This document shows, piece after piece, positions 1-64,000 of a stretch of 64,000 nucleotides of DNA. Both the position numbers and the translations under genes were made by a program. Within the stretch, counting starts at the first letter, position 1, and every line of letters begins with the position of its first letter. This stretch comes from Microcaldota archaeon (GTDB lineage: Archaea > Micrarchaeota > Micrarchaeia > Anstonellales > Bilamarchaeaceae), in contig JAHJCT010000011.1 of assembly GCA_018812715.1 (NCBI GenBank), positions 178,614 to 242,613 of the forward strand. Direction: 5' to 3'. The notes beneath the pieces were generated by a model that saw nothing but the letters and a program-made list of their open reading frames with translations, had not been told where the DNA came from and did not search any database.

Positions 1-319
1 CTTCATTTTCTAGTAATCTTAATGCATTCCAAATACATGTTCCTAGGTACTCACTAGCTGTTTCCTGGAATGTACTGTTTCCCGTACCAGGATTGTTTAT
101 TGTTAATACGGTATATTCATGCTTAGTGAGTTCAATAGCCTGTTTATAATACTCCCAATACCCCTCACAGGTCCAGCCTGGAATAAGAAGAACTACTTTT
201 CCATTGTTTCTTACCATTGGTTTATCTTTATAATACTCTACCAGTACTCCTTTGGAGGTTTCAAAACTATTTCTTCCATTTTTTCTTTGCATAGGTTGTA
301 CTATTTGTAAATATGCCAT
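1..319 (-). CDS. alpha/beta hydrolase, N-terminal part (runs off left edge)
   Basis: An uninterrupted reading frame starts with ATG at 319 and leaves the window after 106 codons. The segment VVLLIPGWTCEGYWEYY followed by YTVLTINNPGTGNST is the beta-strand, oxyanion-loop and second-strand pattern that opens an alpha/beta hydrolase fold. The nucleophile elbow would lie beyond the edge. A TATA-like TTTATAT lies at about 342-350, some 25 bases upstream, so the mRNA is probably nearly leaderless. Substrate cannot be inferred. The truncation is from the window edge, not a mutation. Confidence 0.7.
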   Translation of the reverse strand, partial: MAYLQIVQPMQRKNGRNSFETSKGVLVEYYKDKPMVRNNGKVVLLIPGWTCEGYWEYYKQAIELTKHEYTVLTINNPGTGNSTFQETASEYLGTCIWNALRLLENE

Positions 320-358
320 AGTTGCATTTTATGTTTAGAAAGGCATATAAAGAGATTT

Positions 359-832
359 TCACTGCTGATCAATACTTAAAATTTTTTCTTTCCATCGTTC
401 CCGGCCTTCTTCTGGAAGTGGGGGTAATCTACAATATTTAAGTATGCCTAAATCCGGGATATCAGTTTTCATTAAAATATTTCTTACAATGGAATTAGGA
501 TCGCCATCTGCTGTAATAAATGCTTTTAACAGTGCCGTTGCAGTTTCTCTATCAAATACATCTGATATCCGACCAGTAATTAATGTTCTAAAGCACCAGG
601 TATCATATAGTGACCAAACCGGATGAATTCCCGTTCTTTGCATCTCTGATTCAACAAAACGTTCAAGTTCTTCTTTTGTTACTTCTCTTTTTGGTATTTC
701 TTTAAGCTTGCCCATTGGCCCTTCAGAACCTTTGCCTCCTCCTGAGATAACTTTTAGTCGAAAGGATGCCGGCCTTTTTGGTAATCGTCTTTCCTGCTTT
801 TTGAGTGATTGATCCATACGTTCGTGCTCCAT
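359..832 (-). CDS. hypothetical protein, 157 aa
   Basis: I do not recognise this family. The N-terminal 50 residues are basic and probably disordered (KKQERRLPKRP, then a SGGGKGSEGP stretch). The rest is a mixed alpha-helical soluble domain with a conserved-looking WSLYDTWCFRTLITGRISDVF segment near residues 74-94 (split across helices). No signal peptide or membrane segment. AT-rich TATA-like sequence at 850-875 lies upstream of the start. A second in-frame ATG is five codons downstream. Confidence 0.6.
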   Translation of the reverse strand: MEHERMDQSLKKQERRLPKRPASFRLKVISGGGKGSEGPMGKLKEIPKREVTKEELERFVESEMQRTGIHPVWSLYDTWCFRTLITGRISDVFDRETATALLKAFITADGDPNSIVRNILMKTDIPDLGILKYCRLPPLPEEGRERWKEKILSIDQQ

Positions 833-951
833 GCCGTGCTTTATATTTTATTATTTCAAAATATTTATAAATTTACTTATTTATCCACATTTTATAACTT
901 AACTCATACTTTGAGGAGCATTAATAATTATTATGTTGAACAAGGATTTCT

Positions 952-2307
952 ATGCGCTATCTCTTATTAATTTTAGGATTTTTGCTGATTATTGGGTGTA
1001 CTCAAACAGAGACTACTGAAAATGAAACCATTGAACAAGTTCAAGAAAATGAGACAATTGTTCCGGGAGACACTGTCATCTACCACCCCACTTCCTTACC
1101 AACCGAATTAGTTCAACCAGAAGATCTAACTTATTTAGGTGCATTCCGTCTTCCTGGCCCGTCAGGAGGTTCGAATTGGGAGTATAGCGGATATGCAGCA
1201 ACATATTATCCCGATGGAGATCCAAGCGGAACTGATGATTATCCTGGATCTCTTTTTGCTATTGGCCATGACCACCACCAACAAATTTCAGAAATTAGTA
1301 TACCAGCTCCAATAATTTCTGACAATATCGAAGATTTGAATACTGCCACTACTCTCCAGCCATTTACTGATGTTACTGGTGGAATGTATGGTTACTTAGA
1401 AATCCCCAGGGCGGGCCTTGAGTATTTACCTGCTCAAGGTTCTCAGACAACCGGTAAATTATATTTCGCATGGGGACAGCATTTTGAATTTGAAGCTGTT
1501 CCAACACACGGATGGTGTGAGACTGATCTATCTAATCCTCAAATAGCTGGCCCATGGTATTTAGATGGTTACAGCAATTATGCTACAAATGATTATCTTT
1601 TTGAAATTCCAGCTGATTGGGCCGGAGTAAATACGCCTGGCCAAAGACTTGCAACCGGGAGATTTAGAGATGGGCTTTGGTCCGGAAGGGGCCCAGCATT
1701 ATTTGCATATGGGCCATGGAATGATGGCAATCCTCCTTTGCCAAATAGCACTATTGAATCGCTAACCACATTGTTACTTTATGGAACGCAACTTCCTGGT
1801 GTCGCAGAACTAGAAACTGATACTTCTATGGCAATGAATGGTTTCAGTGAAGCTGATGAATGGTCTGGAGGGGCATGGTTGACATCAGATAACAAATCGG
1901 CAGTTATATTTGTCGGTACTAAAGGATTAGGAAATACTTGGTATGGATATTCCAATGGTGTAACATATCCAACAAGTGGTGATCCAAATGAGGTATACCC
2001 GGATGTACCTGATTGGCCTCATAATGAACGGGGTTGGTGGTCAGAAGATATCGAGGCACAAATTATTTTCTTTGACCCTGCTGATCTTGCTGCTGTTGCA
2101 AATGGAGAAAAAGAAAGATACGAGCCACAACCTTATGCTATATTGAACATTGATGATTATTTTTTTGATCCTGGATTTGATTACGAAAAAGGGAAACGCT
2201 ATCTTGTTGGAGCGGCTGCATTTGATCGGGCAAATAGTTTCTTGTATGTTTTCGAGAGATTAGCTGATGAAGATAAGAGTGTGATTCATGTCTGGAAAGT
2301 TGAATGA
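952..2307 (+). CDS. secreted lipoprotein of unknown function, 451 aa
   Basis: The N-terminus has a basic start, a hydrophobic stretch and a lipobox (LLIIGC, Cys16), so this is probably a lipid-anchored surface protein. After an acidic Thr/Glu-rich linker (residues 17-50) comes a large domain rich in Gly, Trp, Tyr and Asp with repeated strand-turn motifs (LTYLGAFRLPG, GSLFAIGHDHHQQ, KLYFAWGQHFEFE, SAVIFVGTKGLGN). That composition suggests a beta-propeller or similar beta fold, as an inference only. AAGGA lies five bases before the ATG. It converges on the next lipoprotein gene with no gap. Confidence 0.75.
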   Translation: MRYLLLILGFLLIIGCTQTETTENETIEQVQENETIVPGDTVIYHPTSLPTELVQPEDLTYLGAFRLPGPSGGSNWEYSGYAATYYPDGDPSGTDDYPGSLFAIGHDHHQQISEISIPAPIISDNIEDLNTATTLQPFTDVTGGMYGYLEIPRAGLEYLPAQGSQTTGKLYFAWGQHFEFEAVPTHGWCETDLSNPQIAGPWYLDGYSNYATNDYLFEIPADWAGVNTPGQRLATGRFRDGLWSGRGPALFAYGPWNDGNPPLPNSTIESLTTLLLYGTQLPGVAELETDTSMAMNGFSEADEWSGGAWLTSDNKSAVIFVGTKGLGNTWYGYSNGVTYPTSGDPNEVYPDVPDWPHNERGWWSEDIEAQIIFFDPADLAAVANGEKERYEPQPYAILNIDDYFFDPGFDYEKGKRYLVGAAAFDRANSFLYVFERLADEDKSVIHVWKVE

Positions 2308-2622
2308 TTAATCTTCATATAAGCAACATTTTTGTTCAACATCGCAAGCCAACTGAGATATACTGAATGAGGCAGGACATTCTGATGCACAATACCCCCC
2401 ATTCTTTTCACAAGCATTAGATCCACAGTCTTCAGGACAACTTAAGACAAGATCATGATCTGGGCAAGGAACAAATACTGCTCCCGGTGGACATGGTGGG
2501 CACAAGCCTCTGCTTATGTACACATTTTCTTCATCAGTACAAGTGCCATCTCCGCAACTATTCTGAGGAGGAGTTATACATCCCATCAGAATCAAAGAAA
2601 CCAATAAACAATATTTAATCAT
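2308..2622 (-). CDS. cysteine-rich lipoprotein, 104 aa
   Basis: A short signal peptide ends in the lipobox LILMGC (Cys15). The mature part holds about 14 cysteines, including CGDGTCTDEEN and CPEDCG, the acidic Cys-rich motif common in surface proteins of small-genome archaea. A disulfide- or Ca-stabilised extracytoplasmic module is likely. It abuts the end of the preceding convergent lipoprotein gene. No enzymatic signature is visible. Confidence 0.7.
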   Translation of the reverse strand: MIKYCLLVSLILMGCITPPQNSCGDGTCTDEENVYISRGLCPPCPPGAVFVPCPDHDLVLSCPEDCGSNACEKNGGYCASECPASFSISQLACDVEQKCCLYED

Positions 2623-2663
2623 GTTTTATTGCATGCCCCAATTCTTTTAAAGTATTCTTCCGT

Positions 2664-3008
2664 ATGTTTTTCATGATCCCCGACATTGCCATTTCTTATC
2701 TTGATTGGATTTCTGACATCATAGCAGCTTTTGGTATCATCTTGATTACTTATGCTGCTTTTCTCACAATCTACAGAATGATTCGAATAGAAGTTCTGCA
2801 TGAAAAGCGTTTTCATCATTATGAAAATACCAAACGAGTTCTTATCCAAAAGATCATTCTGTCACTTGACTTTTTCGTTGCTGCCGACTTGATAAAATTG
2901 GCCATAGTTTCAAATCTCAATGAGATAGTAACAATAGCAGTTATTGTTGCCATAAGAACTGTCTTGAGCTGGTCTCTGAGCCGTGAAGTGCATCTACACA
3001 AAGAATAA
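2664..3008 (+). CDS. DUF1622 family membrane protein
   Basis: About 114 residues with three hydrophobic segments. The pattern LSLDFFVAADLIKLAI followed by AIRTVLSWSLSREV is the family signature of DUF1622 small integral membrane proteins. A second in-frame ATG at 2673 may be the true start, since a TATA-like TTTTAAAG lies about 26 bases before it. The last 68 bases overlap the 3' end of the convergent dihydrouridine synthase gene. Function is unknown. Confidence 0.65.
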   Translation: MFFMIPDIAISYLDWISDIIAAFGIILITYAAFLTIYRMIRIEVLHEKRFHHYENTKRVLIQKIILSLDFFVAADLIKLAIVSNLNEIVTIAVIVAIRTVLSWSLSREVHLHKE

Positions 3009-3852
3009 GCTCTTCTATTGTTTTTGCTTTCATTATCCTATTTCTACTAGCTGCAGCATTCTTGCTCCCTCTCAAAAAATTAATGGCCTTTATCTTTACA
3101 TCATGAACTTCTGCCTTTCCGAGATATTCATTACAAAGTGAGATATATTCTTCAAGAAGAACCCTTGCCCGTGCTTTTGAATTTATAAAAACCATTGGAT
3201 TTGACATAGCAGCACGGCATATCATAAAAGAATCACAATAACCCTGCTTTATCATCTCTTCTCCGTGTTGCGCATTCATTATATCCCCATTGCCAACAAT
3301 CGGTATGCTTAATGCTTTTTTCAATGCTTTAATGGCTTCCCAATCTGCATTTCCACTATATCCTTGTTTAGCAGTTCTTCCGTGAATAATTAAAAAATCA
3401 ACATCTACATTCTCAAGTTTTTTACAAAGTGAAAGCGTCTCTGCAAAATTTGGTTTCATCCTTATCTTAACAGAAACTGGCTTATCTATATTCTTTTTCA
3501 TCTCCAATGCTGATTCAACAATTTTTTCTGGAAATTCCAGCATAGCACTTCCGCCGCCATACCCCATCGTTCTGCTGGAAGGGCAGCCACAATTAATGTT
3601 GTACCAACTTACAAATGGCACCAGAGCATCTATTATCTTACACGCCTTTCCTATCTCTCTCGGATTATTATTTACGAGTTGTATGCCAAGGTTTTTTTCT
3701 TTTGGATTAGCATCTAATGCTATTTTACTTGATACCACTCGCGTTGCATTTATTAGAGGGATGCAAGTTGCTTCTGCTCCGTATTTCTGACATAACAGGC
3801 GAAATGGCAGATTGGAATAATCATTAATAGGAGAAAGAAAACTTCTATACAT
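2941..3852 (-). CDS. dus: tRNA-dihydrouridine synthase
   Basis: An FMN-dependent enzyme that reduces uridines to dihydrouridine in tRNA. Visible hallmarks are the N-terminal LSPINDYSNLPFRLLCQKYG, the catalytic-cysteine segment NINCGCPS near residue 90, VSVKIRMKPN, IIHGRTAKQGYSG, the phosphate-binding IPIVGNGDI and the C-terminal MICRAAMSNP. The length of 303 aa fits the family. A long non-coding segment with apparent RNA structure lies upstream (3888-4118) and may be its leader. Confidence 0.9.
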   Translation of the reverse strand: MYRSFLSPINDYSNLPFRLLCQKYGAEATCIPLINATRVVSSKIALDANPKEKNLGIQLVNNNPREIGKACKIIDALVPFVSWYNINCGCPSSRTMGYGGGSAMLEFPEKIVESALEMKKNIDKPVSVKIRMKPNFAETLSLCKKLENVDVDFLIIHGRTAKQGYSGNADWEAIKALKKALSIPIVGNGDIMNAQHGEEMIKQGYCDSFMICRAAMSNPMVFINSKARARVLLEEYISLCNEYLGKAEVHDVKIKAINFLRGSKNAAASRNRIMKAKTIEELILCVDALHGSETSSRQFLWQQ

Positions 3853-3887
3853 TAAAGAGTGTTATTGATACAAAGAAACAAAAATCA

Positions 3888-4118
3888 CATGGGCAAATGC
3901 TTGGAAAAAGACGGAGTTGCAGTATACCACTTAAATCTTTGATATCCGCTGTTTTTTACAGAAGGCCCTATTGAGAGTATCTCCACATTTAAGGAGCTAT
4001 CTCTTTTTGCCCACATGTTTTAAGCACCCTTGCAAGCTCCCCCATAACTCCGCTAACGCGAGTAACCATCCTCACTGTCTCCTCCTCCCTCATCTTAAAC
4101 CACCCATCTTACTTTAGC
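3888..4118 (-). other. non-coding region; candidate structured RNA or long leader of dus
   Basis: This gap between dus and the Na/phosphate symporter holds no convincing gene. On the minus strand a TATA-like box (about 4124-4138) would start a transcript near 4110. GGGCAAA (about 4012-4006) can pair with TTTGCCC (about 3897-3891). Inside lie a hairpin (GAGATAGCTCC with GGAGATACTCTC), a small CTGT/ACAG hairpin and a CGGA/TCCG helix, giving a closed multibranch shape. The stretch is more GC-rich than nearby intergenic DNA. It does not match RNase P, SRP or 5S RNA landmarks that I know. A 34-codon ORF (3989-4093) is probably incidental. Confidence 0.35.
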
Positions 4119-4229
4119 CATGTGTTATATTTATATGTTTTCTAAAATATGCTGTTGTTTTAGAACAGTTGTTTATAACCTTTCCTGTAATTTGAAACAT
4201 TGAAGCGTATTTTTTCTATAAAAAACCAC

Positions 4230-4249
4230 TTTTCCAAATTCTTGGAAAA
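4230..4249. promoter_or_regulatory. palindromic operator candidate before the Na/phosphate symporter
   Basis: Perfect 8-bp inverted arms TTTTCCAA and TTGGAAAA are separated by ATTC. The site abuts the TATA-like TTTAAATTA at 4251-4259, which is itself about 22 bases before the ATG at 4276. Its place at the TFB-recognition side of the promoter suits a repressor or activator site. Confidence 0.45.
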
Positions 4250-4275
4250 CTTTAAATTAGCAGACTGGTGAGTGA

Positions 4276-5880
4276 ATGGTGATGGTAAGCCTAGACATTG
4301 CTTTTGCTATTGTTCCCGGTTTAATCCTCTTTCTTTATGGTATAGATAATTTTAGTAAAGAAATCGAGAGGATTGCTGGAGAAAAATTCCGCACTTTACT
4401 CACTAAAGTAACAAAAACAAGGGTTGGTGGTGCATTTCTTGGTGCTTTGGTTACTGCCACTATCCAATCCAGTACTGCGACTACTGTTATCGTTGTAGGG
4501 TTGGTCGGTGCAGGAGTCATTCCATTTATCCAGAGTATTAGTATTATCATAGGAGCGAATGTAGGTACAACAATCACAGGGCAGCTTGTTGCTCTGAAAC
4601 TCACCGCATTTGCACCATTCTTTATTTTACTTGGGTTTCTTCTCAGTATCTTTGGAAGAAAATACAAATTTCTCGGAAAACCGCTCTTTTATTTCGGTCT
4701 GGTTTTTTTTGGTCTCACTCTAATTTCCCAGGCCATTGAACCTATCAAGGATGACCCCTCAATTGTCGAAATCTTCTCCCAACTTTCGAATATCTTTCTA
4801 GCTATATTGGCAGGATTTCTATTCACTGTAGTCATGCAATCCAGTTCTGTAACTACTGGTATTGTTGTTCTTTTGGTTGGTGGCGGGCTCCTTACACTTG
4901 AACAGGGCATTCCACTTATAATGGGTGCAAATATAGGGACCACATCTACCTCTCTTTTTGCTGCATGGAATATGGATCTTTTTGCAAGAAGAGCTGCAAT
5001 GGCCCACTTTCTCTTTAATGTTGGAGGGGTAATCATTTTCCTTCCACTATTGCCCCTTTTTTCTGATGTTGTTGTTAATTTTGGCGGTTCAGCTGCACAA
5101 CAAATGGCCAATGCACACACACTATTCAATGTGATTATTGCCGTAATCTTTCTCATTGTTTTAAGGCCATTTACCAATCTGGTGGAGAAACTTGTTCCAG
5201 GTACAGAACGAGAAATAGTATTCAAAACCAAATACCTTAACGCTCATTTGCCAAAATCAAACCAAAAGGCATTTTCTCTGATTGAAAAAGAGCTTCAGCA
5301 TTCCCTCGATGTAACCTTGGAGATGTTCAAACATTCGATGCTCATGCTCAAAGATGGTAATGGTAAGCTTTTGCGAAAAGTATCGAAATTAGAATCGTTC
5401 AATGATTTTCTTGACGATAAAATAAGTGGGGCATTGATAGAAATGTCCCCAAGAGAGTTAAATAAAAAAGAGGCAGAAAAAACTCTTTTGTTGGTAAGAA
5501 TTTCTAATGCTACTGAACAATTAGGTGATACTGCAAAAAATCTTGCATTTCTTGGAGAAACAATGAAAGAATCAACCCTTCATTTTTCTCATAACTCTCT
5601 TGTTGATTTGGAAAAAGTTTATGATCAATTTGAAAAAAATCTATCATTAATCTCCAAATACACCCCAGTTATCACAGATAAGGAGCGCGAACAGCTCAGA
5701 AAAAATGATGTTGTCTTACGGGAACTTATAACTGCCCAATACAAAGATCACATGAAAATGTTATGTTCTAAAGAAACATATGCCGGCACTAGTTTTGTGG
5801 ATGCACTTTCTCTTATTGAATCTGCAAATGCCAAAATAAGGGAAATAAGGAAACTTTCAGAGGAATATGCCCGACTTTGA
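4276..5880 (+). CDS. Na+/phosphate cotransporter (NptA/YjbB family) with C-terminal PhoU-like domain
   Basis: A membrane transporter of the Na/Pi cotransporter family. It has the two inverted-repeat signatures QSSTATT (residues 64-70) and QSSSVTTG (188-195), each followed by a GAN[VI]GTT motif (about 93-99 and 218-223), within roughly eight hydrophobic segments up to residue 320. Residues 330-534 are soluble and helical and look like the PhoU-like domain often fused to this family. The palindrome at 4230-4249 suggests regulated expression. A start at the second Met (4282) is also possible. Confidence 0.88.
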   Translation: MVMVSLDIAFAIVPGLILFLYGIDNFSKEIERIAGEKFRTLLTKVTKTRVGGAFLGALVTATIQSSTATTVIVVGLVGAGVIPFIQSISIIIGANVGTTITGQLVALKLTAFAPFFILLGFLLSIFGRKYKFLGKPLFYFGLVFFGLTLISQAIEPIKDDPSIVEIFSQLSNIFLAILAGFLFTVVMQSSSVTTGIVVLLVGGGLLTLEQGIPLIMGANIGTTSTSLFAAWNMDLFARRAAMAHFLFNVGGVIIFLPLLPLFSDVVVNFGGSAAQQMANAHTLFNVIIAVIFLIVLRPFTNLVEKLVPGTEREIVFKTKYLNAHLPKSNQKAFSLIEKELQHSLDVTLEMFKHSMLMLKDGNGKLLRKVSKLESFNDFLDDKISGALIEMSPRELNKKEAEKTLLLVRISNATEQLGDTAKNLAFLGETMKESTLHFSHNSLVDLEKVYDQFEKNLSLISKYTPVITDKEREQLRKNDVVLRELITAQYKDHMKMLCSKETYAGTSFVDALSLIESANAKIREIRKLSEEYARL

Positions 5881-5956
5881 CAAACAGCAAACATTTAAAT
5901 CTTTTAACATGCCTCTAAATCTTGCAACTTTTCTAGGAAATGAGAGGTGAAGTAAC

Positions 5957-6286
5957 ATGGAAGAACCAAAAACAATAGAAGAACCACGAATGGAAGAAAA
6001 ACCACCAGAACGACGAAGGGACGACAATACAGTATACATTGGTAAAAAAGGAACCATGGGCTATGTTTTAGCTGTAGTTACACAGTTTAACAATGGTGCT
6101 GAAGTGGTTGTTGTTAAAGCAAGGGGAAAACTAATATCAAGAGCTGTAGATGTTGTTGAGATCGTAAGACATAGATTTCTACCAAATACAAAAGTACAAG
6201 ATATCGCAATATCGACTGAGGAACTTACATCTGAAGATGGTTCCAAGAACAAAGTGTCCTCTATAGAGGTTAAGATAGCAAAATAA
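5957..6286 (+). CDS. albA: Alba DNA/RNA-binding chromatin protein
   Basis: The Alba domain starts near residue 24: NTVYIGKKGTMGYVLAVVTQ, then a KARGKLISRAVDVVEIVR helix and ISTEELTSEDG before the last strand. Archaeal Alba coats double-stranded DNA and also binds RNA as a dimer. The acidic Glu/Pro-rich N-terminal extension of about 22 residues is longer than usual. A strong Shine-Dalgarno GAGGTGA lies at 5944-5950, and a TATA-like ATTTAAATC near 5893. Confidence 0.92.
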   Translation: MEEPKTIEEPRMEEKPPERRRDDNTVYIGKKGTMGYVLAVVTQFNNGAEVVVVKARGKLISRAVDVVEIVRHRFLPNTKVQDIAISTEELTSEDGSKNKVSSIEVKIAK

Positions 6287-6297
6287 ACGGTGTTATA

Positions 6298-6918
6298 TTG
6301 AGAGGAGTCCTTGATAAGAAAGGTGCGTTCCTTGCACTTTTTTTTGGTGCAACACTTTTTTTCTTCGGGGGCTTTAATTATCTTTTTCTTATGCTTATTT
6401 TCTTTTTTCTTGCAATAATCATCACTAAGTATGAATATGAACTAAAGCGCAATTTAGGTCTTTATGAACATGAGCGAGGCTGGGAGAACGTGTTATCAAA
6501 CGGGCTTCTTCCATCTATTTTAGCTGTTCTTTCTCCAATAACTGGCCCAATTCCATTTATTGCTTCTATGGCTGCCATAACAGCCGATAAATTTGGCTCT
6601 GAAATTGGAGTATTAGAAGCAGATGATCCAATCTCATTATTTGATCTTAAGAATGTTAAACCTGGTACAAGCGGAGCAATGAGTAAAATTGGAACTATTG
6701 GGTCTTTGGCAGGGGCAACTTTGATAGGCATCTGTGCGATATATGTTTTTGGTATAACTCCAATCCAAGCCCTCCTAATTGGCTTTACAGGTCTTGCCGG
6801 TTCCATTATTGATAGTATTTTTGGTGTTTTTGAGGAGCGCGGCATTGGAACAAAAGGAACTACTAATTTCATCTGTTCTTTAACCGGAGCACTTATAGGA
6901 TACTTTTTAATAGCATAA
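6298..6918 (+). CDS. DUF92 family membrane protein (phytyl/prenyl-phosphate kinase-like)
   Basis: Seven or so hydrophobic segments and the family motifs ADKFGSEIGVL, GTSGAMSKIGTIGSLAGA and GSIIDSIFGVFEERGIGTKG identify the DUF92/VTE6 group. The plant and cyanobacterial members phosphorylate phytyl phosphate with CTP. An archaeal role in prenol-phosphate recycling is inference. The only good start is TTG at 6298, 11 bases after the alba stop, with GGTG upstream. It lies beside other lipid-carrier and glycan genes. Confidence 0.75.
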   Translation: MRGVLDKKGAFLALFFGATLFFFGGFNYLFLMLIFFFLAIIITKYEYELKRNLGLYEHERGWENVLSNGLLPSILAVLSPITGPIPFIASMAAITADKFGSEIGVLEADDPISLFDLKNVKPGTSGAMSKIGTIGSLAGATLIGICAIYVFGITPIQALLIGFTGLAGSIIDSIFGVFEERGIGTKGTTNFICSLTGALIGYFLIA

Positions 6919-6932
6919 ATGTCATAAGCAAA

Positions 6933-7012
6933 GAGGGTTTTCAAATATCCAAGGTAAAATATAAATCGGGATCGAAAACCCCAAGAAGAAATACTGAGAG
7001 GGTTTTCAAATG
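6933..7012 (+). promoter_or_regulatory. bistable leader element, copy A (before sugar nucleotidyltransferase)
   Basis: Two direct copies of GAGGGTTTTCAAAT start at 6933 and 6998 (65 bases apart); the second ends in the ATG at 7010. Between them, GGGATCGAAAACCCC (6968-6982) carries GAAAACCC, which can pair over 8 bp with GGGTTTTC of either copy. Pairing with the second copy would hide the ribosome-binding site; pairing with the first would free it. GGG/CCC within the middle segment can also form a small hairpin. Two more copies occur at 19851-19928 and 23397-23475. Confidence 0.6.
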
Positions 7013-7723
7013 AAAGCATTTATTTTAGCTGGTGGAGAAGGCACTAGATTAAGACCTTACACATATGCAACTCCAAAACCAATGCTTCCAATCGGAGGGA
7101 AGCCGATATTGCAATATGTTATAGAAAACATAAAAAGAGCGGGCATCAAAGATTATCTACTTACGGTTGGTTATCTTCACGAACAGATAACAAACTATTT
7201 TGGTAATGGTTCCAAATTCGATGTTCGTATTGAATATGCTATTGAAAATGAGAAGATGAATACTGCAGGTTCTGTGCTCCCACACGCCGACAAGGTCAAT
7301 AGCACATTCATTGTAGCTATGGGGGACCACATTACTAATATTGACATTAAGAAAATGATCGAACACCACAAAAAAACTGGTGCTATTGCCACCATTGCAT
7401 TGTTACAACATCAGATCCCTATCCAATTTGGTATGGCTGAAGTGGAAAATGGTCTTGTAACTGGTTTCAAAGAAAAACCCATCTTAAATCATCTTTACAA
7501 CGTTGCAATTTATGTTTTTGAACCAGAAATTTTCAAATATATCAAATCAAAAGAAGATTTTGCCAAGGATGTTTTTCCTAGAATGCTTAAAAAAGGAGAA
7601 AAAATAAGTGCATTTATCTTCGACGATGTTTGGTTTGATATAGGACAAGTAAGTGAATACGAGCGTTTAAATGAAGAATTTGAAACTTCTAAACTTCTGA
7701 AAGATCTAGGCTCTAAGAAATAA
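7010..7723 (+). CDS. sugar-phosphate nucleotidyltransferase
   Basis: Transfers a nucleotidyl group from an NTP to a sugar 1-phosphate. The signature LAGGEGTRLRPYTYATPKPM (residues 6-25) binds the NTP; MGDHIT near residue 104 supplies the metal-binding Asp, and FKEKP near 155 contacts the sugar. The protein has only the catalytic Rossmann-like domain (237 aa), without the C-terminal left-handed beta-helix. The exact sugar (glucose, mannose or other) is not decidable. Its ribosome-binding site is inside the leader element. It converges on the Alg7-like gene with an 18-base overlap. Confidence 0.85.
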   Translation: MKAFILAGGEGTRLRPYTYATPKPMLPIGGKPILQYVIENIKRAGIKDYLLTVGYLHEQITNYFGNGSKFDVRIEYAIENEKMNTAGSVLPHADKVNSTFIVAMGDHITNIDIKKMIEHHKKTGAIATIALLQHQIPIQFGMAEVENGLVTGFKEKPILNHLYNVAIYVFEPEIFKYIKSKEDFAKDVFPRMLKKGEKISAFIFDDVWFDIGQVSEYERLNEEFETSKLLKDLGSKK

Positions 7724-8674
7724 TGCCAGAACTATGATTGCACAAACACATTCCATTAACATAAACACAAATGCGAGCTTTTTCTCAGTTATTCCATTAG
7801 ATAATTTCATGATATACTGTGCCAGGCCGACCGGTTTTGGAGGAGAATATAATTTACCACCATTGTAAATCCCGCCCCATCCTCTGCTTGGGAATTTATT
7901 GATTGCTTTTATGAAAAAGTCTATTACATATGGTATTACTAGAATAGCACCAGCAGTCTCTAGATTTCCTACTATTACGGCTGTTGCTAAACTGGCCCCT
8001 ATTGTAAGGTTTCCAACGTCCCCAGGGAATATCTTTGAAGGATAAATATTGAAACAAAGGAAGCCAACAAGAGCTCCGAGCATAGATAATGAAATTACTA
8101 ACATTTCAATTTTCCCATGGTAGGCAGCCAAAATAGACGTTGTTGCGAATATTACGATCCCCATCTTTGTTTCCATGCCGTTAAATCCAGCGAGCATATT
8201 GGTTAGGTTTGAAGCAACGGCAATTCCTATGGGAATCAAGAATAAAACATAAATCAGGCCTAAATCTATGACCCCTATTAATGGGAAATTTATAGCAGTA
8301 CTCCCAGCAGCTTTAACAACAACTAGGGGTATTGCTGCGAGAAGTGGTGAAAGGGCCTTTATAATTTGTGGGATATTGACTAGATCATCCACTACCCCTA
8401 TGAACGCTATAGAATGGATAGTTATGAGAGCTGCGAGTATGAATATAAGGTTGAATTCTAAACTGAAAAATGTTTGGAAAAAAATAGCCGTTAGGATTCC
8501 GACAGTAGCACCGGCAATTATTGCCAATCCACCCATTTCTGCAACTTCCGGTTGTCCTTGTTTGTTTATGTCTTTCCCCAATATTCCTACTTTTTTGAGT
8601 CTGGGCAATAGAAATTGTGTAATTGTAAATGACATTAAAAGTGCTATTACAAAAAGCAACAGAACTTCAATCAT
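7706..8674 (-). CDS. UDP-GlcNAc:dolichyl-phosphate GlcNAc-1-phosphotransferase-like (GT4 family)
   Basis: A polytopic membrane enzyme, about ten hydrophobic segments in 322 aa, that would load a sugar phosphate onto the polyprenyl carrier for N-glycosylation. Diagnostic segments are PEVAEMGGLAI near residue 43, VDDLVNIPQ, the eukaryote-like NMLAGFNGMETKMG, and FPGDVGNLTIGA. These resemble Alg7/AglH more than bacterial MraY or WecA. It fits the sugar-nucleotide genes on either side. Confidence 0.85.
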   Translation of the reverse strand: MIEVLLLFVIALLMSFTITQFLLPRLKKVGILGKDINKQGQPEVAEMGGLAIIAGATVGILTAIFFQTFFSLEFNLIFILAALITIHSIAFIGVVDDLVNIPQIIKALSPLLAAIPLVVVKAAGSTAINFPLIGVIDLGLIYVLFLIPIGIAVASNLTNMLAGFNGMETKMGIVIFATTSILAAYHGKIEMLVISLSMLGALVGFLCFNIYPSKIFPGDVGNLTIGASLATAVIVGNLETAGAILVIPYVIDFFIKAINKFPSRGWGGIYNGGKLYSPPKPVGLAQYIMKLSNGITEKKLAFVFMLMECVCAIIVLALFLRA

Positions 8675-8713
8675 TTTTATATTCTTACCTGCTATATTTT
8701 TAAGGATGTTGAG

Positions 8714-9625
8714 ATGGCCAGATGTTTAGTAACCGGAGGAGCAGGATTTATAGGATCGCACATAGCCGAAGCACTACTTAATGAAGACCACGAAGTTGTT
8801 ATTCTTGATAATCTTTCAAATGGAAAATTAGAAAATATTTGTAATCAAAAAATTATTCGTGGCACAATAACTAACACATATGATGTAGAAAAAACTATTA
8901 AAGATGTTGAATTTATTTTTCATGAGGCTGCTTTGATTTCTGTAACTGAATCAATGAAAGATCCAAAGCAGACTTTATTGGTAAATGTGGATGGATCAAA
9001 GAATCTAATTGAGGCAGCAGTAAAACATGGTGTAGAAAAAATAATTCTTGCTTCTTCAGCTGCCGTATACGGTGCATCCCCGCCTCCGTTATCTGAAAAT
9101 GCAAAAACAGAACCACTTTCACCATATGGGGAATCCAAATTAATAATGGAAAAAACTGCATCTCAATATGCTGAACAGTATGGAATGCGGTTTTCTGCCT
9201 TGAGATACTTCAATGTTTATGGCCCACGCCAAAATATTCACTCTCAATACTCTGGGGTAATTTCAAATTTTATCAATTCTTTAATGAACGAAAAACAACC
9301 AGTAGTACATGGGGATGGCAAGCAAACAAGAGATTTCATATATGTGAAAGATGTAGCCGCGGCCAATCTGCTATCTATGAAAACTAAAAATGATGATGGT
9401 CAGTGCATTAACATAGCAACTGGCAAACCAATAAGCATTCTTGAATTATTAGAAACCATCTCAAAAATCATGAAAAAAGACATTAAACCTAAAATACAGG
9501 AACCACGAGAAGGTGATATCAAATATTCATTTGCCGATGTTTCAAAAGCTAAACAGCTTCTTAATTTCGAAGCACACTACTCTTTAGAAAAAGGATTAAA
9601 AGAAACAATAGAATCGTGGCATTAG
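8714..9625 (+). CDS. NAD-dependent sugar epimerase/dehydratase (GalE-like)
   Basis: An extended short-chain dehydrogenase acting on nucleotide sugars. TGGAGFIGSH (residues 7-16) binds NAD; the active site is SSAAVYG (114-120) with Tyr138 and Lys142 in YGESK. RYFNVYGPRQ and RDFIYVKDVA are typical of UDP-glucose 4-epimerases of archaea. Substrate specificity is inferred. Its 3' end overlaps the convergent HMG-CoA reductase gene by four bases. Confidence 0.87.
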   Translation: MARCLVTGGAGFIGSHIAEALLNEDHEVVILDNLSNGKLENICNQKIIRGTITNTYDVEKTIKDVEFIFHEAALISVTESMKDPKQTLLVNVDGSKNLIEAAVKHGVEKIILASSAAVYGASPPPLSENAKTEPLSPYGESKLIMEKTASQYAEQYGMRFSALRYFNVYGPRQNIHSQYSGVISNFINSLMNEKQPVVHGDGKQTRDFIYVKDVAAANLLSMKTKNDDGQCINIATGKPISILELLETISKIMKKDIKPKIQEPREGDIKYSFADVSKAKQLLNFEAHYSLEKGLKETIESWH

Positions 9626-10872
9626 CATCTTATTTTTTCTAATACTTCCTTTGCACGATCTACATTGAAGTTTTTCTCTTCTGCCAGAATATCTGCCACC
9701 TTGTCAATCTCTTCAGATGTGGATGCTCCAGCATATGCTGCAATATTCCTTGCATGGAGCTTCATATGTCCTTTCTGAATTCCTACGGTACCTAATGCTG
9801 ATAATGCAGCAAAATTATTCGCCAACCCTACACATGCCATCGTCATTGCAAGTTCCTGAGAACTTTTCACATCCATTATTTTTAGAGCTATATTTGCAGT
9901 TGGGTTGCTGTTAAGTGCAGGTCCAACTGTGGCAACTGCAAGTGGAAGTTCGATAGTACCGACAAGGTCTCCATTTTCGTTTTTATAATAATGTGTTAAT
10001 GGTTTGTAGTTTCCAATTGCTGCATAAGAATGAGCTCCAGCTTCTACTGAACGCCAATCATTTCCTGTTGCCATTGCAACTGCATCGATGCCATTCATTA
10101 TTCCTTTATTGTGTGTTGAGCATCTGTGAATATCAACTTTTGCAAACTCATAAGCGTCTAGAACTCCTTCAATTATGTTCTTTCCTATAATATCTTTTTT
10201 CCATACTGCTGAAGCACGTACTTTTCTTTTTGTTGCAAGATTGGTCACTATTCTTAATTTCACTTCGCCTTCTGTCAATTTTTTTATAGTTGGTGCAACT
10301 CCTTCTAGAGTTGTATTAACCATGTTGGCACCCTGAGCATTTCCAACATTTATGTCAAAGTTCAGGATTATCATCTGACCTCTTTCAGTTTCTAGAGCCT
10401 TTGCTTCGAAATCTCTTACCCCGCAGCCATATTGTTCAACATGTTTCATGAATTCCGATGCTTTGTTCAAGACTTCTATTTTGTTTATTTCAAGATTTTT
10501 CATTGCCATCTCAATATCTTCAATCTGAATCACTTGGATTTGACCGATCATAATAGATTCATCTGCTTCTGCTTTGAATCCTTCTGGTAATGTCTGTTTT
10601 GCTGCTCTACATGCAGCTGCTATAACAGAAGGCTCCTCAACAGCCATTGGAATTACTTTTTCAGTTCCGTTTATAACAAAATTTGTTGCGATACCAAGAG
10701 GAAGATGGATTGATCCTATAACATTCTCAACTACTCTATCTGCTTTATCAAGTTCTAATGCTCCACTGTTTACTAGTGTTTTCACTTCATCTTCACTAAG
10801 TTTGCATTGTTCTTTTACTATCTTGAGTCTTTCCTCTACACCGAGTTTATAGAATCCTGAAAATTTGCTCAT
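9622..10872 (-). CDS. hydroxymethylglutaryl-CoA reductase, class II type
   Basis: Reduces HMG-CoA to mevalonate, the committed step to archaeal isoprenoid lipids. The sequence is of the bacterial-like class II: ENVIGSIHLPLGIATNF (residues 49-65), PMAVEEPSVIAA with catalytic Glu80, THNKGIMNGIDAV with catalytic Lys, GNDWR with Asp, and GHMKLHARNIA with the C-terminal His. Class II enzymes occur in Archaeoglobus and Thermoplasma, while most archaea use class I. The gene follows the winged-helix gene by two bases and is probably cotranscribed. Confidence 0.92.
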   Translation of the reverse strand: MSKFSGFYKLGVEERLKIVKEQCKLSEDEVKTLVNSGALELDKADRVVENVIGSIHLPLGIATNFVINGTEKVIPMAVEEPSVIAAACRAAKQTLPEGFKAEADESIMIGQIQVIQIEDIEMAMKNLEINKIEVLNKASEFMKHVEQYGCGVRDFEAKALETERGQMIILNFDINVGNAQGANMVNTTLEGVAPTIKKLTEGEVKLRIVTNLATKRKVRASAVWKKDIIGKNIIEGVLDAYEFAKVDIHRCSTHNKGIMNGIDAVAMATGNDWRSVEAGAHSYAAIGNYKPLTHYYKNENGDLVGTIELPLAVATVGPALNSNPTANIALKIMDVKSSQELAMTMACVGLANNFAALSALGTVGIQKGHMKLHARNIAAYAGASTSEEIDKVADILAEEKNFNVDRAKEVLEKIRC

Positions 10873-10874
10873 TT

Positions 10875-11333
10875 TTACACCTTCTTATATGCGTTCTCTA
10901 GTTTTCCTAATGCTTTACCTATTTTGGAGAATGCATGATCTGTTTTTTTCATATAGATCATTCTAAACACTTCTTCTAAATCTTTCTCATCTCCTTCTCC
11001 TAAATAATATCTCCCCTTTTTTCTTGTAAGAATACTGGAATTTTTCAATCTTTGTAAATGATAATAGATTGCTTTTGGATTTTGTTTATTTTTACTTTTT
11101 TCTTCCAATCTTAAAATAATATCCTTTGTTGTTGGAGGTTCAGCCTTTACATGAAATTCAAAGAGCACATCTAACACATCAAGCAACAATGTCCTACTTT
11201 CGTTAGGTGCTATCATTCCAAGTGAAAGAGCTATCCATCTCAATAAAGATTTTCTTGCTAATAACACATCATCTGGAAGCGCAAGTTCCCTTATTGTTAA
11301 TTCTGAATTTATCAGTTTAGATTCGGGAATCAT
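10875..11333 (-). CDS. winged-helix protein, possible regulator of the HMG-CoA reductase operon
   Basis: Residues 65-112 read as a winged helix (TTKDIILRLEEKS, NPKAIYYHLQRLKNSS, then a KKGRYYLG wing). The N-terminal 60 residues are helical and may dimerise. The stop is two bases before the HMG-CoA reductase ATG, so the two genes form one operon. Regulation of isoprenoid synthesis is inference from position. A TATA-like CTTATAATATT lies about 30 bases before the start. Confidence 0.6.
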   Translation of the reverse strand: MIPESKLINSELTIRELALPDDVLLARKSLLRWIALSLGMIAPNESRTLLLDVLDVLFEFHVKAEPPTTKDIILRLEEKSKNKQNPKAIYYHLQRLKNSSILTRKKGRYYLGEGDEKDLEEVFRMIYMKKTDHAFSKIGKALGKLENAYKKV

Positions 11334-11393
11334 ATCCCAAATTTCAATAATAAATATTATAAGTATGATTGTGAAAGTAACTTTGGTGTTTTA

Positions 11394-11765
11394 GTGGTCA
11401 ATCTTAGTCTCAGAATCCATCCAGATGTTCTTTTTGCTTATTCTTCAACTTATGTAGAAGTTATCATAAGAGTAGAAAACCCTGGAGATCATGCTGTATG
11501 GGCCGAAGCAGATATTTCTGTTCCTGACCATATCTCACTAGCACCAAATACAGAGTTAAGGAAAGGCCGAGTACGTGTTGGAATAATAGATGGGAAGCAG
11601 TTTCTGGAAAAAGCAGTAAGGGTCTATAGTAATACCTATACAAATCCCCAAATGTATCACTGTGCCATTACTTTATACATATTCAATAAGGACGGTATAA
11701 TCGATAGCAGAATGGAAAAATCCTCTGATATCAGATGTGAAATGAAAAAAGAAGCCTCATTCTAA
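11394..11765 (+). CDS. hypothetical beta-sandwich protein, 123 aa
   Basis: GTG start. Alternating hydrophobic strands (LSLRIHPDVLFAYSS, YVEVIIRVENPGD, ADISVPDHISLAP, and a C-terminal YHCAITLYIFNKDG) resemble the Ig-like domains found in archaeal proteins. No signal peptide or transmembrane segment, so it is probably cytosolic. It is transcribed away from the winged-helix gene and converges with the DUF457 gene (four-base overlap). I cannot name a function. Confidence 0.55.
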   Translation: MVNLSLRIHPDVLFAYSSTYVEVIIRVENPGDHAVWAEADISVPDHISLAPNTELRKGRVRVGIIDGKQFLEKAVRVYSNTYTNPQMYHCAITLYIFNKDGIIDSRMEKSSDIRCEMKKEASF

Positions 11766-12232
11766 ATTAGCTTAATATGCTGGTCAGCCACCATATGTGA
11801 GAAATAACCGGCAATTCCAGCCACAGCAATTCCTAATCCAGCAAAAAAATACATCAAAACTCCAAAAACTATTGTTGCCAGTATGGTGTGGGTTATCCCT
11901 CTATGATTTGGTTTGAAGAATTTGAAAAAGACAAAATAAACTCCAACCAAAGCAAAGAATATTGTTGCAATTCCAGAAACTTGTTCTAAGTTTGGTAAAC
12001 ATACGACACTACCACATTTAGAACCATATGCACTCAGAAATGAAAATCCAATAAAACCCATATCCAGCAGTTGTCTGCCCTTACTTGTATCATGATCTAA
12101 ATCAGGAACAAGAGCAGCCAATCCCCCTATCGCTCCAAATAGAATGATTGTTATTGTATCTCTTGTTCCTAAAATTAATACTGCAATTATAGCAAATATT
12201 ATTCCTATCAATACGTGGGAGCGCCAATTCAT
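11762..12232 (-). CDS. membrane-bound metal-dependent hydrolase-like protein (DUF457/YdjM family)
   Basis: Five hydrophobic segments with PDLDHDTSKG near residue 43, HRGITHT near residue 111 and GYFSHMVADQH at the C-terminus. These His/Asp motifs are the family's proposed metal site. YdjM-type proteins are often linked to membrane or DNA-damage responses in bacteria, but the archaeal role is unknown. Length is typical (156 aa). Confidence 0.72.
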   Translation of the reverse strand: MNWRSHVLIGIIFAIIAVLILGTRDTITIILFGAIGGLAALVPDLDHDTSKGRQLLDMGFIGFSFLSAYGSKCGSVVCLPNLEQVSGIATIFFALVGVYFVFFKFFKPNHRGITHTILATIVFGVLMYFFAGLGIAVAGIAGYFSHMVADQHIKLI

Positions 12233-12261
12233 AAAAGAAAAAGGAAAAGAAAATTTAAAAA

Positions 12262-13080
12262 TTAAGAGAGTTCGAATTCAACATTCACAGTTGCGCTTGC
12301 TTCTACTTCTCCAGCAGAAAGTTCGGTTGGTATAGCTTCAGCTGCGTATTCTAGACCTCCATAATAGCTCTTATAGCTGTAATAGGGGTAGTATGATGAT
12401 TCACTGGCCGAAACAGCCCTGCCAAGAGTTACACCAAGACCCGTTGCTATATTCTGTGCTTTTTCTTTAGCATCTTCTGCAGCTGTTTTTAGAAGTTCTT
12501 TTTCAAGCTCTTCTCTTGTTTCATCCTTTAGTGTAAAGTAGATGTAATCAACAAATGTTTCATTTGTCCCTACACCGGTAACTGCGTCGATTATATCCCC
12601 TCCGCTCTCAAGATCACTCAAACTTAGTGTTAAAATATGGACAGTCTCGTAACCGGTAATTACATATTCATAATGGCAATAGGTATCGCAAACATATTCG
12701 CTTTCCCTCACTACATCAACGCTGTAAGAACTGCTTTGTATCTCTTCTTCAGGGACTCCCAAGGCTTCAAGCTCTTCTCTTACTTCTGCCATTACCTCAG
12801 CATTCCTTTCCTGAGAATCTTTTGCATTTTCATCTTCTGTTTCAACTCTGATGCTAATAATCAATAAATCCGGAGTTACCTGCTGCGAAGCAGTAGCTGA
12901 AACCGAAATTGTGTGTTCTGGAGGGGTACTTGATACATACACATTAGGCATTGATGTATCAGAAATGTTCACCTTTGGTGAATAATCAACCTGTGCAAGC
13001 ATATAAGATCCTAATATTATTGCTAAAGCAAGGAAAAATGCCCCTACAACGAGCATCTTGCCAGTACATTCCTCTTTCAT
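12262..13080 (-). CDS. SIMPL (DUF541) domain protein, membrane-anchored
   Basis: One N-terminal transmembrane helix (VVGAFFLALAIILGSYMLA) precedes an extracytoplasmic SIMPL domain: ISVSATASQQVTPDLLIISI, AEVREELEALGVPEEEIQSS, and the closing AGEVEASATVNVEFEL. SIMPL proteins form oligomeric barrels, with roles in signalling or oxidative stress in bacteria. I place the start at ATG 13080 because the Shine-Dalgarno GGTGAT (13086-13091) fits it. Upstream GTG/ATG codons at 13089 and 13086 overlap that site. Confidence 0.82.
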   Translation of the reverse strand: MKEECTGKMLVVGAFFLALAIILGSYMLAQVDYSPKVNISDTSMPNVYVSSTPPEHTISVSATASQQVTPDLLIISIRVETEDENAKDSQERNAEVMAEVREELEALGVPEEEIQSSSYSVDVVRESEYVCDTYCHYEYVITGYETVHILTLSLSDLESGGDIIDAVTGVGTNETFVDYIYFTLKDETREELEKELLKTAAEDAKEKAQNIATGLGVTLGRAVSASESSYYPYYSYKSYYGGLEYAAEAIPTELSAGEVEASATVNVEFELS

Positions 13081-13153
13081 AATCATCACCTGTTTTGAGA
13101 TTTAAAATGAACAATTTAAACCATTCTGTTTTTTCTGCTGTCAAAACCGAAAG

Positions 13154-14500
13154 TTAAACTGTGTTCCGTCCAATTGCTGTTACTGCCCCCCAATTACGTA
13201 GAAAACTTCTTCTGAATTCTGCTGTGCTGACTACATCCCCATCCTCAAATTCTCGATCGCCTGTAATCTCTCTTACTTCAGTTACCCTTCGTTCTGAAAA
13301 TGCACGTGCTAAGTCTCTTCTCACTGCATCCTCCATTACCAAGCCGCCGGTGCGTTCTTCCTCCCTTGGTGTATATCTAATTGCATACGTTCTATTATCT
13401 ACTTCAACAATAACTTCTAATGTTCTTTCCGGACTTCGTTCCCTTGTTTCTTCTAGTTCTGGGCCTGGCATAACAATAGCAACTTCAGGTCGATATGCAA
13501 AACCAAGATCTGCTAGAATATTTCCTCTCGTTCTCCAATCTAAATCTTCCCAATTTCTGAAATTATCAAGTCTTACATAATTCCTTCGCATTACTTCCAA
13601 AATTCCTTGTGTTATCTCTACATCTCTCACTACATCGGCACCTTGATCTCTGCTAACCGTCACATCTTCTCCTCTTTCACTTCTAGCTAAATAATCCATA
13701 ACCCTATCATAATTCCCGCCCCATTGTTCAATCTGTTCTCGAAGTATTCTTTCTCCTTCTTCTCTTCTCTCAGTTGGTTGCGGCGTGCTTCTAACCGGGA
13801 CTGCACTTAATGCGTCTCTGATTTCATCTACATCATGAATAGGTCCAGTGTAAAATTCTTCTGCTGCAGCCAGCCTATTTGCATACTCTCTTCTTATATC
13901 ATCTTTATCTCTTCTCCATATGAAATATTCTGTTCTTCCATTTGGGTGTTCTTCTGTTTGGCTATGATTTCCATATGCCATTACAAAAGATCTTAGTCTA
14001 TCATCACCAGCAGTTATTCTATCCAATGCTCTTTCTGCCATTTCTGGACTAATGCGTAAAAACGTACAATAAATTCGATAAGCCTCTACTGCAGTATCCC
14101 CATCTATCCCTTCTTCTCTTGCCCATCTTCGCATTCCTGCCTCTGTTTGCGACCCGATGTATACAGGGGAAGTCCAGCCGCCTATCTCTCTTCTTGATGT
14201 TTCATAATTCAAAGTAGCATCGATCAATACATTCTCTGAGAAATCTGGCTCCATTCCATCTCCATATGCACCACTTAGTATAGAAAGTGCAAGGTCTGCT
14301 GCTCTCTGCTGTTCCGTGGTACTGGCATGTAAATCTGATATAAAACCAGCACTGCCACCAGGACTTTCACTCACTTGGACAGTCTGTATAAATCTAATAA
14401 GAAAATCAGAGTCGACACCATATAATTGTCCTAATGCTCTAATATTTTGTTCATCATGTGCTGATAATGTTATTGGTTCTTCTACTTGTCTAAATGTCAT
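13154..14500 (-). CDS. hypothetical Arg/Glu-rich protein, 448 aa
   Basis: I do not recognise this protein. It is markedly richer in Arg than its Lys-rich neighbours. Residues 15-60 (EQNIRALGQLYGVDSDFL then IQTVQVSESPGG) faintly resemble the start of a lytic-transglycosylase-like helix bundle. The middle has a charged helical region (REEGERILREQIEQWGGN) and the C-terminal 110 residues look like a beta-rich domain (LEVIVEVDNRTYAIRY). No signal peptide or membrane segment. Codon use and composition hint at a different history. Confidence 0.6.
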   Translation of the reverse strand: MTFRQVEEPITLSAHDEQNIRALGQLYGVDSDFLIRFIQTVQVSESPGGSAGFISDLHASTTEQQRAADLALSILSGAYGDGMEPDFSENVLIDATLNYETSRREIGGWTSPVYIGSQTEAGMRRWAREEGIDGDTAVEAYRIYCTFLRISPEMAERALDRITAGDDRLRSFVMAYGNHSQTEEHPNGRTEYFIWRRDKDDIRREYANRLAAAEEFYTGPIHDVDEIRDALSAVPVRSTPQPTERREEGERILREQIEQWGGNYDRVMDYLARSERGEDVTVSRDQGADVVRDVEITQGILEVMRRNYVRLDNFRNWEDLDWRTRGNILADLGFAYRPEVAIVMPGPELEETRERSPERTLEVIVEVDNRTYAIRYTPREEERTGGLVMEDAVRRDLARAFSERRVTEVREITGDREFEDGDVVSTAEFRRSFLRNWGAVTAIGRNTV

Positions 14501-14590
14501 ATAATCACCAAAATACTACTCACATCTGTTTTATAGGTTTTTCTCTAAAAAACCATAAAATTTAAATTTTGAACACCCCCTCTTTATTAT

Positions 14591-15082
14591 ATGGCAGGGC
14601 ATTCTACAAGAATTATTCAATTCCCCCACAGACCAAAGGAAAAATTCAATGGAAAAAAACCAGAGCCTGATCAATTAGCCCCAGTAATTTTTATGCCTCC
14701 TAAAGTCATCTCTTCTTTTGAAGCCTTAAGTTTACTCGGCTCATTAGTCAAAGCAGATCTTAGTGATCTACGTCTTGGTCTTTGTTTTCCAAGAAGGGTA
14801 AAGTTTCATTATTTCGGTGATGGTGCAGAAGTCTATGATAAAGGTTCTATAAAACCCCAATCTTCAGACCATCAAGAAACAATAGTTCAATGGGTCAAAT
14901 ACTGGTATTTCTCTATTACTAGAGAAGACGATCAGTTTCTAGCAAGATTTATGAGTAATTTTTCAGTTGCACACCGTCCGCCCATAGAATTAGCTTTTGA
15001 TGCAGATACAATTGACCTGTTTTTACGTGCTGCTTGCCCGAAAGGCTTCTACCAGCAGCTAAAAAATGTGAAAAGTATTTAA
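14591..15082 (+). CDS. hypothetical protein, 163 aa
   Basis: No recognised domain. It is a soluble protein with a basic N-terminal 25 residues (HRPKEKFNGKKPEP) and a mixed alpha/beta core. TATA-like AAATTTAAATT lies about 25 bases before the ATG, so the transcript is probably leaderless. Its last codons are followed within 27 bases by speD, but a separate TATA-like box sits over its stop, so the two may not be coupled. Confidence 0.55.
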   Translation: MAGHSTRIIQFPHRPKEKFNGKKPEPDQLAPVIFMPPKVISSFEALSLLGSLVKADLSDLRLGLCFPRRVKFHYFGDGAEVYDKGSIKPQSSDHQETIVQWVKYWYFSITREDDQFLARFMSNFSVAHRPPIELAFDADTIDLFLRAACPKGFYQQLKNVKSI

Positions 15083-15108
15083 ATTTTTTGTACATAAACT
15101 TTTCTAGA

Positions 15109-15516
15109 ATGAATCAATTTCTTGAAAAAAGTAAAACTGGGAGCATTTCAGAGGCTGTTTCTATTAGGCAAAGCTTGGGCCGACTTGTAATTGCAGATGC
15201 ACACTCAACTTTTGAAAAACTTGACGATCCAGAATTTCTTAGAGATGCCATGATGCAAGCTGCAAAAGCAGGTCAGTTAAATGTACTTGATGTTGATGTC
15301 CATAGATTTGAACCACATGGAATAAGCGCTATTCTTGTGCTTCAAGAGTCTCATTTTTCTATTCACACTTGGCCTGAACATGGATATTTTGCTGTTGATA
15401 TATTTGCATGTGGCAAGGAAGGCGACCCGGTTAAAGCAATGAGCGTCTTTCTGGAAGCTCTGGGGGCTAGTGAAAGAAAAGTATTGCAATTTGATAGAGG
15501 CACTCTTAGAAAATAA
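15109..15516 (+). CDS. speD: S-adenosylmethionine decarboxylase proenzyme
   Basis: A pyruvoyl enzyme of polyamine synthesis: the proenzyme cuts itself at Glu80-Ser81 in QESHFSIHTWPEHG, converting Ser81 to pyruvate. His86 and Cys101 (FACG) are the conserved processing and catalytic residues. The 135-aa length fits the small prokaryotic class. I choose ATG 15109 over the longer frame from 15034, because the upstream extension overlaps the preceding gene and a TATA-like TATTTAAAT lies about 30 bases before 15109. Related pyruvoyl arginine decarboxylases in crenarchaea are the main alternative. Confidence 0.88.
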   Translation: MNQFLEKSKTGSISEAVSIRQSLGRLVIADAHSTFEKLDDPEFLRDAMMQAAKAGQLNVLDVDVHRFEPHGISAILVLQESHFSIHTWPEHGYFAVDIFACGKEGDPVKAMSVFLEALGASERKVLQFDRGTLRK

Positions 15517-15577
15517 TCATTATTCTAAAAAAGCTTTGAAAAATCCATCCAGAATCTATTTAATATTATTATGAGTT

Positions 15578-16636
15578 ATGGCACCCATGAAGCCATTAGT
15601 GAAAAAACAGAAAAAATTTATTGAATGTTATGCCTGCAATCACCGCTGTAAAATTTTGGATGGGCGGGTTGGCATCTGCGGCGTCCGTGCCAATAATGGT
15701 GGAAAATTTAAGCTTCTTGTTTATGAAAGACCGTGTGCTGTTTGGATTGACCCCATAGAAAAAAAACCATTATTTCATTTTCTTCCTGGAACAAGTAGCT
15801 ATTCTATCGGAACCTTTGGCTGCAATTTTTCCTGCGAATTTTGTCAGAATTATGACATATCTCAAGCACCACATGATGCGAAAGAAAAAGATCCAAAACA
15901 ATGGCGCAATTATTTTGAAAATTTGATTAGAAGATGCCCAATTTTATCACCAGACGATGTTGTCAAAAATGCTATTAATGGAAATTGCAAAAGCATTTCA
16001 TTCACCTATAATGAACCAACCATCTTCACTGAATATGCATTAGACATAATGAAAATTGCCAATAAGAAAAAAATCAAAGGCGTTTATGTCACTAATGGAT
16101 ACGAAACAAAAGAATGTTGGGAAAGATTAGATGGTTATATTCATGCAGCAAACATTGATCTTAAGGCATTCACTGAAAGATTTTATCGGGACATATGCCA
16201 TGCCAAATTAGAGCCTGTCAAAGAATCTATCAAAATTGCAAAAGAAATGGGTATTTGGGTAGAAGTTACAACACTCATAGTTCCAGGGGAAAATGATAGT
16301 GAGGAAGAACTTAAGCAAATAGCAGAATTTTTATATAAAATTGATTCCGGGATGCCTTGGCACGTTACTGCTTTTAGACCAGCCTACAAAATGCTTAATA
16401 AACCTCCAACTTCTCCAGAAATTTTAATAAAAGCCAGAGAAATAGGGAAATCAGCTGGCCTAAAACACGTATATTGTGGGAATCTTTCCTATGCTTATTC
16501 AGAATTTGAAAAAACTATTTGCCCGAATTGTGAAAAAGAATTAATACGGAGGGTTGGATTTGAAGTAACACGTCATCATATAAAGAAAGGAAAGTGTAAG
16601 TTTTGTGGAATTAAGATAAATGGCATCTGGGAATAG
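15578..16636 (+). CDS. AmmeMemoRadiSam system radical SAM enzyme
   Basis: The radical SAM cluster motif is CNFSCEFC (Cys82, Cys86, Cys89). N-terminal Cys17, Cys20, Cys24 and Cys34 and two C-terminal CxxC pairs (CPNC, CKFC) probably bind metal. The sequence matches the PflA-like radical SAM subfamily always found with MEMO and AMMECR1, both of which follow directly. The reaction of this three-part system is unknown. TATA-like TATTTAATA lies just upstream. Confidence 0.88.
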   Translation: MAPMKPLVKKQKKFIECYACNHRCKILDGRVGICGVRANNGGKFKLLVYERPCAVWIDPIEKKPLFHFLPGTSSYSIGTFGCNFSCEFCQNYDISQAPHDAKEKDPKQWRNYFENLIRRCPILSPDDVVKNAINGNCKSISFTYNEPTIFTEYALDIMKIANKKKIKGVYVTNGYETKECWERLDGYIHAANIDLKAFTERFYRDICHAKLEPVKESIKIAKEMGIWVEVTTLIVPGENDSEEELKQIAEFLYKIDSGMPWHVTAFRPAYKMLNKPPTSPEILIKAREIGKSAGLKHVYCGNLSYAYSEFEKTICPNCEKELIRRVGFEVTRHHIKKGKCKFCGIKINGIWE

Positions 16637-16666
16637 TGATATAAAAACTTCAGTTCCAAATTCATT

Positions 16667-17455
16667 ATGGCAATAAGATCACCCGCCGTGGCTGGTGCGT
16701 TTTATCCTGAAGATCCAACAGATCTAAGAGACATGATAGCTAAATTTTTGGATGATGCTGAGGATATAGAAATAAGCGACAGACTCTGTGGTTTGGTTGA
16801 ACCCCATGCGGGTTATATTTATTCTGGCCCCACTGCTGCTTATGGCTACAAACTTCTTTCTAAATATTCTAGAGAAATAAAAAAAGTTATCTTGCTTGGT
16901 CCTTCTCATTTTGCTGCTTTTTTTGGTGCTGCAGAGTCTGATGCTGAAATATGGAGAACACCATTGGGGGATGTTGAAATTGGCAAATTGAGTGAAAAAG
17001 CAAAAAATAAGGAACTTTTTTCTCTTCATCCAGCTGCCCATGGCCCTGAACATTGTCTTGAAGTACAATTACCCTTCATACAAACAGTTCTAGCTGATTT
17101 TACTTTATATCCACTTCTTGTTTCTGATATTTCTCCTGATACATTGGCGAATGAAATTGCCAGACAATTTGATGAACATACTGTTGTAATTGCCAGTTCT
17201 GATCTCAGTCACTACCACCAATATGACGTTGCAAAAAAACGTGATCATGTTGCAAACGAAACAGTCCCTGCTCTTAATATAAATAAATTTGAAACGTCTG
17301 GAGATGCATGTGGAAAAACAGCTATTTTGACACTTATGTATCTTGCCAAGAAATTGAAATGGAAAGGCACATTCCTTGATTATAAAAATTCTGGTGATAC
17401 TGCTGGTCCAAAAGATGGCGTTGTAGGTTATGGCTGTTATGCCTTTTACAAGTGA
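16667..17455 (+). CDS. AmmeMemoRadiSam system protein B (MEMO family)
   Basis: A MEMO-like protein of the extradiol-dioxygenase-related fold. Visible motifs are RSPAVAGAFYPEDP at the start, VEPHAGYIYSGPTAAYGY near residue 43, LLGPSHF, LEVQLPFIQ and SSDLSHYHQY with the conserved His residues. It lies 30 bases after the radical SAM gene and four bases before AMMECR1, in one operon. The human homologue binds copper; the archaeal substrate is unknown. Confidence 0.9.
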   Translation: MAIRSPAVAGAFYPEDPTDLRDMIAKFLDDAEDIEISDRLCGLVEPHAGYIYSGPTAAYGYKLLSKYSREIKKVILLGPSHFAAFFGAAESDAEIWRTPLGDVEIGKLSEKAKNKELFSLHPAAHGPEHCLEVQLPFIQTVLADFTLYPLLVSDISPDTLANEIARQFDEHTVVIASSDLSHYHQYDVAKKRDHVANETVPALNINKFETSGDACGKTAILTLMYLAKKLKWKGTFLDYKNSGDTAGPKDGVVGYGCYAFYK

Positions 17456-17459
17456 TAAA

Positions 17460-18023
17460 ATGTTTAGCTCTGAAGAAAAAGAATTTATGTTGAAAACTGC
17501 CCGAATGGCAATAAAGCATTATCTTGAAACTAGTGAGACGTTAGAAATAAAAGCCAGTGAATTACCATCACAGAAATTAACTGAGGATGGTGCATGTTTT
17601 GTTACCTTGCACTATAATGATCAATTACGAGGTTGCATAGGTTCTCTTGAAGCCCACAGACCTATCATTATGGATATTATCGAAAATGCACTTGCTTCAG
17701 CCTTTGGAGACCCACGTTTTCCTATGCTTACTAAAATCGAATTCCCAAAAATAAAGATAAGTATATCTGTGCTAACAAAACCAGAACCTTTGCCTATTAA
17801 CGGACCAGATGATCTTTTGAACAAACTTGTTCCAAAAAAACATGGATTAATTCTTGAAAAAGACTTTCACAGAGCTACTTTCTTACCTGCTGTATGGGAT
17901 GAAATACCAGATAAAGAAGAATTTCTAAACCATTTGAGTATGAAAGCAGGGTTACCTCCAAATGGGTGGAAGGACAAGGATGTAACATACAAAATATATG
18001 AATCAGAAGAATTTTCAGAATAA
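17460..18023 (+). CDS. AmmeMemoRadiSam system protein A (AMMECR1 family)
   Basis: AMMECR1 domain with the invariant LRGCIGSLE motif near residue 58 and SVLTKPEPL in the second half. ATG 17460 is preferred, four bases after the MEMO stop; the frame stays open upstream to 17430 but would overlap memo. With the two genes before it this completes the three-component set. Function is unresolved for the whole family. Confidence 0.9.
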   Translation: MFSSEEKEFMLKTARMAIKHYLETSETLEIKASELPSQKLTEDGACFVTLHYNDQLRGCIGSLEAHRPIIMDIIENALASAFGDPRFPMLTKIEFPKIKISISVLTKPEPLPINGPDDLLNKLVPKKHGLILEKDFHRATFLPAVWDEIPDKEEFLNHLSMKAGLPPNGWKDKDVTYKIYESEEFSE

Positions 18024-18091
18024 AACCAAGTTATAATGCTCTCTCTGTGGTAAAAAATAGATTTTTATATCCTTTGAAATAAAATGAAATA

Positions 18092-19216
18092 ATGGGAAGA
18101 TCAGTCTTTATACTACGTAGTCCTAAGGAAGGGCAGAATAAGGCTCAATTCAGAAAATTACAAGATGAACTAGGTGCGTATTCTCTCAAATTGGAGGGAC
18201 CATGTTCAGATAAAAATGGTGCAGTGGCAGAATTAATCGAAGGCGTTAGAGAAAGAATGCGTTGCATTGCGCATCCAGTGGGTGCTACATTAGCCACTCT
18301 TACTCCTAGGAATATGCCATCAAGTGAAGCATCATGGTTACGCGAGCCCTTTTTGATAGTGCAAGATGGAATTGATGAGCTAACGGCTGGCTCTATCGCA
18401 TGTTCCAATTCTATTGATTATCAAGGAGATTCTGTCAAACCTGTTAATGTCGAACAATTAACCCTGGTTGGATTAAGTGTTTTAAGAAGGCTGGGCATTG
18501 ACAGTTTTTACTCATATGTTCATATTGATTCGAACCATCCAGTTGTACTGGCAGTCAAACAACTTAGTGGCTTTAATGTACATACCAGTACTCCATGTAT
18601 CTTTCTACCTGGTGAAAACCCATACTTGGTTAGTTTTTTCCCACTGCGAATAATGCCTTATCCATCTCTAAGTCGTGGTTTCCCTCTTGAAGTCTTAGAT
18701 GATGATGCCGTATTCTCGTTACTCAAAATTAAACAGGCACATCGCGCTGCAAGGAGTCTTATTGGAGATGTTAAAGCTAATAGTGTCGAACTTCAAAATG
18801 AAGGAGAATTAAGGGCAATGGTAATTGGACATCTTTTGTTTGAAGGTGCTTCATCTTGGACAATGGTTGAAGCCAAATATGGTATTAAGATATTAGATGC
18901 TTTATTCGGATCAGACCACAAAGATCTTAGAAGTGTTAGAGAAAAGGTAGATGAAACTCAGGTCCATGATCTTGTTTGTCCAATCAGTCATTCTACAATG
19001 GCTGCAAGAGAAATTCTTTGTGCTACCTTGAAACAACAATTACTTGATACGTTTAGTCAAGCAGAAATAACCTTAGATAATCTAAAGAAATTAGCTGAAA
19101 GACTTCCAAATCACGCATGCATCGGGAAATTATTCACCTATTTACACTTCGCAAACATAATGCAAGAACACATTCATCCTAAACAAGCATGCAAAGACTT
19201 ACCGACAATAAACTAG
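18092..19216 (+). CDS. hypothetical protein, 374 aa
   Basis: No family recognised. A soluble alpha/beta protein without signal peptide; segments such as LVGLSVLRRLGIDSFYSYVHI, HPVVLAVKQLSGFNVH and PYLVSFFPLRIMPYP suggest a Rossmann-like N-terminal half, and the last 150 residues are helical. A TATA-like TTTTTATATC lies about 30 bases before the ATG, separate from the AMMECR1 operon. Its end overlaps the convergent atpD by four bases. Confidence 0.6.
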   Translation: MGRSVFILRSPKEGQNKAQFRKLQDELGAYSLKLEGPCSDKNGAVAELIEGVRERMRCIAHPVGATLATLTPRNMPSSEASWLREPFLIVQDGIDELTAGSIACSNSIDYQGDSVKPVNVEQLTLVGLSVLRRLGIDSFYSYVHIDSNHPVVLAVKQLSGFNVHTSTPCIFLPGENPYLVSFFPLRIMPYPSLSRGFPLEVLDDDAVFSLLKIKQAHRAARSLIGDVKANSVELQNEGELRAMVIGHLLFEGASSWTMVEAKYGIKILDALFGSDHKDLRSVREKVDETQVHDLVCPISHSTMAAREILCATLKQQLLDTFSQAEITLDNLKKLAERLPNHACIGKLFTYLHFANIMQEHIHPKQACKDLPTIN

Positions 19217-19851
19217 GCCGCTTTTTCTTTTTCAAGTCTTCTTTTAATCGCTTTAAGGCTTACAAAACTATCTCTTTCCATTTCTTCAAGCTGGAATGAA
19301 ATAAGTTTTTTCTGTTCTTCTAATCTGGGGATAAGAACATATTCAAGAGCATTAACACGCCTTTTGGTTTTTTCTATCTCTATGATTAGTCTTTTCATTG
19401 CAGTTTCTGTTTCTGCGAGTTTTATGACCATCTCCAAAATTTCGCTGAAATCTTCTACTGCAGTATCAATCTTTGCACTTGTTCCTGCAACAGAATAAGT
19501 TGGCGTATCAAGGAAATGCGTAATCTCCATCTCCGTATTAATGTGAGGTATTTTGACCCCCATAACATTTCTCACTTCTATATCAATATCTATCTCCTTT
19601 CGAAGATCAAGAGAAACTTTAGCTATTTCTTGAATTGGATGATAAGTCTCAGCAAGTGCAAGAGAACGATATCCTTCCACCATTTTAGCTGCTAGTTGGC
19701 CGCGCAAATCCTTTGCTTTTTTCAGGATTTTGAAGAACTCAAGAATAAGTGCATCACGCTTCTGTTTGAGCAATTTGTGTCCCTTTACAGCTAGTGCAAT
19801 GCGATCCTTTGTCTTTATGAGTTCCATCCTTGTTGGAATAATGTCGGCCAT
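19213..19851 (-). CDS. atpD: A-type ATP synthase subunit D (central stalk)
   Basis: A long antiparallel coiled-coil protein that forms the rotor axle with subunit F. The start IIPTRMELIKTKDRIALAVKG and the end RRVNALEYVLIPRLEEQKKLI are the subunit D signatures. ATG 19851 is used, not the upstream TTG. It is the last gene of the operon. Its ribosome-binding site lies in leader element copy B, the same element as before atpF, the other axle gene. Confidence 0.93.
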   Translation of the reverse strand: MADIIPTRMELIKTKDRIALAVKGHKLLKQKRDALILEFFKILKKAKDLRGQLAAKMVEGYRSLALAETYHPIQEIAKVSLDLRKEIDIDIEVRNVMGVKIPHINTEMEITHFLDTPTYSVAGTSAKIDTAVEDFSEILEMVIKLAETETAMKRLIIEIEKTKRRVNALEYVLIPRLEEQKKLISFQLEEMERDSFVSLKAIKRRLEKEKAA

Positions 19852-19928
19852 CAAAACCCTCTAATATCTTTTTCTTGGGGTTTTGGATCCCCATCTTAAG
19901 TATTTCCTAGATCTCATTCAAAACCCTC
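19851..19928 (-). promoter_or_regulatory. bistable leader element, copy B (between atpB and atpD)
   Basis: Reading the minus strand, GAGGGTTTTG occurs at 19928 and again at 19861, 67 bases apart; the first begins in the atpB stop codon and the second serves atpD. Between them lies GGGGATCCAAAACCCC. Here CAAAACCC pairs over 8 bp with GGGTTTTG of either copy. In copy A the last pair is C-G with the partner GAAAACCC, so both sides changed together. GGGG/CCCC can also form a local hairpin. Confidence 0.6.
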
Positions 19929-21319
19929 TAATCTTCTTTCTTCGGTTTTTCTTTTCTTTTCAAGTATTTTGCCATGTGCTCTTTCTTTACTCTCTTTAGT
20001 TCTTCATCTGGTAATATCGCAAGAAGATCCCAAGCTATGCCAAGAGTTTCTTCTATACCCCTATTTTCATAAGGTCCCTGTTGTACGAATTTCTTTTCAA
20101 ATTCATCTGCCACTCTAAGGAACTTTCTGTCAGTTGCTGAAAGCGCTTCTTCACCTACAACTGCACTAAGACTTCTCAGGTCTCTTCCGCTTGCATAACC
20201 AGCATAAATCTGATCGGAAACCCCTTTGTGATCTTCTCTTGTTTTCCCATCTCCTATACCTGAGTTCATAAGTCTGGAAAGTGAAGGCAATACATCAACA
20301 GGCGGATAGATATTTTTTCTGTGAATATCTCTGCTCAATAATATCTGTCCTTCTGTAATATACCCAGTAAGATCAGGGATTGGGTGTGTTTTATCATCAC
20401 CAGGCATTGTTAGTACAGGAATCTGCGTTACTGAACCTTTACTTCCTCTTACCCTCCCTGCTCTTTCATAAATTGTAGAAAGATCAGTATACATGTACCC
20501 AGGATAACCTCTTCTTCCTGGTACTTCTTGTCTTGCAGAAGAAATTTCACGCAAAGCTTCACAATAATTGGTCATGTCTGTAATGAGCGTAAGAACATGC
20601 ATATCCTGTTCATATGCCAAGTATTCTGCGGTAGTTAATGCAAGCCTTGGAGTAATTATACGTTCTACTGACGGGTCATCTGCAAGGTTCAAGAACAATA
20701 CCGCATTCTCAAGTGCGCCTGTTTTTTCAAAGTCTCTCATGAAAAATGAGGCTTCTTCATGTGTAATACCAACAGCTGCAAATACAACTGCGAACTTTTC
20801 TCCAGTTCCAAGTACTTTTGCCTGCCTTGCAATCTGTACTGCTAATTGATTGTGTGGAAGCCCTGCCCCAGAGAAAATTGGGAGCTTTTGTCCTCTTACA
20901 AGTGTATTGGTACCATCAATCGTTGATACTCCAGTTTGAATAAACTCGTTTGGTGATTCTCTTGAGTATGGATTAATTGGAAGTCCAGTTATGTCAACTT
21001 TTTCTTTTGGAATAATTTTAGGTCCTTTATCCCGTGGCTCACCAAGTCCAGTGAATACACGGCCAAGCATATCAGTACTAAGACCTAATCTCATTGTTTC
21101 CCCAAGAAATCTCACTGTTGTCTGTTGCGTGCTTATACCTGTGGTTGGGCCGAAAACCTGCACAACTGCGATATTATGGCCTACATCAAGTACCTGACCT
21201 TTTCGTTTCTCTCCATCAGGACTTATGATCTCAACTATTTCATTGTATCCTACTCCACTTACATCTGAAACAAAAAGCAATGGTCCGGCAATTTCAGTTA
21301 TTGTTCTGTATTCCTTCAT
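19928..21319 (-). CDS. atpB: A-type ATP synthase subunit B (regulatory, non-catalytic)
   Basis: Forms the A3B3 hexamer with subunit A. The sequence [38 protein letters not shown] (a degenerate P-loop position), [28 protein letters not shown]-type region and [13 protein letters not shown] are typical. ATG 21319 is chosen because GAGGGTGAT (21323-21331) is well placed for it; the frame is open nine bases further up. The start lies a few bases from the atpA stop. No intein is present. Confidence 0.95.
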
Positions 21320-21324
21320 GATAA

Positions 21325-23070
21325 TCACCCTCTAGTTAACCCCTCAAAACTATTGTCTATTTCTTTTTGTAATACCTCGAGATCCTTCAATTGAGGCATT
21401 TCTTTCATTCTTCCTACCTTTCCTATTACTGCCAGTTCCTGTATCTTTTTGAGCTGAACGCCCAGATCTAATGCCTCATTTGTTTTTTCGCTGAATTTCA
21501 GAATTGTTTTAAGCATTTGATACTGTTTATCAAGTTCACATCTTGCATCAACATCACTGAATGCATTTTGTTGTAAAAAGTCTTCTCTAATCATTTTCGT
21601 CACAAGCAATATGGCCTGTTCTTTTTCAGGCAGAGCATCAGGACCAACTAACTGAACAACTTCTTGAAGTTCTGCTTCTTTCTGCAAGAGTGCCATTGAT
21701 GCCTTTACTTGTTTCAAGAAATCTGAAGATACGTTCTCTGTAAACCATTCCTCAAGATTGTCATGATAAAGCGTGTAACTCTTTAACCAGTTAATTGCTG
21801 GAAAGTGTCTTCTATAAGCTAATGGCGCATCTAAAGCAAGGAATACCTTTGTAACACGCAGTGTATTTTGAGAAACAGGTTCTGAAAGATCACCGCCAGG
21901 AGGAGACACTGCTCCAATAATGCTGACTGATCCGTATCTTTCTTTTGTACCTAAGCATCTTACCCGTCCTGCTCTTTCATAAAATTCTGCCAATCTTCTT
22001 GCAAGGTAGGCGGGATAACCCTCTTCACCAGGCATTTCTTCTAATCTGCCGCCAATTTCTCTCATAGCCTCTGCCCATCTGGAGGTACTATCTGCCATTA
22101 AAGCCACATCATAGCCCATATCTCTGAAATATTCTGCTATTGTAACTCCTGTGTAAATACTTGCTTCACGTGCAGCTACAGGCATGTTGGATGTGTTTGC
22201 TATCAATACAGTTCTTTGCATGAGCGGTTTTCCGGTATTTGGATCTTCCAAGTGTGGAAATTCCTTGAGAACTTCGGTCATCTCGTTTCCTCTTTCTCCA
22301 CATCCTATATACACGACAATTTGAGTATCAGAATATTTGGCAAGGCTTTGCTGTGTAACCGTTTTACCAGAACCAAAAGGACCTGGAATACATGCTGTCC
22401 CACCCTTTGCAATCGGGAAAAACGTATCAACAATTCTCTGCCCAGTAACTAATGGCATATTTGGTGGGAACTTTTCTATCACTGGCCTTGCTTTTCTTAC
22501 AAACCATCTCTGATAAAGTTTTATTGGATATTTTTTTCCTTCAAATGAAATACTTCCTACGTCTTCTTCTATTGTGTATTTGCCTGATTTAATGTCCTCA
22601 ATTCTACCTTCCATTGCAGCCAGTATTCTATGTTCTATAAGTTCAGTTTCTTGCACTGTTCCAAGGATATCGCCGATTTTTACCCTATCTCCTTTTTTTA
22701 CTGTTGCTTTGAACTCCCATTTTTTCTTTTTATCGATTGGGTCTGCCTCTACCCCCCTAGCAATGTAAAATCCACCTGATTTTTCTTCAATTACCTTAAG
22801 TGGTCTTTGAATGCCATCATAAATACTTTGAAGTAAACCCGGTCCAAGTTCTACTGAAAGTGGTTGTCCAGTTGATACGGCACTTTCACCTGGCTGAAGA
22901 CCAGAAGTATCCTCATAAACCTGAATAATTGAGATATTACCGCTAATCTTAATTATCTCACCAAGTAATCTGGCATCACCCACTTTAACGACATCATAAA
23001 GTCGTGCATCTGGAAGTTCTGCTTCCACTACAGGACCACTAATTCTTACTATTTTGCCTTTCTTTGCCAT
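21325..23070 (-). CDS. atpA: A-type ATP synthase catalytic subunit A
   Basis: The ATP-hydrolysing or -synthesising subunit. The P-loop is GPFGSGKT near residue 230, the long non-homologous insert precedes it, and [20 protein letters not shown] with [21 protein letters not shown] is the catalytic-site core. Several ATGs lie at 23085-23070; GGAGGAGATGATG favours the last, giving [13 protein letters not shown]. Inteins are common near this P-loop in other archaea, but the region here is continuous. Confidence 0.96.
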
Positions 23071-23084
23071 CATCATCTCCTCCA

Positions 23085-23399
23085 TTATTTTAAGTCAAAG
23101 CCCAAAGCCCGTTTTATCAGATTTTTTATCTCATCCCCTTCAACACTTTTACCTGATTGATCAGGGAGTGGAATTATAACCGGATAAGCTATGCTGCCAA
23201 GCTTTTTCTTTAACTTCCAATCTATACTATTGAGCATTTTTTCATTAGTAATTATGATACCGAATTCTTCTTTTTTTAGATATTCTTCAAGTTTTTGCTG
23301 ATAATGCTGCTCTTCGATCATTTCATAGTTTTCCAGTCCTGCAAGTCTGAAACCCATGACAAGCGGAGCATCGCCAAGCACTATAATTTTTGCCTTCAT
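23085..23399 (-). CDS. atpF: A-type ATP synthase subunit F (central stalk)
   Basis: A 104-aa CheY-like fold protein that sits on the rotor axle with subunit D. IIVLGDAPLVMGFRLAGLE at the start and FGIIITNEKMLNSIDW in the middle are family features. The stop codon overlaps the first possible ATG of atpA. Translation starts inside leader element copy C, the same element as before atpD. Confidence 0.92.
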   Translation of the reverse strand: MKAKIIVLGDAPLVMGFRLAGLENYEMIEEQHYQQKLEEYLKKEEFGIIITNEKMLNSIDWKLKKKLGSIAYPVIIPLPDQSGKSVEGDEIKNLIKRALGFDLK

Positions 23400-23475
23400 T
23401 TGAAAACCCTCAATATGTTTTTTCGTGGGGTTTTAGATCCCCATCTTAGATAATCATATATCATTTGAAACCCTC
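23397..23475 (-). promoter_or_regulatory. bistable leader element, copy C (between atpC and atpF)
   Basis: Reading the minus strand, GAGGGTTTCAAATG begins at 23475 inside the atpC stop codon, and GAGGGTTTTCAAATG begins at 23411 and ends in the atpF start (64 bases apart). GGGGATCTAAAACCCC lies between. AAAACCC pairs over 7 bp with the downstream copy and over 6 bp with the upstream copy. The middle segment and the following ACGAAAAAA are nearly identical to copy B. Confidence 0.6.
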
Positions 23476-24568
23476 ATACTACTACAAGCATCTTTCTCAC
23501 TTCTTCTTCAGGAATTTTGAATTCTTTTGCCTTAGCTATTTTTCTTAGATTGCTCATTTCCTCTTCCTTAAGAAGGAGAAACCCGATCAAAACACCTACA
23601 GATAAAATTGATCTATGGAATGCCAAAAGCTTTTGTGCTGCTATAGATTTTTCCAATGCTATTTCAAGATCTACAAGTCCTGGTTCCCCCTCTTTAAATT
23701 CTAATTGACGGAATTTAGGTTTTATTAAACTAATAACTGTTGGCAAATCTTTTGCTTCTATTATTTTGTCTATAACGTGATCTGTGATTGTGCCTCCTTT
23801 AATGAGTGTTTTTCTTATTCTGAGTTTATCTGCACCATGTTTTTTCAATCTCTCTATTATCATTACATTTTTTGCGTCTATTTCTCTTTTCAACAGATCT
23901 CTTATGAAAGATGCCACCTGCCCTCCTGTTTCACTAAGTGCCTTATCCATGAGCATATAGCTATACGCATCAATGATCGTTTCTGTTTGTGTAAATGTAT
24001 CTAGATTTCTTAACGCATTTTTGAATGTTTCCCACATACCCCTACTAAAGTGCTCTGTACTGGTAGAAAGCATCTTTTCTCCAAGTTTGGTCCTTTTTAT
24101 TTCTCTCAATATTTCTCTTTCCTCACTTTTCATTATTCTTTTGAAATCTTCTTTGCTTAATCCACCAATAGAAAACAATTGATGCTTTATGTCATCATAT
24201 CCTTTACCAAGCATTTTTGCATGCATCATAGTTTTCAGATTTAAGAGATCCCATTTAACGAGTAAGGCTTCTAATAGTGGTTTATCATCGTGTGGCACTA
24301 CAGTGAGTAATTTTTGCACCACATGGGCAAAGTTTGCTGAAGCAGCCATTTCTATTAGATCTGATCCACTATAATTAACTGAGGCATTTGTAAGATCATT
24401 TCGATAATTGGTTCGCTGTAGGATCTCTACCATTGCTTCTATACTTCCAACTTTTATCATATCCTCTAAAGTAGCTTGTTTAAGCAAAAGGCCTTTCATG
24501 ACCTTTACTCTGGCATTAGAGTAACCGTATTTGAGTGCACGGCTTTCAATCCGTAAGGAAATGTCCAT
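23474..24568 (-). CDS. atpC: A-type ATP synthase subunit C
   Basis: The funnel-shaped subunit (V-type d homologue) joining the central stalk to the c-ring. The 364-aa all-helical sequence has the family start (RIESRALKYGYSNARVKVMKG) and LIEMAASANFAHVVQKL repeats. Start and atpE stop overlap as TAATG, indicating translational coupling. Confidence 0.9.
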   Translation of the reverse strand: MDISLRIESRALKYGYSNARVKVMKGLLLKQATLEDMIKVGSIEAMVEILQRTNYRNDLTNASVNYSGSDLIEMAASANFAHVVQKLLTVVPHDDKPLLEALLVKWDLLNLKTMMHAKMLGKGYDDIKHQLFSIGGLSKEDFKRIMKSEEREILREIKRTKLGEKMLSTSTEHFSRGMWETFKNALRNLDTFTQTETIIDAYSYMLMDKALSETGGQVASFIRDLLKREIDAKNVMIIERLKKHGADKLRIRKTLIKGGTITDHVIDKIIEAKDLPTVISLIKPKFRQLEFKEGEPGLVDLEIALEKSIAAQKLLAFHRSILSVGVLIGFLLLKEEEMSNLRKIAKAKEFKIPEEEVRKMLVVV

Positions 24569-25137
24569 TATTTGTCTCCAAACAGCTTATCTGAGATCTG
24601 TTTTCTTATCTCATCGCGTCTGCTTTCAAAAAGAGTTTCAAGGGTGAGATCTATTTTTATCTTTCCATCAGCACTTTCTACTGATGCCCCCCCGAGTCCA
24701 GTGAGATCTGTCACTATTTTTGTGCCGTTCATTTTGGGCAATGCTGCCTTATCACTTTTCAATACATGTACCCTTGTTCCTTTTCCGAATTCCTTTACGG
24801 CTTGTGGGACGGCTCTTTTCAGGAAGTTTTTGTATTCATTTGTTTTCTTTACAGCGTTTAATTCTGTGAAGAACTGTTCGATCACTCCTTTGATTGCATC
24901 TTCTCTTGCTTCCGCTAGCACTCGTTTCGCTTCGAGGCGCGCCCAAGCGATACGTTCTTTACGTTGTTCTTCCAAATTCTTTTCTACATTCTCTTCTGCT
25001 TCTGACTTCAGTGCTGAAAGCTTTGCTCTTTCTTCATTAAGCATCACCTTTGCATTAGCTTGTGCTGCTTCTATTATCTTCTCTGCTTCAGCTTTGGCCT
25101 CGGAGAGAAGAGAACCCTTAAGCTTCTCTATCTCCAT
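24568..25137 (-). CDS. atpE: A-type ATP synthase subunit E (peripheral stalk)
   Basis: Forms the peripheral stalk with subunit H. The N-terminal 90 residues are a coiled coil (AEAEKIIEAAQANAKVMLNEER) and the C-terminal half is globular. I start at ATG 25137 (MEIEKLKG) because AAAGGTG lies just upstream. The frame is open to 25194, but that extension would overlap atpK and is not protein-like for this family. Confidence 0.9.
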   Translation of the reverse strand: MEIEKLKGSLLSEAKAEAEKIIEAAQANAKVMLNEERAKLSALKSEAEENVEKNLEEQRKERIAWARLEAKRVLAEAREDAIKGVIEQFFTELNAVKKTNEYKNFLKRAVPQAVKEFGKGTRVHVLKSDKAALPKMNGTKIVTDLTGLGGASVESADGKIKIDLTLETLFESRRDEIRKQISDKLFGDK

Positions 25138-25147
25138 TAAAGCACCT

Positions 25148-25408
25148 TTAATGAGCTGCTGGTGCTGAATTAAGCCATAATAGCACTGCAACAAGGAAGC
25201 CGAATACAGCTAGAACTTCCGGAAGTACAATATATATCAAAATATTCTTTTCGAATTCCGGTCTTTCTGCTACTACGCCCATAGCTGCTGAACCCAGGGT
25301 ACCCTGAGACCATGCCGCTGCTAAGGCGCTTAATCCCATTGCTATACCTGCTCCGATGGCCATTGCACCTTCGGAAGGCAGGAACTGTGTTACTACTGCA
25401 TCTGCCAT
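25148..25408 (-). CDS. atpK: A-type ATP synthase subunit K (c-ring proteolipid)
   Basis: One two-helix hairpin (86 aa), the unit of the membrane rotor ring. The ion-binding carboxylate is Glu64 in VLPEVLAVFG of helix 2. Helix 1 (GAMAIGAGIAMGLSALAAA) lacks the Gln typical of many Na+-binding rings, so proton coupling is my guess. GAGGTGA precedes the ATG. Not a duplicated or triplicated c-subunit. Confidence 0.92.
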   Translation of the reverse strand: MADAVVTQFLPSEGAMAIGAGIAMGLSALAAAWSQGTLGSAAMGVVAERPEFEKNILIYIVLPEVLAVFGFLVAVLLWLNSAPAAH

Positions 25409-25417
25409 ATTTTCACC

Positions 25418-27298
25418 TCATTTTTTTTTCAACGTAAAGGGAGTAAATACCTCCCCACCACCATGAAGGAATTTTGATCTAAACTCAACTATATTAAGTC
25501 GTCCTCCCTGCACCAATGATTCAAACATTGCTAAAAATGCGTTTACTACGTGCAATATAAGAAATATTGGTAACAACACAAGGGCAAAAATGCCCTGTTC
25601 AGGAAGCGGTATTATGAACTGATTCAAGAGGAATTCGGCAATAACTATCCCAACAATACCAATTGCTGCGATACGGGTATATGATAATATATTACCCAAA
25701 AGTCCAGGTAATTCAATTATTCCAATGATCCCCTCGGTCATCCCTAATGCTATTATGGATAATATTAATACTATTATTCCAGCAGTTGTTAATGCTGGTT
25801 CAGCTACAACCCCAACTACAGGAAGTATTGCAAGGAGCATACCAACTTCAACGCAAATCCATGCTATTTTTGCTATCGCGTGTTTTTTGTTGTGTTCCCA
25901 TTCATTAATTGCACCAATAGCAAATCCTATTGCAAGATGGATCATGCCAGTTAAAGCAGTTATGCCTATAAGCGTGAGAATATTACTCATTCTATGAAAT
26001 CCATGATAAAGTGGTTCAGTCAACACCTCAGTTCCAAACCATGAACCAAGATAATTCAATAGCATAACATGAGACATTCCGCCCCATTCATCAAATAAAA
26101 TACCAAATAAGAGCGTTACAAATCCTGAATAATACCATATTTTTGAAACATTACACATTATATAGCTTTTTGCAAACTTTTTCATAAGGAACAGGCCAAG
26201 AAGAATTGATATTATTCCGTATATGAAATCGCCAACTATCATACCATATATAATTGGTAAACAGATTAGGTAAGGAAGTGTTGGGTCTAATTCAAAATAA
26301 TTGGGCAATGAATAACTTTTTGTCAGGAATTCAAAAGGTGATGCACCATCTGGGTTATCCAAAACCGTTGGTGGCATCACATTATGTCCATATTTTACAT
26401 CCTGAAGAGTTGCGGTTTCTTTACTTATTATATTATCTAATTTACTATAATCTTCTTCAGGTATCCATCCTTCTATAACATAAAGACTTCTTGATGCTGC
26501 GAATTTTGTAGCTATATCAGCTCTATCTGCTTCGGTTTCAAGGGATTTGATAAGTGAAATTACTTTATCATAATTATCTTGGGATAACGTTTGCATTTCT
26601 TTTTTTACTTCATTCACTCGTTTCATTGTAATCCTAAGTTCATCTATTAGCATTGTTCTTGTTTCCTGAGGAGTAGTAATATTATCTGGTAGTTCTATCT
26701 CATCAAATGCTGCTTCTGTAAGAAGTGCATCTACAACTGAAACATCTTTTTCTTCATATAATACTAATGTAATAGTAGAACTAGGATCTGAGATAACTCT
26801 GCAGTAAGTTTTTGCTGCAGTCATTTTCTTTTGTAATTCTGCTATTTTTGTATTTGGCAATTCTCCAATCTTGAAACTTACTGTTTTCGTATCTAATCTA
26901 CCAAAATTGACTCCTTTGAAGTGCATTATTTTTTCTACAATAGCTATTTGTGATTCTAAAGAGCTTTGTTTTTCAGAGAGCTGCGTTGCTTCTTTATTCA
27001 ATTCTTTAAGGCGTTTTCCAATATAAAATTCTTTTGCTTCTTTTAGAGCAACTTCTCCTGACATGTTTTCTAGTTTTTTACTTGTTTGAGGGCCCATTAA
27101 GGTTTGTATCACACGAAGTTCAAGTAGTTGTGCAGATATTTCTTCAAAAGATGAAAGAGGCCTTCCCTCTTCAAGTCCTTTATATACTGTTTTTCTTATA
27201 TCAACAAGACCAGCTTCATGAAGGTTTTTCAGTAATTTTTCTACCGCCGACTTGAGTACAATCACTCTAACTTTTTTCATTTTTTTTGGTCTTAACAT
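25418..27298 (-). CDS. atpI: A-type ATP synthase subunit I (a-subunit)
   Basis: The ion-translocating stator. The N-terminal 330 residues form the cytoplasmic stalk-binding domain; the C-terminal part has about eight transmembrane helices, including GDFIYGIISILLGLFLMKKF, LSYTRIAAIGIVGIVIAEF (with the essential Arg in the YTR segment) and LAMFESLVQGGRLNIVEF. The length of 626 aa is normal. GGAG lies eight bases before the ATG. Confidence 0.93.
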   Translation of the reverse strand: MLRPKKMKKVRVIVLKSAVEKLLKNLHEAGLVDIRKTVYKGLEEGRPLSSFEEISAQLLELRVIQTLMGPQTSKKLENMSGEVALKEAKEFYIGKRLKELNKEATQLSEKQSSLESQIAIVEKIMHFKGVNFGRLDTKTVSFKIGELPNTKIAELQKKMTAAKTYCRVISDPSSTITLVLYEEKDVSVVDALLTEAAFDEIELPDNITTPQETRTMLIDELRITMKRVNEVKKEMQTLSQDNYDKVISLIKSLETEADRADIATKFAASRSLYVIEGWIPEEDYSKLDNIISKETATLQDVKYGHNVMPPTVLDNPDGASPFEFLTKSYSLPNYFELDPTLPYLICLPIIYGMIVGDFIYGIISILLGLFLMKKFAKSYIMCNVSKIWYYSGFVTLLFGILFDEWGGMSHVMLLNYLGSWFGTEVLTEPLYHGFHRMSNILTLIGITALTGMIHLAIGFAIGAINEWEHNKKHAIAKIAWICVEVGMLLAILPVVGVVAEPALTTAGIIVLILSIIALGMTEGIIGIIELPGLLGNILSYTRIAAIGIVGIVIAEFLLNQFIIPLPEQGIFALVLLPIFLILHVVNAFLAMFESLVQGGRLNIVEFRSKFLHGGGEVFTPFTLKKK

Positions 27299-27309
27299 TT
27301 ACATACTCC

Positions 27310-27645
27310 TTAAAGAGTGTTAAGAAATTCCTTTACTAATTTTGAAACTTCTTTTTTGTCAAGTTTCTTATGAGTTATTTTTTCTGCTTCGTCTTTAGCT
27401 TTTTTTACCGTACTTTGGACTTTTGTTTCTATATCCTTACTTCCATTACGAACCGTTTCGTTTTTGAAAGCTACAAGTTGTTCTTCTGATTTCTCTCTTT
27501 CTTCATAGATTTTTTCCTTAGTCTCACGCAATATTCTCTCTGCTCTTTTTTGAGCCTCAGTTATAATACGGTCATATTCCTGTTCAGCATCTCGTATTTC
27601 CTCAATCGTCTTCATAAACTCTGGGTTTTCAGAGTTGTCAATCAT
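27310..27645 (-). CDS. atpH: A-type ATP synthase subunit H (peripheral stalk)
   Basis: A short, highly charged coiled coil (EIRDAEQEYDRIITEAQKRA, then EERKSEEQ-type heptads) that pairs with subunit E in the peripheral stalk. It is the first gene of the operon. ATG 27645 or the in-frame ATG 27654 could start it; GGGATGATT upstream favours 27645. A TATA-like TTTTTTATAATC lies near 27674-27685. Confidence 0.82.
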   Translation of the reverse strand: MIDNSENPEFMKTIEEIRDAEQEYDRIITEAQKRAERILRETKEKIYEEREKSEEQLVAFKNETVRNGSKDIETKVQSTVKKAKDEAEKITHKKLDKKEVSKLVKEFLNTL

Positions 27646-27654
27646 AGTAATCAT

Positions 27655-27743
27655 CCCAAAACAAGTTAGTAGATTATAAAAAAGAAATCTTTAAAAAGAG
27701 GTGTGAGGGAATTTTAATTAACGTTTTCTTGAGGATGATACAA
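27655..27743. promoter_or_regulatory. divergent promoter region: ATP synthase operon / L15e
   Basis: Minus-strand TATA-like TTTTTTATAATC (about 27674-27685) faces atpH, about 30 bases from its start. Plus-strand CTTTAAAAAG (about 27690-27699) faces rpl15e, followed by the Shine-Dalgarno GAGGATGAT at 27731-27739. The two boxes are about 15 bases apart, so one regulator could affect both. Confidence 0.5.
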
Positions 27744-28400
27744 ATGGGTGCTTACAAATATATAACTCGGACTTTCCAGCAGCAGTACAAGCAGCGGGAC
27801 GACAGATTGAAATCGAAAATAATTTCGTGGAGAAAAGAACCAGCCATCGTAAAAATTGAAAGACCAACTAACATTGCACGGGCCAGAACTTTGGGCTATA
27901 AAGCAAAGCAAGGCTATATTGTAGTAAGAACTCGTGTAGAAAAAGGCAGACGTACCAGAAGAAGGCCAAGGGGAGGAAGAAAACACAAAAACTATTATTT
28001 CCGTACTCAACCTCAACTTTCCCATCAAGCAATAGCAGAGCAAAGGGTAAACCGCATCCACAACAATATGGAAGTTCTTAATTCCTATTGGGTTGGTGAT
28101 GATGGTAATTATATCTACTTCGAAATTATCCTTGTAGATCCAGCCAAACCTTCTGTTAATATCAGCTCAGCGATAAGACAGGGTAAAACATTTAGAGGAC
28201 TCACGTCTTCAGGCAATTCAAGAACCCCAAGCAAGAAAAAAACACTTAATAAAAAACGCAGAATGAAGCAGAAGGAAACAAAGGTTTACAAACGCAAAGA
28301 GCATTTTAAAAGAAAGGAAAAGAAACCAAAATCAAGCAGAACGCTTGGTTCTAAAGCAAGAAGGGCTGCGAAGAGAAAAAAATCAGTCAAAAAAGAATAA
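27744..28400 (+). CDS. rpl15e: 50S ribosomal protein L15e
   Basis: An archaeal/eukaryotic large-subunit protein. MGAYKYITRTFQQQY, RPTNIARARTLGYKAKQGYIV, RGGRKHKNYYFRTQ and QRVNRIHNNMEVLNSYWVG are diagnostic. GAGGATGAT places the start at ATG 27744, not at TTG 27729. The C-terminal 50 residues are an unusually long Lys/Arg-rich tail after the conserved FRGLTSSG, probably disordered and rRNA-binding. Confidence 0.95.
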   Translation: MGAYKYITRTFQQQYKQRDDRLKSKIISWRKEPAIVKIERPTNIARARTLGYKAKQGYIVVRTRVEKGRRTRRRPRGGRKHKNYYFRTQPQLSHQAIAEQRVNRIHNNMEVLNSYWVGDDGNYIYFEIILVDPAKPSVNISSAIRQGKTFRGLTSSGNSRTPSKKKTLNKKRRMKQKETKVYKRKEHFKRKEKKPKSSRTLGSKARRAAKRKKSVKKE

Positions 28401-28401
28401 T

Positions 28402-29163
28402 CTATTTTTCAATTTTTTTCCCTATTTTCCATAAGAGATCGAAGTAGTGTTTGTAGCTATCAGAAATTTCCTTATTCTTAATTAAAATTGAAAGTTTTTG
28501 TTTTTCTGTTACCACCATAATTGCTATGTGGTCTTTGAATATATGTATGAATCCAGGTGTTTGGATGCCTTTAGGAAGATATTTTTGTTTAGCATGTGGC
28601 CTTTTCTCTCTCTTCTTTCCAAACCACGTATCATAATCATAGAGAATCATTGCCTTGATCTCTTTTCTAGAAATTCTTGTGTGAAACTGTTTGAAATATG
28701 CGTGCAGAAGTTTGCTTGCTAAAAGGGGATATCCGATGGTGTACATCAGTTCCCCTTTCTTTGTAATATCAAGAGAAAAATCATAAACTGTTTTGATACC
28801 TCTTACCCCTTCAAGCACTTCAACATGGTATTCAGTAGGTTCTCTAAGAAATTCTTGTTCCAAAGATGGTAAGTTGACTTCTAAATCTTGTTTTAATTTT
28901 TCCATTTCTTGCTCTTTAATATCTAACAAATGCCTTAGTGCAAGGGGTCTATTAGCCTTAAATCTTTTCACACCACCATGTGCAAAATATCCAACCAATC
29001 CTTTTTCTGTTAAGCTACTTAGTATTTGATATATCTTAGATGAAGGAACTCCTGATTTTTTCACTAAAGGTCCAGTAGTTGTTTGCCCTAATTCTAAAAG
29101 TGCTAAATAAACCTGAATTTCTTTATTATTCAGACCAAGTTTCTTCAATATCTCCTTAACCAT
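28402..29163 (-). CDS. TrmB family transcriptional regulator
   Basis: Residues 1-70 form the TrmB winged helix (LGLNNKEIQVYLALLELGQT, KKSGVPSSKIYQILSSLTEKG), followed by a coiled coil (residues 80-115) and a C-terminal ligand-sensing domain with VLEGVRGIKTVYDFSLD. TrmB proteins usually sense sugars and bind palindromes. A near-palindrome at 29163-29186 touches its own start and the divergent HD gene, suggesting autoregulation and control of the HD/PEP-domain pair. Confidence 0.85.
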   Translation of the reverse strand: MVKEILKKLGLNNKEIQVYLALLELGQTTTGPLVKKSGVPSSKIYQILSSLTEKGLVGYFAHGGVKRFKANRPLALRHLLDIKEQEMEKLKQDLEVNLPSLEQEFLREPTEYHVEVLEGVRGIKTVYDFSLDITKKGELMYTIGYPLLASKLLHAYFKQFHTRISRKEIKAMILYDYDTWFGKKREKRPHAKQKYLPKGIQTPGFIHIFKDHIAIMVVTEKQKLSILIKNKEISDSYKHYFDLLWKIGKKIEK

Positions 29164-29186
29164 ACTACTACCAATTAGGAGTAGTA
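29163..29186. promoter_or_regulatory. palindromic operator candidate between trmB-type gene and HD gene
   Basis: Perfect 7-bp arms TACTACT and AGTAGTA flank a partly symmetric 10-base centre (ACCAATTAGG). The site covers the TrmB start and the probable transcription start, and lies next to AT-rich TATA sequence at 29187-29202 shared by both directions. The known Thermococcus TrmB site also consists of TACT and AGTA half-sites, though with a shorter spacer. Confidence 0.5.
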
Positions 29187-29219
29187 AATCAATATATTTT
29201 AAAATGGAGAATACTTTTC

Positions 29220-29792
29220 ATGGCGTTTCATCATTTCATTGGAAATGGCCTGAATAGGTCAGAAAAAATACAACTTTGGGTGGTAAATACACTTCTAAAT
29301 TCTGGTATACCTAATGAAAAACGTGAAAGTTCAATTCAATGGGAGCTTAAACACACTTCAGGAGTAATCCAATTAGCTAGATTACTTGCACAAAAACGCA
29401 ATGTGAACGAAGAACTTGCAATAATTGCAGCCGCATTACACGATGCACACCTCATAACTAATGGAAATTATGCTGAACATGCCAAAAAAAGTGCAATAAT
29501 TGCCCGCAATCTACTCGAATCTAGCCAAAATTTTTCTAAGGATGAAATAGATGAAATCTGTGAGGCCATCACAAAACACAGCGAGAAACATATATACAGC
29601 AGTAATAAATTAGTTGAACTAATCAAAGATGCCGACTGTCTCGATTGTTTTCTTTATACTGGCAATGGTTATGATGAAAAACCGAAAGATGTTTTGAGGC
29701 ATTATTACAAGAGGATTATACAAATAAGAAGAGAATTGGGATTACCTGAAGAAAAATGCTTCATAAAACGACTAACTGAACTGGGTGAATAA
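29220..29792 (+). CDS. HD-domain phosphohydrolase
   Basis: The HD metal site is spread as LKHTSGVIQLARLL (first His), AAALHDAHLI (the HD pair), ITKHSEKH and IKDADCLDCF (last Asp). Such proteins hydrolyse nucleotides or phosphate esters. It is 190 aa and overlaps the translation signals of the next gene (stop within GGTGAATAATATG), so the two are coupled. The substrate is unknown. Confidence 0.8.
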   Translation: MAFHHFIGNGLNRSEKIQLWVVNTLLNSGIPNEKRESSIQWELKHTSGVIQLARLLAQKRNVNEELAIIAAALHDAHLITNGNYAEHAKKSAIIARNLLESSQNFSKDEIDEICEAITKHSEKHIYSSNKLVELIKDADCLDCFLYTGNGYDEKPKDVLRHYYKRIIQIRRELGLPEEKCFIKRLTELGE

Positions 29793-29793
29793 T

Positions 29794-31242
29794 ATGAAGA
29801 TAAAAGATGAACAATGGTTTGAATGGGAGAGACAAGCAACAGTACACCCATTAACAATCTGCATGGAAGCCTGGATGGAACCAACTAAGAACGTATACGG
29901 AAGGCCTTGGCCTCCTTGCGTACTCATTTACAAGGGAGATATCATTTCATGGCATCTTAAATGGCCAGATTTACTTGAATATGGTAAATATTTGATTGAT
30001 AAATTTGTTGAAGCTAATGAAAGGACTAAACTGTTAGCAGAATTAGATTCCCAAGTAAAATATCTGGAAAATCTCTTTGCCGAAATAGACAATCTTACTC
30101 TTACTGAACTGCAGAATGCTGATCTTCTTGAAACCTATAAACAAATCTATGATGCATTTGTCAGATGGTTTGTTCCGGGCGCTTTAGTAGAACCAATCGG
30201 GCATAAAGGAGAACGTTTGATTCAAGAAGTACTCTCTAGCTCTGGAAAAACTGAAAAGCAACAAAAAGAAATGCTCTGTCTTTTAACAACCACCACAAAA
30301 GAATCATTTAGCAAAAGAGAACTAAAAGATCTCCTCGAAATTGCCATTAGAAAGAAGAAAGGAGATGAAATAGACCATTTATTAGAACAGCATATGAAAA
30401 AATATTTCTGGTTGCATAACAATTATTTCAGCACAGAAGTTTTAGACACTAAATTCTTTGAAAACGAAGTCAAATTAATATTGAAGAAATATCCTGATCC
30501 AGACATACAAATACAGAAACTTGCATCAGAGGCTTCAGTATTAAAATCCAGAAAAGCAGAATTACTAAAAAAATTGAATTCTAGCGAATTTGATGCTAAT
30601 CTTATTGAATTGCTGGATTTATTTGCATGGTATCAGGATTATCGTAAAGAATATGTAATGCAAATCCTCCATTACCTTGATCAAATCTTAGCAGAGATAG
30701 GAAGGAGAAAAAATTATACCTTAAAAGAGATGAAATATACACTTCCGGAAGAAATTCCAAAAATATTTGAGAATAGTTTTGATATTGATCTTGTTAGAGA
30801 ACGAATGAAACATTATCTATTCTATTTTGATGGAAAAGGCATAGAGCAAGGTGTTGGGCTGTGGAGTCTTGAAAAAGAAAAGGAATTATTAAAATTGTCA
30901 TCGCACGACGCTGAAATCATTGAGATTAAAGGTATGGTGGCAAGTAAAGGGTATGTGAAAGGCAAAGCCAGGGTTACAATGAGTGCAGAAGAGGCAAAAA
31001 CCATACAAAAAGGTGAAATTCTAATAACGTCTATGACCAGTCCTGATTTTGTCACTGCAATTAAACGAGCTGCTGCCATCGTGACTAATGAGGGCGGTAT
31101 ATTGTGCCATGCAGCCGTAGTTTCAAGAGAATTTGATATTCCTTGCATTGTTGGCACAAGATTAGCAACTAAAGTTTTCAAAACTGGTGACTTAATCGAG
31201 GTAGATGGGGAGCTTGGTGTTATAAGAAGGGTTTTTGAGTAA
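29794..31242 (+). CDS. PEP-utilising mobile-domain protein with unknown N-terminal region
   Basis: Residues 380-483 are a phosphohistidine swivelling domain: VASKGYVKGKARVTMS, ILITSMTSPDFVTAIKRAAA and GGILCHAAVVSREFDIPCIVGT with the phospho-accepting His. The first 375 residues are helical and not the ATP-grasp or PEP-binding barrel of PEP synthase, so the phosphate donor must come from elsewhere or the domain has another use. Coupled to the HD gene, and probably under the divergent TrmB regulator. ATG 29794 is preferred over GTG 29785. Confidence 0.78.
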   Translation: MKIKDEQWFEWERQATVHPLTICMEAWMEPTKNVYGRPWPPCVLIYKGDIISWHLKWPDLLEYGKYLIDKFVEANERTKLLAELDSQVKYLENLFAEIDNLTLTELQNADLLETYKQIYDAFVRWFVPGALVEPIGHKGERLIQEVLSSSGKTEKQQKEMLCLLTTTTKESFSKRELKDLLEIAIRKKKGDEIDHLLEQHMKKYFWLHNNYFSTEVLDTKFFENEVKLILKKYPDPDIQIQKLASEASVLKSRKAELLKKLNSSEFDANLIELLDLFAWYQDYRKEYVMQILHYLDQILAEIGRRKNYTLKEMKYTLPEEIPKIFENSFDIDLVRERMKHYLFYFDGKGIEQGVGLWSLEKEKELLKLSSHDAEIIEIKGMVASKGYVKGKARVTMSAEEAKTIQKGEILITSMTSPDFVTAIKRAAAIVTNEGGILCHAAVVSREFDIPCIVGTRLATKVFKTGDLIEVDGELGVIRRVFE

Positions 31243-31282
31243 AAAAGAACATTTATTATAACCAAGTCTACAATATAGTACC

Positions 31283-31729
31283 ATGTTTGATATTATTAGG
31301 TGTGAGGCCGAACCATCTAGCTTTGGCTTTGAAAAGTTCTATTCTCATAATGATGTGAGTATTAATAGGGTAAAAGATCTGAAAGAAGCTACTAATTACA
31401 AGAATAAGAAGACATTGATTCTTGTAGATGATTATAATTTTGATGAAGGTTCAGTGAAACTGATAGCAGAGAAGAAGAAAGCATGCTTTTTAATTAATTT
31501 GCATGATCTAAAAAAGTGCAAAGGAACGTCAAGAGCAATACTGATATCTAAATTACGCACATTCCTAAAACTCTGTGTAAAATATGGGGCTCTCTACACG
31601 TTTGCAACTTTTGCTGAGAATAAAATACAGATACGAAAGCCTTCTGAAATTATGCACATTGCAATGATTTTAGGTGTAAACGAAGGCCAGTCAAAATTTG
31701 CATTGAAAATGTTACAACATTATGTTTGA
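31283..31729 (+). CDS. probable RNase P protein component 3 (p30-like)
   Basis: The C-terminal half (LRTFLKLCVKYGALYTFATF, IQIRKPSEIMHIAMILGVNE) has the pattern of archaeal Rpp30, a PHP-like barrel subunit of RNase P that matures tRNA 5' ends. At 148 aa it is shorter than most p30 proteins, and the N-terminal metal-like motifs are absent. TATA-like TTTATTATA lies about 30 bases before the ATG. The assignment is moderate. Confidence 0.5.
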   Translation: MFDIIRCEAEPSSFGFEKFYSHNDVSINRVKDLKEATNYKNKKTLILVDDYNFDEGSVKLIAEKKKACFLINLHDLKKCKGTSRAILISKLRTFLKLCVKYGALYTFATFAENKIQIRKPSEIMHIAMILGVNEGQSKFALKMLQHYV

Positions 31730-31788
31730 ACATAGCAAACCTCCTTTTACAATAAATATAAAAACATTCTCCTACATTTTAAATAACT

Positions 31789-32265
31789 ATGAGAAGAGGT
31801 AAAGCAGTAGTTTTATTGTTGGCCGGAGGCATAGTACTAGGTGCTGAGGCGCACAATCAGTTTACTAAATTCTCAGATCAACAAATTTGGGAAAGGCAAA
31901 GACCCTTGATAGAAAGAGCCATTCGTAATCCTGAGCAAAGACAGTCTAGAATTAATCAACTCAGAAACGGTCTTTTAGAGTTTGGTGGAGGCCTTGAAAA
32001 TAGTGATAGAGAAATAGTGGCTTCAGGTAAAGAACGTTGTATCTTTGAAACTCGTTTTGCAGCTTTAACCGAAACAAGAGGCAATGAAGAAGCTGCTGAA
32101 CAACTCATAAGCAACAGAAATTTTGAACCATTTGCTCATTGTGAACCAGAAGCTAGATTTACAAGATCAGCTACTAAATGGTATAGTCTCGCTGGAGCAG
32201 CAGCATTTTTCATTGGTTTAGTAGGTTTTGTTAGATCATTCGGTAGGAGAAAGGAGAATCAGTAG
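31789..32265 (+). CDS. hypothetical membrane-associated protein, 158 aa
   Basis: An N-terminal hydrophobic segment (VVLLLAGGIVLGAEA) and a C-terminal transmembrane helix (SLAGAAAFFIGLVGFV) followed by a basic tail (RSFGRRKE) flank a charged helical domain with two cysteines. The topology suggests an extracytoplasmic domain anchored at both ends or after signal cleavage. No family recognised. It ends two bases before the convergent purC. Confidence 0.55.
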   Translation: MRRGKAVVLLLAGGIVLGAEAHNQFTKFSDQQIWERQRPLIERAIRNPEQRQSRINQLRNGLLEFGGGLENSDREIVASGKERCIFETRFAALTETRGNEEAAEQLISNRNFEPFAHCEPEARFTRSATKWYSLAGAAAFFIGLVGFVRSFGRRKENQ

Positions 32266-32267
32266 CT

Positions 32268-33131
32268 TTATTCTTTTAGGTCTTCTCCAGTAAGCATTTT
32301 GTATGCCTGCAGATATCTTTCAGTTGTTTTTACTATTATATCAGACGGTAAAGAAGGCGGTGGGGGATTCTTATTCCAACTAGTTTCTTCAAGGTAATTT
32401 CTTACAAATTGCTTATCTAAGCTTTCTAATATTCCATGATCATATTTTTCTTTTAACCAATAACGAGAAGAATCTGGTGTCAATGCCTCATCTATAAGTA
32501 TTATTTCTTCTTGTTTTCCAAATTCGAATTTTGTATCCGCGAGTACAAGTCCTGATGCCAAAGCATGTTTTTTAGCATATTTGTAGAGCTCTATACTTTT
32601 TTGTTTCACAGTATTATATATCTCTTCACCTACAATTTCTATTGCTTTTTCTTCACTAATATTTTCATCATGACCACTTACTGCTTTTGTAGATGGAGTA
32701 AATATTGGTTCTGGGAATTCACCACCATTTTTCAGTCCCTCCGGCAATTCAATGCCACATACAGAACCATTTTTTTGATAATCCTTCCATGCACTTCCTG
32801 TAATGTAGCCCCTTACAACACATTCCAAGGGAAGTGGTTCACATCGTTGTACGACCATGCTTCTTCCCAGTAAATATCTAGGGAGATTTTCTGGAATTTC
32901 GTCTGTTAGAAAATGATTATCTATTATTTTTTTTGTTTTATTGAACCAAAACTTTGAGAGTTGCGTAAGCACTTCACCTTTTCTTGGAATGCCCTCCTTG
33001 AAAACAACGTCAAATGCGCTTAATCTGTCACTAGCCACCATAAGTAGTTTATCGTCAAGTACATAAGTATCCCTTACCTTACCCTTCTTCAAAAGCTCTA
33101 AGTCAAGATTAGTTTGAGTAATAGTCTCCAT
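32268..33131 (-). CDS. purC: phosphoribosylaminoimidazole-succinocarboxamide synthase
   Basis: The SAICAR synthase step of purine synthesis, joining CAIR and aspartate with ATP. LKKGKVRDTYVLDDKLLMVA, SDRLSAFDVVF, LECVVRGYITGSAW, SGHDENISEEKA and LADTKFEFG are all characteristic. The length of 287 aa suits the long, eukaryote/archaea-like form. No other pur genes lie in the window. Confidence 0.93.
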   Translation of the reverse strand: METITQTNLDLELLKKGKVRDTYVLDDKLLMVASDRLSAFDVVFKEGIPRKGEVLTQLSKFWFNKTKKIIDNHFLTDEIPENLPRYLLGRSMVVQRCEPLPLECVVRGYITGSAWKDYQKNGSVCGIELPEGLKNGGEFPEPIFTPSTKAVSGHDENISEEKAIEIVGEEIYNTVKQKSIELYKYAKKHALASGLVLADTKFEFGKQEEIILIDEALTPDSSRYWLKEKYDHGILESLDKQFVRNYLEETSWNKNPPPPSLPSDIIVKTTERYLQAYKMLTGEDLKE

Positions 33132-33161
33132 AAAAAGAAATAGTTTGTGATAATTTAAAAT

Positions 33162-34067
33162 TTATCTGTTGGCATCAATAATCTCAAATAATTGTCTCAA
33201 CATTTCAATATTAAGTACTGGTTTTCCGAATTTTTCTTGATCATCTGCGATTCTAGGGCATGCAGTATTCACAAAACATTCAAATTCCATGTAATTATTG
33301 ATAGCCATCGGATCGAATTCATTGGCAATCAGAATAAATGATTCAAAACCTCTCTTTTCTAGTTCTTTTTTTGCCCATTCAGCTTGTGTGATATTAAATT
33401 GCCCTATTTTGGTACTCACAAGAATTCCAAACTTTTTACATGTTAATGCCTTTGCTATTGCTCCTTTCCTTCTTTTTTTCACTTTTTCAATTTCAGCATT
33501 CAATTCTTTCACTGTTTTATCATTAGGATTGAAACCAAAAACCGGTTTTTCAACATCAAGAGCAAGTGGATGAAACATTCCACTCCCAACAAATATGATT
33601 GCATCGACGTTATTTTTAACTTTCATTAGAGCTCCAGCATCGCATCCAAGTACTTGACCAATTTCAGTTGCTCGTTCACTTTTTGCAGCAAATACTGTTT
33701 TTCCATTTTTTTCAAAAAATGCCTTCATATCTTCAAATTGATGAACATGCTGAACCGTTGTAACCAATCCAATATTCTTGAATTTTTTGATATATGGCAG
33801 CACTTTCTTCAATGATCTAATTTCAATATCAATGTAATACGGAACGTAGTCTATAGGAATAGGAACATTCGTTTTTACAAATTTGTTATGTCCAAAATGC
33901 ACTATTTTATCTGCTTTTATTAATTTGGCTTCTTCAATTGCTAAATCACAGGCACCATAGCAAGGCGAAGCAGAAAGAAATACTTGATGTCCTTCTTCTT
34001 CGTATTTTTTTGCAAGTTCAAGGCCTTTTTGTTTCAGCCCCTCTGGAAATTGTAAAAGTATCCTCAT
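33162..34067 (-). CDS. dph2: diphthamide biosynthesis enzyme Dph2
   Basis: A non-canonical radical SAM enzyme that starts diphthamide synthesis on the EF-2 histidine. The three cluster cysteines are in SPCYGACD (Cys36/Cys40), LGCDAG (Cys142) and NTACPRIADD near residue 268. ATG 34067 is chosen because GGTGAAGCA precedes it and MRILLQFPEG is the usual start. Immediately upstream is a 26-codon ORF (34072-34152) whose first nine residues are identical to this start. Confidence 0.92.
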   Translation of the reverse strand: MRILLQFPEGLKQKGLELAKKYEEEGHQVFLSASPCYGACDLAIEEAKLIKADKIVHFGHNKFVKTNVPIPIDYVPYYIDIEIRSLKKVLPYIKKFKNIGLVTTVQHVHQFEDMKAFFEKNGKTVFAAKSERATEIGQVLGCDAGALMKVKNNVDAIIFVGSGMFHPLALDVEKPVFGFNPNDKTVKELNAEIEKVKKRRKGAIAKALTCKKFGILVSTKIGQFNITQAEWAKKELEKRGFESFILIANEFDPMAINNYMEFECFVNTACPRIADDQEKFGKPVLNIEMLRQLFEIIDANR

Positions 34068-34071
34068 TGCT

Positions 34072-34152
34072 TCACCATTTTTTCCAAGCAATTTCTAGAT
34101 TTTTGAACGACTCGTCGTTCAATTGTTCTGGAAATTGTAATAGTATTCTCAT
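34072..34152 (-). CDS. 26-aa ORF duplicating the dph2 N-terminus (leader peptide or remnant)
   Basis: ATG 34152 opens a frame that reads MRILLQFPE, the same first nine residues as Dph2, then diverges and stops at TGA 34074-34072. The nucleotide match over the first 27 bases is close. AAGGTGCA precedes the ATG. The stop codon lies inside GGTGA, the ribosome-binding site of dph2, so its translation would affect dph2 initiation. It is either an abandoned tandem duplication or a coupling leader. Confidence 0.5.
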   Translation of the reverse strand: MRILLQFPEQLNDESFKNLEIAWKKW

Positions 34153-34163
34153 CATTGCACCTT

Positions 34164-34466
34164 TTATCTAAATAAAAAACAGCTAATAGAAAGCCTCCTT
34201 TCTCCACACAAAACCTTTCTCAATTCACTCTCAAGCCTATCTTTTCTTGTTTCTTTGTTCGATCCTTTACACATACTCAAAAGATTCCTCTTCTGAATCC
34301 TTAAAATTCTCCTTGATCTTCCTATCTCTATAAAGTGGGGCGTTTCGAGTCTTCTTGAGCTCTCTAAAGCACGGTTGATAAATGCAAGTTCGAGTTGGTT
34401 GATATCAAAATAAGAAGTGGTTACATCAATTGACTTCTTTTGTTTTTTTGATATTTTCATATACAA
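34164..34466 (-). CDS. small hypothetical basic protein, 100 aa
   Basis: A Lys/Arg-rich, mostly helical frame with no recognised domain (INQLELAFINRALESSRRL, RRILRIQKRNLLSMCKG). TATA-like AATTAATAATA lies upstream. It ends just before the dph2 leader ORF, so the three could form one transcript. Support comes only from the open frame and position. Confidence 0.42.
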   Translation of the reverse strand: MYMKISKKQKKSIDVTTSYFDINQLELAFINRALESSRRLETPHFIEIGRSRRILRIQKRNLLSMCKGSNKETRKDRLESELRKVLCGERRLSISCFLFR

Positions 34467-34511
34467 CTATCACATATCTATTATTAATTTTTTTTGATAC
34501 AGTATCCATTC

Positions 34512-35255
34512 ATGAATAGGTATCTAATAGTGTTATTGGCGCTTAGTTTTCTTTTCTTTGGTTGTTCTGGTCCTGCTGCACCAATAGAGCAAGCTAACGT
34601 TACAGTTGAAGAACAACAATCAGTCTCTGCAGAAGAAAATTCTAATGGGGAAGAACTTGAAGTTACTGAAAACAAAGTACTAATTTTGGGCCGTTCTGTT
34701 GCATATGGCTGGATGGAATACCTTGGGTTTGAATGGACGTGTGATGACGAAGAGTGTTATACTGGTAGTCCCAGGGGCACTTATGAAGATTATTACTTCA
34801 TCTATTACGAACTTGATTATCCTCCTGAGATAGCAGATTCAGCAATTGAAGGTGTAGATACATATGGTACTGATGCTGAAGTAATATTCTTCAAGTTCTG
34901 TTTTGTGGATTTCACAGCTGATGATGAGACAATTCAATTGAATGAGCAATTAGTTGAGGACGTTTATCAAGGAGTTGTAGTTGAACATAATAAGAAACTT
35001 ATTGTTGGCAATGCACTCCCAATGGTTGCACAGGATACTGAACCAGCTTTAGTTACTAACCATAGAAATTACAATCAGTGGCTTGACAACTTTGCTGCAA
35101 CACATGACAACGTCGAAGTATTAGATCTTTATGGCATCCTGTCTGATAGCAATGGAAACCTAAGAAGTGATTATGCACTGGCAACTGATGATTCCCATCT
35201 CAACGATGTGGCGTATGCAGAGATTACTTCGCAGTTTATGGATCTGTTGGGGTAA
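34512..35255 (+). CDS. SGNH/GDSL hydrolase-like lipoprotein
   Basis: A signal peptide ends in the lipobox FLFFGC. After an acidic linker, VLILGRSVAYGWM fits the block I nucleophile region (Ser in GRS where GDS is usual), and ATDDSHLNDVAYAEI near the C-terminus carries the Asp-x-x-His of block V. Together these point to a surface-anchored SGNH esterase or acyl hydrolase. I start at ATG 34512, as residues before it do not belong to the signal peptide. Confidence 0.7.
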   Translation: MNRYLIVLLALSFLFFGCSGPAAPIEQANVTVEEQQSVSAEENSNGEELEVTENKVLILGRSVAYGWMEYLGFEWTCDDEECYTGSPRGTYEDYYFIYYELDYPPEIADSAIEGVDTYGTDAEVIFFKFCFVDFTADDETIQLNEQLVEDVYQGVVVEHNKKLIVGNALPMVAQDTEPALVTNHRNYNQWLDNFAATHDNVEVLDLYGILSDSNGNLRSDYALATDDSHLNDVAYAEITSQFMDLLG

Positions 35256-35260
35256 ATCTT

Positions 35261-37600
35261 TCACTCATCTTCGAGTTGAACTGCTCTTTTCTTATCAGAA
35301 AGGTTTTCAGTAAGCATTGCAAGCCTATCAAGCATTATTTTCTTCTCTGCACTTTGTACAATTGTTCTTGTTCTTGTTACTGCATCAGGATTAACTGACA
35401 TGCTAGTTGTGCCAAACTCAACCAATTTTTCTGCGAATTCAGGATACACCGAAGGTGCCTGGCCACAAAGTGAGGTTGTTACCCCGTATTTTTTGCATGT
35501 CGTGATTACTTGTTTTAATGCCCTCAAAACAGCTTCATTTCTTTCATCAAAGCCTTTTGCCATAGTTGCATTGTCCCTGTCTATACCAAGAATAAGCTGA
35601 GTAAGGTCATTTGTTCCTATGGAAACCCCATCGATACCCTCTTCACAAAACTGATCAATCAAAAATACAGTGCTTGGGACCTCAACCATAATCCAGAGCT
35701 TAAAGTCTCTTGTCCTATACAGACCAACCTCATGTAACGCCTGTTTGATTGCCCTCAATTCACCTATTCTTCTTATGAATGGTATCATCAGCCAAAGATT
35801 AGGCAAATGATATTCTTCCCTTACTTTTTTGATAGCTTCAAGTTCCATTTTGAAAGCATCTGGTTCATGCAAATACCTAGACGCCCCACGGTAGCCCATC
35901 ATTGGATTTTCTTCATGTGGTTCGTATTTTTCTCCACCTTCGAGATTTCTATATTCATTAGTTTTGAAATCCGTTGCCCTGTAAACTACTGGCCTTGGAT
36001 AAAATGCTGCTGCAAATTTTCTCAAATCTCCAGCAAGCCTTTCAATAAATTCTTTTCTTTTTCCTTCTTCAAGCATTTTCCTTGGATGTTGTCCAATATC
36101 CGCTATCATAAATTCTGCTCTTAGAAGACCAATTCCATCGCATGGAAGTTTTGATACTTTTTCTGCCTGGTCAACGTCTGCAAGATTTACGTATATCTTT
36201 GTCCCAGTAACTGGGGCAGCAGATGCTATTTGTGCAGCTCCTTCAGTCTTTGCAGCTGCTTCAGGTGCAGATACCAGACCTTCGTATACAAGACCGTGGC
36301 TTCCATCAACACTTACTTCCATCCCATCTTTCAGTTTTTTTGTGGCCTCACCAGTACCAACAATACATGGAACACCGAGTTCTCTACTTACTATTGCAGC
36401 ATGGCTTGTCATCCCCCCAGTATCAGTTATTATTGCTGCTGCCTTTTTCATTGCAGGAACAAAATCAGGAGTAGTCATTTCTGTTACAAGTACTTCGCCT
36501 TTTTCCATACTTTTGGTTTCTTTTGAAGTTTTGACAATCTTTACTTTTCCCATACCTATTCCAGGCGAAGCGCCGAGACCTTTAAGAATCACTTTTGCTT
36601 CACTAACATCTTTTTTTCCTTCCATTTTTTCTTCTCCTCCTTCCTTTAGTGTTGTTATTGGTCGTGATTGCACTATATACAGATTCCCCCTCTCAAATGC
36701 ATATTCTATATCCTGAGGGTAATTGTAATGATCCTCAATTTTTTTACAAATAGTTGCAAGGTCTTTTATCTCTAAATCACTCAGTTTTTGCTTACCTTGT
36801 GCCTCATCTTTTATCTCTGCTTTTCTGTTTTTCCCCTCAATTTTCACTATCATCCAAGTTTGCTTTACTACACTTTTATCAATAATCTTCATTGTGTTTT
36901 TATCTATTCTATAAGTGTCAGGAGTTACCTGTCCGCTTACTACTACTTCACCCAAGCCATATGCACCTTCTATAGACATGATATCTGGATCTTGATAAAG
37001 TGGATCAACTGTGAAAACTACGCCAGCCTTTTCACTCTGAACCATCATTTGCACAACAGCAGAGAGTCCTACTTTCATATGCTCAAACTTGTTTTCTGTT
37101 CTGTAAAATATTGCACGTGGTTCAAAGAGTGATGCCCAACATTCCTTAATTGCTTGTAATACTCCTTCTGTTTTATGTACATTCAGAAAAGTTGATTGCT
37201 GCCCTGCAAAACTTGCAGTTGGCAAATCTTCTGCTGTAGCACTACTTCTAACAGCAACATACACCTCTCTTCCAACCATTTCATTGAGTTCTTTATACGC
37301 TTTTACAATGTCATCATGAACATCTTTTGGCATATTGCCATCCATTATCAGCTTTTTGATTTTGTCAGACGCTTCTACTAAGGCATCATGATCATTAACA
37401 TCCAATTCTGAGAGTATAGTATTTATTGGTTCTCTCAAATTGTTTGCTTCAAGATGTTTATAATAAGCACCGCTCGTTGCTACAAAACCATTCGGTATAG
37501 GAAACCCATTTTGAAACATTTCCCCAAGATTAGCTCCCTTTCCACCTGCTTCAGCCAAACTTCCCCTACTAAGTTCTTTAAACCACATTATGTTTTTCAT
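35261..37600 (-). CDS. ppsA: phosphoenolpyruvate synthase
   Basis: Makes PEP from pyruvate, ATP and water, for gluconeogenesis. The N-terminal ATP-grasp domain runs to about residue 320 (GGKGANLGEMFQNGFPIPNGF, VAVRSSATAEDLPTASFAGQ); the phosphohistidine domain has GGMTSHAAIVSRELGVPC near residue 395; the C-terminal barrel has TNDLTQLILGIDRDN and SLCGQAPS. The 779-aa length is normal. The leader has GAGGG before the ATG and a strong inverted repeat at the presumed transcription start. Confidence 0.95.
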   Translation of the reverse strand: MKNIMWFKELSRGSLAEAGGKGANLGEMFQNGFPIPNGFVATSGAYYKHLEANNLREPINTILSELDVNDHDALVEASDKIKKLIMDGNMPKDVHDDIVKAYKELNEMVGREVYVAVRSSATAEDLPTASFAGQQSTFLNVHKTEGVLQAIKECWASLFEPRAIFYRTENKFEHMKVGLSAVVQMMVQSEKAGVVFTVDPLYQDPDIMSIEGAYGLGEVVVSGQVTPDTYRIDKNTMKIIDKSVVKQTWMIVKIEGKNRKAEIKDEAQGKQKLSDLEIKDLATICKKIEDHYNYPQDIEYAFERGNLYIVQSRPITTLKEGGEEKMEGKKDVSEAKVILKGLGASPGIGMGKVKIVKTSKETKSMEKGEVLVTEMTTPDFVPAMKKAAAIITDTGGMTSHAAIVSRELGVPCIVGTGEATKKLKDGMEVSVDGSHGLVYEGLVSAPEAAAKTEGAAQIASAAPVTGTKIYVNLADVDQAEKVSKLPCDGIGLLRAEFMIADIGQHPRKMLEEGKRKEFIERLAGDLRKFAAAFYPRPVVYRATDFKTNEYRNLEGGEKYEPHEENPMMGYRGASRYLHEPDAFKMELEAIKKVREEYHLPNLWLMIPFIRRIGELRAIKQALHEVGLYRTRDFKLWIMVEVPSTVFLIDQFCEEGIDGVSIGTNDLTQLILGIDRDNATMAKGFDERNEAVLRALKQVITTCKKYGVTTSLCGQAPSVYPEFAEKLVEFGTTSMSVNPDAVTRTRTIVQSAEKKIMLDRLAMLTENLSDKKRAVQLEDE

Positions 37601-37627
37601 ATCAAAACCCTCAGTTTGATTTAATTC

Positions 37628-37657
37628 TAGCTGGGTAATAATGAAAGTTCCCAGCTA
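37628..37657. promoter_or_regulatory. inverted repeat at the ppsA transcription start
   Basis: Perfect 8-bp arms TAGCTGGG (37628-37635) and CCCAGCTA (37650-37657) are 14 bases apart. They lie 28-57 bases before the ppsA ATG and about 25 bases downstream of the TATA box on that strand, so this is either a repressor site overlapping the start or a hairpin at the mRNA 5' end. Confidence 0.5.
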
Positions 37658-37675
37658 CGCTTACATATCATATAT

Positions 37676-37687
37676 TCTTTATAAATT
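37676..37687. promoter_or_regulatory. shared bidirectional TATA box (ppsA / GIDE gene)
   Basis: TTTATAAA is self-complementary and reads as a TATA box on both strands. It is about 25 bases upstream of the GIDE-domain ATG (37709) and about 80 bases upstream of the ppsA ATG. No second TATA-like box is evident in the 108-base gap. Confidence 0.5.
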
Positions 37688-37708
37688 TTCTTAGTATTGT
37701 ATATTGAA

Positions 37709-38476
37709 ATGTCTTCTACTGGCAAATGCATCGGTTACGCCGCCGTTGGCTTTTTAGCTGGCCTGGCCTTTCTCTACGATGGCCTTCAGAGATATCTCAG
37801 AGTTCAAAAAATCAACAATACGCCCACTTCTAAGGTTCGCTCAGCTGCTATTGGTCTTGTAGAACTTTATGGAAAGACGAAAGGAGAACTAAACAGTCCT
37901 ATTTCAAAAAACAAATGCGGCTATTGGAAGCTTGTAGCACAATGGTACAAATCAGGCAAGCATGGCGGTTGGCGCAATTTTTATACTAAATCTTCTACAG
38001 AACCATTTTATCTTGAAGATGAAACAGGAAAAATTCTTGTAGATCCAACCAATGCTGTCGTTGAAATACCCCATGATAATCTTTTTCAAGGCTATATCAG
38101 TGGAAAAGGTATGTTTGGCATGCCACACAAGCTTATTGATGCACAAATTTTGAATTTTGTCAATAATGCAGATGATAATATAAAATCGAAATTTATGAGG
38201 TATAAGGATCGTGATGTTAGAATCTATGAATACTTTATTGCAGAAGAAGATTCAGTTTATGTTCTTGGTACTGCTGAATCCAAAGAAGGGACTAGAAGCG
38301 ATATAGCACATGAAAATCTCATAATTAGAAAAGGCAAAAATGAAATGTATATAAGCGATTCTCATGAAAAGAAAATAGTCAGTGGTATGATGATGTCAGC
38401 ATATTGGCGTATTTTCGGAGGGTTTGCCCTTTCTGCAATATGTTTATTGATCTTATTAGGTCTGCTTGGGGTGTGA
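37709..38476 (+). CDS. GIDE-domain membrane protein
   Basis: Two transmembrane helices (residues 5-22 and the C-terminal GGFALSAICLLILLGLLG) bracket a GIDE domain, with CGYWKLVAQWYKSGKHGG, FYLEDETGKILVDPTNA and YEYFIAEEDSVYVLGTA as its core. This is the membrane layout of MUL1-like proteins but without a RING finger. The next gene is lemA, a frequent partner in prokaryotes. ATG 37709 is chosen by the TATA spacing. Confidence 0.8.
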   Translation: MSSTGKCIGYAAVGFLAGLAFLYDGLQRYLRVQKINNTPTSKVRSAAIGLVELYGKTKGELNSPISKNKCGYWKLVAQWYKSGKHGGWRNFYTKSSTEPFYLEDETGKILVDPTNAVVEIPHDNLFQGYISGKGMFGMPHKLIDAQILNFVNNADDNIKSKFMRYKDRDVRIYEYFIAEEDSVYVLGTAESKEGTRSDIAHENLIIRKGKNEMYISDSHEKKIVSGMMMSAYWRIFGGFALSAICLLILLGLLGV

Positions 38477-38480
38477 TGTG

Positions 38481-39059
38481 ATGTTTGGACTTGGTATTGG
38501 CTTATGCCTTGGATTTGTTTTTGTTGTTGGTTTTATTCTTGCTATTTTCTATTTTGTTTCAGTTTATAACGGATTAGTAGGCCTTAGAAATAATATAGAT
38601 AAAGCATGGGCAAATATAGACGTTCTTCTCAAACAAAGATCTGATCTAATTCCTAATCTTGTTGAGACTGTGAAAGGCTATATGAAACACGAGAGAGGAA
38701 CACTTGAAACAGTAACAAAATTAAGGGCACAAATTATGGCACACAACAGTCCTGCTAAAAAAGCAAAGGCTAGTGAAGCATTAACGGGTGCATTAAAATC
38801 TATTTTTGCAGTTGCAGAAAACTACCCTGCACTCAAAGCAAGTGAAAATTTTATTGAATTGCAAAAACAAATTACTGCTATAGAAAATCAGATAGCAGAC
38901 AGAAGAGAATTCTATAATGATTCAGTGCTTCTCTACAATACACGTATCAAAGTGTTACCTGATACTCTATTAGCTTCAGTTCTTGGTTACAAAGAAAAAG
39001 AATATTTCAAAGCAACTGAAGAAGAGAAAAAACTAGTAGATGCTAAATTCGAAAAATAA
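38481..39059 (+). CDS. lemA: LemA family protein
   Basis: An N-terminal transmembrane helix precedes a helical LemA domain (YNGLVGLRNNIDKAWANIDV, LKQRSDLIPNLVETVKGYMKH, NDSVLLYNTRIKVLPD). It starts four bases after the GIDE stop, with GGTGTGATGTG upstream, so both are cotranscribed. The physiological role of LemA is unclear. A T-rich stretch at 39066-39087 follows and may terminate it. Confidence 0.88.
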   Translation: MFGLGIGLCLGFVFVVGFILAIFYFVSVYNGLVGLRNNIDKAWANIDVLLKQRSDLIPNLVETVKGYMKHERGTLETVTKLRAQIMAHNSPAKKAKASEALTGALKSIFAVAENYPALKASENFIELQKQITAIENQIADRREFYNDSVLLYNTRIKVLPDTLLASVLGYKEKEYFKATEEEKKLVDAKFEK

Positions 39060-39113
39060 CCATCAATTTTTTATCTACTTTTTTATGTAAAAATTAGTTC
39101 ATACGTAATGAAT

Positions 39114-39134
39114 GTGACGACAAGAAGTTTTAGG
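39114..39134 (-). repeat. 23S rRNA processing stem, 3' strand
   Basis: GTGACGACAAGAA (39114-39126) and TTTTAGG (39128-39134) are complementary to 42179-42191 and 42171-42177. The pre-rRNA can therefore close a stem of 13 bp plus 7 bp with one mismatch. This matches the role of archaeal rRNA processing stems. I do not see the usual bulge-helix-bulge in it. Confidence 0.7.
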
Positions 39135-39149
39135 GTCTCACAGAGTGAG

Positions 39150-42100
39150 TTGTCATATGAATTAGGCCATTAGTAACGGCTAGCTGAAACGCTCGGCGAA
39201 CCTAACGTCTTACACTACCGTTCTATCAAACGGATCTGTTATCCGCGGCATTTGTTTCCTCGTTTTAAGGGTTGCTTCGACCTTAGATGCTTTCAGGTCT
39301 TATCAACGCAGCGCGTAGCTGCCCGGCAATGCAAATCACAACCGGTAGACCAGTGGCGCCGGCCCCCCGTTCCTCTCGTACTCAAGGGGCCTTACTCTCA
39401 AGAAACAACACTCCTAAAAGATACTACCGTACTGTCTCGCGACGTACTGAACCCAGCTCATGTGGGGTTTTAATGGATGAACAACCCAACCCTTGGTCGC
39501 TCCTACACGACCAGGATACCCCAAGCCGACAGCGATGTACCAAACCGCGGGGTCGATACGTACGCGACGTAGTCTTATAGTTAAAAGAAACTCAGACTAT
39601 CGCCGCAGTGTACTCTCGCCCGCGACGAGCCTGTTACCTCCAGGGTAGCTTGTCTGACAGCTTGAATCCTCAACAACGGGATTTCAAGGTTCGTTAAGCC
39701 CGACTTTCGTCTCTGCGTTTCACGCTTTTCGAAACACAGTCAGCCCTGCATTTGTCTTTAACCCTCTATTTCCGATTTCTGACCGGAATGAGCAGAGCAT
39801 TGGGCGCCCTTGTTTCCTTATCGAGGGCGTACCGCCCCAGCCAAACTATCTACCTGACGATGTCCCCTTGCGGGTAAGCAATATAAAATCTATTAAGTGG
39901 TGTAACATTGTCGCCTCCACGTATCCCGGAAGATACGCTTCGAAAGCTCCCACTTACTCTTGGTAATAAATCTCATATCACAACATCAGGCTATAGTAAA
40001 GCTCCATGGAGTCTTCGTTTCCCTTTAGGAGTCCCCGGCATCTTCACCGGGCAGTGAGTTCACCAGGTCCCAGATAGGGACAGTGGGAGTGACGTTACGT
40101 CATTCATGCAAGCCGCCAATTAAGCGGCGAGGTATTACGCTACCTTAAGAGGGTCAGAGTTACCCCCGCTCTTTACCAGCCCTTCTTCAGATTGAAATCC
40201 GCTTTCAGGTACTGGCAGTGAGCAGACGTCAGCCATCATACTCATCCTTTCGGATCTGCGATGACCTGTGTTTTTGGTAAACAGTCGCACTCCCCTTGTT
40301 ACTGAGACCACAACATTACTCATGCTATGGCGCCCCTTCTTGCAAACTTACAGGGCTATCTTGCCGAGTTCCCTTACCTGGGTTATCCTGTCACACCTTA
40401 GCCTTCTAAGCTAGAGCACCTCTCAGTGGAAACTTTTTTGATGAAACTTTTTTCTAAAAAGTTTCCTGTACTGGTTCTAGGTACGAATACAAAGGATCGT
40501 TCCACTCTCACTTTTCATGGGTCCCTGGATTCAATGGGATTACCCCTACGGCTTTCATCTGCTTCTCCTCACAATGAGACTCGACAGACCTACTGCCTTC
40601 AGACGTCCGAAGACGCCCCACTTATCCAAAAACGTCAGAGAATGGCTTGCATTGCTGCACCTACCTCTGTAGGACCGGAATATTAACCGGTTTCCCTAAT
40701 TTCGGCTCTTTGGAATTACCGCGAGCCTTAGGATCGCCTAACCCTCAGCTGAAGAACGTGGCTGAGGAAACCTTGCTCTATAAGGTGTCCGGAATTCTCA
40801 TCCGGATATGCTGCTACTAACACCAGGATATTCATAACAGGCCGCTCCACATGATCTCACGACCATGCTTCTAAGCAACCCGTTCGCCCCCTTAATCACA
40901 CGCTTTTGGCGCTGGTAAGGTATCGGAAGCTGACTTAGCCCCGTGAATTTTCAGAAACTGCGCTCTCGGTGGGTCCGCTATTACGCGTTGTTTGAAGGAT
41001 GGCTGCTTCTGAGCCTACCTCCCCACTGTTTTTGAGAGGAGTTTCCTTTACAGATTAACACTTAGTCAGCATTTAGGGCCCTTAACCTTACGTACGGTCG
41101 TTCCCGTAAACGATACCAGACTTACTCGGATACCGCCACTGCCTCCATCTACGAAGATATAGTATTCGGAGTTTGAGAAGATGGCGATTCCTTTCGGAAC
41201 CAATCCACCTAATCAGTGCTCTACCCCTATATCCTTCTCCGGAGACGCTGTGCTGAGACACACTTCAGGGGGAACTCGCTATTGCCGTGTTCGACAGGAC
41301 TATCACCCCTACACCCAAGTCACCTAAGGGGAATATACCACCACTAGTTGCGGGCCTCCATCAACCGTCAGGTTGACTTCGCCCTGCTCAGGCGTAGATC
41401 ACAACGGCTTCGGGTCTAAACGGTGTGACTGATCGCCAGTTACGACGACACCCCTCACGTATTGCTACGCTGCGGGTACTTGCTTTCGCTTCGAATCTCA
41501 TCTCGCCACACCAAATAACTCCCTGGCTCTTGCTTCGAGAAGAAAGACAGAACACTGCTTAACTTATGTCGCTCCTCCAGTCTCCCAAAGTCGCTTCCAT
41601 AAGCCTACGCTTTCATGCCCTGTCCTGCTGTAACCATCTAGTTTCAGGATCTTTTCACACTCGTCCCCGAGTGCTTTTCAACTTTCGCTCGCGCTACTGC
41701 TTCGCTATCGGTCTTGCACCTCATATTTAGATTTGGATGTTGTTACACCCATATTCATGCCCCCTACCCAGAGGACACTACTCTTCATGGATCGCTCCTT
41801 TCAACTTCACCTACGAGACTGTTACTCGCTATGGTACCGCTTTCCATCGGACTTCGGCTCATAAAAAGGATGCTCCCCGCCACATCTACCAATATATTAC
41901 TATACTGGAATTCAGCTTGATCTATTCGGCTTTCACTCGCTGTTACTAACCGAATCTCAATTGATTTCTTTTCCACCCCGTACTAAGATGCTTCATTTCT
42001 GGGGGTTCTTACGCATTACTGCGCACCGCCAAACCCTTGGATCAAAGACTGCGTGCGTCTACCCAAGGCGTTTCGCCGCTTGCCGCGTGGCCGTGCGGGC

Positions 42101-42150
42101 ACAAGCCAAGCCATCCACTAAATGGCGTAGTATAAACAGCATATGACATA
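39150..42150 (-). rRNA. rrl: 23S ribosomal RNA
   Basis: The minus strand carries conserved LSU landmarks: AGTGGATGGCTTGGC near the 5' end (about 42115), AAGGGAACTCGGCAAGATAG (about 40357-40376), and the sarcin-ricin loop AGTACGAGAGGAACG near 39366-39380. Terminal helix 1 can form between TGTCATATG (42148-42140) and CATATGACA (39159-39151), which sets the mature ends to within about 15 bases. The length near 3.0 kb leaves no room for a large intron. No 16S, 5S or tRNA is next to it, and a promoter lies 140 bases upstream. Confidence 0.95.
40428..40466 (-). repeat. AT-rich hairpin expansion within 23S rRNA
   Basis: GGAAACTTTTT (40428-40438) and AAAAAGTTTCC (40456-40466) are perfect 11-bp inverted arms, with a further GAAACTTTTTTC between them. 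The segment replaces the tip of a helix upstream of the conserved AAGGGAACTCGGCAAG segment, about domain III/IV. It is far more AT-rich than the rest of the rRNA. Confidence 0.6.
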
Positions 42151-42170
42151 CTCACTACTATATGAACATG

Positions 42171-42191
42171 CCTAAAATTTCTTGTCGTCAC
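42171..42191 (-). repeat. 23S rRNA processing stem, 5' strand
   Basis: The partner of 39114-39134. On the minus strand GTGACGACAAGAA, one unpaired A, then TTTTAGG leads toward the mature 5' end about 22 bases further on. Confidence 0.7.
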
Positions 42192-42196
42192 TTCAC

Positions 42197-42258
42197 ACGC
42201 ATGAATTTCCCTCGAAGTGAGGGAGACATATATCTCTGTGTTGCTAAATTCAATGCGT
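42197..42258 (-). other. structured 5' leader of pre-23S rRNA
   Basis: Inverted segments ACGCATGAATTT (42197-42208) and AAATTCAATGCGT (42246-42258) pair with one bulge. They enclose a CCCTC/GAGGG hairpin (42209-42223) and a GAGACATATATCTC helix. It lies just outside the processing stem and would be removed on maturation. Not tRNA-like. Confidence 0.45.
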
Positions 42259-42289
42259 CGTGTATGACGCTCCTTTAGTCAAAATAAGA

Positions 42290-42326
42290 GCGGATCATAT
42301 CTATGAATCTTATTATTTATAAAGCT
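42290..42326 (-). promoter_or_regulatory. 23S rRNA promoter
   Basis: On the minus strand GCTTTATAAATAATAAG (42310-42326) is a strong archaeal TATA box, putting the start of transcription near 42290, about 140 bases before the mature 23S. The TATA core is self-complementary and could also serve the small gene at 42379 on the other strand. Confidence 0.6.
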
Positions 42327-42378
42327 TACGGAGAGATTTGGCATATTACTTCTTAAAGAAAGAAACATATCGCATTTC

Positions 42379-42600
42379 ATGGCAAAAAAATTAACTTCAG
42401 CTGAAAAGAAAAAGTATGCCCTACCAACAGATACTGATTTTGAAATTTTAACTAAATGTAAGCAGCTTGAAAGATTGGATTTAACCAGTGAAGACAAATT
42501 ACTTGTAAAACTTATTAAGACACAATTAGAGGAAAACTGGAGGGGTCATTTACTAAGAAAATTAAATCAACTTTTGAAAAAATACAAAGCGAAAAACTAA
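42379..42600 (+). CDS. small basic hypothetical protein, 73 aa
   Basis: A Lys-rich helical protein (SAEKKKYALP, CKQLERLDLTSEDKLLVKLI, LLRKLNQLLKKYKAKN) divergent from the 23S rRNA gene. Charge and position suggest an RNA- or DNA-binding protein, as an inference only. No known domain is recognised. Confidence 0.6.
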   Translation: MAKKLTSAEKKKYALPTDTDFEILTKCKQLERLDLTSEDKLLVKLIKTQLEENWRGHLLRKLNQLLKKYKAKN

Positions 42601-42669
42601 CTACTACCAAATCCCAATTCCAATCATGTTTAATTATATTTATGATATTAATAGACCGGAAGTGACAAA

Positions 42670-42942
42670 ATGAACGAAAAATTACAAAAAGATGTTAAGG
42701 AGTTTCTGGATAAAAAAATTGGAAAAAAATATATTTGCTGCATCTCTTATCAAACTGAAAAACAAGGTCAAAGTGCATCATCTGTATTTGGCAATGTTGA
42801 TTTCAGCAAAGACCCATTTGATGTCGTAAAAGGCCTTTTAGCCGGTCTGCAAACTGCAAGCAGCGGCTTTGTTCAGAAAGTAAGTGGTGTTACTACAAGC
42901 GAAAATAAACCAGAAAAAGAGCATACAAGCTACCACCAATGA
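42670..42942 (+). CDS. small hypothetical protein, 90 aa
   Basis: No recognised domain. The N-terminal 20 residues are helical and charged, followed by a KKYICCISYQT strand and an Ala/Ser/Gly-rich segment (VVKGLLAGLQTASSGFV). GGAAGTGA precedes the ATG. TATA-like TTATATTTATGA lies about 35 bases upstream. Confidence 0.5.
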   Translation: MNEKLQKDVKEFLDKKIGKKYICCISYQTEKQGQSASSVFGNVDFSKDPFDVVKGLLAGLQTASSGFVQKVSGVTTSENKPEKEHTSYHQ

Positions 42943-43039
42943 AATTAAACTTGCTAAGCATGGTATTGAATTACTATAAAGAGATCAACTCTAAAAAATA
43001 AATAATTATATGTTCAATTCTAAGTAACAATTAGAAACG

Positions 43040-43177
43040 TTAGAATCTTCTTTTTGGTTTGTAGCAATTTCTGCAGTATACTGGTCTACCTTCTTGGGGT
43101 TCGAACGGTACTTTGCATTCATTGCCGCATTTTGCGCAGACAGCATCCCACATGGGCCTGTCACTTCCTTCATTCAT
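43040..43177 (-). CDS. 45-aa zinc-ribbon protein
   Basis: ATG 43177 to TAA 43042. The sequence contains CAKCGNECKVPFEP and RPVYCRNCYKPKRR: two CxxC pairs spaced as a rubredoxin-like zinc ribbon. Short proteins with C.KC...C.VPF.P...RPVYC..C are common in archaea and candidate-phylum bacteria and often bind nucleic acid. GGTGA lies 12 bases before the start. Confidence 0.75.
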   Translation of the reverse strand: MNEGSDRPMWDAVCAKCGNECKVPFEPQEGRPVYCRNCYKPKRRF

Positions 43178-43333
43178 GTTTTTTTTCACCTATTTTTGTC
43201 TGAGCGTTACACTCAAACTAGTACTATTGTAACTATTGTAATTTAAAAATCTATCTATTCTTTTAAAAGTAATATAAAACCATAATTTTCCAAATTAGAA
43301 GACAATAAAAATCTTTTCAATAAATATGACCTT

Positions 43334-43957
43334 ATGGATGATCTATTACTATTTGAATCAAGAAGCAGGTTCACTGTTCTTGTAATAGAAGACAATGCGC
43401 AATTTGCAGCAAATGCTCTTGAAGCACTTAAAGGACATGATGTAATAGTCGTTGAAACCTTGGATGATGCAGCAGAAGCAATAGGAAAAAATAAAATTGA
43501 TTTTGTATTGAGCGACGTACATTTCCCTGAAAAAAGTGGAGGAAAACCAGAGGCACAGGTTTCAAAGATGCTTACTTTTGCTTATGAAACTGCTACTCCA
43601 GTCTGTTTTGTTACACAAGCAGATCATCACGGCCTTCTTAATACAAATGAGGGGCATGTTTCACTTAGAGCTCTTAATATTGCAGATATTTTACTTACAA
43701 TGCTAGAAATTTCAAGAGATAATCAGGAAAAACCAGAAGCAGAACTCTTTAGGCAATTAACAGCTTCAGAAACTACAACCATTCGTAGTGATGCAAAAAC
43801 ACCGGCAATATGGGAGATGGCATTCCAGATGGCACAGAATGTAACAATAAAAACAAGATCGATTGGACTTGCAGTAATGAAAGTGCGAGGACTCGGTCTT
43901 GATGTCAAGGCAGATAATGGACTACCAAAAGTTGTTCCTCCAGCAAGAATTAGATAA
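43334..43957 (+). CDS. response-regulator receiver-like protein
   Basis: Residues 13-120 follow the CheY fold: FTVLVIEDNAQFAANALEAL with the acidic pair, DFVLSDVHFPEKSGG with the phospho-acceptor Asp, and VCFVTQADHHG at the Thr/Ser position. The C-terminal 85 residues carry no DNA-binding or enzymatic output that I recognise. No histidine kinase gene is adjacent. TATA-like CAATAAATA lies near the start. Confidence 0.7.
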   Translation: MDDLLLFESRSRFTVLVIEDNAQFAANALEALKGHDVIVVETLDDAAEAIGKNKIDFVLSDVHFPEKSGGKPEAQVSKMLTFAYETATPVCFVTQADHHGLLNTNEGHVSLRALNIADILLTMLEISRDNQEKPEAELFRQLTASETTTIRSDAKTPAIWEMAFQMAQNVTIKTRSIGLAVMKVRGLGLDVKADNGLPKVVPPARIR

Positions 43958-43988
43958 AGCATTTATTCTTTAGGGATGAAAAACCTTC

Positions 43989-44141
43989 ATGAAAGCACTC
44001 ATATTATTGCTTTTGGCATTAGGTTTAGTGACTTTTGGTTGCTGTTGTGCTATGTCAGATCTAGCAGAAGGAGATTACTCCTATGACGATGAATATTATT
44101 ATGAATCTGACGCCCCCGTGATCAATGAAATAAGCAACTGA
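43989..44141 (+). CDS. 50-aa mini-lipoprotein
   Basis: The frame ATG 43989 to TGA 44141 encodes a signal peptide ending in LVTFGCCCA, a lipobox with a triple Cys, then an acidic Tyr/Asp/Glu-rich tail of about 30 residues (GDYSYDDEYYYESD). A second copy of the same signal-lipobox design is at 44811. The CAP lipoprotein gene follows after nine bases. Its size means automated gene finders may miss it. Confidence 0.6.
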   Translation: MKALILLLLALGLVTFGCCCAMSDLAEGDYSYDDEYYYESDAPVINEISN

Positions 44142-44150
44142 AGGGTACTT

Positions 44151-44780
44151 ATGAGATTACTTATTCTTTTTTTAATTTTATTCAGTTTTGGATGTACATC
44201 TAATTTAGAAGATTCAGATATTGGAACCCCTCCAGATCTTGAAAAAATCCGAATTTTAATTTTCCAATATACTAATGAAGAAAGGGTAAATTATGGATTA
44301 GGCCCCTTAATTTATGATCCAAATCTAGAAAAGATGGCAAATTGGCAAAGTAAATGCCTGGCAGAAAATGATATTTTTGAGCATGACAGCATTGAATGCG
44401 GAACATTAGAACAAAGATTCCAATATTTTCAGATAAATGATTCTGGCGGGGAAAATTTGTTTCTTAATTGGGATGCAGAATACTATTACGATGATAATTG
44501 GGATCCAGTAGAATATTCATCAGAAGAAGAAATTGCACATAGTACTGTTGATGGTTGGATGCTTAGCCCTGGCCACAGAGCCAATGTCTTGGATGAATTT
44601 TATACACACATGGCCATTGGAATTTATCTTGGGGATGAACATGATATCCTGATTACTCAAAATTTCAAAATTGCTGAGAATTGTGGTTGGAAGAATGAAC
44701 CCTGTTGCCCTGAAGAAAATGATTATTTTTCATGTTATGATCCGTGGGTTTGTGATTTCGACGTGATGAGGTGCAGATAA
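44151..44780 (+). CDS. CAP/SCP-domain lipoprotein
   Basis: A lipobox (FSFGC) anchors a CAP domain: YTNEERVNYGLGPLIYDPNL, CLAENDIFEH with a conserved His, GGENLF, and VDGWMLSPGHRANVL. Bacterial CAP proteins are often secreted and of varied or unknown activity. The last 30 residues form a separate Cys-rich module (CGWKNEPCCP through CDFDVMRC), like the tails seen on archaeal surface proteins. Flanked by two mini-lipoprotein genes. Confidence 0.85.
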   Translation: MRLLILFLILFSFGCTSNLEDSDIGTPPDLEKIRILIFQYTNEERVNYGLGPLIYDPNLEKMANWQSKCLAENDIFEHDSIECGTLEQRFQYFQINDSGGENLFLNWDAEYYYDDNWDPVEYSSEEEIAHSTVDGWMLSPGHRANVLDEFYTHMAIGIYLGDEHDILITQNFKIAENCGWKNEPCCPEENDYFSCYDPWVCDFDVMRCR

Positions 44781-44810
44781 CTTTTAAACTCTTTTTGAAG
44801 AATCAGTTTT

Positions 44811-44903
44811 ATGAGACGACTAATAATAGTTGGTTTGCTTGTGCTTATGGGATTATTGACTTTTGGCTGTTGCTGTGCTGCAACAGATTTCATGTCTTAT
44901 TAA
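44811..44903 (+). CDS. 30-aa mini-lipoprotein
   Basis: ATG 44811 to TAA 44903. A hydrophobic signal ending in LLTFGCCCAATD is followed by only a few residues. The [LV]TFGCCCA core is shared with the gene at 43989, so the two are paralogues. The 3' end overlaps the convergent MscS gene by four bases. A lipidated Cys with almost no mature chain is unusual. Confidence 0.5.
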   Translation: MRRLIIVGLLVLMGLLTFGCCCAATDFMSY

Positions 44904-45916
44904 TTTCTTGGCTTGAGATTTACCAATTTATCTCCAAACTCTTCAGAGAGTTCTAAGCTAAATCTATCTATTATTTTTCTTACATCTGATTCAGGAGTAA
45001 CCTTGAATGTTATGTTAAATGCATGTTTCTTTTCATTAATTCCGAGATAAAATATCTTGGGTTTATATTCGTGGGGAATATCATTAAGGTCAATTGCTAT
45101 CTTTGATGAGATTGCAGAAATTCTTTCCTTTATCTTTTTTGAGTTTTTTCCTTCTACTTCAACAAAAAGATACATATCACTAACTTCTCCAGTGTCAATT
45201 TCAAATTGGCGGTCAAAAAAATGTGAGTTCGGTATTACAACCATTTTTCCTTCCATTGTTGTCAGCAATGTTGATCTCCCATGCACTGTTTCTACAAACC
45301 CGGTGTAGCCGTCAATCTTAATCAAATTTCCAACATCTACATAATAATCTCCAAGTTGAAAACCAGCTATAATACTTTTTATTTGGTCGAAACCAGCGGC
45401 AAAAAGCAGTACAATGATGAAGAATCCAGTTACCATGACTACAGTGCCTACTTCTGCACTTAGAACATTGATCGAAAGGATAATGGCAAATAAATAGAGT
45501 ATTATACCCACTGTGCTTTTCAAAAGTCCAATCGACCTGAAGATCCCAGATCTGTCTTTTGCTCTTTTGTGGTGTATATCTATTCCAGTTAATACAACTC
45601 TGGCCACTATGTTTGCTATAGCAAATATGACTAGTATTTGCAGTATCTTAAGTGCTTCACCACCTAACAAATTTCTATCAATAAAAAGAATAGCCAATGC
45701 ACCTGAAAGAAGCACAAAGATGAATGAAACAGAAAAGAACAGCTCTTTCAGCGTTTTTGGAATAAAGAAAAACTTCGATTTGCCAAAAACTGAAAAAAGA
45801 GTTTTTAGAAGTGCAGACCACAATATTAACATAACAATAAATGATCCCAAAAATAACCCTGCACCTATTAAAATAGAATCAAAACTCATTTCACTTATAA
45901 ATTCCATCATAGACAT
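44900..45916 (-). CDS. MscS-family small-conductance mechanosensitive channel
   Basis: Four to five transmembrane helices are followed by the MscS beta domain (GDYYVDVGNLIKIDGYTGFV, MVVIPNSHFFDRQF) and a C-terminal alpha/beta domain. It opens under membrane tension to release solutes during hypo-osmotic shock. The length of 338 aa is usual. The frame starts eight bases after the GCS2 gene's stop, in the same direction. Confidence 0.9.
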   Translation of the reverse strand: MSMMEFISEMSFDSILIGAGLFLGSFIVMLILWSALLKTLFSVFGKSKFFFIPKTLKELFFSVSFIFVLLSGALAILFIDRNLLGGEALKILQILVIFAIANIVARVVLTGIDIHHKRAKDRSGIFRSIGLLKSTVGIILYLFAIILSINVLSAEVGTVVMVTGFFIIVLLFAAGFDQIKSIIAGFQLGDYYVDVGNLIKIDGYTGFVETVHGRSTLLTTMEGKMVVIPNSHFFDRQFEIDTGEVSDMYLFVEVEGKNSKKIKERISAISSKIAIDLNDIPHEYKPKIFYLGINEKKHAFNITFKVTPESDVRKIIDRFSLELSEEFGDKLVNLKPRN

Positions 45917-45923
45917 CTACCTC

Positions 45924-47222
45924 TTATAAAATTTTTCGGGCATTTTTGAGTTCTGAAGACAGTTTATCGGCGTAGTATAACGATATGTGATTAAGCATGT
46001 CTTCAGGTATCTCAGCATTTATATCATACCCATTCTTTTTTACCATATCTAATATTTCATCCGAAACTGTTTTTTTACTATCAATCATTTCTTTGAGTAA
46101 TGGATGTTTCTTTGCCTTTGCAAGTTTTTCAACAAGGGAATATAAGTTGGAGCAATATTTATGCACACCTTCAGATTCAAATCCATGCAATACACTTTGG
46201 TGTTCTAAATGTCTGAGAGTTGCATGCGGAGGCACGTAGATCGTATCATCTTCAAGTACAAATGGTTCTTCTATCCCAATATCAGATGGTAAAACATCAA
46301 GTTGTCTTTTCTCTATTGCCTTAAGTGCATGGTAAAGAAGTCTAGAGGCTGAAAATATGACAGATGGATTATTCATATCTGGCCCTCTATACTCATATGT
46401 CCCTATCTTATTCACCCTTAACGGCCCCCACATAAATTTCAGAGTTGGATAACCGGCAATTTCATTTGTAGGATAATTTTTTTGTTCAAGCAACTTTAGC
46501 CATTCTGTTTTTCTTTTTTCTGCCATCACTCGAATGTCTTCAACAGTAAATTCATAGCCAGGAAATGATCCAAATAAAGGCAAGTAATAATGGATGCCAC
46601 GAAGCACTTTATCTGCTTTTGTGGCTTTCAAATCTCTATATATCAATACTCTGCAATCCTTTGCCCAGTTTATCCCCATCCATATTGGCGTAGATTGACA
46701 AAATGTTAATATGGCTGGATCACATGCCCCAAGAAAATTATATTGTTGAATAAAGATGCTTCCAGCCTTTGATCGCCCAATTCTTTTTATCATCTCAGTT
46801 TCTTTTCCTACAATTCCTTCAGGTAAACTATAATGAAAATGAAAACCAGAAATGCGCCCTTCTTTTACAACATCTTTTCCTAGAACTGCCTTTTTTCCAT
46901 CATACCAAACATTAGTATGAAGTTTCGGTATTTCCCTTCCAGGATGACAGCCAAGAGGAAGAAAACGATATCCAATACTTTCCCCTATTTCTACAAGTTC
47001 TTCAAGATTTTCAATGAATGCAAGGCCACATTCTCTAATAGTTCTTTTTTCTTTTGCACCTAATTCAATCATACACTGTGAAAGTTCTTTTCTTACATAC
47101 CGTTCTATTTTTTTTCCTTTTACAGCATTTAAAATATCAGAAGCACCATTGACAAGTTTACCTTCTTCGTTGAGCGTAAACATTTCTATTTCAAGACCAT
47201 ACATAGATTTGCGCTTAAGCAT
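45924..47222 (-). CDS. GCS2-type glutamate-cysteine ligase family protein
   Basis: A carboxylate-amine ligase of the GCS2 family: YGLEIEMFTLNEEGKLVNG at the start, RFLPLGCHPG, SGFHFHYSLPEG, and a C-terminal EYRGPDMNNPSVI. Members make gamma-glutamylcysteine or related gamma-glutamyl amides with ATP. Specificity is not decidable here. It precedes the MscS gene on the same strand. Confidence 0.8.
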   Translation of the reverse strand: MLKRKSMYGLEIEMFTLNEEGKLVNGASDILNAVKGKKIERYVRKELSQCMIELGAKEKRTIRECGLAFIENLEELVEIGESIGYRFLPLGCHPGREIPKLHTNVWYDGKKAVLGKDVVKEGRISGFHFHYSLPEGIVGKETEMIKRIGRSKAGSIFIQQYNFLGACDPAILTFCQSTPIWMGINWAKDCRVLIYRDLKATKADKVLRGIHYYLPLFGSFPGYEFTVEDIRVMAEKRKTEWLKLLEQKNYPTNEIAGYPTLKFMWGPLRVNKIGTYEYRGPDMNNPSVIFSASRLLYHALKAIEKRQLDVLPSDIGIEEPFVLEDDTIYVPPHATLRHLEHQSVLHGFESEGVHKYCSNLYSLVEKLAKAKKHPLLKEMIDSKKTVSDEILDMVKKNGYDINAEIPEDMLNHISLYYADKLSSELKNARKIL

Positions 47223-47262
47223 GTAAACTGCAATGGAACATTAATCAATATAAAACTATCAA

Positions 47263-48276
47263 CTATTCTTCCACGACTATCGTCATATCATCAAATCTGG
47301 CAGATTTTAATGCCCTAGTTATTGCAATTCTCAGTAATCTTTCGGCTACCACTACAGCATCAGAAAAATGAGTATATAATTGCTCAAGAGCCATATTTGT
47401 TCTTGGCACGTTATTGGTAATTCCATCTGTTGTAAGAATTACCTTCCCCCCAAATCTAATGTGATATACAATGTCATTTTTTTCTAATGGACGGGGTTGC
47501 CCAACAAAGATAGCCGGGCAGGCATATCCAACTTGCTCTACAATTATGTCTCTACTAAAAACAAACCTTACCAATGGAATACTATCTCCTACCTGGTAAA
47601 TTTTTCTAGTTTCATCAATTACAATGGCCATAAGCAAGGTTGCACTGCCCATTGATCTCATTAAATTCCTTACTTCTTCACTTATTTCGCATATAGTTGG
47701 TTTTGGTTTTGTCAGCAGCTCTATTTTTCTCTGCATCAATTCTCTTAAGGTTAGATAAGTTGCTATAGATGAAAACTGCTGTGAGCCACAACCATCACAA
47801 ACAGCAAATAGCTTAGTATTGCCTTCCCTATCCATCAGAAACCAGTCCTGATTTGGTGAACGTCTTTTTTTCAGAGTTATTCCATAGCCAATTCCAGGTA
47901 AATATTGTCTACTTGTGCTGAGAAATTTTTCAGTACCATGTGCTTCTCTGGCTATGCGATCAAAATCACTTGCATCTCCGATAGCATTGGTTCGAATGAA
48001 TGATTTAACGGATTGGAGATATGTTCTTCGTGAAGAATCTGCCTGTCGTATCTCACCATCAATTTTTGCTACATCAAGCCAATTTTCACGTGTTCCACTT
48101 AAATAATTCTGTTCTATAACAATAGATCGAACCATCTCAAACTGTAGCATATCCACAAAAGCCCCGGTTCTAGTTGTCTTTTGATAAGCATCAAGGAGAA
48201 GTTGTCTTCCTCTTTTGAACGGATCTGAATATTTACGAATTTTTTTTGCTCTTTCTATTTCTTTTCTTAAAGTCAC
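47263..48276 (-). CDS. PP2C-type (PPM) protein phosphatase
   Basis: The metal-dependent phosphatase core starts near residue 125: GYGITLKKRRSPNQDWFLM, LFAVCDGCGSQQFSS (DG metal motif), GSATLLMAIV, YQVGDS, VILTTDGITNN and the final ARFDDMTIVV. The Asp ligands are present, so it is probably active on phospho-Ser/Thr. The first 125 residues are an unrecognised helical extension. No cognate kinase is nearby. Confidence 0.85.
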   Translation of the reverse strand: MTLRKEIERAKKIRKYSDPFKRGRQLLLDAYQKTTRTGAFVDMLQFEMVRSIVIEQNYLSGTRENWLDVAKIDGEIRQADSSRRTYLQSVKSFIRTNAIGDASDFDRIAREAHGTEKFLSTSRQYLPGIGYGITLKKRRSPNQDWFLMDREGNTKLFAVCDGCGSQQFSSIATYLTLRELMQRKIELLTKPKPTICEISEEVRNLMRSMGSATLLMAIVIDETRKIYQVGDSIPLVRFVFSRDIIVEQVGYACPAIFVGQPRPLEKNDIVYHIRFGGKVILTTDGITNNVPRTNMALEQLYTHFSDAVVVAERLLRIAITRALKSARFDDMTIVVEE

Positions 48277-48311
48277 GTATAAATTAAACCACTAAAACAT
48301 TTAAAAAACCA

Positions 48312-49226
48312 CTAATCTCTCATAAAAGGCGGCATAAACATATTTCTTAGTTCTTTGTTTTGTATTTTATTCATAGAACTTCTAAGAAAACCAGTCATCA
48401 TTGTTGTTTTAGCCATGCTTTTTTCCAAACCACGACTCATAAGATAAAATAATTTTTCCTCATCTAATTGTCTTACTGCAGCAGAATGTGAGCAATCAAC
48501 ATCATTGTTTTTTATTTCCAGTATTGGATTGGCTTCAGCTTTGGCATCTTCATCTAGAAGTAAAATCTGCTGCTCCAAATTTGATTTTGAGCCTCGTCCA
48601 CTAGTTTCAACTGCAACACGCCCATTGAAAATCGTCTTAGAACTATCTTCTGCAACACCTCTCATAATTATTTCACTTGAAGTATTGTTGGCATAATGCA
48701 GTATATCAGAATTGATTGTACTTTCTTCTCTATTGCCAGCGCTGGAAAGGCATATGTGTAATGTATTAGACCCAACACCACGCAATTCAGTAATGGATTC
48801 CCCAAATCCGTTTCCTGCCCAAAAAGATGCTGAATTTATTGTGCTTGCTGTTTCCGCCATAATAGTTTGTCGATGGTAAGCAAAGGCACCTTTATGCTTC
48901 AAAAAACCAACATTTAATTCTGAATTTTCCTGGGCACGTATCTCAATATCATTCATTGAATCAGAAATAATGGTGATAAACAAACGCAAAGATGCATTCC
49001 TTCCGATTACTATAATATTTTTAGAGATTGAATTGTCAGAAATAAGTTCTAATTCTGCTTTTTTACCATCACCAATAAGAAAAAAGTTGCGTTCCCTAAC
49101 ATTTTTTTCTAGATAGTCCGAATACTGATTTGTCGATGCTTTTGGCGTTTCTTTAACTGTTTCATATGGATGTTGCTTCACATTTCTTGACTTAATTTGC
49201 AGTGGCTTTACTTCTTCAATATTCAT
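48312..49226 (-). CDS. sufD: Fe-S cluster assembly protein SufD
   Basis: A beta-helix protein of the SufBC2D scaffold. It has the family core (NRSEEST-type turn after LSSAGNREESTINSDI, EIKNNDVDCSHSAAVRQLD) and the C-terminal LFYLMSRGLEKSMAKTTMMTGF motif. At 304 aa it is shorter than bacterial SufD. Its ATG overlaps the sufB stop (ATGA), giving coupled translation. Confidence 0.88.
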   Translation of the reverse strand: MNIEEVKPLQIKSRNVKQHPYETVKETPKASTNQYSDYLEKNVRERNFFLIGDGKKAELELISDNSISKNIIVIGRNASLRLFITIISDSMNDIEIRAQENSELNVGFLKHKGAFAYHRQTIMAETASTINSASFWAGNGFGESITELRGVGSNTLHICLSSAGNREESTINSDILHYANNTSSEIIMRGVAEDSSKTIFNGRVAVETSGRGSKSNLEQQILLLDEDAKAEANPILEIKNNDVDCSHSAAVRQLDEEKLFYLMSRGLEKSMAKTTMMTGFLRSSMNKIQNKELRNMFMPPFMRD

Positions 49227-51733
49227 CCGACCGACCTCTCCATCTGCAACTGTATCAGCCTGTTCAGCTCTACTGCATACTCCATAGGAAGTTCTCTTGT
49301 AAATGATTCCATAAATCCTAAAATGATCATTGCCAAGGCATCTTTCTCACTTATGCCCCTGCTCATGAGATAGAACAATTTCTCCTTACTAATACTGCCA
49401 ACCTTAGCTTCATGGCTTACAATTGCATTAGTTTGTTCATCCTTTATTGTTGGATAGGTATCAGAACGGGATTTTTCATCAAGAAGGTAAGCATTACATT
49501 GTACAAACGATTTCGAATTCTTTGCTTTTTTCCCTATTTGCACAAGGCCTCTATAGCTTGCCCTTCCCCCATCTTTGCAAACACTCTTTGATACTATCTT
49601 GGAATATGTATTTGGTGCCAGGTGAATGGCCTTTGCACCTGTATCCTGAATTTGCCCCTTTCCTGCATAAGCTGCACTTAGTATTTCTGCTCTAGCACCT
49701 TTCCCTTTTAGTATAACTGTTGGGTATTTTTGAGTCACTGCGCTGCCCATATTGCCATCGAGCCATTCTACAACTGCATTTTCATATGCTATCGAACGTT
49801 TTGTAACTAAATTATATACATTATTAGACCAGTTTTGTATTGTAGTATAACGCACCTTGGAATTCTTTTTAGCAATGATTTCAACAACAGCAGCATGCAA
49901 AGATGCAGTTGAAAAAACAGGGGCAGAACAATTATGGACTGCGACTCCCCCTGCAACATAGCTTTCATCTCCTTTTACACTGAAATTATAGACTGGATAA
50001 TCCACTACTTTTCTTTTTTTAATGTCTTTAATAGGCATATAAAGATAGTTGCCATTAATAAAAAAAAGAGTGGCCCGTTTGTGTTGATTTATGCTATTTT
50101 TAACTGGGACATTGATCAATTTTCCAAATGGAATGAGATTCTCCCCACTTAATCCGACAGTATACATTGTTAAGCGGCCCTCCTTTTTTCGATTGCGAAT
50201 GTTAATGAAGGCCACTATGTTCAAGCGAAGTAGAATATCTCTAATTTGCGTGGCTAATTTTGGTGATGTTGTATTAATTCTGAATACTTCCTTCAATCCG
50301 TATTTGTATTTTACATTGAAATAATTCCCATCACCATTAAACATACCATGAACGAGCTCGGCTTGTTTCTTTGGATCCTCAAAAATCATCCAGCTTGGGA
50401 TGGATTTCTTATCGCATTTCGTTCCGAAATGAGAAAAGACCCTGGCAAGAACAACAGAAGAGACCCTTACACATGTTCCTCTATTACTTTTATGATGTAC
50501 TTCATAAGATTCTGCATCAAAAACTTTTTTCAATAACATTTTTACTTCTTCTATATATCTCCTCTCATGGGACCCAAAAGAAAAGCTAAGGTAAGAATTT
50601 TTAAGTACGGATCCTTCAGAGAGGTAATAACCAACAAGCTTGAAGAATTCTTTTGACAGTGGTAATGTAACTTTAACTTTTTTCTTTCTTACTATTATCT
50701 CAAGCCCAACTGATGATTTGTTTTCTATTTTCTTATTGATAGGAAGAAGAAGATAGTCCCTTTTTTTCAAATTTTTGGCCTCTTCCCAAACATGATGCCA
50801 TGATCTATTTCTTTCATTTTTTCGCGTTCGTTTAACACATAAAAATGGGTGTTCTTCTGTTACTTCAATAATATTTTGAGCATTGCCCCAGACTTTGATT
50901 CTATAAAGATTTCCAGAGTAATCCCTTACTTGTGTGTGATAAACTTCAGAATATCTTCCGCTATGTGTCAATACCTTATCTCCAATTTCAATTTTTTCAA
51001 TAGGTTTGTGATTTGTATTAGTTAGGATGCAAGTACCTTTAGTAAAACAACCTTCAATATAGCTTACAGATGATCCTTCATCTGCAATAATCAATGTGCG
51101 TTCAAATTGCCCGAGTTTCTCTGCATTTATCCTAAAATAAGTTTGAAGAGGGATATCCGCATGAACTCCCTCTGGAATATAAACAAATGCGCCACCGCTC
51201 CACACGGCAGTATTCAATGCTGCAAACTTGTTATCATTTGCAGGAACAACAGTACCAAAATATTCTTTCAATATGTCTGGGTGTTCTTGTAAAGCCGTAT
51301 CAGTATCGGTAAATAAGATACCTTTTTTCTCCCATTCTTTTTTCAGGTGGTGATAAACAACTTCACTTTCATATTGTGCAGAACTACCTGCAAGGAATTT
51401 TTTTTCTGCTTCAGGTATTCCAAGACGATCAAAAGTAGTTTTTATCTCTTCTGGAACTGCATCCCATGCATCAACTTTTTTATCTGTTGGTTTCAGGTAA
51501 TAACAAAGATCATTAAATTGTAGTTTTGAAAGATCAGGTCCCCATGTCGGAACTGATTTCATTTCAAATATTTTTAATGCTTCAAGTCTTTTTTTGAGCA
51601 TCCAGTCTGGCTCTCCCTTTTCCTTTGAAAGGTTTCTGATAATTTCTTCTGAAAGTCCTTTTTCAGAGCGATAGACATAATGCTCAGGAGTATGAAAATC
51701 ATATTTGCCTTTTTTCAATAAGACACCCAACAT
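49223..51733 (-). CDS. sufB: Fe-S cluster assembly protein SufB, interrupted by an intein
   Basis: The exteins (residues 1-228 and 602-836, 463 aa joined) make a normal SufB with IPEGVHADIPLQTYFRIN and LAPNTYSKIVSKSV; the C-terminal LFYLMSRGISEKDALAMII is the shared SufB/D motif. The intein sits between SYIEG and CSAP, at the active core of the scaffold. Splicing is required for function. Divergent from sufC. Confidence 0.95.
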   Translation of the reverse strand: MLGVLLKKGKYDFHTPEHYVYRSEKGLSEEIIRNLSKEKGEPDWMLKKRLEALKIFEMKSVPTWGPDLSKLQFNDLCYYLKPTDKKVDAWDAVPEEIKTTFDRLGIPEAEKKFLAGSSAQYESEVVYHHLKKEWEKKGILFTDTDTALQEHPDILKEYFGTVVPANDNKFAALNTAVWSGGAFVYIPEGVHADIPLQTYFRINAEKLGQFERTLIIADEGSSVSYIEGCFTKGTCILTNTNHKPIEKIEIGDKVLTHSGRYSEVYHTQVRDYSGNLYRIKVWGNAQNIIEVTEEHPFLCVKRTRKNERNRSWHHVWEEAKNLKKRDYLLLPINKKIENKSSVGLEIIVRKKKVKVTLPLSKEFFKLVGYYLSEGSVLKNSYLSFSFGSHERRYIEEVKMLLKKVFDAESYEVHHKSNRGTCVRVSSVVLARVFSHFGTKCDKKSIPSWMIFEDPKKQAELVHGMFNGDGNYFNVKYKYGLKEVFRINTTSPKLATQIRDILLRLNIVAFINIRNRKKEGRLTMYTVGLSGENLIPFGKLINVPVKNSINQHKRATLFFINGNYLYMPIKDIKKRKVVDYPVYNFSVKGDESYVAGGVAVHNCSAPVFSTASLHAAVVEIIAKKNSKVRYTTIQNWSNNVYNLVTKRSIAYENAVVEWLDGNMGSAVTQKYPTVILKGKGARAEILSAAYAGKGQIQDTGAKAIHLAPNTYSKIVSKSVCKDGGRASYRGLVQIGKKAKNSKSFVQCNAYLLDEKSRSDTYPTIKDEQTNAIVSHEAKVGSISKEKLFYLMSRGISEKDALAMIILGFMESFTRELPMEYAVELNRLIQLQMERSVG
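49931..51049 (-). other. SufB intein with LAGLIDADG-type homing endonuclease domain
   Basis: 373 residues (SufB positions 229-601). It begins with Cys (CFTKGTCILTN, block A), has a TxxH block B (VTEEHPFLCV), two LAGLIDADG-like helices (KLVGYYLSEGS and LVHGMFNGDGN), and ends in block F/G with a terminal VHN followed by Cys of the C-extein. All splicing residues look intact. Acidic residues in both dodecapeptides (Glu, Asp) suggest the endonuclease may still be active. The same VEG-Cys-type site is occupied in mycobacterial SufB. Confidence 0.93.
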
Positions 51734-51785
51734 AATAGAATAGACCTAACTATTAAAATACATTATAATACAAATAGGATTGCTT
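51734..51785. promoter_or_regulatory. divergent suf promoter
   Basis: The 52-base gap between sufB and sufC is AT-rich, with TATA-like sequence in both directions (TATTATAATG on minus, TTAAAATACATTATAA on plus, around 51750-51772). A single regulator could control both half-operons. No clear palindrome is seen. Confidence 0.45.
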
Positions 51786-52523
51786 ATGTTCGAGATAAAA
51801 GACCTTTCCGTTAGTGTTGAGAATAAAAGAATAATCCAAGGCTTAAGTCTCAATATTAATGATGGGGAGACTCATGTAATAATGGGTCCAAATGGGGCTG
51901 GCAAGAGCACATTAGCAGAGGCACTTTTGGGCCATCCATCACTTCATGTTCAAGGAAAGATAATTTTAGACAAGAAAGATATCTCAAAACTTTCTACAGA
52001 TGAAAGAGCCAGGGAAGGCCTTTTTCTTGCTTTTCAAAATCCTGAAGAGATTGAGGGCGTTACAGTAAGTAATTTTCTCAGGAAAGCAAAATTTAGAGAA
52101 AACAAGGATTTAGATCTAATGATAACTGAGCATGAAGAACTAGAAAAAAATGCAATGAAAATCGGCATGGGAAAAGATTTTGTAAAAAGAGAGCTTAATG
52201 TGGGCTTTTCAGGTGGAGAAAAAAAGAGAATGGAGATTCTTCAGGCAATTTCATTAAAACCAAAAGTTTTAGTCATGGATGAAGTTGATTCAGGATTGGA
52301 CGTAGACGGTCTTAAATTAATTTCAGAAGCACTTGAAAACATGAAAGATGGAAAAAGATGTTTTCTCATTATTACTCATTATCCAAGAATATTAAAACAT
52401 TTAAAGGCAGAGTATGTCCACATACTTATAAATGGAAAAATAGTGAAAAGCGGCACTGAAGAACTTGCCCATGAAATTGAAGAAAATGGATACACACCAT
52501 ATCTGAAGGGTAAACATGTTTGA
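51786..52523 (+). CDS. sufC: Fe-S cluster assembly ATPase SufC
   Basis: An ABC-type ATPase: Walker A GPNGAGKST near residue 34, signature FSGGEKKRMEI, Walker B VLVMDEVDSGLD and the H-loop ITHYPRIL. It drives the SufB-SufD scaffold. ATG 51786 is used rather than TTG 51780. The end overlaps sufS by eight bases. Confidence 0.95.
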   Translation: MFEIKDLSVSVENKRIIQGLSLNINDGETHVIMGPNGAGKSTLAEALLGHPSLHVQGKIILDKKDISKLSTDERAREGLFLAFQNPEEIEGVTVSNFLRKAKFRENKDLDLMITEHEELEKNAMKIGMGKDFVKRELNVGFSGGEKKRMEILQAISLKPKVLVMDEVDSGLDVDGLKLISEALENMKDGKRCFLIITHYPRILKHLKAEYVHILINGKIVKSGTEELAHEIEENGYTPYLKGKHV

Positions 52524-53721
52524 TGTAGAAAAAATACGTGATGATTTTCCTATTCTTAAAACAAACCTAATCTACCTTGACTCAGCAGCAACTTCTCAAA
52601 AACCAGTTCAAGTGATAGATGCAGTTGATGAATTTTACAAGAAACACAACTCTAATGTCGCTCGCGGCTTATATAAATTAGCAGAGGAAGCTACATTACA
52701 ATATGAAGAAGTAAGAGAAAAAACCCGTAATTTTATCAATGCAAACGATACTAAAGAAATAATTTTTACAAAAAATACCACTGAAGGTGCAAATGTTATA
52801 ATGCGCGGTTGGGGAGAAAAATTCCTCAATAAAGGAGACAAGATAGTAACGACTATACTTGAGCATCATAGTAATTTTGTTCCATGGCAACAACTTGCAA
52901 AAAGAGTGGGGGCAAAATTTGAAGTTATTGATATAGACGATACTGGTCTACTTGACGAAACCGATCTCGAAAAGAAGATAAGAGGAGCAAAATTTGTTGC
53001 TGTTTCTGCAGCATCTAATGTTTTGGGTACGCTCCCAAACATACAGAAAATATGCAAATTAAGTCATGAAAATGGTGCCATTTGTGCTGTTGATGGGGCT
53101 CAGTACACCCCTTCAATGAAAATGAATGTGAAAAAATTAGATTGTGATTTCCTTAGCTTTTCTGGCCATAAAATGCTTGCTCCTTTTGGTGCCGGTGTTC
53201 TTTACGGAAAACAGGAATTACTTGAAGGTATGGATCCATTGCTGTATGGAAGTGAAATGATAAGATCAGTAAGTATTGAGAAATCAGAATGGGCTGAACT
53301 CCCCTATAAATTTGAAGCAGGTACACCGACTGTTGATGCGATTGTTGGATTTGGTGCTGCAATTGATTATTTGAATAAAATTGGATTAGAAAAAATTAGA
53401 ACACACGAAGAATCTCTTATTGCCTATATGTTAAAGAGATTCCAAGAAATAAAAGGTTTGAAAATTATAGGTCCAAGAGATGTGAAAAAAAGAGGTTCGT
53501 TAGTTGCATTTACGCTTGAGGGCGTCCACCCTCATGATATTTCTGCTATGCTTGCAGAGGATAACATTTGTATAAGGAGCGGCCATCATTGCGCTATGCC
53601 CCTACATACGCGATTAGGCATACCTGCAAGTACTAGGGCAAGCATTTACCTTTATAATAAAAAAGAGGAAATAGACCAACTTGTTGAATCGCTGCAAAGG
53701 GTAAAACAGATTTTTGGGTGA
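52516..53721 (+). CDS. sufS: cysteine desulfurase SufS
   Basis: A PLP enzyme that provides persulfide sulfur. YLDSAATSQKP near residue 20, ILEHHSNFVPWQ, the PLP lysine in SFSGHKMLAPFG, and the active-site Cys in IRSGHHCAMPLH, with the group II context of SufS. The next gene is sufU; its frame overlaps the last codons. Confidence 0.95.
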   Translation: MFDVEKIRDDFPILKTNLIYLDSAATSQKPVQVIDAVDEFYKKHNSNVARGLYKLAEEATLQYEEVREKTRNFINANDTKEIIFTKNTTEGANVIMRGWGEKFLNKGDKIVTTILEHHSNFVPWQQLAKRVGAKFEVIDIDDTGLLDETDLEKKIRGAKFVAVSAASNVLGTLPNIQKICKLSHENGAICAVDGAQYTPSMKMNVKKLDCDFLSFSGHKMLAPFGAGVLYGKQELLEGMDPLLYGSEMIRSVSIEKSEWAELPYKFEAGTPTVDAIVGFGAAIDYLNKIGLEKIRTHEESLIAYMLKRFQEIKGLKIIGPRDVKKRGSLVAFTLEGVHPHDISAMLAEDNICIRSGHHCAMPLHTRLGIPASTRASIYLYNKKEEIDQLVESLQRVKQIFG

Positions 53722-53725
53722 AAGT

Positions 53726-54103
53726 TTGGAGGATATTTATCAAGAATATATCATTGAATTATACAAAAATCCCCTGAATTTTGGGGAGATTAAAGATGCT
53801 GATCACAAAGCAGAGGTTTACAATGCTGCATGTGGGGACAGGATAATTCTCTTTCTTAAAGTAAAAAATAAAACAATTGAAGAAGCAAAGTTTACTGGTC
53901 AGGGTTGTGCTATAAGTCAGGCAAGCGCATCTCTTTTCACTAAATATCTAAAAGGAAAAAAATTGGAAGATCTTTCCAAAATAGCCAAAAACGACGTACT
54001 TTCATTGCTAAAGATAGATTTAAGCAAAAATCCTACAAGAATGCGTTGTGCTTTGCTTCCTTTAGATGCACTGAAAAAAGCACTAAAAACCACCACTTTA
54101 TAG
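53726..54103 (+). CDS. sufU: SufU/IscU-like Fe-S scaffold or sulfur acceptor
   Basis: The three conserved cysteines appear in NAACGDRI, GQGCAISQAS and MRCALLP, spaced as in SufU. SufU takes sulfur from SufS. The start is probably TTG 53726 (LEDIYQEY, after GGGTGA); TTG 53714 is an alternative overlapping sufS. At 126 aa it is close to typical SufU and lacks additional domains. Confidence 0.88.
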   Translation: MEDIYQEYIIELYKNPLNFGEIKDADHKAEVYNAACGDRIILFLKVKNKTIEEAKFTGQGCAISQASASLFTKYLKGKKLEDLSKIAKNDVLSLLKIDLSKNPTRMRCALLPLDALKKALKTTTL

Positions 54104-54142
54104 TTTCCAACACATTTTAAAACATTTTACACCATAATAACT

Positions 54143-54610
54143 ATGGGTGTAATTTTTATGCCAGTTCCTAAATGTAATGAAAGGCAATGGGGAGAGCTAT
54201 TTAGAAAAATGGTTGATGCAGTTCATCAAAAAGGTAGGGGCGGAACAGTCTATCAAGGAAGCGCTGCACGGATGACTAAAAAGGGCTTAGAACAAATTTT
54301 CAGAGTGCAAAAAAGTGGCGGTCCTTTTAGAGATTGGAGAGTATATCCGCCGCTTAAAGAAACAGTAATTAATACAGATCCTGTTTTAGGAGATTTGGAA
54401 ATACATAAAGATGCACGAGAGTACATTGGAGAACTTCCTCCAAACACTGAATACGTAGTTTCATTCAGAACACAAAGAAATCAAGTAACTGAAATGCATT
54501 TGCTGGTTTTAGATCCAAGTAATAGGCCTCTGGCAGTTTCTTCATGGAGTAAAGAAGCAGGATTTACTTTTGAAAAAATTGATGTGTCTGCACTTCATAC
54601 AATTCAGTAG
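54143..54610 (+). CDS. hypothetical protein, 155 aa
   Basis: No recognised family. Mixed alpha/beta with a basic N-terminal half (RGGTVYQGSAARMTKKGLEQ, GGPFRDWRVYPP). An in-frame ATG at 54158 preceded by GGGTG could be the actual start. TATA-like TTTTAAAACATTTTA lies about 28 bases before 54143. It follows the suf genes after 40 bases but has its own promoter-like sequence. Confidence 0.55.
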   Translation: MGVIFMPVPKCNERQWGELFRKMVDAVHQKGRGGTVYQGSAARMTKKGLEQIFRVQKSGGPFRDWRVYPPLKETVINTDPVLGDLEIHKDAREYIGELPPNTEYVVSFRTQRNQVTEMHLLVLDPSNRPLAVSSWSKEAGFTFEKIDVSALHTIQ

Positions 54611-54640
54611 TTTTTTATTCTTTATCTGATTTTTCTTCAC

Positions 54641-55936
54641 ATGGCTAAAATTGATTGGTATAACGAATTTGTGGACTTCAGTTATAAACCCGCTAAAGAT
54701 GATCTTGTTTGTCTTTTCTATTTCGAACCTGAAGCAGGATTAACAAAAAAAGAAGCAGCTGGAAGAATCGCTTCAGAAAGTTCTACAGGGACTTGGACTA
54801 CTTTGTATAAATTACCTCCTCGAATGAAAAATCTCCAGGCAATAGCATTTGATTTGGATGGCAATTATCTGAAAGTTGCCTACCCAAGAGATCTCTGGGA
54901 TAATGGAAATCTCCCACAACTACTCAGTGGCATCGCCGGAAATATATTCGGTATGAAAGCTGTGAAAAATCTTAGATTAATTGATGTTTCTCTCCCTCAA
55001 AGCTATATCAAACACTTCAAAGGACCACACCACGGAATTCAAGGCATTAGAAAAATGATGAAAATTCATAAGCGCCCTTTAACAGGTGCAGTACCAAAGC
55101 CAAAGATAGGTTTTAGTGCTGCAGAGCATGCAGACATAGCCTTTGAAACCTGGATGGGTGGTTTTGATTTTACAAAGGACGATGAAAATTTAACTTCCAC
55201 CAAGTTCAATAAATTCGAAGAGAGAGTCAGACTTATGACTAAAATGAGGGATAAAGCAGAAAAACTTACAGGTGAAACCAAATCTGCTTTCATCAACATT
55301 ACTGGCGAAACTGAACTGATGAAGAAAAGAGCCAAACTTCTCCATTCTTATGGCTGGGAATATGCCATGATTGATGTTGTCGTTGTTGGCACTGCAGCAG
55401 TTCACACAATGAGGGATTATCTTTCTGATCTTGATATGGCTATACATGCCCACAGAGCAATGCATGCTTCTTTTGATAGGAACCCCAAGCATGGGATGAC
55501 AATGCAGTTTTTGGCCAAAATCATGCGCCTTATAGGGGTCACACAAATACATTCTGGAACTGCTGTTGGAAAACTAGTTGGAAGCAAAGAAGAGGTAAAA
55601 GCAATTGCAGATACTCTTCGAAAAAATAAGGTTAAAGCAAATAAAAATATTCTACTGCAACAGGACTGGGGAAACATTAAATCTGCTTTCCCTGTTTCTT
55701 CTGGAGGGTTGCACCCTGGCCTAGTACCTGATGTAATGAAAATATATGGAACTGAGCTCGTTCTTCTTGTAAGTGGCGGCATCCATGGTCATCCAAAAGG
55801 AACAAGGGCGGGGGCAATGGCAACTATGCAAGCAGTAGATGCAACAATGAAAGGAGAGAGTTTGAAAGAATATGCAAAAAAACACGAAGAATTGAGACTT
55901 GCTCTTGAAAAATGGGGTTATATGAAACCTAAGTAA
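54641..55936 (+). CDS. rbcL: ribulose-1,5-bisphosphate carboxylase/oxygenase, form III
   Basis: Carboxylates RuBP to two 3-phosphoglycerates. Active-site residues are intact: KPK (153-155), the carbamylated Lys179 with Asp181 and Glu182 in GGFDFTKDDEN, HRAMH near 271-275, and loop-6 Lys311 in HSGTAVGKLVG. The 431-aa length and the general sequence fit archaeal form III, which works with AMP phosphorylase and ribose-1,5-bisphosphate isomerase in nucleotide salvage. Neither of those genes is in this window, and no small subunit or phosphoribulokinase is present. Confidence 0.95.
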   Translation: MAKIDWYNEFVDFSYKPAKDDLVCLFYFEPEAGLTKKEAAGRIASESSTGTWTTLYKLPPRMKNLQAIAFDLDGNYLKVAYPRDLWDNGNLPQLLSGIAGNIFGMKAVKNLRLIDVSLPQSYIKHFKGPHHGIQGIRKMMKIHKRPLTGAVPKPKIGFSAAEHADIAFETWMGGFDFTKDDENLTSTKFNKFEERVRLMTKMRDKAEKLTGETKSAFINITGETELMKKRAKLLHSYGWEYAMIDVVVVGTAAVHTMRDYLSDLDMAIHAHRAMHASFDRNPKHGMTMQFLAKIMRLIGVTQIHSGTAVGKLVGSKEEVKAIADTLRKNKVKANKNILLQQDWGNIKSAFPVSSGGLHPGLVPDVMKIYGTELVLLVSGGIHGHPKGTRAGAMATMQAVDATMKGESLKEYAKKHEELRLALEKWGYMKPK

Positions 55937-56090
55937 GTTCTTCATCTGATAGAACTATTAGAAGGCCAAGATAGCCACACTTTTTGCATTTTATCCTCGG
56001 ATCGGTAGCACCTACAAGGCTGGCTCCCGATCTTACATAATCTCGTGGTTCTAATGGCTTTTTGCATTTCGGGCATATCTTGATTTCCAT
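55929..56090 (-). CDS. 53-aa zinc-ribbon protein
   Basis: ATG 56090 to TAG 55931. CPKC near residue 6 and CKKCGYLG near residue 35 form a two-CxxC zinc ribbon. The 3' end overlaps the end of the RuBisCO gene by eight bases. The spacing (25 residues) resembles small archaeal ribbon proteins of unknown function. Most gene finders would miss it because of its size. Confidence 0.7.
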   Translation of the reverse strand: MEIKICPKCKKPLEPRDYVRSGASLVGATDPRIKCKKCGYLGLLIVLSDEELT

Positions 56091-56141
56091 AGATTATCTT
56101 TGACATATTAGCTTTTAGTAGTTTTTGAGGTAATAAAAATC

Positions 56142-56879
56142 ATGCAAAAAATTTTTCTTAATTCAAAAACTGGCAAGATTTGTTGCCTTTATAACAAATT
56201 GAATGCCGATTCCATTGTTATACTTGCCCATGGTTATTTATCAAATAAAAATAGCACAACAAATAAACGACTTGTAGAACTTCTAAATGAAAAAGGCATA
56301 TCGACTATTGCATTTGACATGTATGGCCATGGGGAAAGCGATGGTGATGTTGAGCATCTTACAATAACAAAGGCTGTCGAGAACCTCCTCACTGTTTATG
56401 ATTTTGTTAAGTCAGAAGATTACGAAAAAATAGGAGTGGCCGGTTCAAGTTTTACTGGTATTGTTTCTTTGATTGCAGCATCAAAAAGAGAATTTACTGT
56501 AGTTTCTCTAAAATGTCCAGTATTTGATTCAAAGAAGCTGTGGGATGATAGATTTGGCAGGACTGGGGTGGAAAAATGGAAAGAAGAAGGATTCATAACC
56601 CCATTTGGAAAAAAATGGCACTTTGAAGCATATGAAGATGCTTCAAAATATAATATGGAAAAAATAACCTCTGAAATTAAGGCACCAACACTTGTTGTAC
56701 ATGGCAACAAAGATGTAACAGTTCCACTCTCTCATGCTAAAGGTATTATTTCAGCTCTTTCTAGTGAAAAAAAACTCGTAGTTGTTGAAGGTGCAAATCA
56801 TTTTTTTGAGGATGAAAAACATTTTAAGGAAATGATTAATGCTTCTTTTGAGTGGTTAATTTTACACGTAAGGAGATGA
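56142..56879 (+). CDS. alpha/beta hydrolase
   Basis: A 245-aa serine hydrolase: oxyanion region ILAHGYLSNK, DMYGHGESDG, nucleophile in VAGSSFTGIVSL, acid in HGNKDVTVP and catalytic His in EGANHFF. The nucleophile elbow reads GSSFT instead of the usual GxSxG, with Gly one place later. Substrate is unknown, but the family often acts on acyl esters. It is seven bases upstream of the next gene. Confidence 0.82.
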   Translation: MQKIFLNSKTGKICCLYNKLNADSIVILAHGYLSNKNSTTNKRLVELLNEKGISTIAFDMYGHGESDGDVEHLTITKAVENLLTVYDFVKSEDYEKIGVAGSSFTGIVSLIAASKREFTVVSLKCPVFDSKKLWDDRFGRTGVEKWKEEGFITPFGKKWHFEAYEDASKYNMEKITSEIKAPTLVVHGNKDVTVPLSHAKGIISALSSEKKLVVVEGANHFFEDEKHFKEMINASFEWLILHVRR

Positions 56880-56885
56880 CTAGCT

Positions 56886-57734
56886 ATGTTGGAAACATTA
56901 AAAACACCGAGAATACTTGGAGACCAGATCGAAATTTCAAGAAATAGAAGAAGAATTCAACTTGATGTTGGCTTCAAGGGGAATCTTGATGCGTTCATAA
57001 CGGGGAGAGAGGTAACTGCTAGAGGATTTGCAAGTGCCATGGCTGAGATTGGAGAGAAATGCAGTCTTATTGCTGGCATCGGTGCTGGTAATATTCAATC
57101 AACTGATGTCTGGTTGGATATGACTGCCCTTGCAGAAAGAACAGTAGTAAAACTAGCATTTCAGGGTTTTATAGAAGGGGAAGAAGGACCAATAGCAATA
57201 ACACATGCAGAGTTTCATACAAGTCGTTTAACTAATTATTGGCCAGGTATACCAACACATTTTGATGATGTTCAATTATATCCAATTGCTCAATTGATGT
57301 TAGCTGGAGAAATAACTGATCATGAAACGACAGGTTTTTACTATGCTAGCAGAACCACACAAAAAGCAAGTTTTAGAGAAATCATTACTGAAGCAATCAA
57401 AAGAATGGAGCCTGGAAAACTTTTTGCTTTGATAGCAGGCAATCTCGAAGGAGTAGAATTCAGGCCATTAAAACCTGAAGGTCCACAACCAGGAAGGCCA
57501 TTCAAAGCAAATCAAGATCAAGATGCAGATGTGATATGGATAAAAGAAAATGATATATTCAAAGGAGTAATTGTAGCGAGCTTAGACTCAAGTTCATATA
57601 CAGCAGTACATGCCCATGTAATGACTGGTGATGTTCTTCGTTATGGTGGCCATATAGAACGAGCAAATGTAGCTTCTGGAGCAGAAGTTTTATTACTAAA
57701 AGCCCATACGATTATTCAGGCAGACAATCACTAA
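56886..57734 (+). CDS. hypothetical protein, possible PPC (DUF296)-like fold
   Basis: The region HAHVMTGDVLRYGGHIERAN, then GAEVLLLKA at the C-terminus, recalls the PPC/DUF296 motif (H-x-H ... GGH ... Ev). The N-terminal half (RGFASAMAEIGEKCSLIAGI, GAGNIQSTDVWLDM) also resembles the first strands of that fold. The assignment is weak. It follows the hydrolase gene in one operon. Length 282 aa, no signal peptide. Confidence 0.45.
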   Translation: MLETLKTPRILGDQIEISRNRRRIQLDVGFKGNLDAFITGREVTARGFASAMAEIGEKCSLIAGIGAGNIQSTDVWLDMTALAERTVVKLAFQGFIEGEEGPIAITHAEFHTSRLTNYWPGIPTHFDDVQLYPIAQLMLAGEITDHETTGFYYASRTTQKASFREIITEAIKRMEPGKLFALIAGNLEGVEFRPLKPEGPQPGRPFKANQDQDADVIWIKENDIFKGVIVASLDSSSYTAVHAHVMTGDVLRYGGHIERANVASGAEVLLLKAHTIIQADNH

Positions 57735-58162
57735 ATCTCGTTCAAAATTTCTCTTCTTCTTTTCTCAGGAATTTTGTTTATGATTTTCTTCTTGTTGGTT
57801 TCGTAATGGCCTAGGCCTAATGTATACCCATTGTAGGTCACTATTACATGTTTATTCTTCTTTCCTAAATCCATTTTGATATCCATACCAGCAGCAAAAT
57901 CTTTTGCTTCCTTATCTTTTAATTTCACAATATTTCTTTTTGCCAAATGACCGAAATTTTGTATAAATGAATTAGTCGGATTAAAACCAAAGTCACAAGC
58001 TGCATAGCCTAATTCACCAGTAATTCTACTTTGTCTAATATCTGGATTACCTACTCTAACACCTTTGGTATAAAATAAAGCAATATCATCTGACAATACG
58101 AGTTTGAAGTGTTTTTCTAGGTACTTTCTGAAATTGTCTTCCCTATTTTTTATAAAAACCAT
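57731..58162 (-). CDS. stand-alone PUA-like domain of an RNA m5C methyltransferase
   Basis: The 143 residues resemble the C-terminal domain of RsmF/NSUN-type proteins, ending with VIVTYNGYTLGLGHYETN, a typical closing motif. The gene starts on the stop codon of the methyltransferase gene, so the normal single chain appears as two separate proteins. Probably the RNA-binding partner. Confidence 0.6.
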   Translation of the reverse strand: MVFIKNREDNFRKYLEKHFKLVLSDDIALFYTKGVRVGNPDIRQSRITGELGYAACDFGFNPTNSFIQNFGHLAKRNIVKLKDKEAKDFAAGMDIKMDLGKKNKHVIVTYNGYTLGLGHYETNKKKIINKIPEKRRREILNEI

Positions 58163-59019
58163 TATTCTCCCTTCTTTATCTTAGCTATAAAAAATCCTTC
58201 ACTTTGAAGATGTTGGGGGTATATTCTACAACATTTTTTCAAATAGATTCCACGTTCATGTGGAATGTCAAGATAAATGTCAAGAAGTTTTGCGTTTGGA
58301 ACATTCGCAAGCAGATTGTTCACTACATCTTCATTTTCTTCTTTTGCATAAGTGCAGGTCGAATATACTAATTCTCCTCCAGGTTTCAAAGCATCATAAG
58401 CACTGAAAAGCATTTTTTTCTGAATTCTTGATATGTTATCTGAATTTTCTTTGTTCCATCTTTGCCAGGCACTTTGTCCACTGCCTAATGCAGTGCAAGG
58501 AGCATCTAAAAGAACTTTAGTAAAACGTTCCTTCCACCCAAGTGCTTTCCCATCTCTGATTGTAACAATGCAATTTAGTATATTCATACGATTAATTGTG
58601 GCATAAAGAGCAGATATTTTGTCTTTTTTAAAGTCATTGCCAACAAGTACACCTTCATTATTCATAAGCATGGCCATATGGGAAAATTTAGATCCAGGAG
58701 CGGCAGCAACATCAAGAACAGTATCATTAGGGTGAGGATTGAGAACAAGAGAAACTAAAATAGAAGGAAGGCTTTGAGGGTAGATTAAACCCAAAAAATA
58801 TTCCCATGTTTTTCCTATTTGAATATCCTCTTCTAGTTCAAACGCAGCTCCATAGTAAGTTGTTACTTTAGATTGCAATTTGCTGGTTTTATAGAATTTT
58901 TCCAAGCTTGTTTTAATGGTGTTGACTCTGAAGAATTGTTTTTGATTCTGAAAAGCATTTAGGCATTCTTCAGCATCAGTATATTGTGAAAGCCAATCTT
59001 TGTACTCCCTTTCCTCCAT
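58162..59019 (-). CDS. tRNA/rRNA cytosine-C5 methyltransferase (NOL1/NOP2/Sun family)
   Basis: SAM-dependent RNA m5C methyltransferase. SAM-binding LDVAAAPGSKFSHMAMLM; catalytic motif IV DAPCTALGSGQ with Cys, and motif VI STCTYAKEENE with the second Cys. Start ATG 59019 (MEERE) is preferred over the longer frame. At 285 aa it lacks the C-terminal PUA-like domain, which is encoded by the next gene. Confidence 0.9.
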   Translation of the reverse strand: MEEREYKDWLSQYTDAEECLNAFQNQKQFFRVNTIKTSLEKFYKTSKLQSKVTTYYGAAFELEEDIQIGKTWEYFLGLIYPQSLPSILVSLVLNPHPNDTVLDVAAAPGSKFSHMAMLMNNEGVLVGNDFKKDKISALYATINRMNILNCIVTIRDGKALGWKERFTKVLLDAPCTALGSGQSAWQRWNKENSDNISRIQKKMLFSAYDALKPGGELVYSTCTYAKEENEDVVNNLLANVPNAKLLDIYLDIPHERGIYLKKCCRIYPQHLQSEGFFIAKIKKGE

Positions 59020-59071
59020 AACTCGCTTTAGTTGAATACACAATTAAAAACCTGTTCTTCGTAAGTGAAGT

Positions 59072-59347
59072 ATGAAATTGGAGGAAAATGTAGGATTAAT
59101 CGACAGGTTTTTCAGATTACTTTTTGGTGTTGCTTTTGTTTTATGGGGTTATTATTTTTTCACTGGGGCCATTTCTTATGTGATTGTAGGCATGGGTCTG
59201 ATTCTTCTTGTAACGGTTTTAACTGGATTTTGTACGTTTTATGCTATATTAGATATCAATACAAAAGGATGTTATTTCTGTGATATAGTCCCCCCTAAAA
59301 AGATAACAAAGATAAAAAAGAAAAAATCAAAGAAAACCAAAGCATGA
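59072..59347 (+). CDS. DUF2892 family membrane protein
   Basis: Two transmembrane helices following ENVGLIDRFFRLLFGV, the DUF2892 (YgaP-like inner-membrane) signature, then a cytosolic Lys-rich tail (KKITKIKKKKSKKTKA). The stop overlaps the start of the UPF0145 gene (ATGA). Function unknown. Confidence 0.75.
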   Translation: MKLEENVGLIDRFFRLLFGVAFVLWGYYFFTGAISYVIVGMGLILLVTVLTGFCTFYAILDINTKGCYFCDIVPPKKITKIKKKKSKKTKA

Positions 59348-59670
59348 TTACGATGATTGCTTCTACAACAGGTGAAATTGAAAACTACAAAATAGATAAA
59401 ATTCTTGGTGTTGCCAGAGGGAATACCGTTAGGGCAAAATGGCTTGGAAAAGATATTATAGCCGGTCTTAGACAGCTCGTTGGAGGAGAATTGAAGGAGT
59501 ATACCGAAATGATGACTGAAGCAAGAGAACAAGCTTACCAACGAATGATGGACCAAGCAAAAGAAATGGGTGCAGATGCCGTTGTTGGCATCAGATTTAC
59601 AAGTTCTGATGTAACCAGGGCAGCCGCAGAGATTTTAGCCTATGGAACCGCAGTTAAACTCAAAAAGTAA
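59344..59670 (+). CDS. UPF0145 (YbjQ) family protein
   Basis: The 108-aa YbjQ/DUF74 fold: IASTTGEIENYKIDKILGVA, VRAKWLGKDIIAGLRQLVGG, EYTEMMTEAREQAYQRMM, and GADAVVGIRFTSSDV. These assemble into pentamers or larger rings; heavy-metal binding has been proposed. Translation is coupled to the DUF2892 gene. Confidence 0.9.
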   Translation: MITMIASTTGEIENYKIDKILGVARGNTVRAKWLGKDIIAGLRQLVGGELKEYTEMMTEAREQAYQRMMDQAKEMGADAVVGIRFTSSDVTRAAAEILAYGTAVKLKK

Positions 59671-59703
59671 CTTTTAAAAAATGTTTAATTGTGATATTGA
59701 TGT

Positions 59704-60645
59704 ATGCCTAATTGTCACATTATATTTCGTAGAGGGCCACTGATGAGAGGCCATGGAATGCAAGTAAGTCGTTTTGGAGCTAAAAGCTTAGAACCACTAA
59801 TAGATGAAGCAATGAGAGATGGTATTGGTTTACATATTATTCATGACGCCATTCCAAGTTTTCCGGTCATACCAGACATAAAAATAAAATTTGAAAAGAT
59901 GGTTAAAAATAGGAAAGTTATGAGAGTATGGAACTCTCAAGATAGAGAATGGAAGTTGCAAACAAAGCGAAAACTAAGTGCTGCTGATCGTGGAGAAGAA
60001 ACAGAACAATTTAATCCAAGGCAAAGTCCTGAGGCTAGAATAATTTTAGCTGTTAATAGCACAAGACCTTATACAATCACAAATCATTTGGCATTCTATC
60101 CATTAGAAGCAGCTGTTGAAAAAACAAGATTTGCAGTGAACATGGTACTTGCACAAGAAAAACTTGAACAAGGAAATGTTAAAGCAGCAGTTGAGCATAT
60201 AGTAGAAGCATTCAATGCATTGGCAAGCTCTAATCTTCTTGTTGATACTGATTTAGCAAAACAAATAAGAGAACTCAGAAGAGATGTGGTTGTTTTACGG
60301 ACATTGAATCATGTTTATTTAAGAGATTTGGCTGAATGTAAAATTCCTGTTTTTGCTAATGGCAGATTAATTGATTTTGATGCTCTTATGAAAGAACATG
60401 ATATCGAGATAACTGCTGATGTTGAACCTCTTGAAATGACTTTTTCTGAACAAGCAATAAACAGCCTTTGTGTAGGGGAGATTGAGCCAGAAACAGTTAG
60501 GATGTTGAGCTTACTCGAAATGTTCTTTGTCAACTATATGCATAAATTCGGTTCTTGGCAGGATCCAAAGTCTGTCCAACAAGGAATACTACATGCTCTT
60601 GCCCAGTACAATGAAGTACCTGAAAAAGCTCAAGGCCATGCTTAA
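59704..60645 (+). CDS. hypothetical protein, 313 aa
   Basis: Not recognised. Residues 1-110 are mixed alpha/beta with a basic patch. Residues 135-215 form a helical repeat-like segment (AAVEKTRFAVNMVLAQEKLE, VKAAVEHIVEAFNALASS), reminiscent of a TPR or four-helix bundle. No signal peptide or membrane segment. TATA-like TTTTAAAAAATG lies about 30 bases before the ATG. Confidence 0.6.
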   Translation: MPNCHIIFRRGPLMRGHGMQVSRFGAKSLEPLIDEAMRDGIGLHIIHDAIPSFPVIPDIKIKFEKMVKNRKVMRVWNSQDREWKLQTKRKLSAADRGEETEQFNPRQSPEARIILAVNSTRPYTITNHLAFYPLEAAVEKTRFAVNMVLAQEKLEQGNVKAAVEHIVEAFNALASSNLLVDTDLAKQIRELRRDVVVLRTLNHVYLRDLAECKIPVFANGRLIDFDALMKEHDIEITADVEPLEMTFSEQAINSLCVGEIEPETVRMLSLLEMFFVNYMHKFGSWQDPKSVQQGILHALAQYNEVPEKAQGHA

Positions 60646-60669
60646 AAATTCGAATTTTCTAAATTCTTT

Positions 60670-60999
60670 ATGCGTATTTGGGACATTGCTCCATCTAAAT
60701 TATGTCGTCAGCACCTTCTAGGCGAACACAGGGAACTTCATGCCATTTGGTCTATCTTAATTCATGATAAAAAAGGCTATTCAAAGCATCCTGAAACCAA
60801 AAGATGGAAAGGAAAACTTTTGGCTCTCTATTATAGGCACCAAAAACTCGTAAAAGAAATGAAAAAACGAAGATATAATCATAATAGTGATCTTGATTAC
60901 TCTTTTGCCAAGGGGGGAAGAGTTCAGAATGACTATATTCAGTCGTATACAGAACAGATTAAACGTCTGAAAAGAAAAAAATGCCGGTGTAAAGTATAG
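60670..60999 (+). CDS. pyrimidine-dimer DNA glycosylase-like protein (T4 endonuclease V family)
   Basis: MRIWDIAPSKLCRQHLLGEH then RELHAIW matches the DenV-like family; RRYNHNSDLD is a conserved later motif. T4 endonuclease V uses the N-terminal amine of Thr2. Here the residue after Met is Arg, aligned with Arg3 of the phage enzyme, so the catalytic N-terminus is not equivalent. The Glu of GEHRE, aligned with T4 Glu23, is retained. A repair or other DNA-binding role is probable. Confidence 0.7.
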   Translation: MRIWDIAPSKLCRQHLLGEHRELHAIWSILIHDKKGYSKHPETKRWKGKLLALYYRHQKLVKEMKKRRYNHNSDLDYSFAKGGRVQNDYIQSYTEQIKRLKRKKCRCKV

Positions 61000-61080
61000 C
61001 TCTCCGTCTGACGACGAAAAGTATTTGATAAGGTTTATAATTACTATTTAGTAGAGAATCAAGAAAACGAGAGTGAGAAA

Positions 61081-62304
61081 ATGGTTTTTGAAAATGCACA
61101 GAAACAGTTAGAAAAAGCGAAGAAACATGTAAAATTAGTTCAAGAAACAGAAGAAATGTTGAAGTATCCTGTAGAGGCATTTACGTTCTCAATTCCTGTG
61201 AGGATGGATAATGGTTCTCTGAAAGTTTTTGAAGGCCACAGAGTAAGATATAATGATGCCAGAGGACCAACTAAAGGAGGGATACGATACCATCCTGGAG
61301 TGACCCTTGATGAAGTTAAAGCATTAGCATTTTGGATGACCATAAAATGTGCAGTCATAAACATTCCATATGGTGGAGGAAAAGGTGGGATTACAGTTGA
61401 TCCTCATAAATTATCTAAAGCAGAATTGGAGCGACTCTCCAGAGGCTGGATGAGAAAAGCATATAGAATTGTTGGGCCTGACCGAGATATTCCAGCTCCA
61501 GATGTATATACAACAGGACAGATAATGGCCTGGATGATGGATGAATATTCAATTTTAAGAGGAGAATACTGTCCTGGAGTAATAACTGGTAAACCATTGT
61601 CACTTGGAGGATCCTTAGGAAGATCATACGCAACTGCCTTGGGAGGATATTATTGCGTAAAAGAAGCCGTACAAAAAATAGAGGTTGGGAAGAAAGTAGT
61701 AATCCAAGGGTTTGGTAATGCAGGAGCACACATGGCAAGACTTCTTTCTGGAGACGGATTCAAGGTTATTGCAGTTTCAGATTCAAAAGGCGGAGCTTAT
61801 TTAGAAGAAGGATTTGATTACGATAAATTAATGCAAGTTAAAGAGAAAGACAAGAGAGTAGATGCGTATCCTGGCTGCAAAAAAATGTCTAATGAAGAGC
61901 TTCTTGAAATTGGTTGTGATATTCTTGTACTTGCAGCATTAGAAAACGTCGTCACAAAAGAAAATGCAGATAAGATTAAAGCTAAGATGATTGTAGAACT
62001 TGCCAATGGACCAGTAACACCAGAAGCAGACGACATTTTGCATAAAAATGGCAAATTCCTTATCCCAGATATTTTAGCTAATTCAGGTGGCGTTTGTGTA
62101 TCCTACTTCGAATGGGTCCAAAACAAGCAGGGTTATTACTGGAAAGAAGATGAGGTTAATGCCAAACTTGAAGAAAAAATGATTAAGGAGTTCAATGCCA
62201 CATTCGACATTCACAATGAGAAAAAAGTAGATATGAGAACAGCTGCTTATGTTTTGGCTTTAGGCAGAATAGACGAAGCAACCAAAGACAAGGCTCTTTA
62301 TTAA
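61081..62304 (+). CDS. gdhA: glutamate dehydrogenase
   Basis: NAD(P)-dependent deamination of glutamate or its reverse. [20 protein letters not shown], the catalytic Lys101 in [27 protein letters not shown] and the dinucleotide site [12 protein letters not shown] are all present. The length is 407 aa. Leucine dehydrogenase-like specificity is possible, though the KGGIRYHP context favours glutamate. GAGTGAGAAA precedes the ATG. Confidence 0.93.
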
Positions 62305-62326
62305 TTTTTTTATAATTATTCTTTTG

Positions 62327-62755
62327 ATGGAAATACAAGAACGTTCATTAGATAAGAAATATTTAGTGATAATGATTATTCTGTTGATATTATTATTACT
62401 CTCGTTATGGCGTTTATCTAACTATGAGGATTTCTTTTTCCTTGGCCAAACAAAAAATGATGCTTGGGATAATCTGAATACCCAACTTGTAGAAGAGAAC
62501 TGTTTAGACCAGGCGAAAAGATTTGCTACAGATGAGGGTTATGATGAGCTTTTTGTACTAAATTGTGGTTGTGTTGGGCTAGAAACAAAACTCTTGAAAA
62601 GCTTTGATTGTGACGTAAATACTATAGACGTCATAAACCCAGCAAGAAAAGTAATAGTCCATTGTTACAAACTAAAAAATGAATGTACTGTTGCTTCAGA
62701 AAAAGGATTTGAAACATATACTTTTGAGGAACTAGAAAGTGTAATTAACGAGTAA
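62327..62755 (+). CDS. hypothetical single-pass membrane protein, 142 aa
   Basis: An N-terminal transmembrane helix (YLVIMIILLILLLLSLW) is followed by an extracytoplasmic or cytosolic domain with five cysteines (ENCLDQAKRF, NCGCVGLETK, FDCDV, HCYKLKNECTV), suggesting disulfides outside. No family recognised. It lies between gdhA and tspO. Confidence 0.6.
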   Translation: MEIQERSLDKKYLVIMIILLILLLLSLWRLSNYEDFFFLGQTKNDAWDNLNTQLVEENCLDQAKRFATDEGYDELFVLNCGCVGLETKLLKSFDCDVNTIDVINPARKVIVHCYKLKNECTVASEKGFETYTFEELESVINE

Positions 62756-62768
62756 ACATGGTGCAAAA

Positions 62769-63230
62769 ATGAGATGGAAAGAATTGATCATTGCAATAGT
62801 TATTTGTCAACTTGCAGGAATCATAGGTTCATTTTTCACACTTCAATCAATTCCTACGTGGTATACATCACTCGCTAAACCTTCTTTCACACCACCGAAT
62901 TGGGTTTTTGGCCCGGTTTGGATTACTCTTTATACATTAATGGGGGTATCAGCATTTTGGATCTTTTCGTCCAAGAATAAAAAACAGAAGATGGCACTTT
63001 ATATTTTTGCTTGCCAGCTCATACTGAATACACTTTGGTCGGTTGTTTTCTTCGGATTGCAATCTTCCTTATACGGGCTTATTATAATTATTCTGCTTTG
63101 GCTGTCAATTATTGCTACTATTGTTAAATTTCATGAGATAGATAAAAGAGCTGGGCTCATACTTATCCCGTATCTTTTATGGGTCAGTTTCGCAAGTATA
63201 TTGAATTTTTGGATTTATATATTAAATTAA
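62769..63230 (+). CDS. tspO: TspO/MBR family membrane protein
   Basis: Five transmembrane helices and the TspO motifs WYTSLAKPSFTPPNWVFGPV (residues 32-51), WITLYTLMGVSAF, LNTLWSVVFFGL and PYLLWVSFASILNFW. TspO binds tetrapyrroles or sterols and may act in stress. No tetrapyrrole genes are nearby. Length is normal (153 aa). Confidence 0.92.
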   Translation: MRWKELIIAIVICQLAGIIGSFFTLQSIPTWYTSLAKPSFTPPNWVFGPVWITLYTLMGVSAFWIFSSKNKKQKMALYIFACQLILNTLWSVVFFGLQSSLYGLIIIILLWLSIIATIVKFHEIDKRAGLILIPYLLWVSFASILNFWIYILN

Positions 63231-63245
63231 CATTGGAGAATTAAA

Positions 63246-63725
63246 ATGAAAGATAGAAAAGTCAAAAAACTTCTAGAATTAAAAAAATTGTCAAACGGGA
63301 TCATAATACCAACAGAGGAAGTCATCATATCAGTTCATGATATAATAATCGAAGATAGAAAATTACTTGGAAAAAATGATCCTATCTCAATTCGTGATCA
63401 GGGCTTAATCAAACATTTATGCGACACTCTTATTGATCGGCCCCATAAATATTCAGGAAATGTTAGTGAAGATGCATTATATGTTGCTACAGAAACTTTC
63501 TATTTTATAGCATGTGAACATCCTTTTATAGAAGCAAATAAAAGCACGGGATATGTTTGTTCTCTTTTGTTGCTTCATGTCAATCTTTCAAAGGATGAAC
63601 CAATAAAATCTGGATCCCCATCTCATGAAGCTGAAGAAATAGTAAAACTTGCAGAGGGAGGAAAAGACCCAAAAGAGGTCAGAAAGCTTATTAAGAAGTT
63701 TTTACAAAAAGAGATTAGTGGCTGA
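63246..63725 (+). CDS. Fic/Doc family protein
   Basis: The Fic core HPFIEANKSTG (residues 92-102) fits HxFx[DE]xNK-type Doc motifs: His92, Phe94, Glu96, Asn98 and Lys99 are kept, with Ser-Thr where Arg-Thr is usual. The Lys in place of Gly/Arg is characteristic of Doc, which phosphorylates rather than AMPylates. The small gene following it may be an antitoxin, by inference. Confidence 0.75.
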   Translation: MKDRKVKKLLELKKLSNGIIIPTEEVIISVHDIIIEDRKLLGKNDPISIRDQGLIKHLCDTLIDRPHKYSGNVSEDALYVATETFYFIACEHPFIEANKSTGYVCSLLLLHVNLSKDEPIKSGSPSHEAEEIVKLAEGGKDPKEVRKLIKKFLQKEISG

Positions 63726-63726
63726 A

Positions 63727-63837
63727 ATGACAAATGAGACCATCAAAAAAGAAGAAAAGGTTTCCGTTGATCCTAAGGTCATAAAGGAAATTATGAAATC
63801 AAAAGAGGCAGTTCTGAAGGAGCTTGCAAAACGTTAG
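63727..63837 (+). CDS. small Lys-rich protein, 36 aa, after fic
   Basis: ATG 63727 follows the fic stop by one base, in another frame. The sequence is charged and helical (KEEKVSVDPKVIKEIMKSKE). Position suggests cotranscription with fic and perhaps an accessory or neutralising role, but there is no motif for this. Confidence 0.45.
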   Translation: MTNETIKKEEKVSVDPKVIKEIMKSKEAVLKELAKR

Positions 63838-63954
63838 CCACAGCACTAATCATATTCATAAAAGTATTAATACTAAAAGAATATTGGAGAAGTGGAAAAA
63901 TGGAGATATATTCGACATACATAAGATTATAAAGTCATTTTTAGGAATCCAAAT

Positions 63955-64000
63955 ATGAAAGCTATTTTTAGCATCTTCCTTTTCCTAGTATGCCTTCTGG
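63955..64000 (+). CDS. start of a secreted or membrane protein (runs off right edge)
   Basis: ATG 63955 opens a frame beginning MKAIFSIFLFLVCLL, a plausible signal peptide. TATA-like GATTATAAAG at 63926-63935 lies about 25 bases upstream. Only 15 codons are visible, so nothing further can be said. Confidence 0.5.
   Translation, partial: MKAIFSIFLFLVCLL

Follow-up and report, generated by a model that had tools for sequence, protein, structure and literature searches.

The window, a 64,000-nucleotide stretch of contig JAHJCT010000011.1 from a Microcaldota archaeon, carries three copies of a short element, each placed directly before a protein-coding gene (Table 1). At copy A, on the plus strand before a nucleotidyltransferase gene, the 14-mer GAGGGTTTTCAAAT occurs exactly at 6933-6946 and again at 6998-7011, with GAAAACCCC between the two. 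An earlier note on this DNA had described this layout, including a second 14-mer with the ribosome-binding site (Shine-Dalgarno sequence, SD) and the start codon of the nucleotidyltransferase gene, and had placed the same element at two ATP synthase positions on the other strand. Both descriptions are confirmed. A third exact 14-mer lies at 23398-23411 (-), and related elements precede the minus-strand genes for ATP-synt_F (23399) and ATP-synt_D (19851). Repeat comparison within the window aligns copies A, B and C over blocks of 42-64 nt that are 78-83% alike.

Table 1. Features of the three element copies in the window. N2 stands beside AAAACC in the anti-SD, N' after GGTTTT in SD2.
Copy	Feature	Coordinates	Strand	Remark
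A	SD1, first GAGGGTTTTCAAAT	6933..6946	+	ATA follows; in other copies this is the upstream-ORF ATG
A	Anti-SD GAAAACCCC (6974-6982) after a weak 5' G strand and loop	6966..6982	+	
A	SD2 GAGGGTTTTCAA and gene ATG (7010-7012)	6998..7012	+	N2=G pairs N'=C
A	Host gene, nucleotidyltransferase, NTP_transferase (PF00483)	7010..7723	+	Pfam E 7.8e-50
B	SD1 GAGGGTTTCAA	23465..23475	-	occupies the native atpF SD position
B	Upstream ORF MIYDYLRWGSKTPRKNILRVFK	23396..23464	-	its TGA overlaps the atpF ATG
B	Hairpin CTAAGATGGGG-ATCTAAAA-CCCC, anti-SD AAAACCCC	23427..23449	-	predicted probability of hairpin state (H) 0.99
B	SD2 and ATG of ATP synthase subunit F (gene 23085-23399)	23397..23411	-	Pfam
C	SD1 GAGGGTTTTG	19919..19928	-	overlaps the ATP synthase B stop codon
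C	Upstream ORF MRSRKYLRWGSKTPRKRY	19861..19917	-	stop TAG immediately 5' of SD2
C	AAGATGGGGATCCAAAACCCC: GGGG/CCCC hairpin and anti-SD CAAAACCCC	19877..19897	-	N2=C pairs N'=G
C	SD2 GAGGGTTTTG and ATG (19851-19849) of ATP synthase subunit D	19849..19861	-	Pfam

In copy A the frame that starts at ATA is open (ISKVKYKSGSKTPRRNTERVFK) as far as a TGA overlapping the gene ATG. Its hairpin consists of GGG/CCC only, P1 is not formed, and the predicted MFE structure pairs SD1 with the anti-SD. Because an ATA stands in place of the upstream ATG and the hairpin is weak, copy A looks like a degenerate member of its family. Elsewhere on the minus strand of the window, ppsA (37590-37660) has an SD of the family type (GAGGGTTTTGATATG) without an anti-SD, and a different hairpin, TAGCTGGG..CCCAGCTA, lies upstream; three relatives carry the element at ppsA. 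A complete archaeal 23S rRNA gene occupies 39150-42142 (-).

Family size, distribution and consensus

The three copies described by the earlier note exist, as members of a larger family. Covariance-model searches find about 10 element loci in the window genome, and the family comprises about 50 copies in 8 of the 17 genomes of the Micrarchaeota genus Ca. Bilamarchaeum (GTDB g__CAILMU01); all genomes compared, designated here by G numbers, are MAGs. The first covariance model, built from seven copies, matched more loci in six other genus genomes, and a second model brought in further copies. The exact 14-mer occurs five times in the 1.27-Mb window genome (G000), against zero for a reversed control, and a strict core pattern matched 15 stretches among 84,980 species genomes, all of this lineage (Micrarchaeota/archaeal MAGs); together these results exclude a chance repeat. 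A relaxed pattern was positive in 8 of 17 genus genomes and gave scattered single matches among the other 284 genomes of the class. Outside the genus, covariance-model matches came only at E about 0.01-0.1, alongside scattered pattern matches, none of them convincing, and the few such loci that were read (L123, L132-L137) lacked an SD-ATG context. The search of related archaeal genomes that the earlier note had proposed yields more copies, the convincing ones all within the genus.

No copy reaches the gathering threshold of any model in Rfam release 15, all riboswitches included (best sub-threshold E 3.2), which agrees with the view that no named RNA family has this layout. The strict pattern has no match in IMG/VR viral contigs, and a viral origin was rejected. 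A CRISPR array, suspected for a 65-nt spacing at contig ends, was dropped after the sequence was read. A de novo scan for anti-SDs over about 89% of the window genome returned little beyond the element loci; a small excess at 9-11 nt represents mostly unrelated inverted repeats.

The consensus reads GAUGGGGAU-N1N2-AAAACCCC - 13-16 nt - GGAGGGUUUU-N' - 1-4 nt - AUG. Type 2 (GACGGAUNNAAAACCGAC...GUGGGUUUU), type 3 (GGUGGAGUGAAAGAACCACC...GGAGGUUCUUU) and a variant in G010 (AAAACCUCC...GGAGGUUUU) depart from it. The constancy of GGAT, AAAACC and GGTTTT is partly by construction, because the search patterns required these letters; departures from them are seen in L002 (AACC), L196 (CG replaces AU) and L195. 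The loop AUNNAAAA is near-constant and is replaced in L196 and L195. Copies at scpB (in two species), ppsA, purD, a ferredoxin gene and FEN1 have an extra two-hairpin loop arm. Such arms, AUGUC-hp-GAGCAUGCUC or GACAGUC-hp-GACAU with AT on either side, are found in the element loop at L001:1418-1475, L097, L190, L191, L193 and L197, where the layout is kept and the sequences vary between species. At six loci of G014 (L088, L091, L092, L155, L156, L192) short hairpins AAAGAACC..GGTTCTTT are repeated just 5' of the elements; their letters are those of the type 3 anti-SD/SD pair.

Covariation of two alternative helices

N2 and N' are complementary in 36 of the 38 distinct copies (21 G-C, 13 C-G, 2 A-U), counts that overstate the number of independent events since copies spread by duplication. 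None of 100,000 shuffles gave equally good pairing, also when letters were shuffled within genomes. N1, next to N2, pairs in only 6 copies. In a 20-row alignment, 96.3% of the cells of the anti-SD:SD2 helix are paired, with two covarying pairs; pair 17-51 of this helix is GC in 9 rows, CG in 8 and AU in 2. Independent compensation is found in G010 (AAAACCTCC/GGAGGTTTT) and in subtype 3 of the window genome (AAAGAACC/GGTTCTTT). The GGGG/CCCC hairpin covaries as well, with pair 11-24 formed in 20 of 20 rows (GC 14, CG 5, GU 1). Columns 22-24 belong to both helices, which are mutually exclusive there. Judged by covariation, both the anti-SD:SD pairing and the mutually exclusive alternative helix (pair 11-24) are under selection. 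Loss of the element with no covariation, the outcome that the earlier note had set against its own proposal, is the opposite of what the genomes display; covariation is strong.

The earlier note had proposed a bistable element in which the central sequence pairs with either of the two flanking copies. Mutually exclusive pairing with SD2 stands, and the part given to the first copy does not. An SD1-like sequence is present in 23 of 38 copies, and many lack a first copy. Where a clear GGGTTTTN SD1 differs from SD2 at its last base, the anti-SD matches SD2 in 4 of 4 copies and SD1 in none; a looser pattern gives a match to SD2 in 8 of 8. On the copies whose two SDs differ, SD1 was rejected as the alternative partner, which by the alignment is the 5' GGGG. 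The GGGG/CCCC hairpin and an N2AAAA/UUUUN' helix could combine as a pseudoknot with loop AUN, and the covariation fits a simple anti-SD hairpin too. Predicted ensembles are mixed, with the anti-SD:SD2 state (T) above 0.5 in 10 of 36 copies and the hairpin state (H) above 0.5 in 14 of 36, so either the default state varies between copies or the predictions are poor; they were not relied on for conclusions.

Insertion at start codons and the upstream ORF

Two features of the family were missed in the first reading: an upstream ORF that runs through the element, and dispersing insertion at start codons. The second is seen by comparing filled sites with empty ones in related genomes. The ribosomal protein S14 site in G013 is empty and reads GTCGAGTGATATTT-ATGAAGCTG; G012 has the same left flank, then ATGAAGAC and, 59 bp on, GCGGGTTTTGCTT-ATGAAGCTG, which is a 59-bp insert at that ATG. 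The S14 sites of G008, G009 and G015 are empty also. The SerRS site is empty in G013 (TGAAGTGATATCATG), and in G012 the element lies between two copies of TTGAAGTGAT. The atpF site that copy B fills in the window is empty in G005 (GTATGAAGGCC) and in G013 (CATGAAGGTTTTGAC-ATG, CATGAAGGTTTTGACATG). Further pairs of empty and filled sites are found at ppsA (G013 and G012; G009 and G015), at the L14 and MKGQYF genes (G013 and G012), and at U1, a gene of no assigned function, between G004 and its orthologues. These sequence comparisons establish insertion at start codons.

In the cases just listed, the upstream ORF takes over the native SD and start codon. Two sites in G012 differ: at ppsA the SD is retained with no ATG after it, and at L11 the native SD is replaced and there is no ATG-started ORF. 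Dispersal is evident in copies at unlinked genes of one genome, which are up to 100% identical while their flanks stay at background identity, and in tandem arrays at rpoL in G000 and Nop10 in G014. Most sites are filled in one species only among the several compared, and these many single-species sites favour spread. Every detected copy stands before a gene and in the same orientation, and in 36 of 38 a start codon lies no more than about 12 nt from SD2; no neutral intergenic copies are among them.

The ends of the insert offer no constant signature. Apparent repeats there may be ATGA, ATGAAG, TTGAAGTGAT or an entire SD-ATG, and their length is not constant. Inspection of copies and empty sites revealed no terminal inverted repeats spanning the element; only an internal stretch pairs with the right end. 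No exon-exon helix is evident for an archaeal bulge-helix-bulge intron, whose excision would rejoin the native SD to the gene. Three sites, L347 (G015), L267 (G011) and L269 (G006), are footprint-like, with an SD2-like GAGGGTTTTGA before the gene and no anti-SD, and look as if the element had been lost by deletion.

An ATG is found at -80..-51 in 25 of 36 copies and opens an upstream ORF of 11-30 codons; the remaining 11 have no ATG-started upstream ORF, some having TTG or GTG. In 19 of 36 copies an SD match of 4 nt or more precedes the upstream ATG, as compared with 3 of 40 control genes and 10% of random positions. The ORF crosses the anti-SD in 25 of 25 cases, as compared with 9 of 17 control genes and 67% of SD-ATGs at random positions. 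It ends within -20..+1 in 22 of 25, and in 13 of these ORFs the closing TGA shares bases with the gene ATG at +1 (AUGA). The upstream ORFs fall in all three reading frames and their peptides are unrelated (GSKTP, GIENP, GDRKP); none uses a frame that the element closes with a stop. Since the frame varies between copies, what appears to be kept is openness to ribosomes and not a peptide.

Host genes were assigned by Pfam. They encode L11 (two), L14, S14, L22, L39e, aRF1, SerRS and a class-I tRNA synthetase, judged from its N-terminus to be IleRS. Further ones encode Rpo11 (two), Nop10 and an RRP4-like exosome subunit. The others encode NTP transferase (two), ATP synthase F and D, PpsA (three), a PDH E1-beta-like protein, 2-oxoacid:ferredoxin oxidoreductase, ferredoxin, EPSP synthase, aminotransferase (two), dCTP deaminase, PurD, FEN1, a cytidylate-kinase-like protein, an HD phosphohydrolase, ScpB (two) and a VTT-domain protein. 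The genes for L11, RpoL, ScpB, PpsA and aminotransferase, and U1, are filled in different species, sometimes by different subtypes, which favours some benefit or very old copies. A gene for an 80-aa protein without Pfam match (L220:7789-8028; L261-L277) is present in all 17 of 17 genus genomes, most of which have a conserved operator-like palindrome, TTAGTATATAC...GTATATACTTAGG, upstream of it; in two species it carries the element, in different subtypes. At L101:948-1550 (-), the element forms an in-frame fusion to the N-terminus of a pilin-like protein (MNSKNIQDGEGKPHFEKQKRVFKGQAVMEYLITYG).

A candidate translational relay

We think it reasonably probable that the element is a dispersing cassette that relays translation, and so nature's counterpart of the synthetic bicistronic design. 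According to this model, a mobile or copied insert, some 55-80 nt in length and more where extra arms are present, would be added at a gene's start codon, after which the gene's own SD and AUG would start a short upstream ORF. The insert would bring a new ribosome-binding site, SD2 (GGAGGGUUUUN'), beside the gene AUG, and an anti-SD (N-AAAACCC) that in simple copies would lie 25-45 nt 5' of that AUG. With the anti-SD paired to SD2, in state T, the gene would be off; in state H the anti-SD would be held in the GGGG/CCCC hairpin. A ribosome that translates the upstream ORF would displace the anti-SD, finish at the gene AUG or beside it and re-initiate from SD2. The insert would in this way relay the native initiation rate to the gene, while the anti-SD would otherwise keep SD2 quiet. 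Translation of the host gene is thus probably passed on via the upstream mini-gene; we infer translation of the upstream ORF, the coupling of termination to reinitiation, and the off state of the gene in T. More tentatively, and with belief falling somewhat short of even, we suggest a mobile element that targets the translation start, made tolerable by its gated ribosome-binding site and relay ORF, which would leave every host gene under its native SD.

A genuine RNA switch with a regulatory role, resembling a riboswitch or responding to a protein, in which T and H or a pseudoknot would sense a ligand, a protein or temperature for a regulon while the upstream ORFs were secondary, would account for the covariation of both mutually exclusive helices, for the nearly constant loop, for the extra two-hairpin arm of several copies and for the recurrence of the same host genes in different species, sometimes with other subtypes. 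We nevertheless regard it as unlikely. The Pfam-assigned host genes have no coherence as a one-metabolite regulon, ranging over ribosomal proteins, synthetases (SerRS, IleRS), ATPase, PpsA, ScpB, EPSP synthase, ferredoxin, FEN1 and others; the predominance of sites filled in a single species also counts against a switch, as does the presence of other letters in place of AU in L196 and subtype 3, the search patterns having favoured AU. The analysis gave no evidence of any ligand or signal.

A selfish miniature repeat would also produce dispersal, tandem arrays and clean empty sites, a repeat whose inverted repeat (NAAAACC/GGTTTTN') would serve transposition at the DNA level with no relay selected; copies at start codons would survive because they bring an SD. 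IS200/IS605 elements use guide-cleavage pairing, and the complementary pair near the right end of the element resembles it. This reading, which we hold to be quite improbable, sits poorly with the fixed orientation and start-codon position of the detected copies, the lack of neutral intergenic ones among them, and the excess of open upstream ORFs. The Y1 transposase (PF01797) is present in only 4 of 17 genus genomes and is missing from copy-rich G012 (81% complete), and among the 17 it shows no clear link to copies as a driver. That what is conserved is a small encoded peptide (WGSKTPLRK), the nucleotide repeats merely mirroring its coding, we consider very improbable: copies B and C, L010, L088-L090 and L093 do share LRWGSKTP-like peptides with synonymous TCN changes, but the reading was rejected because other copies (L095, L099, L102, L103, L104) use different frames or have TAG or TAA there, and it leaves the complementarity to SD2 unexplained.

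The relay model has parallels in several known systems. The synthetic bicistronic design (BCD), as PMC10367133 describes it from Mutalik 2013, has a short fore-cistron with its own SD1, an SD2 inside the end of that cistron and a stop/start overlap, and the ribosome on the fore-cistron opens structure around SD2. As compared with BCD so described, the element is natural and archaeal, is dispersed in about 50 copies at native start codons, and has a dedicated covarying anti-SD. In archaea, coupling by termination and reinitiation at ATGA overlaps is an established process (Nat Commun 2019, PMC6728339). The AUGA overlap is common to both, and re-initiation is presumed for the element; there the coupling joins real genes, whereas here an inserted element makes the overlap and would gate SD2. 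The SD-sequestering riboswitches and RNA thermometers of Rfam share the anti-SD pairing and the alternative hairpin; the element differs in its lack of an Rfam match or known ligand, its incoherent regulon and an upstream ORF that is read through. Translational attenuators of the ermC/cat type combine a leader ORF with a sequestered gene SD, as the element does. Unlike them it has no conserved stall peptide (three frames are used), has unrelated targets and spreads by insertion.

Small dispersed repeats are usually considered intergenic or, rarely, within coding sequence. Prokaryotic MITEs, REP/BIME, ERIC and Rickettsia palindromic elements (PMC10969869, PMC2229807, PMC3733652) are small dispersed repeats that form an RNA hairpin once transcribed. 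In contrast to these repeats, the element has no unit-spanning terminal inverted repeats, keeps a fixed orientation, targets the translation start and supplies an SD; and whereas the Rickettsia element lies in frame within coding sequence, this one lies at start codons, with an in-frame fusion only at L101. In the library searched, no paper treats Micrarchaeota together with riboswitches or with Shine-Dalgarno sequences. The ingredients are known singly (anti-SD hairpin, leader ORF, AUGA coupling, dispersed repeat), and we could not match their combination to any known kind.

If the relay model is true, the family would represent a new way of inserting DNA without breaking a gene, repeated at the start codons of essential genes such as those for rpoL, S14, L14, aRF1, SerRS and ATP synthase, and a natural counterpart of bicistronic design. 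Its roughly 50 natural replicates, with empty-site controls, make anti-SD pairing, the frame of the upstream ORF and coupling directly testable, and a covariance model is ready for what would be a new RNA family in DPANN archaea.
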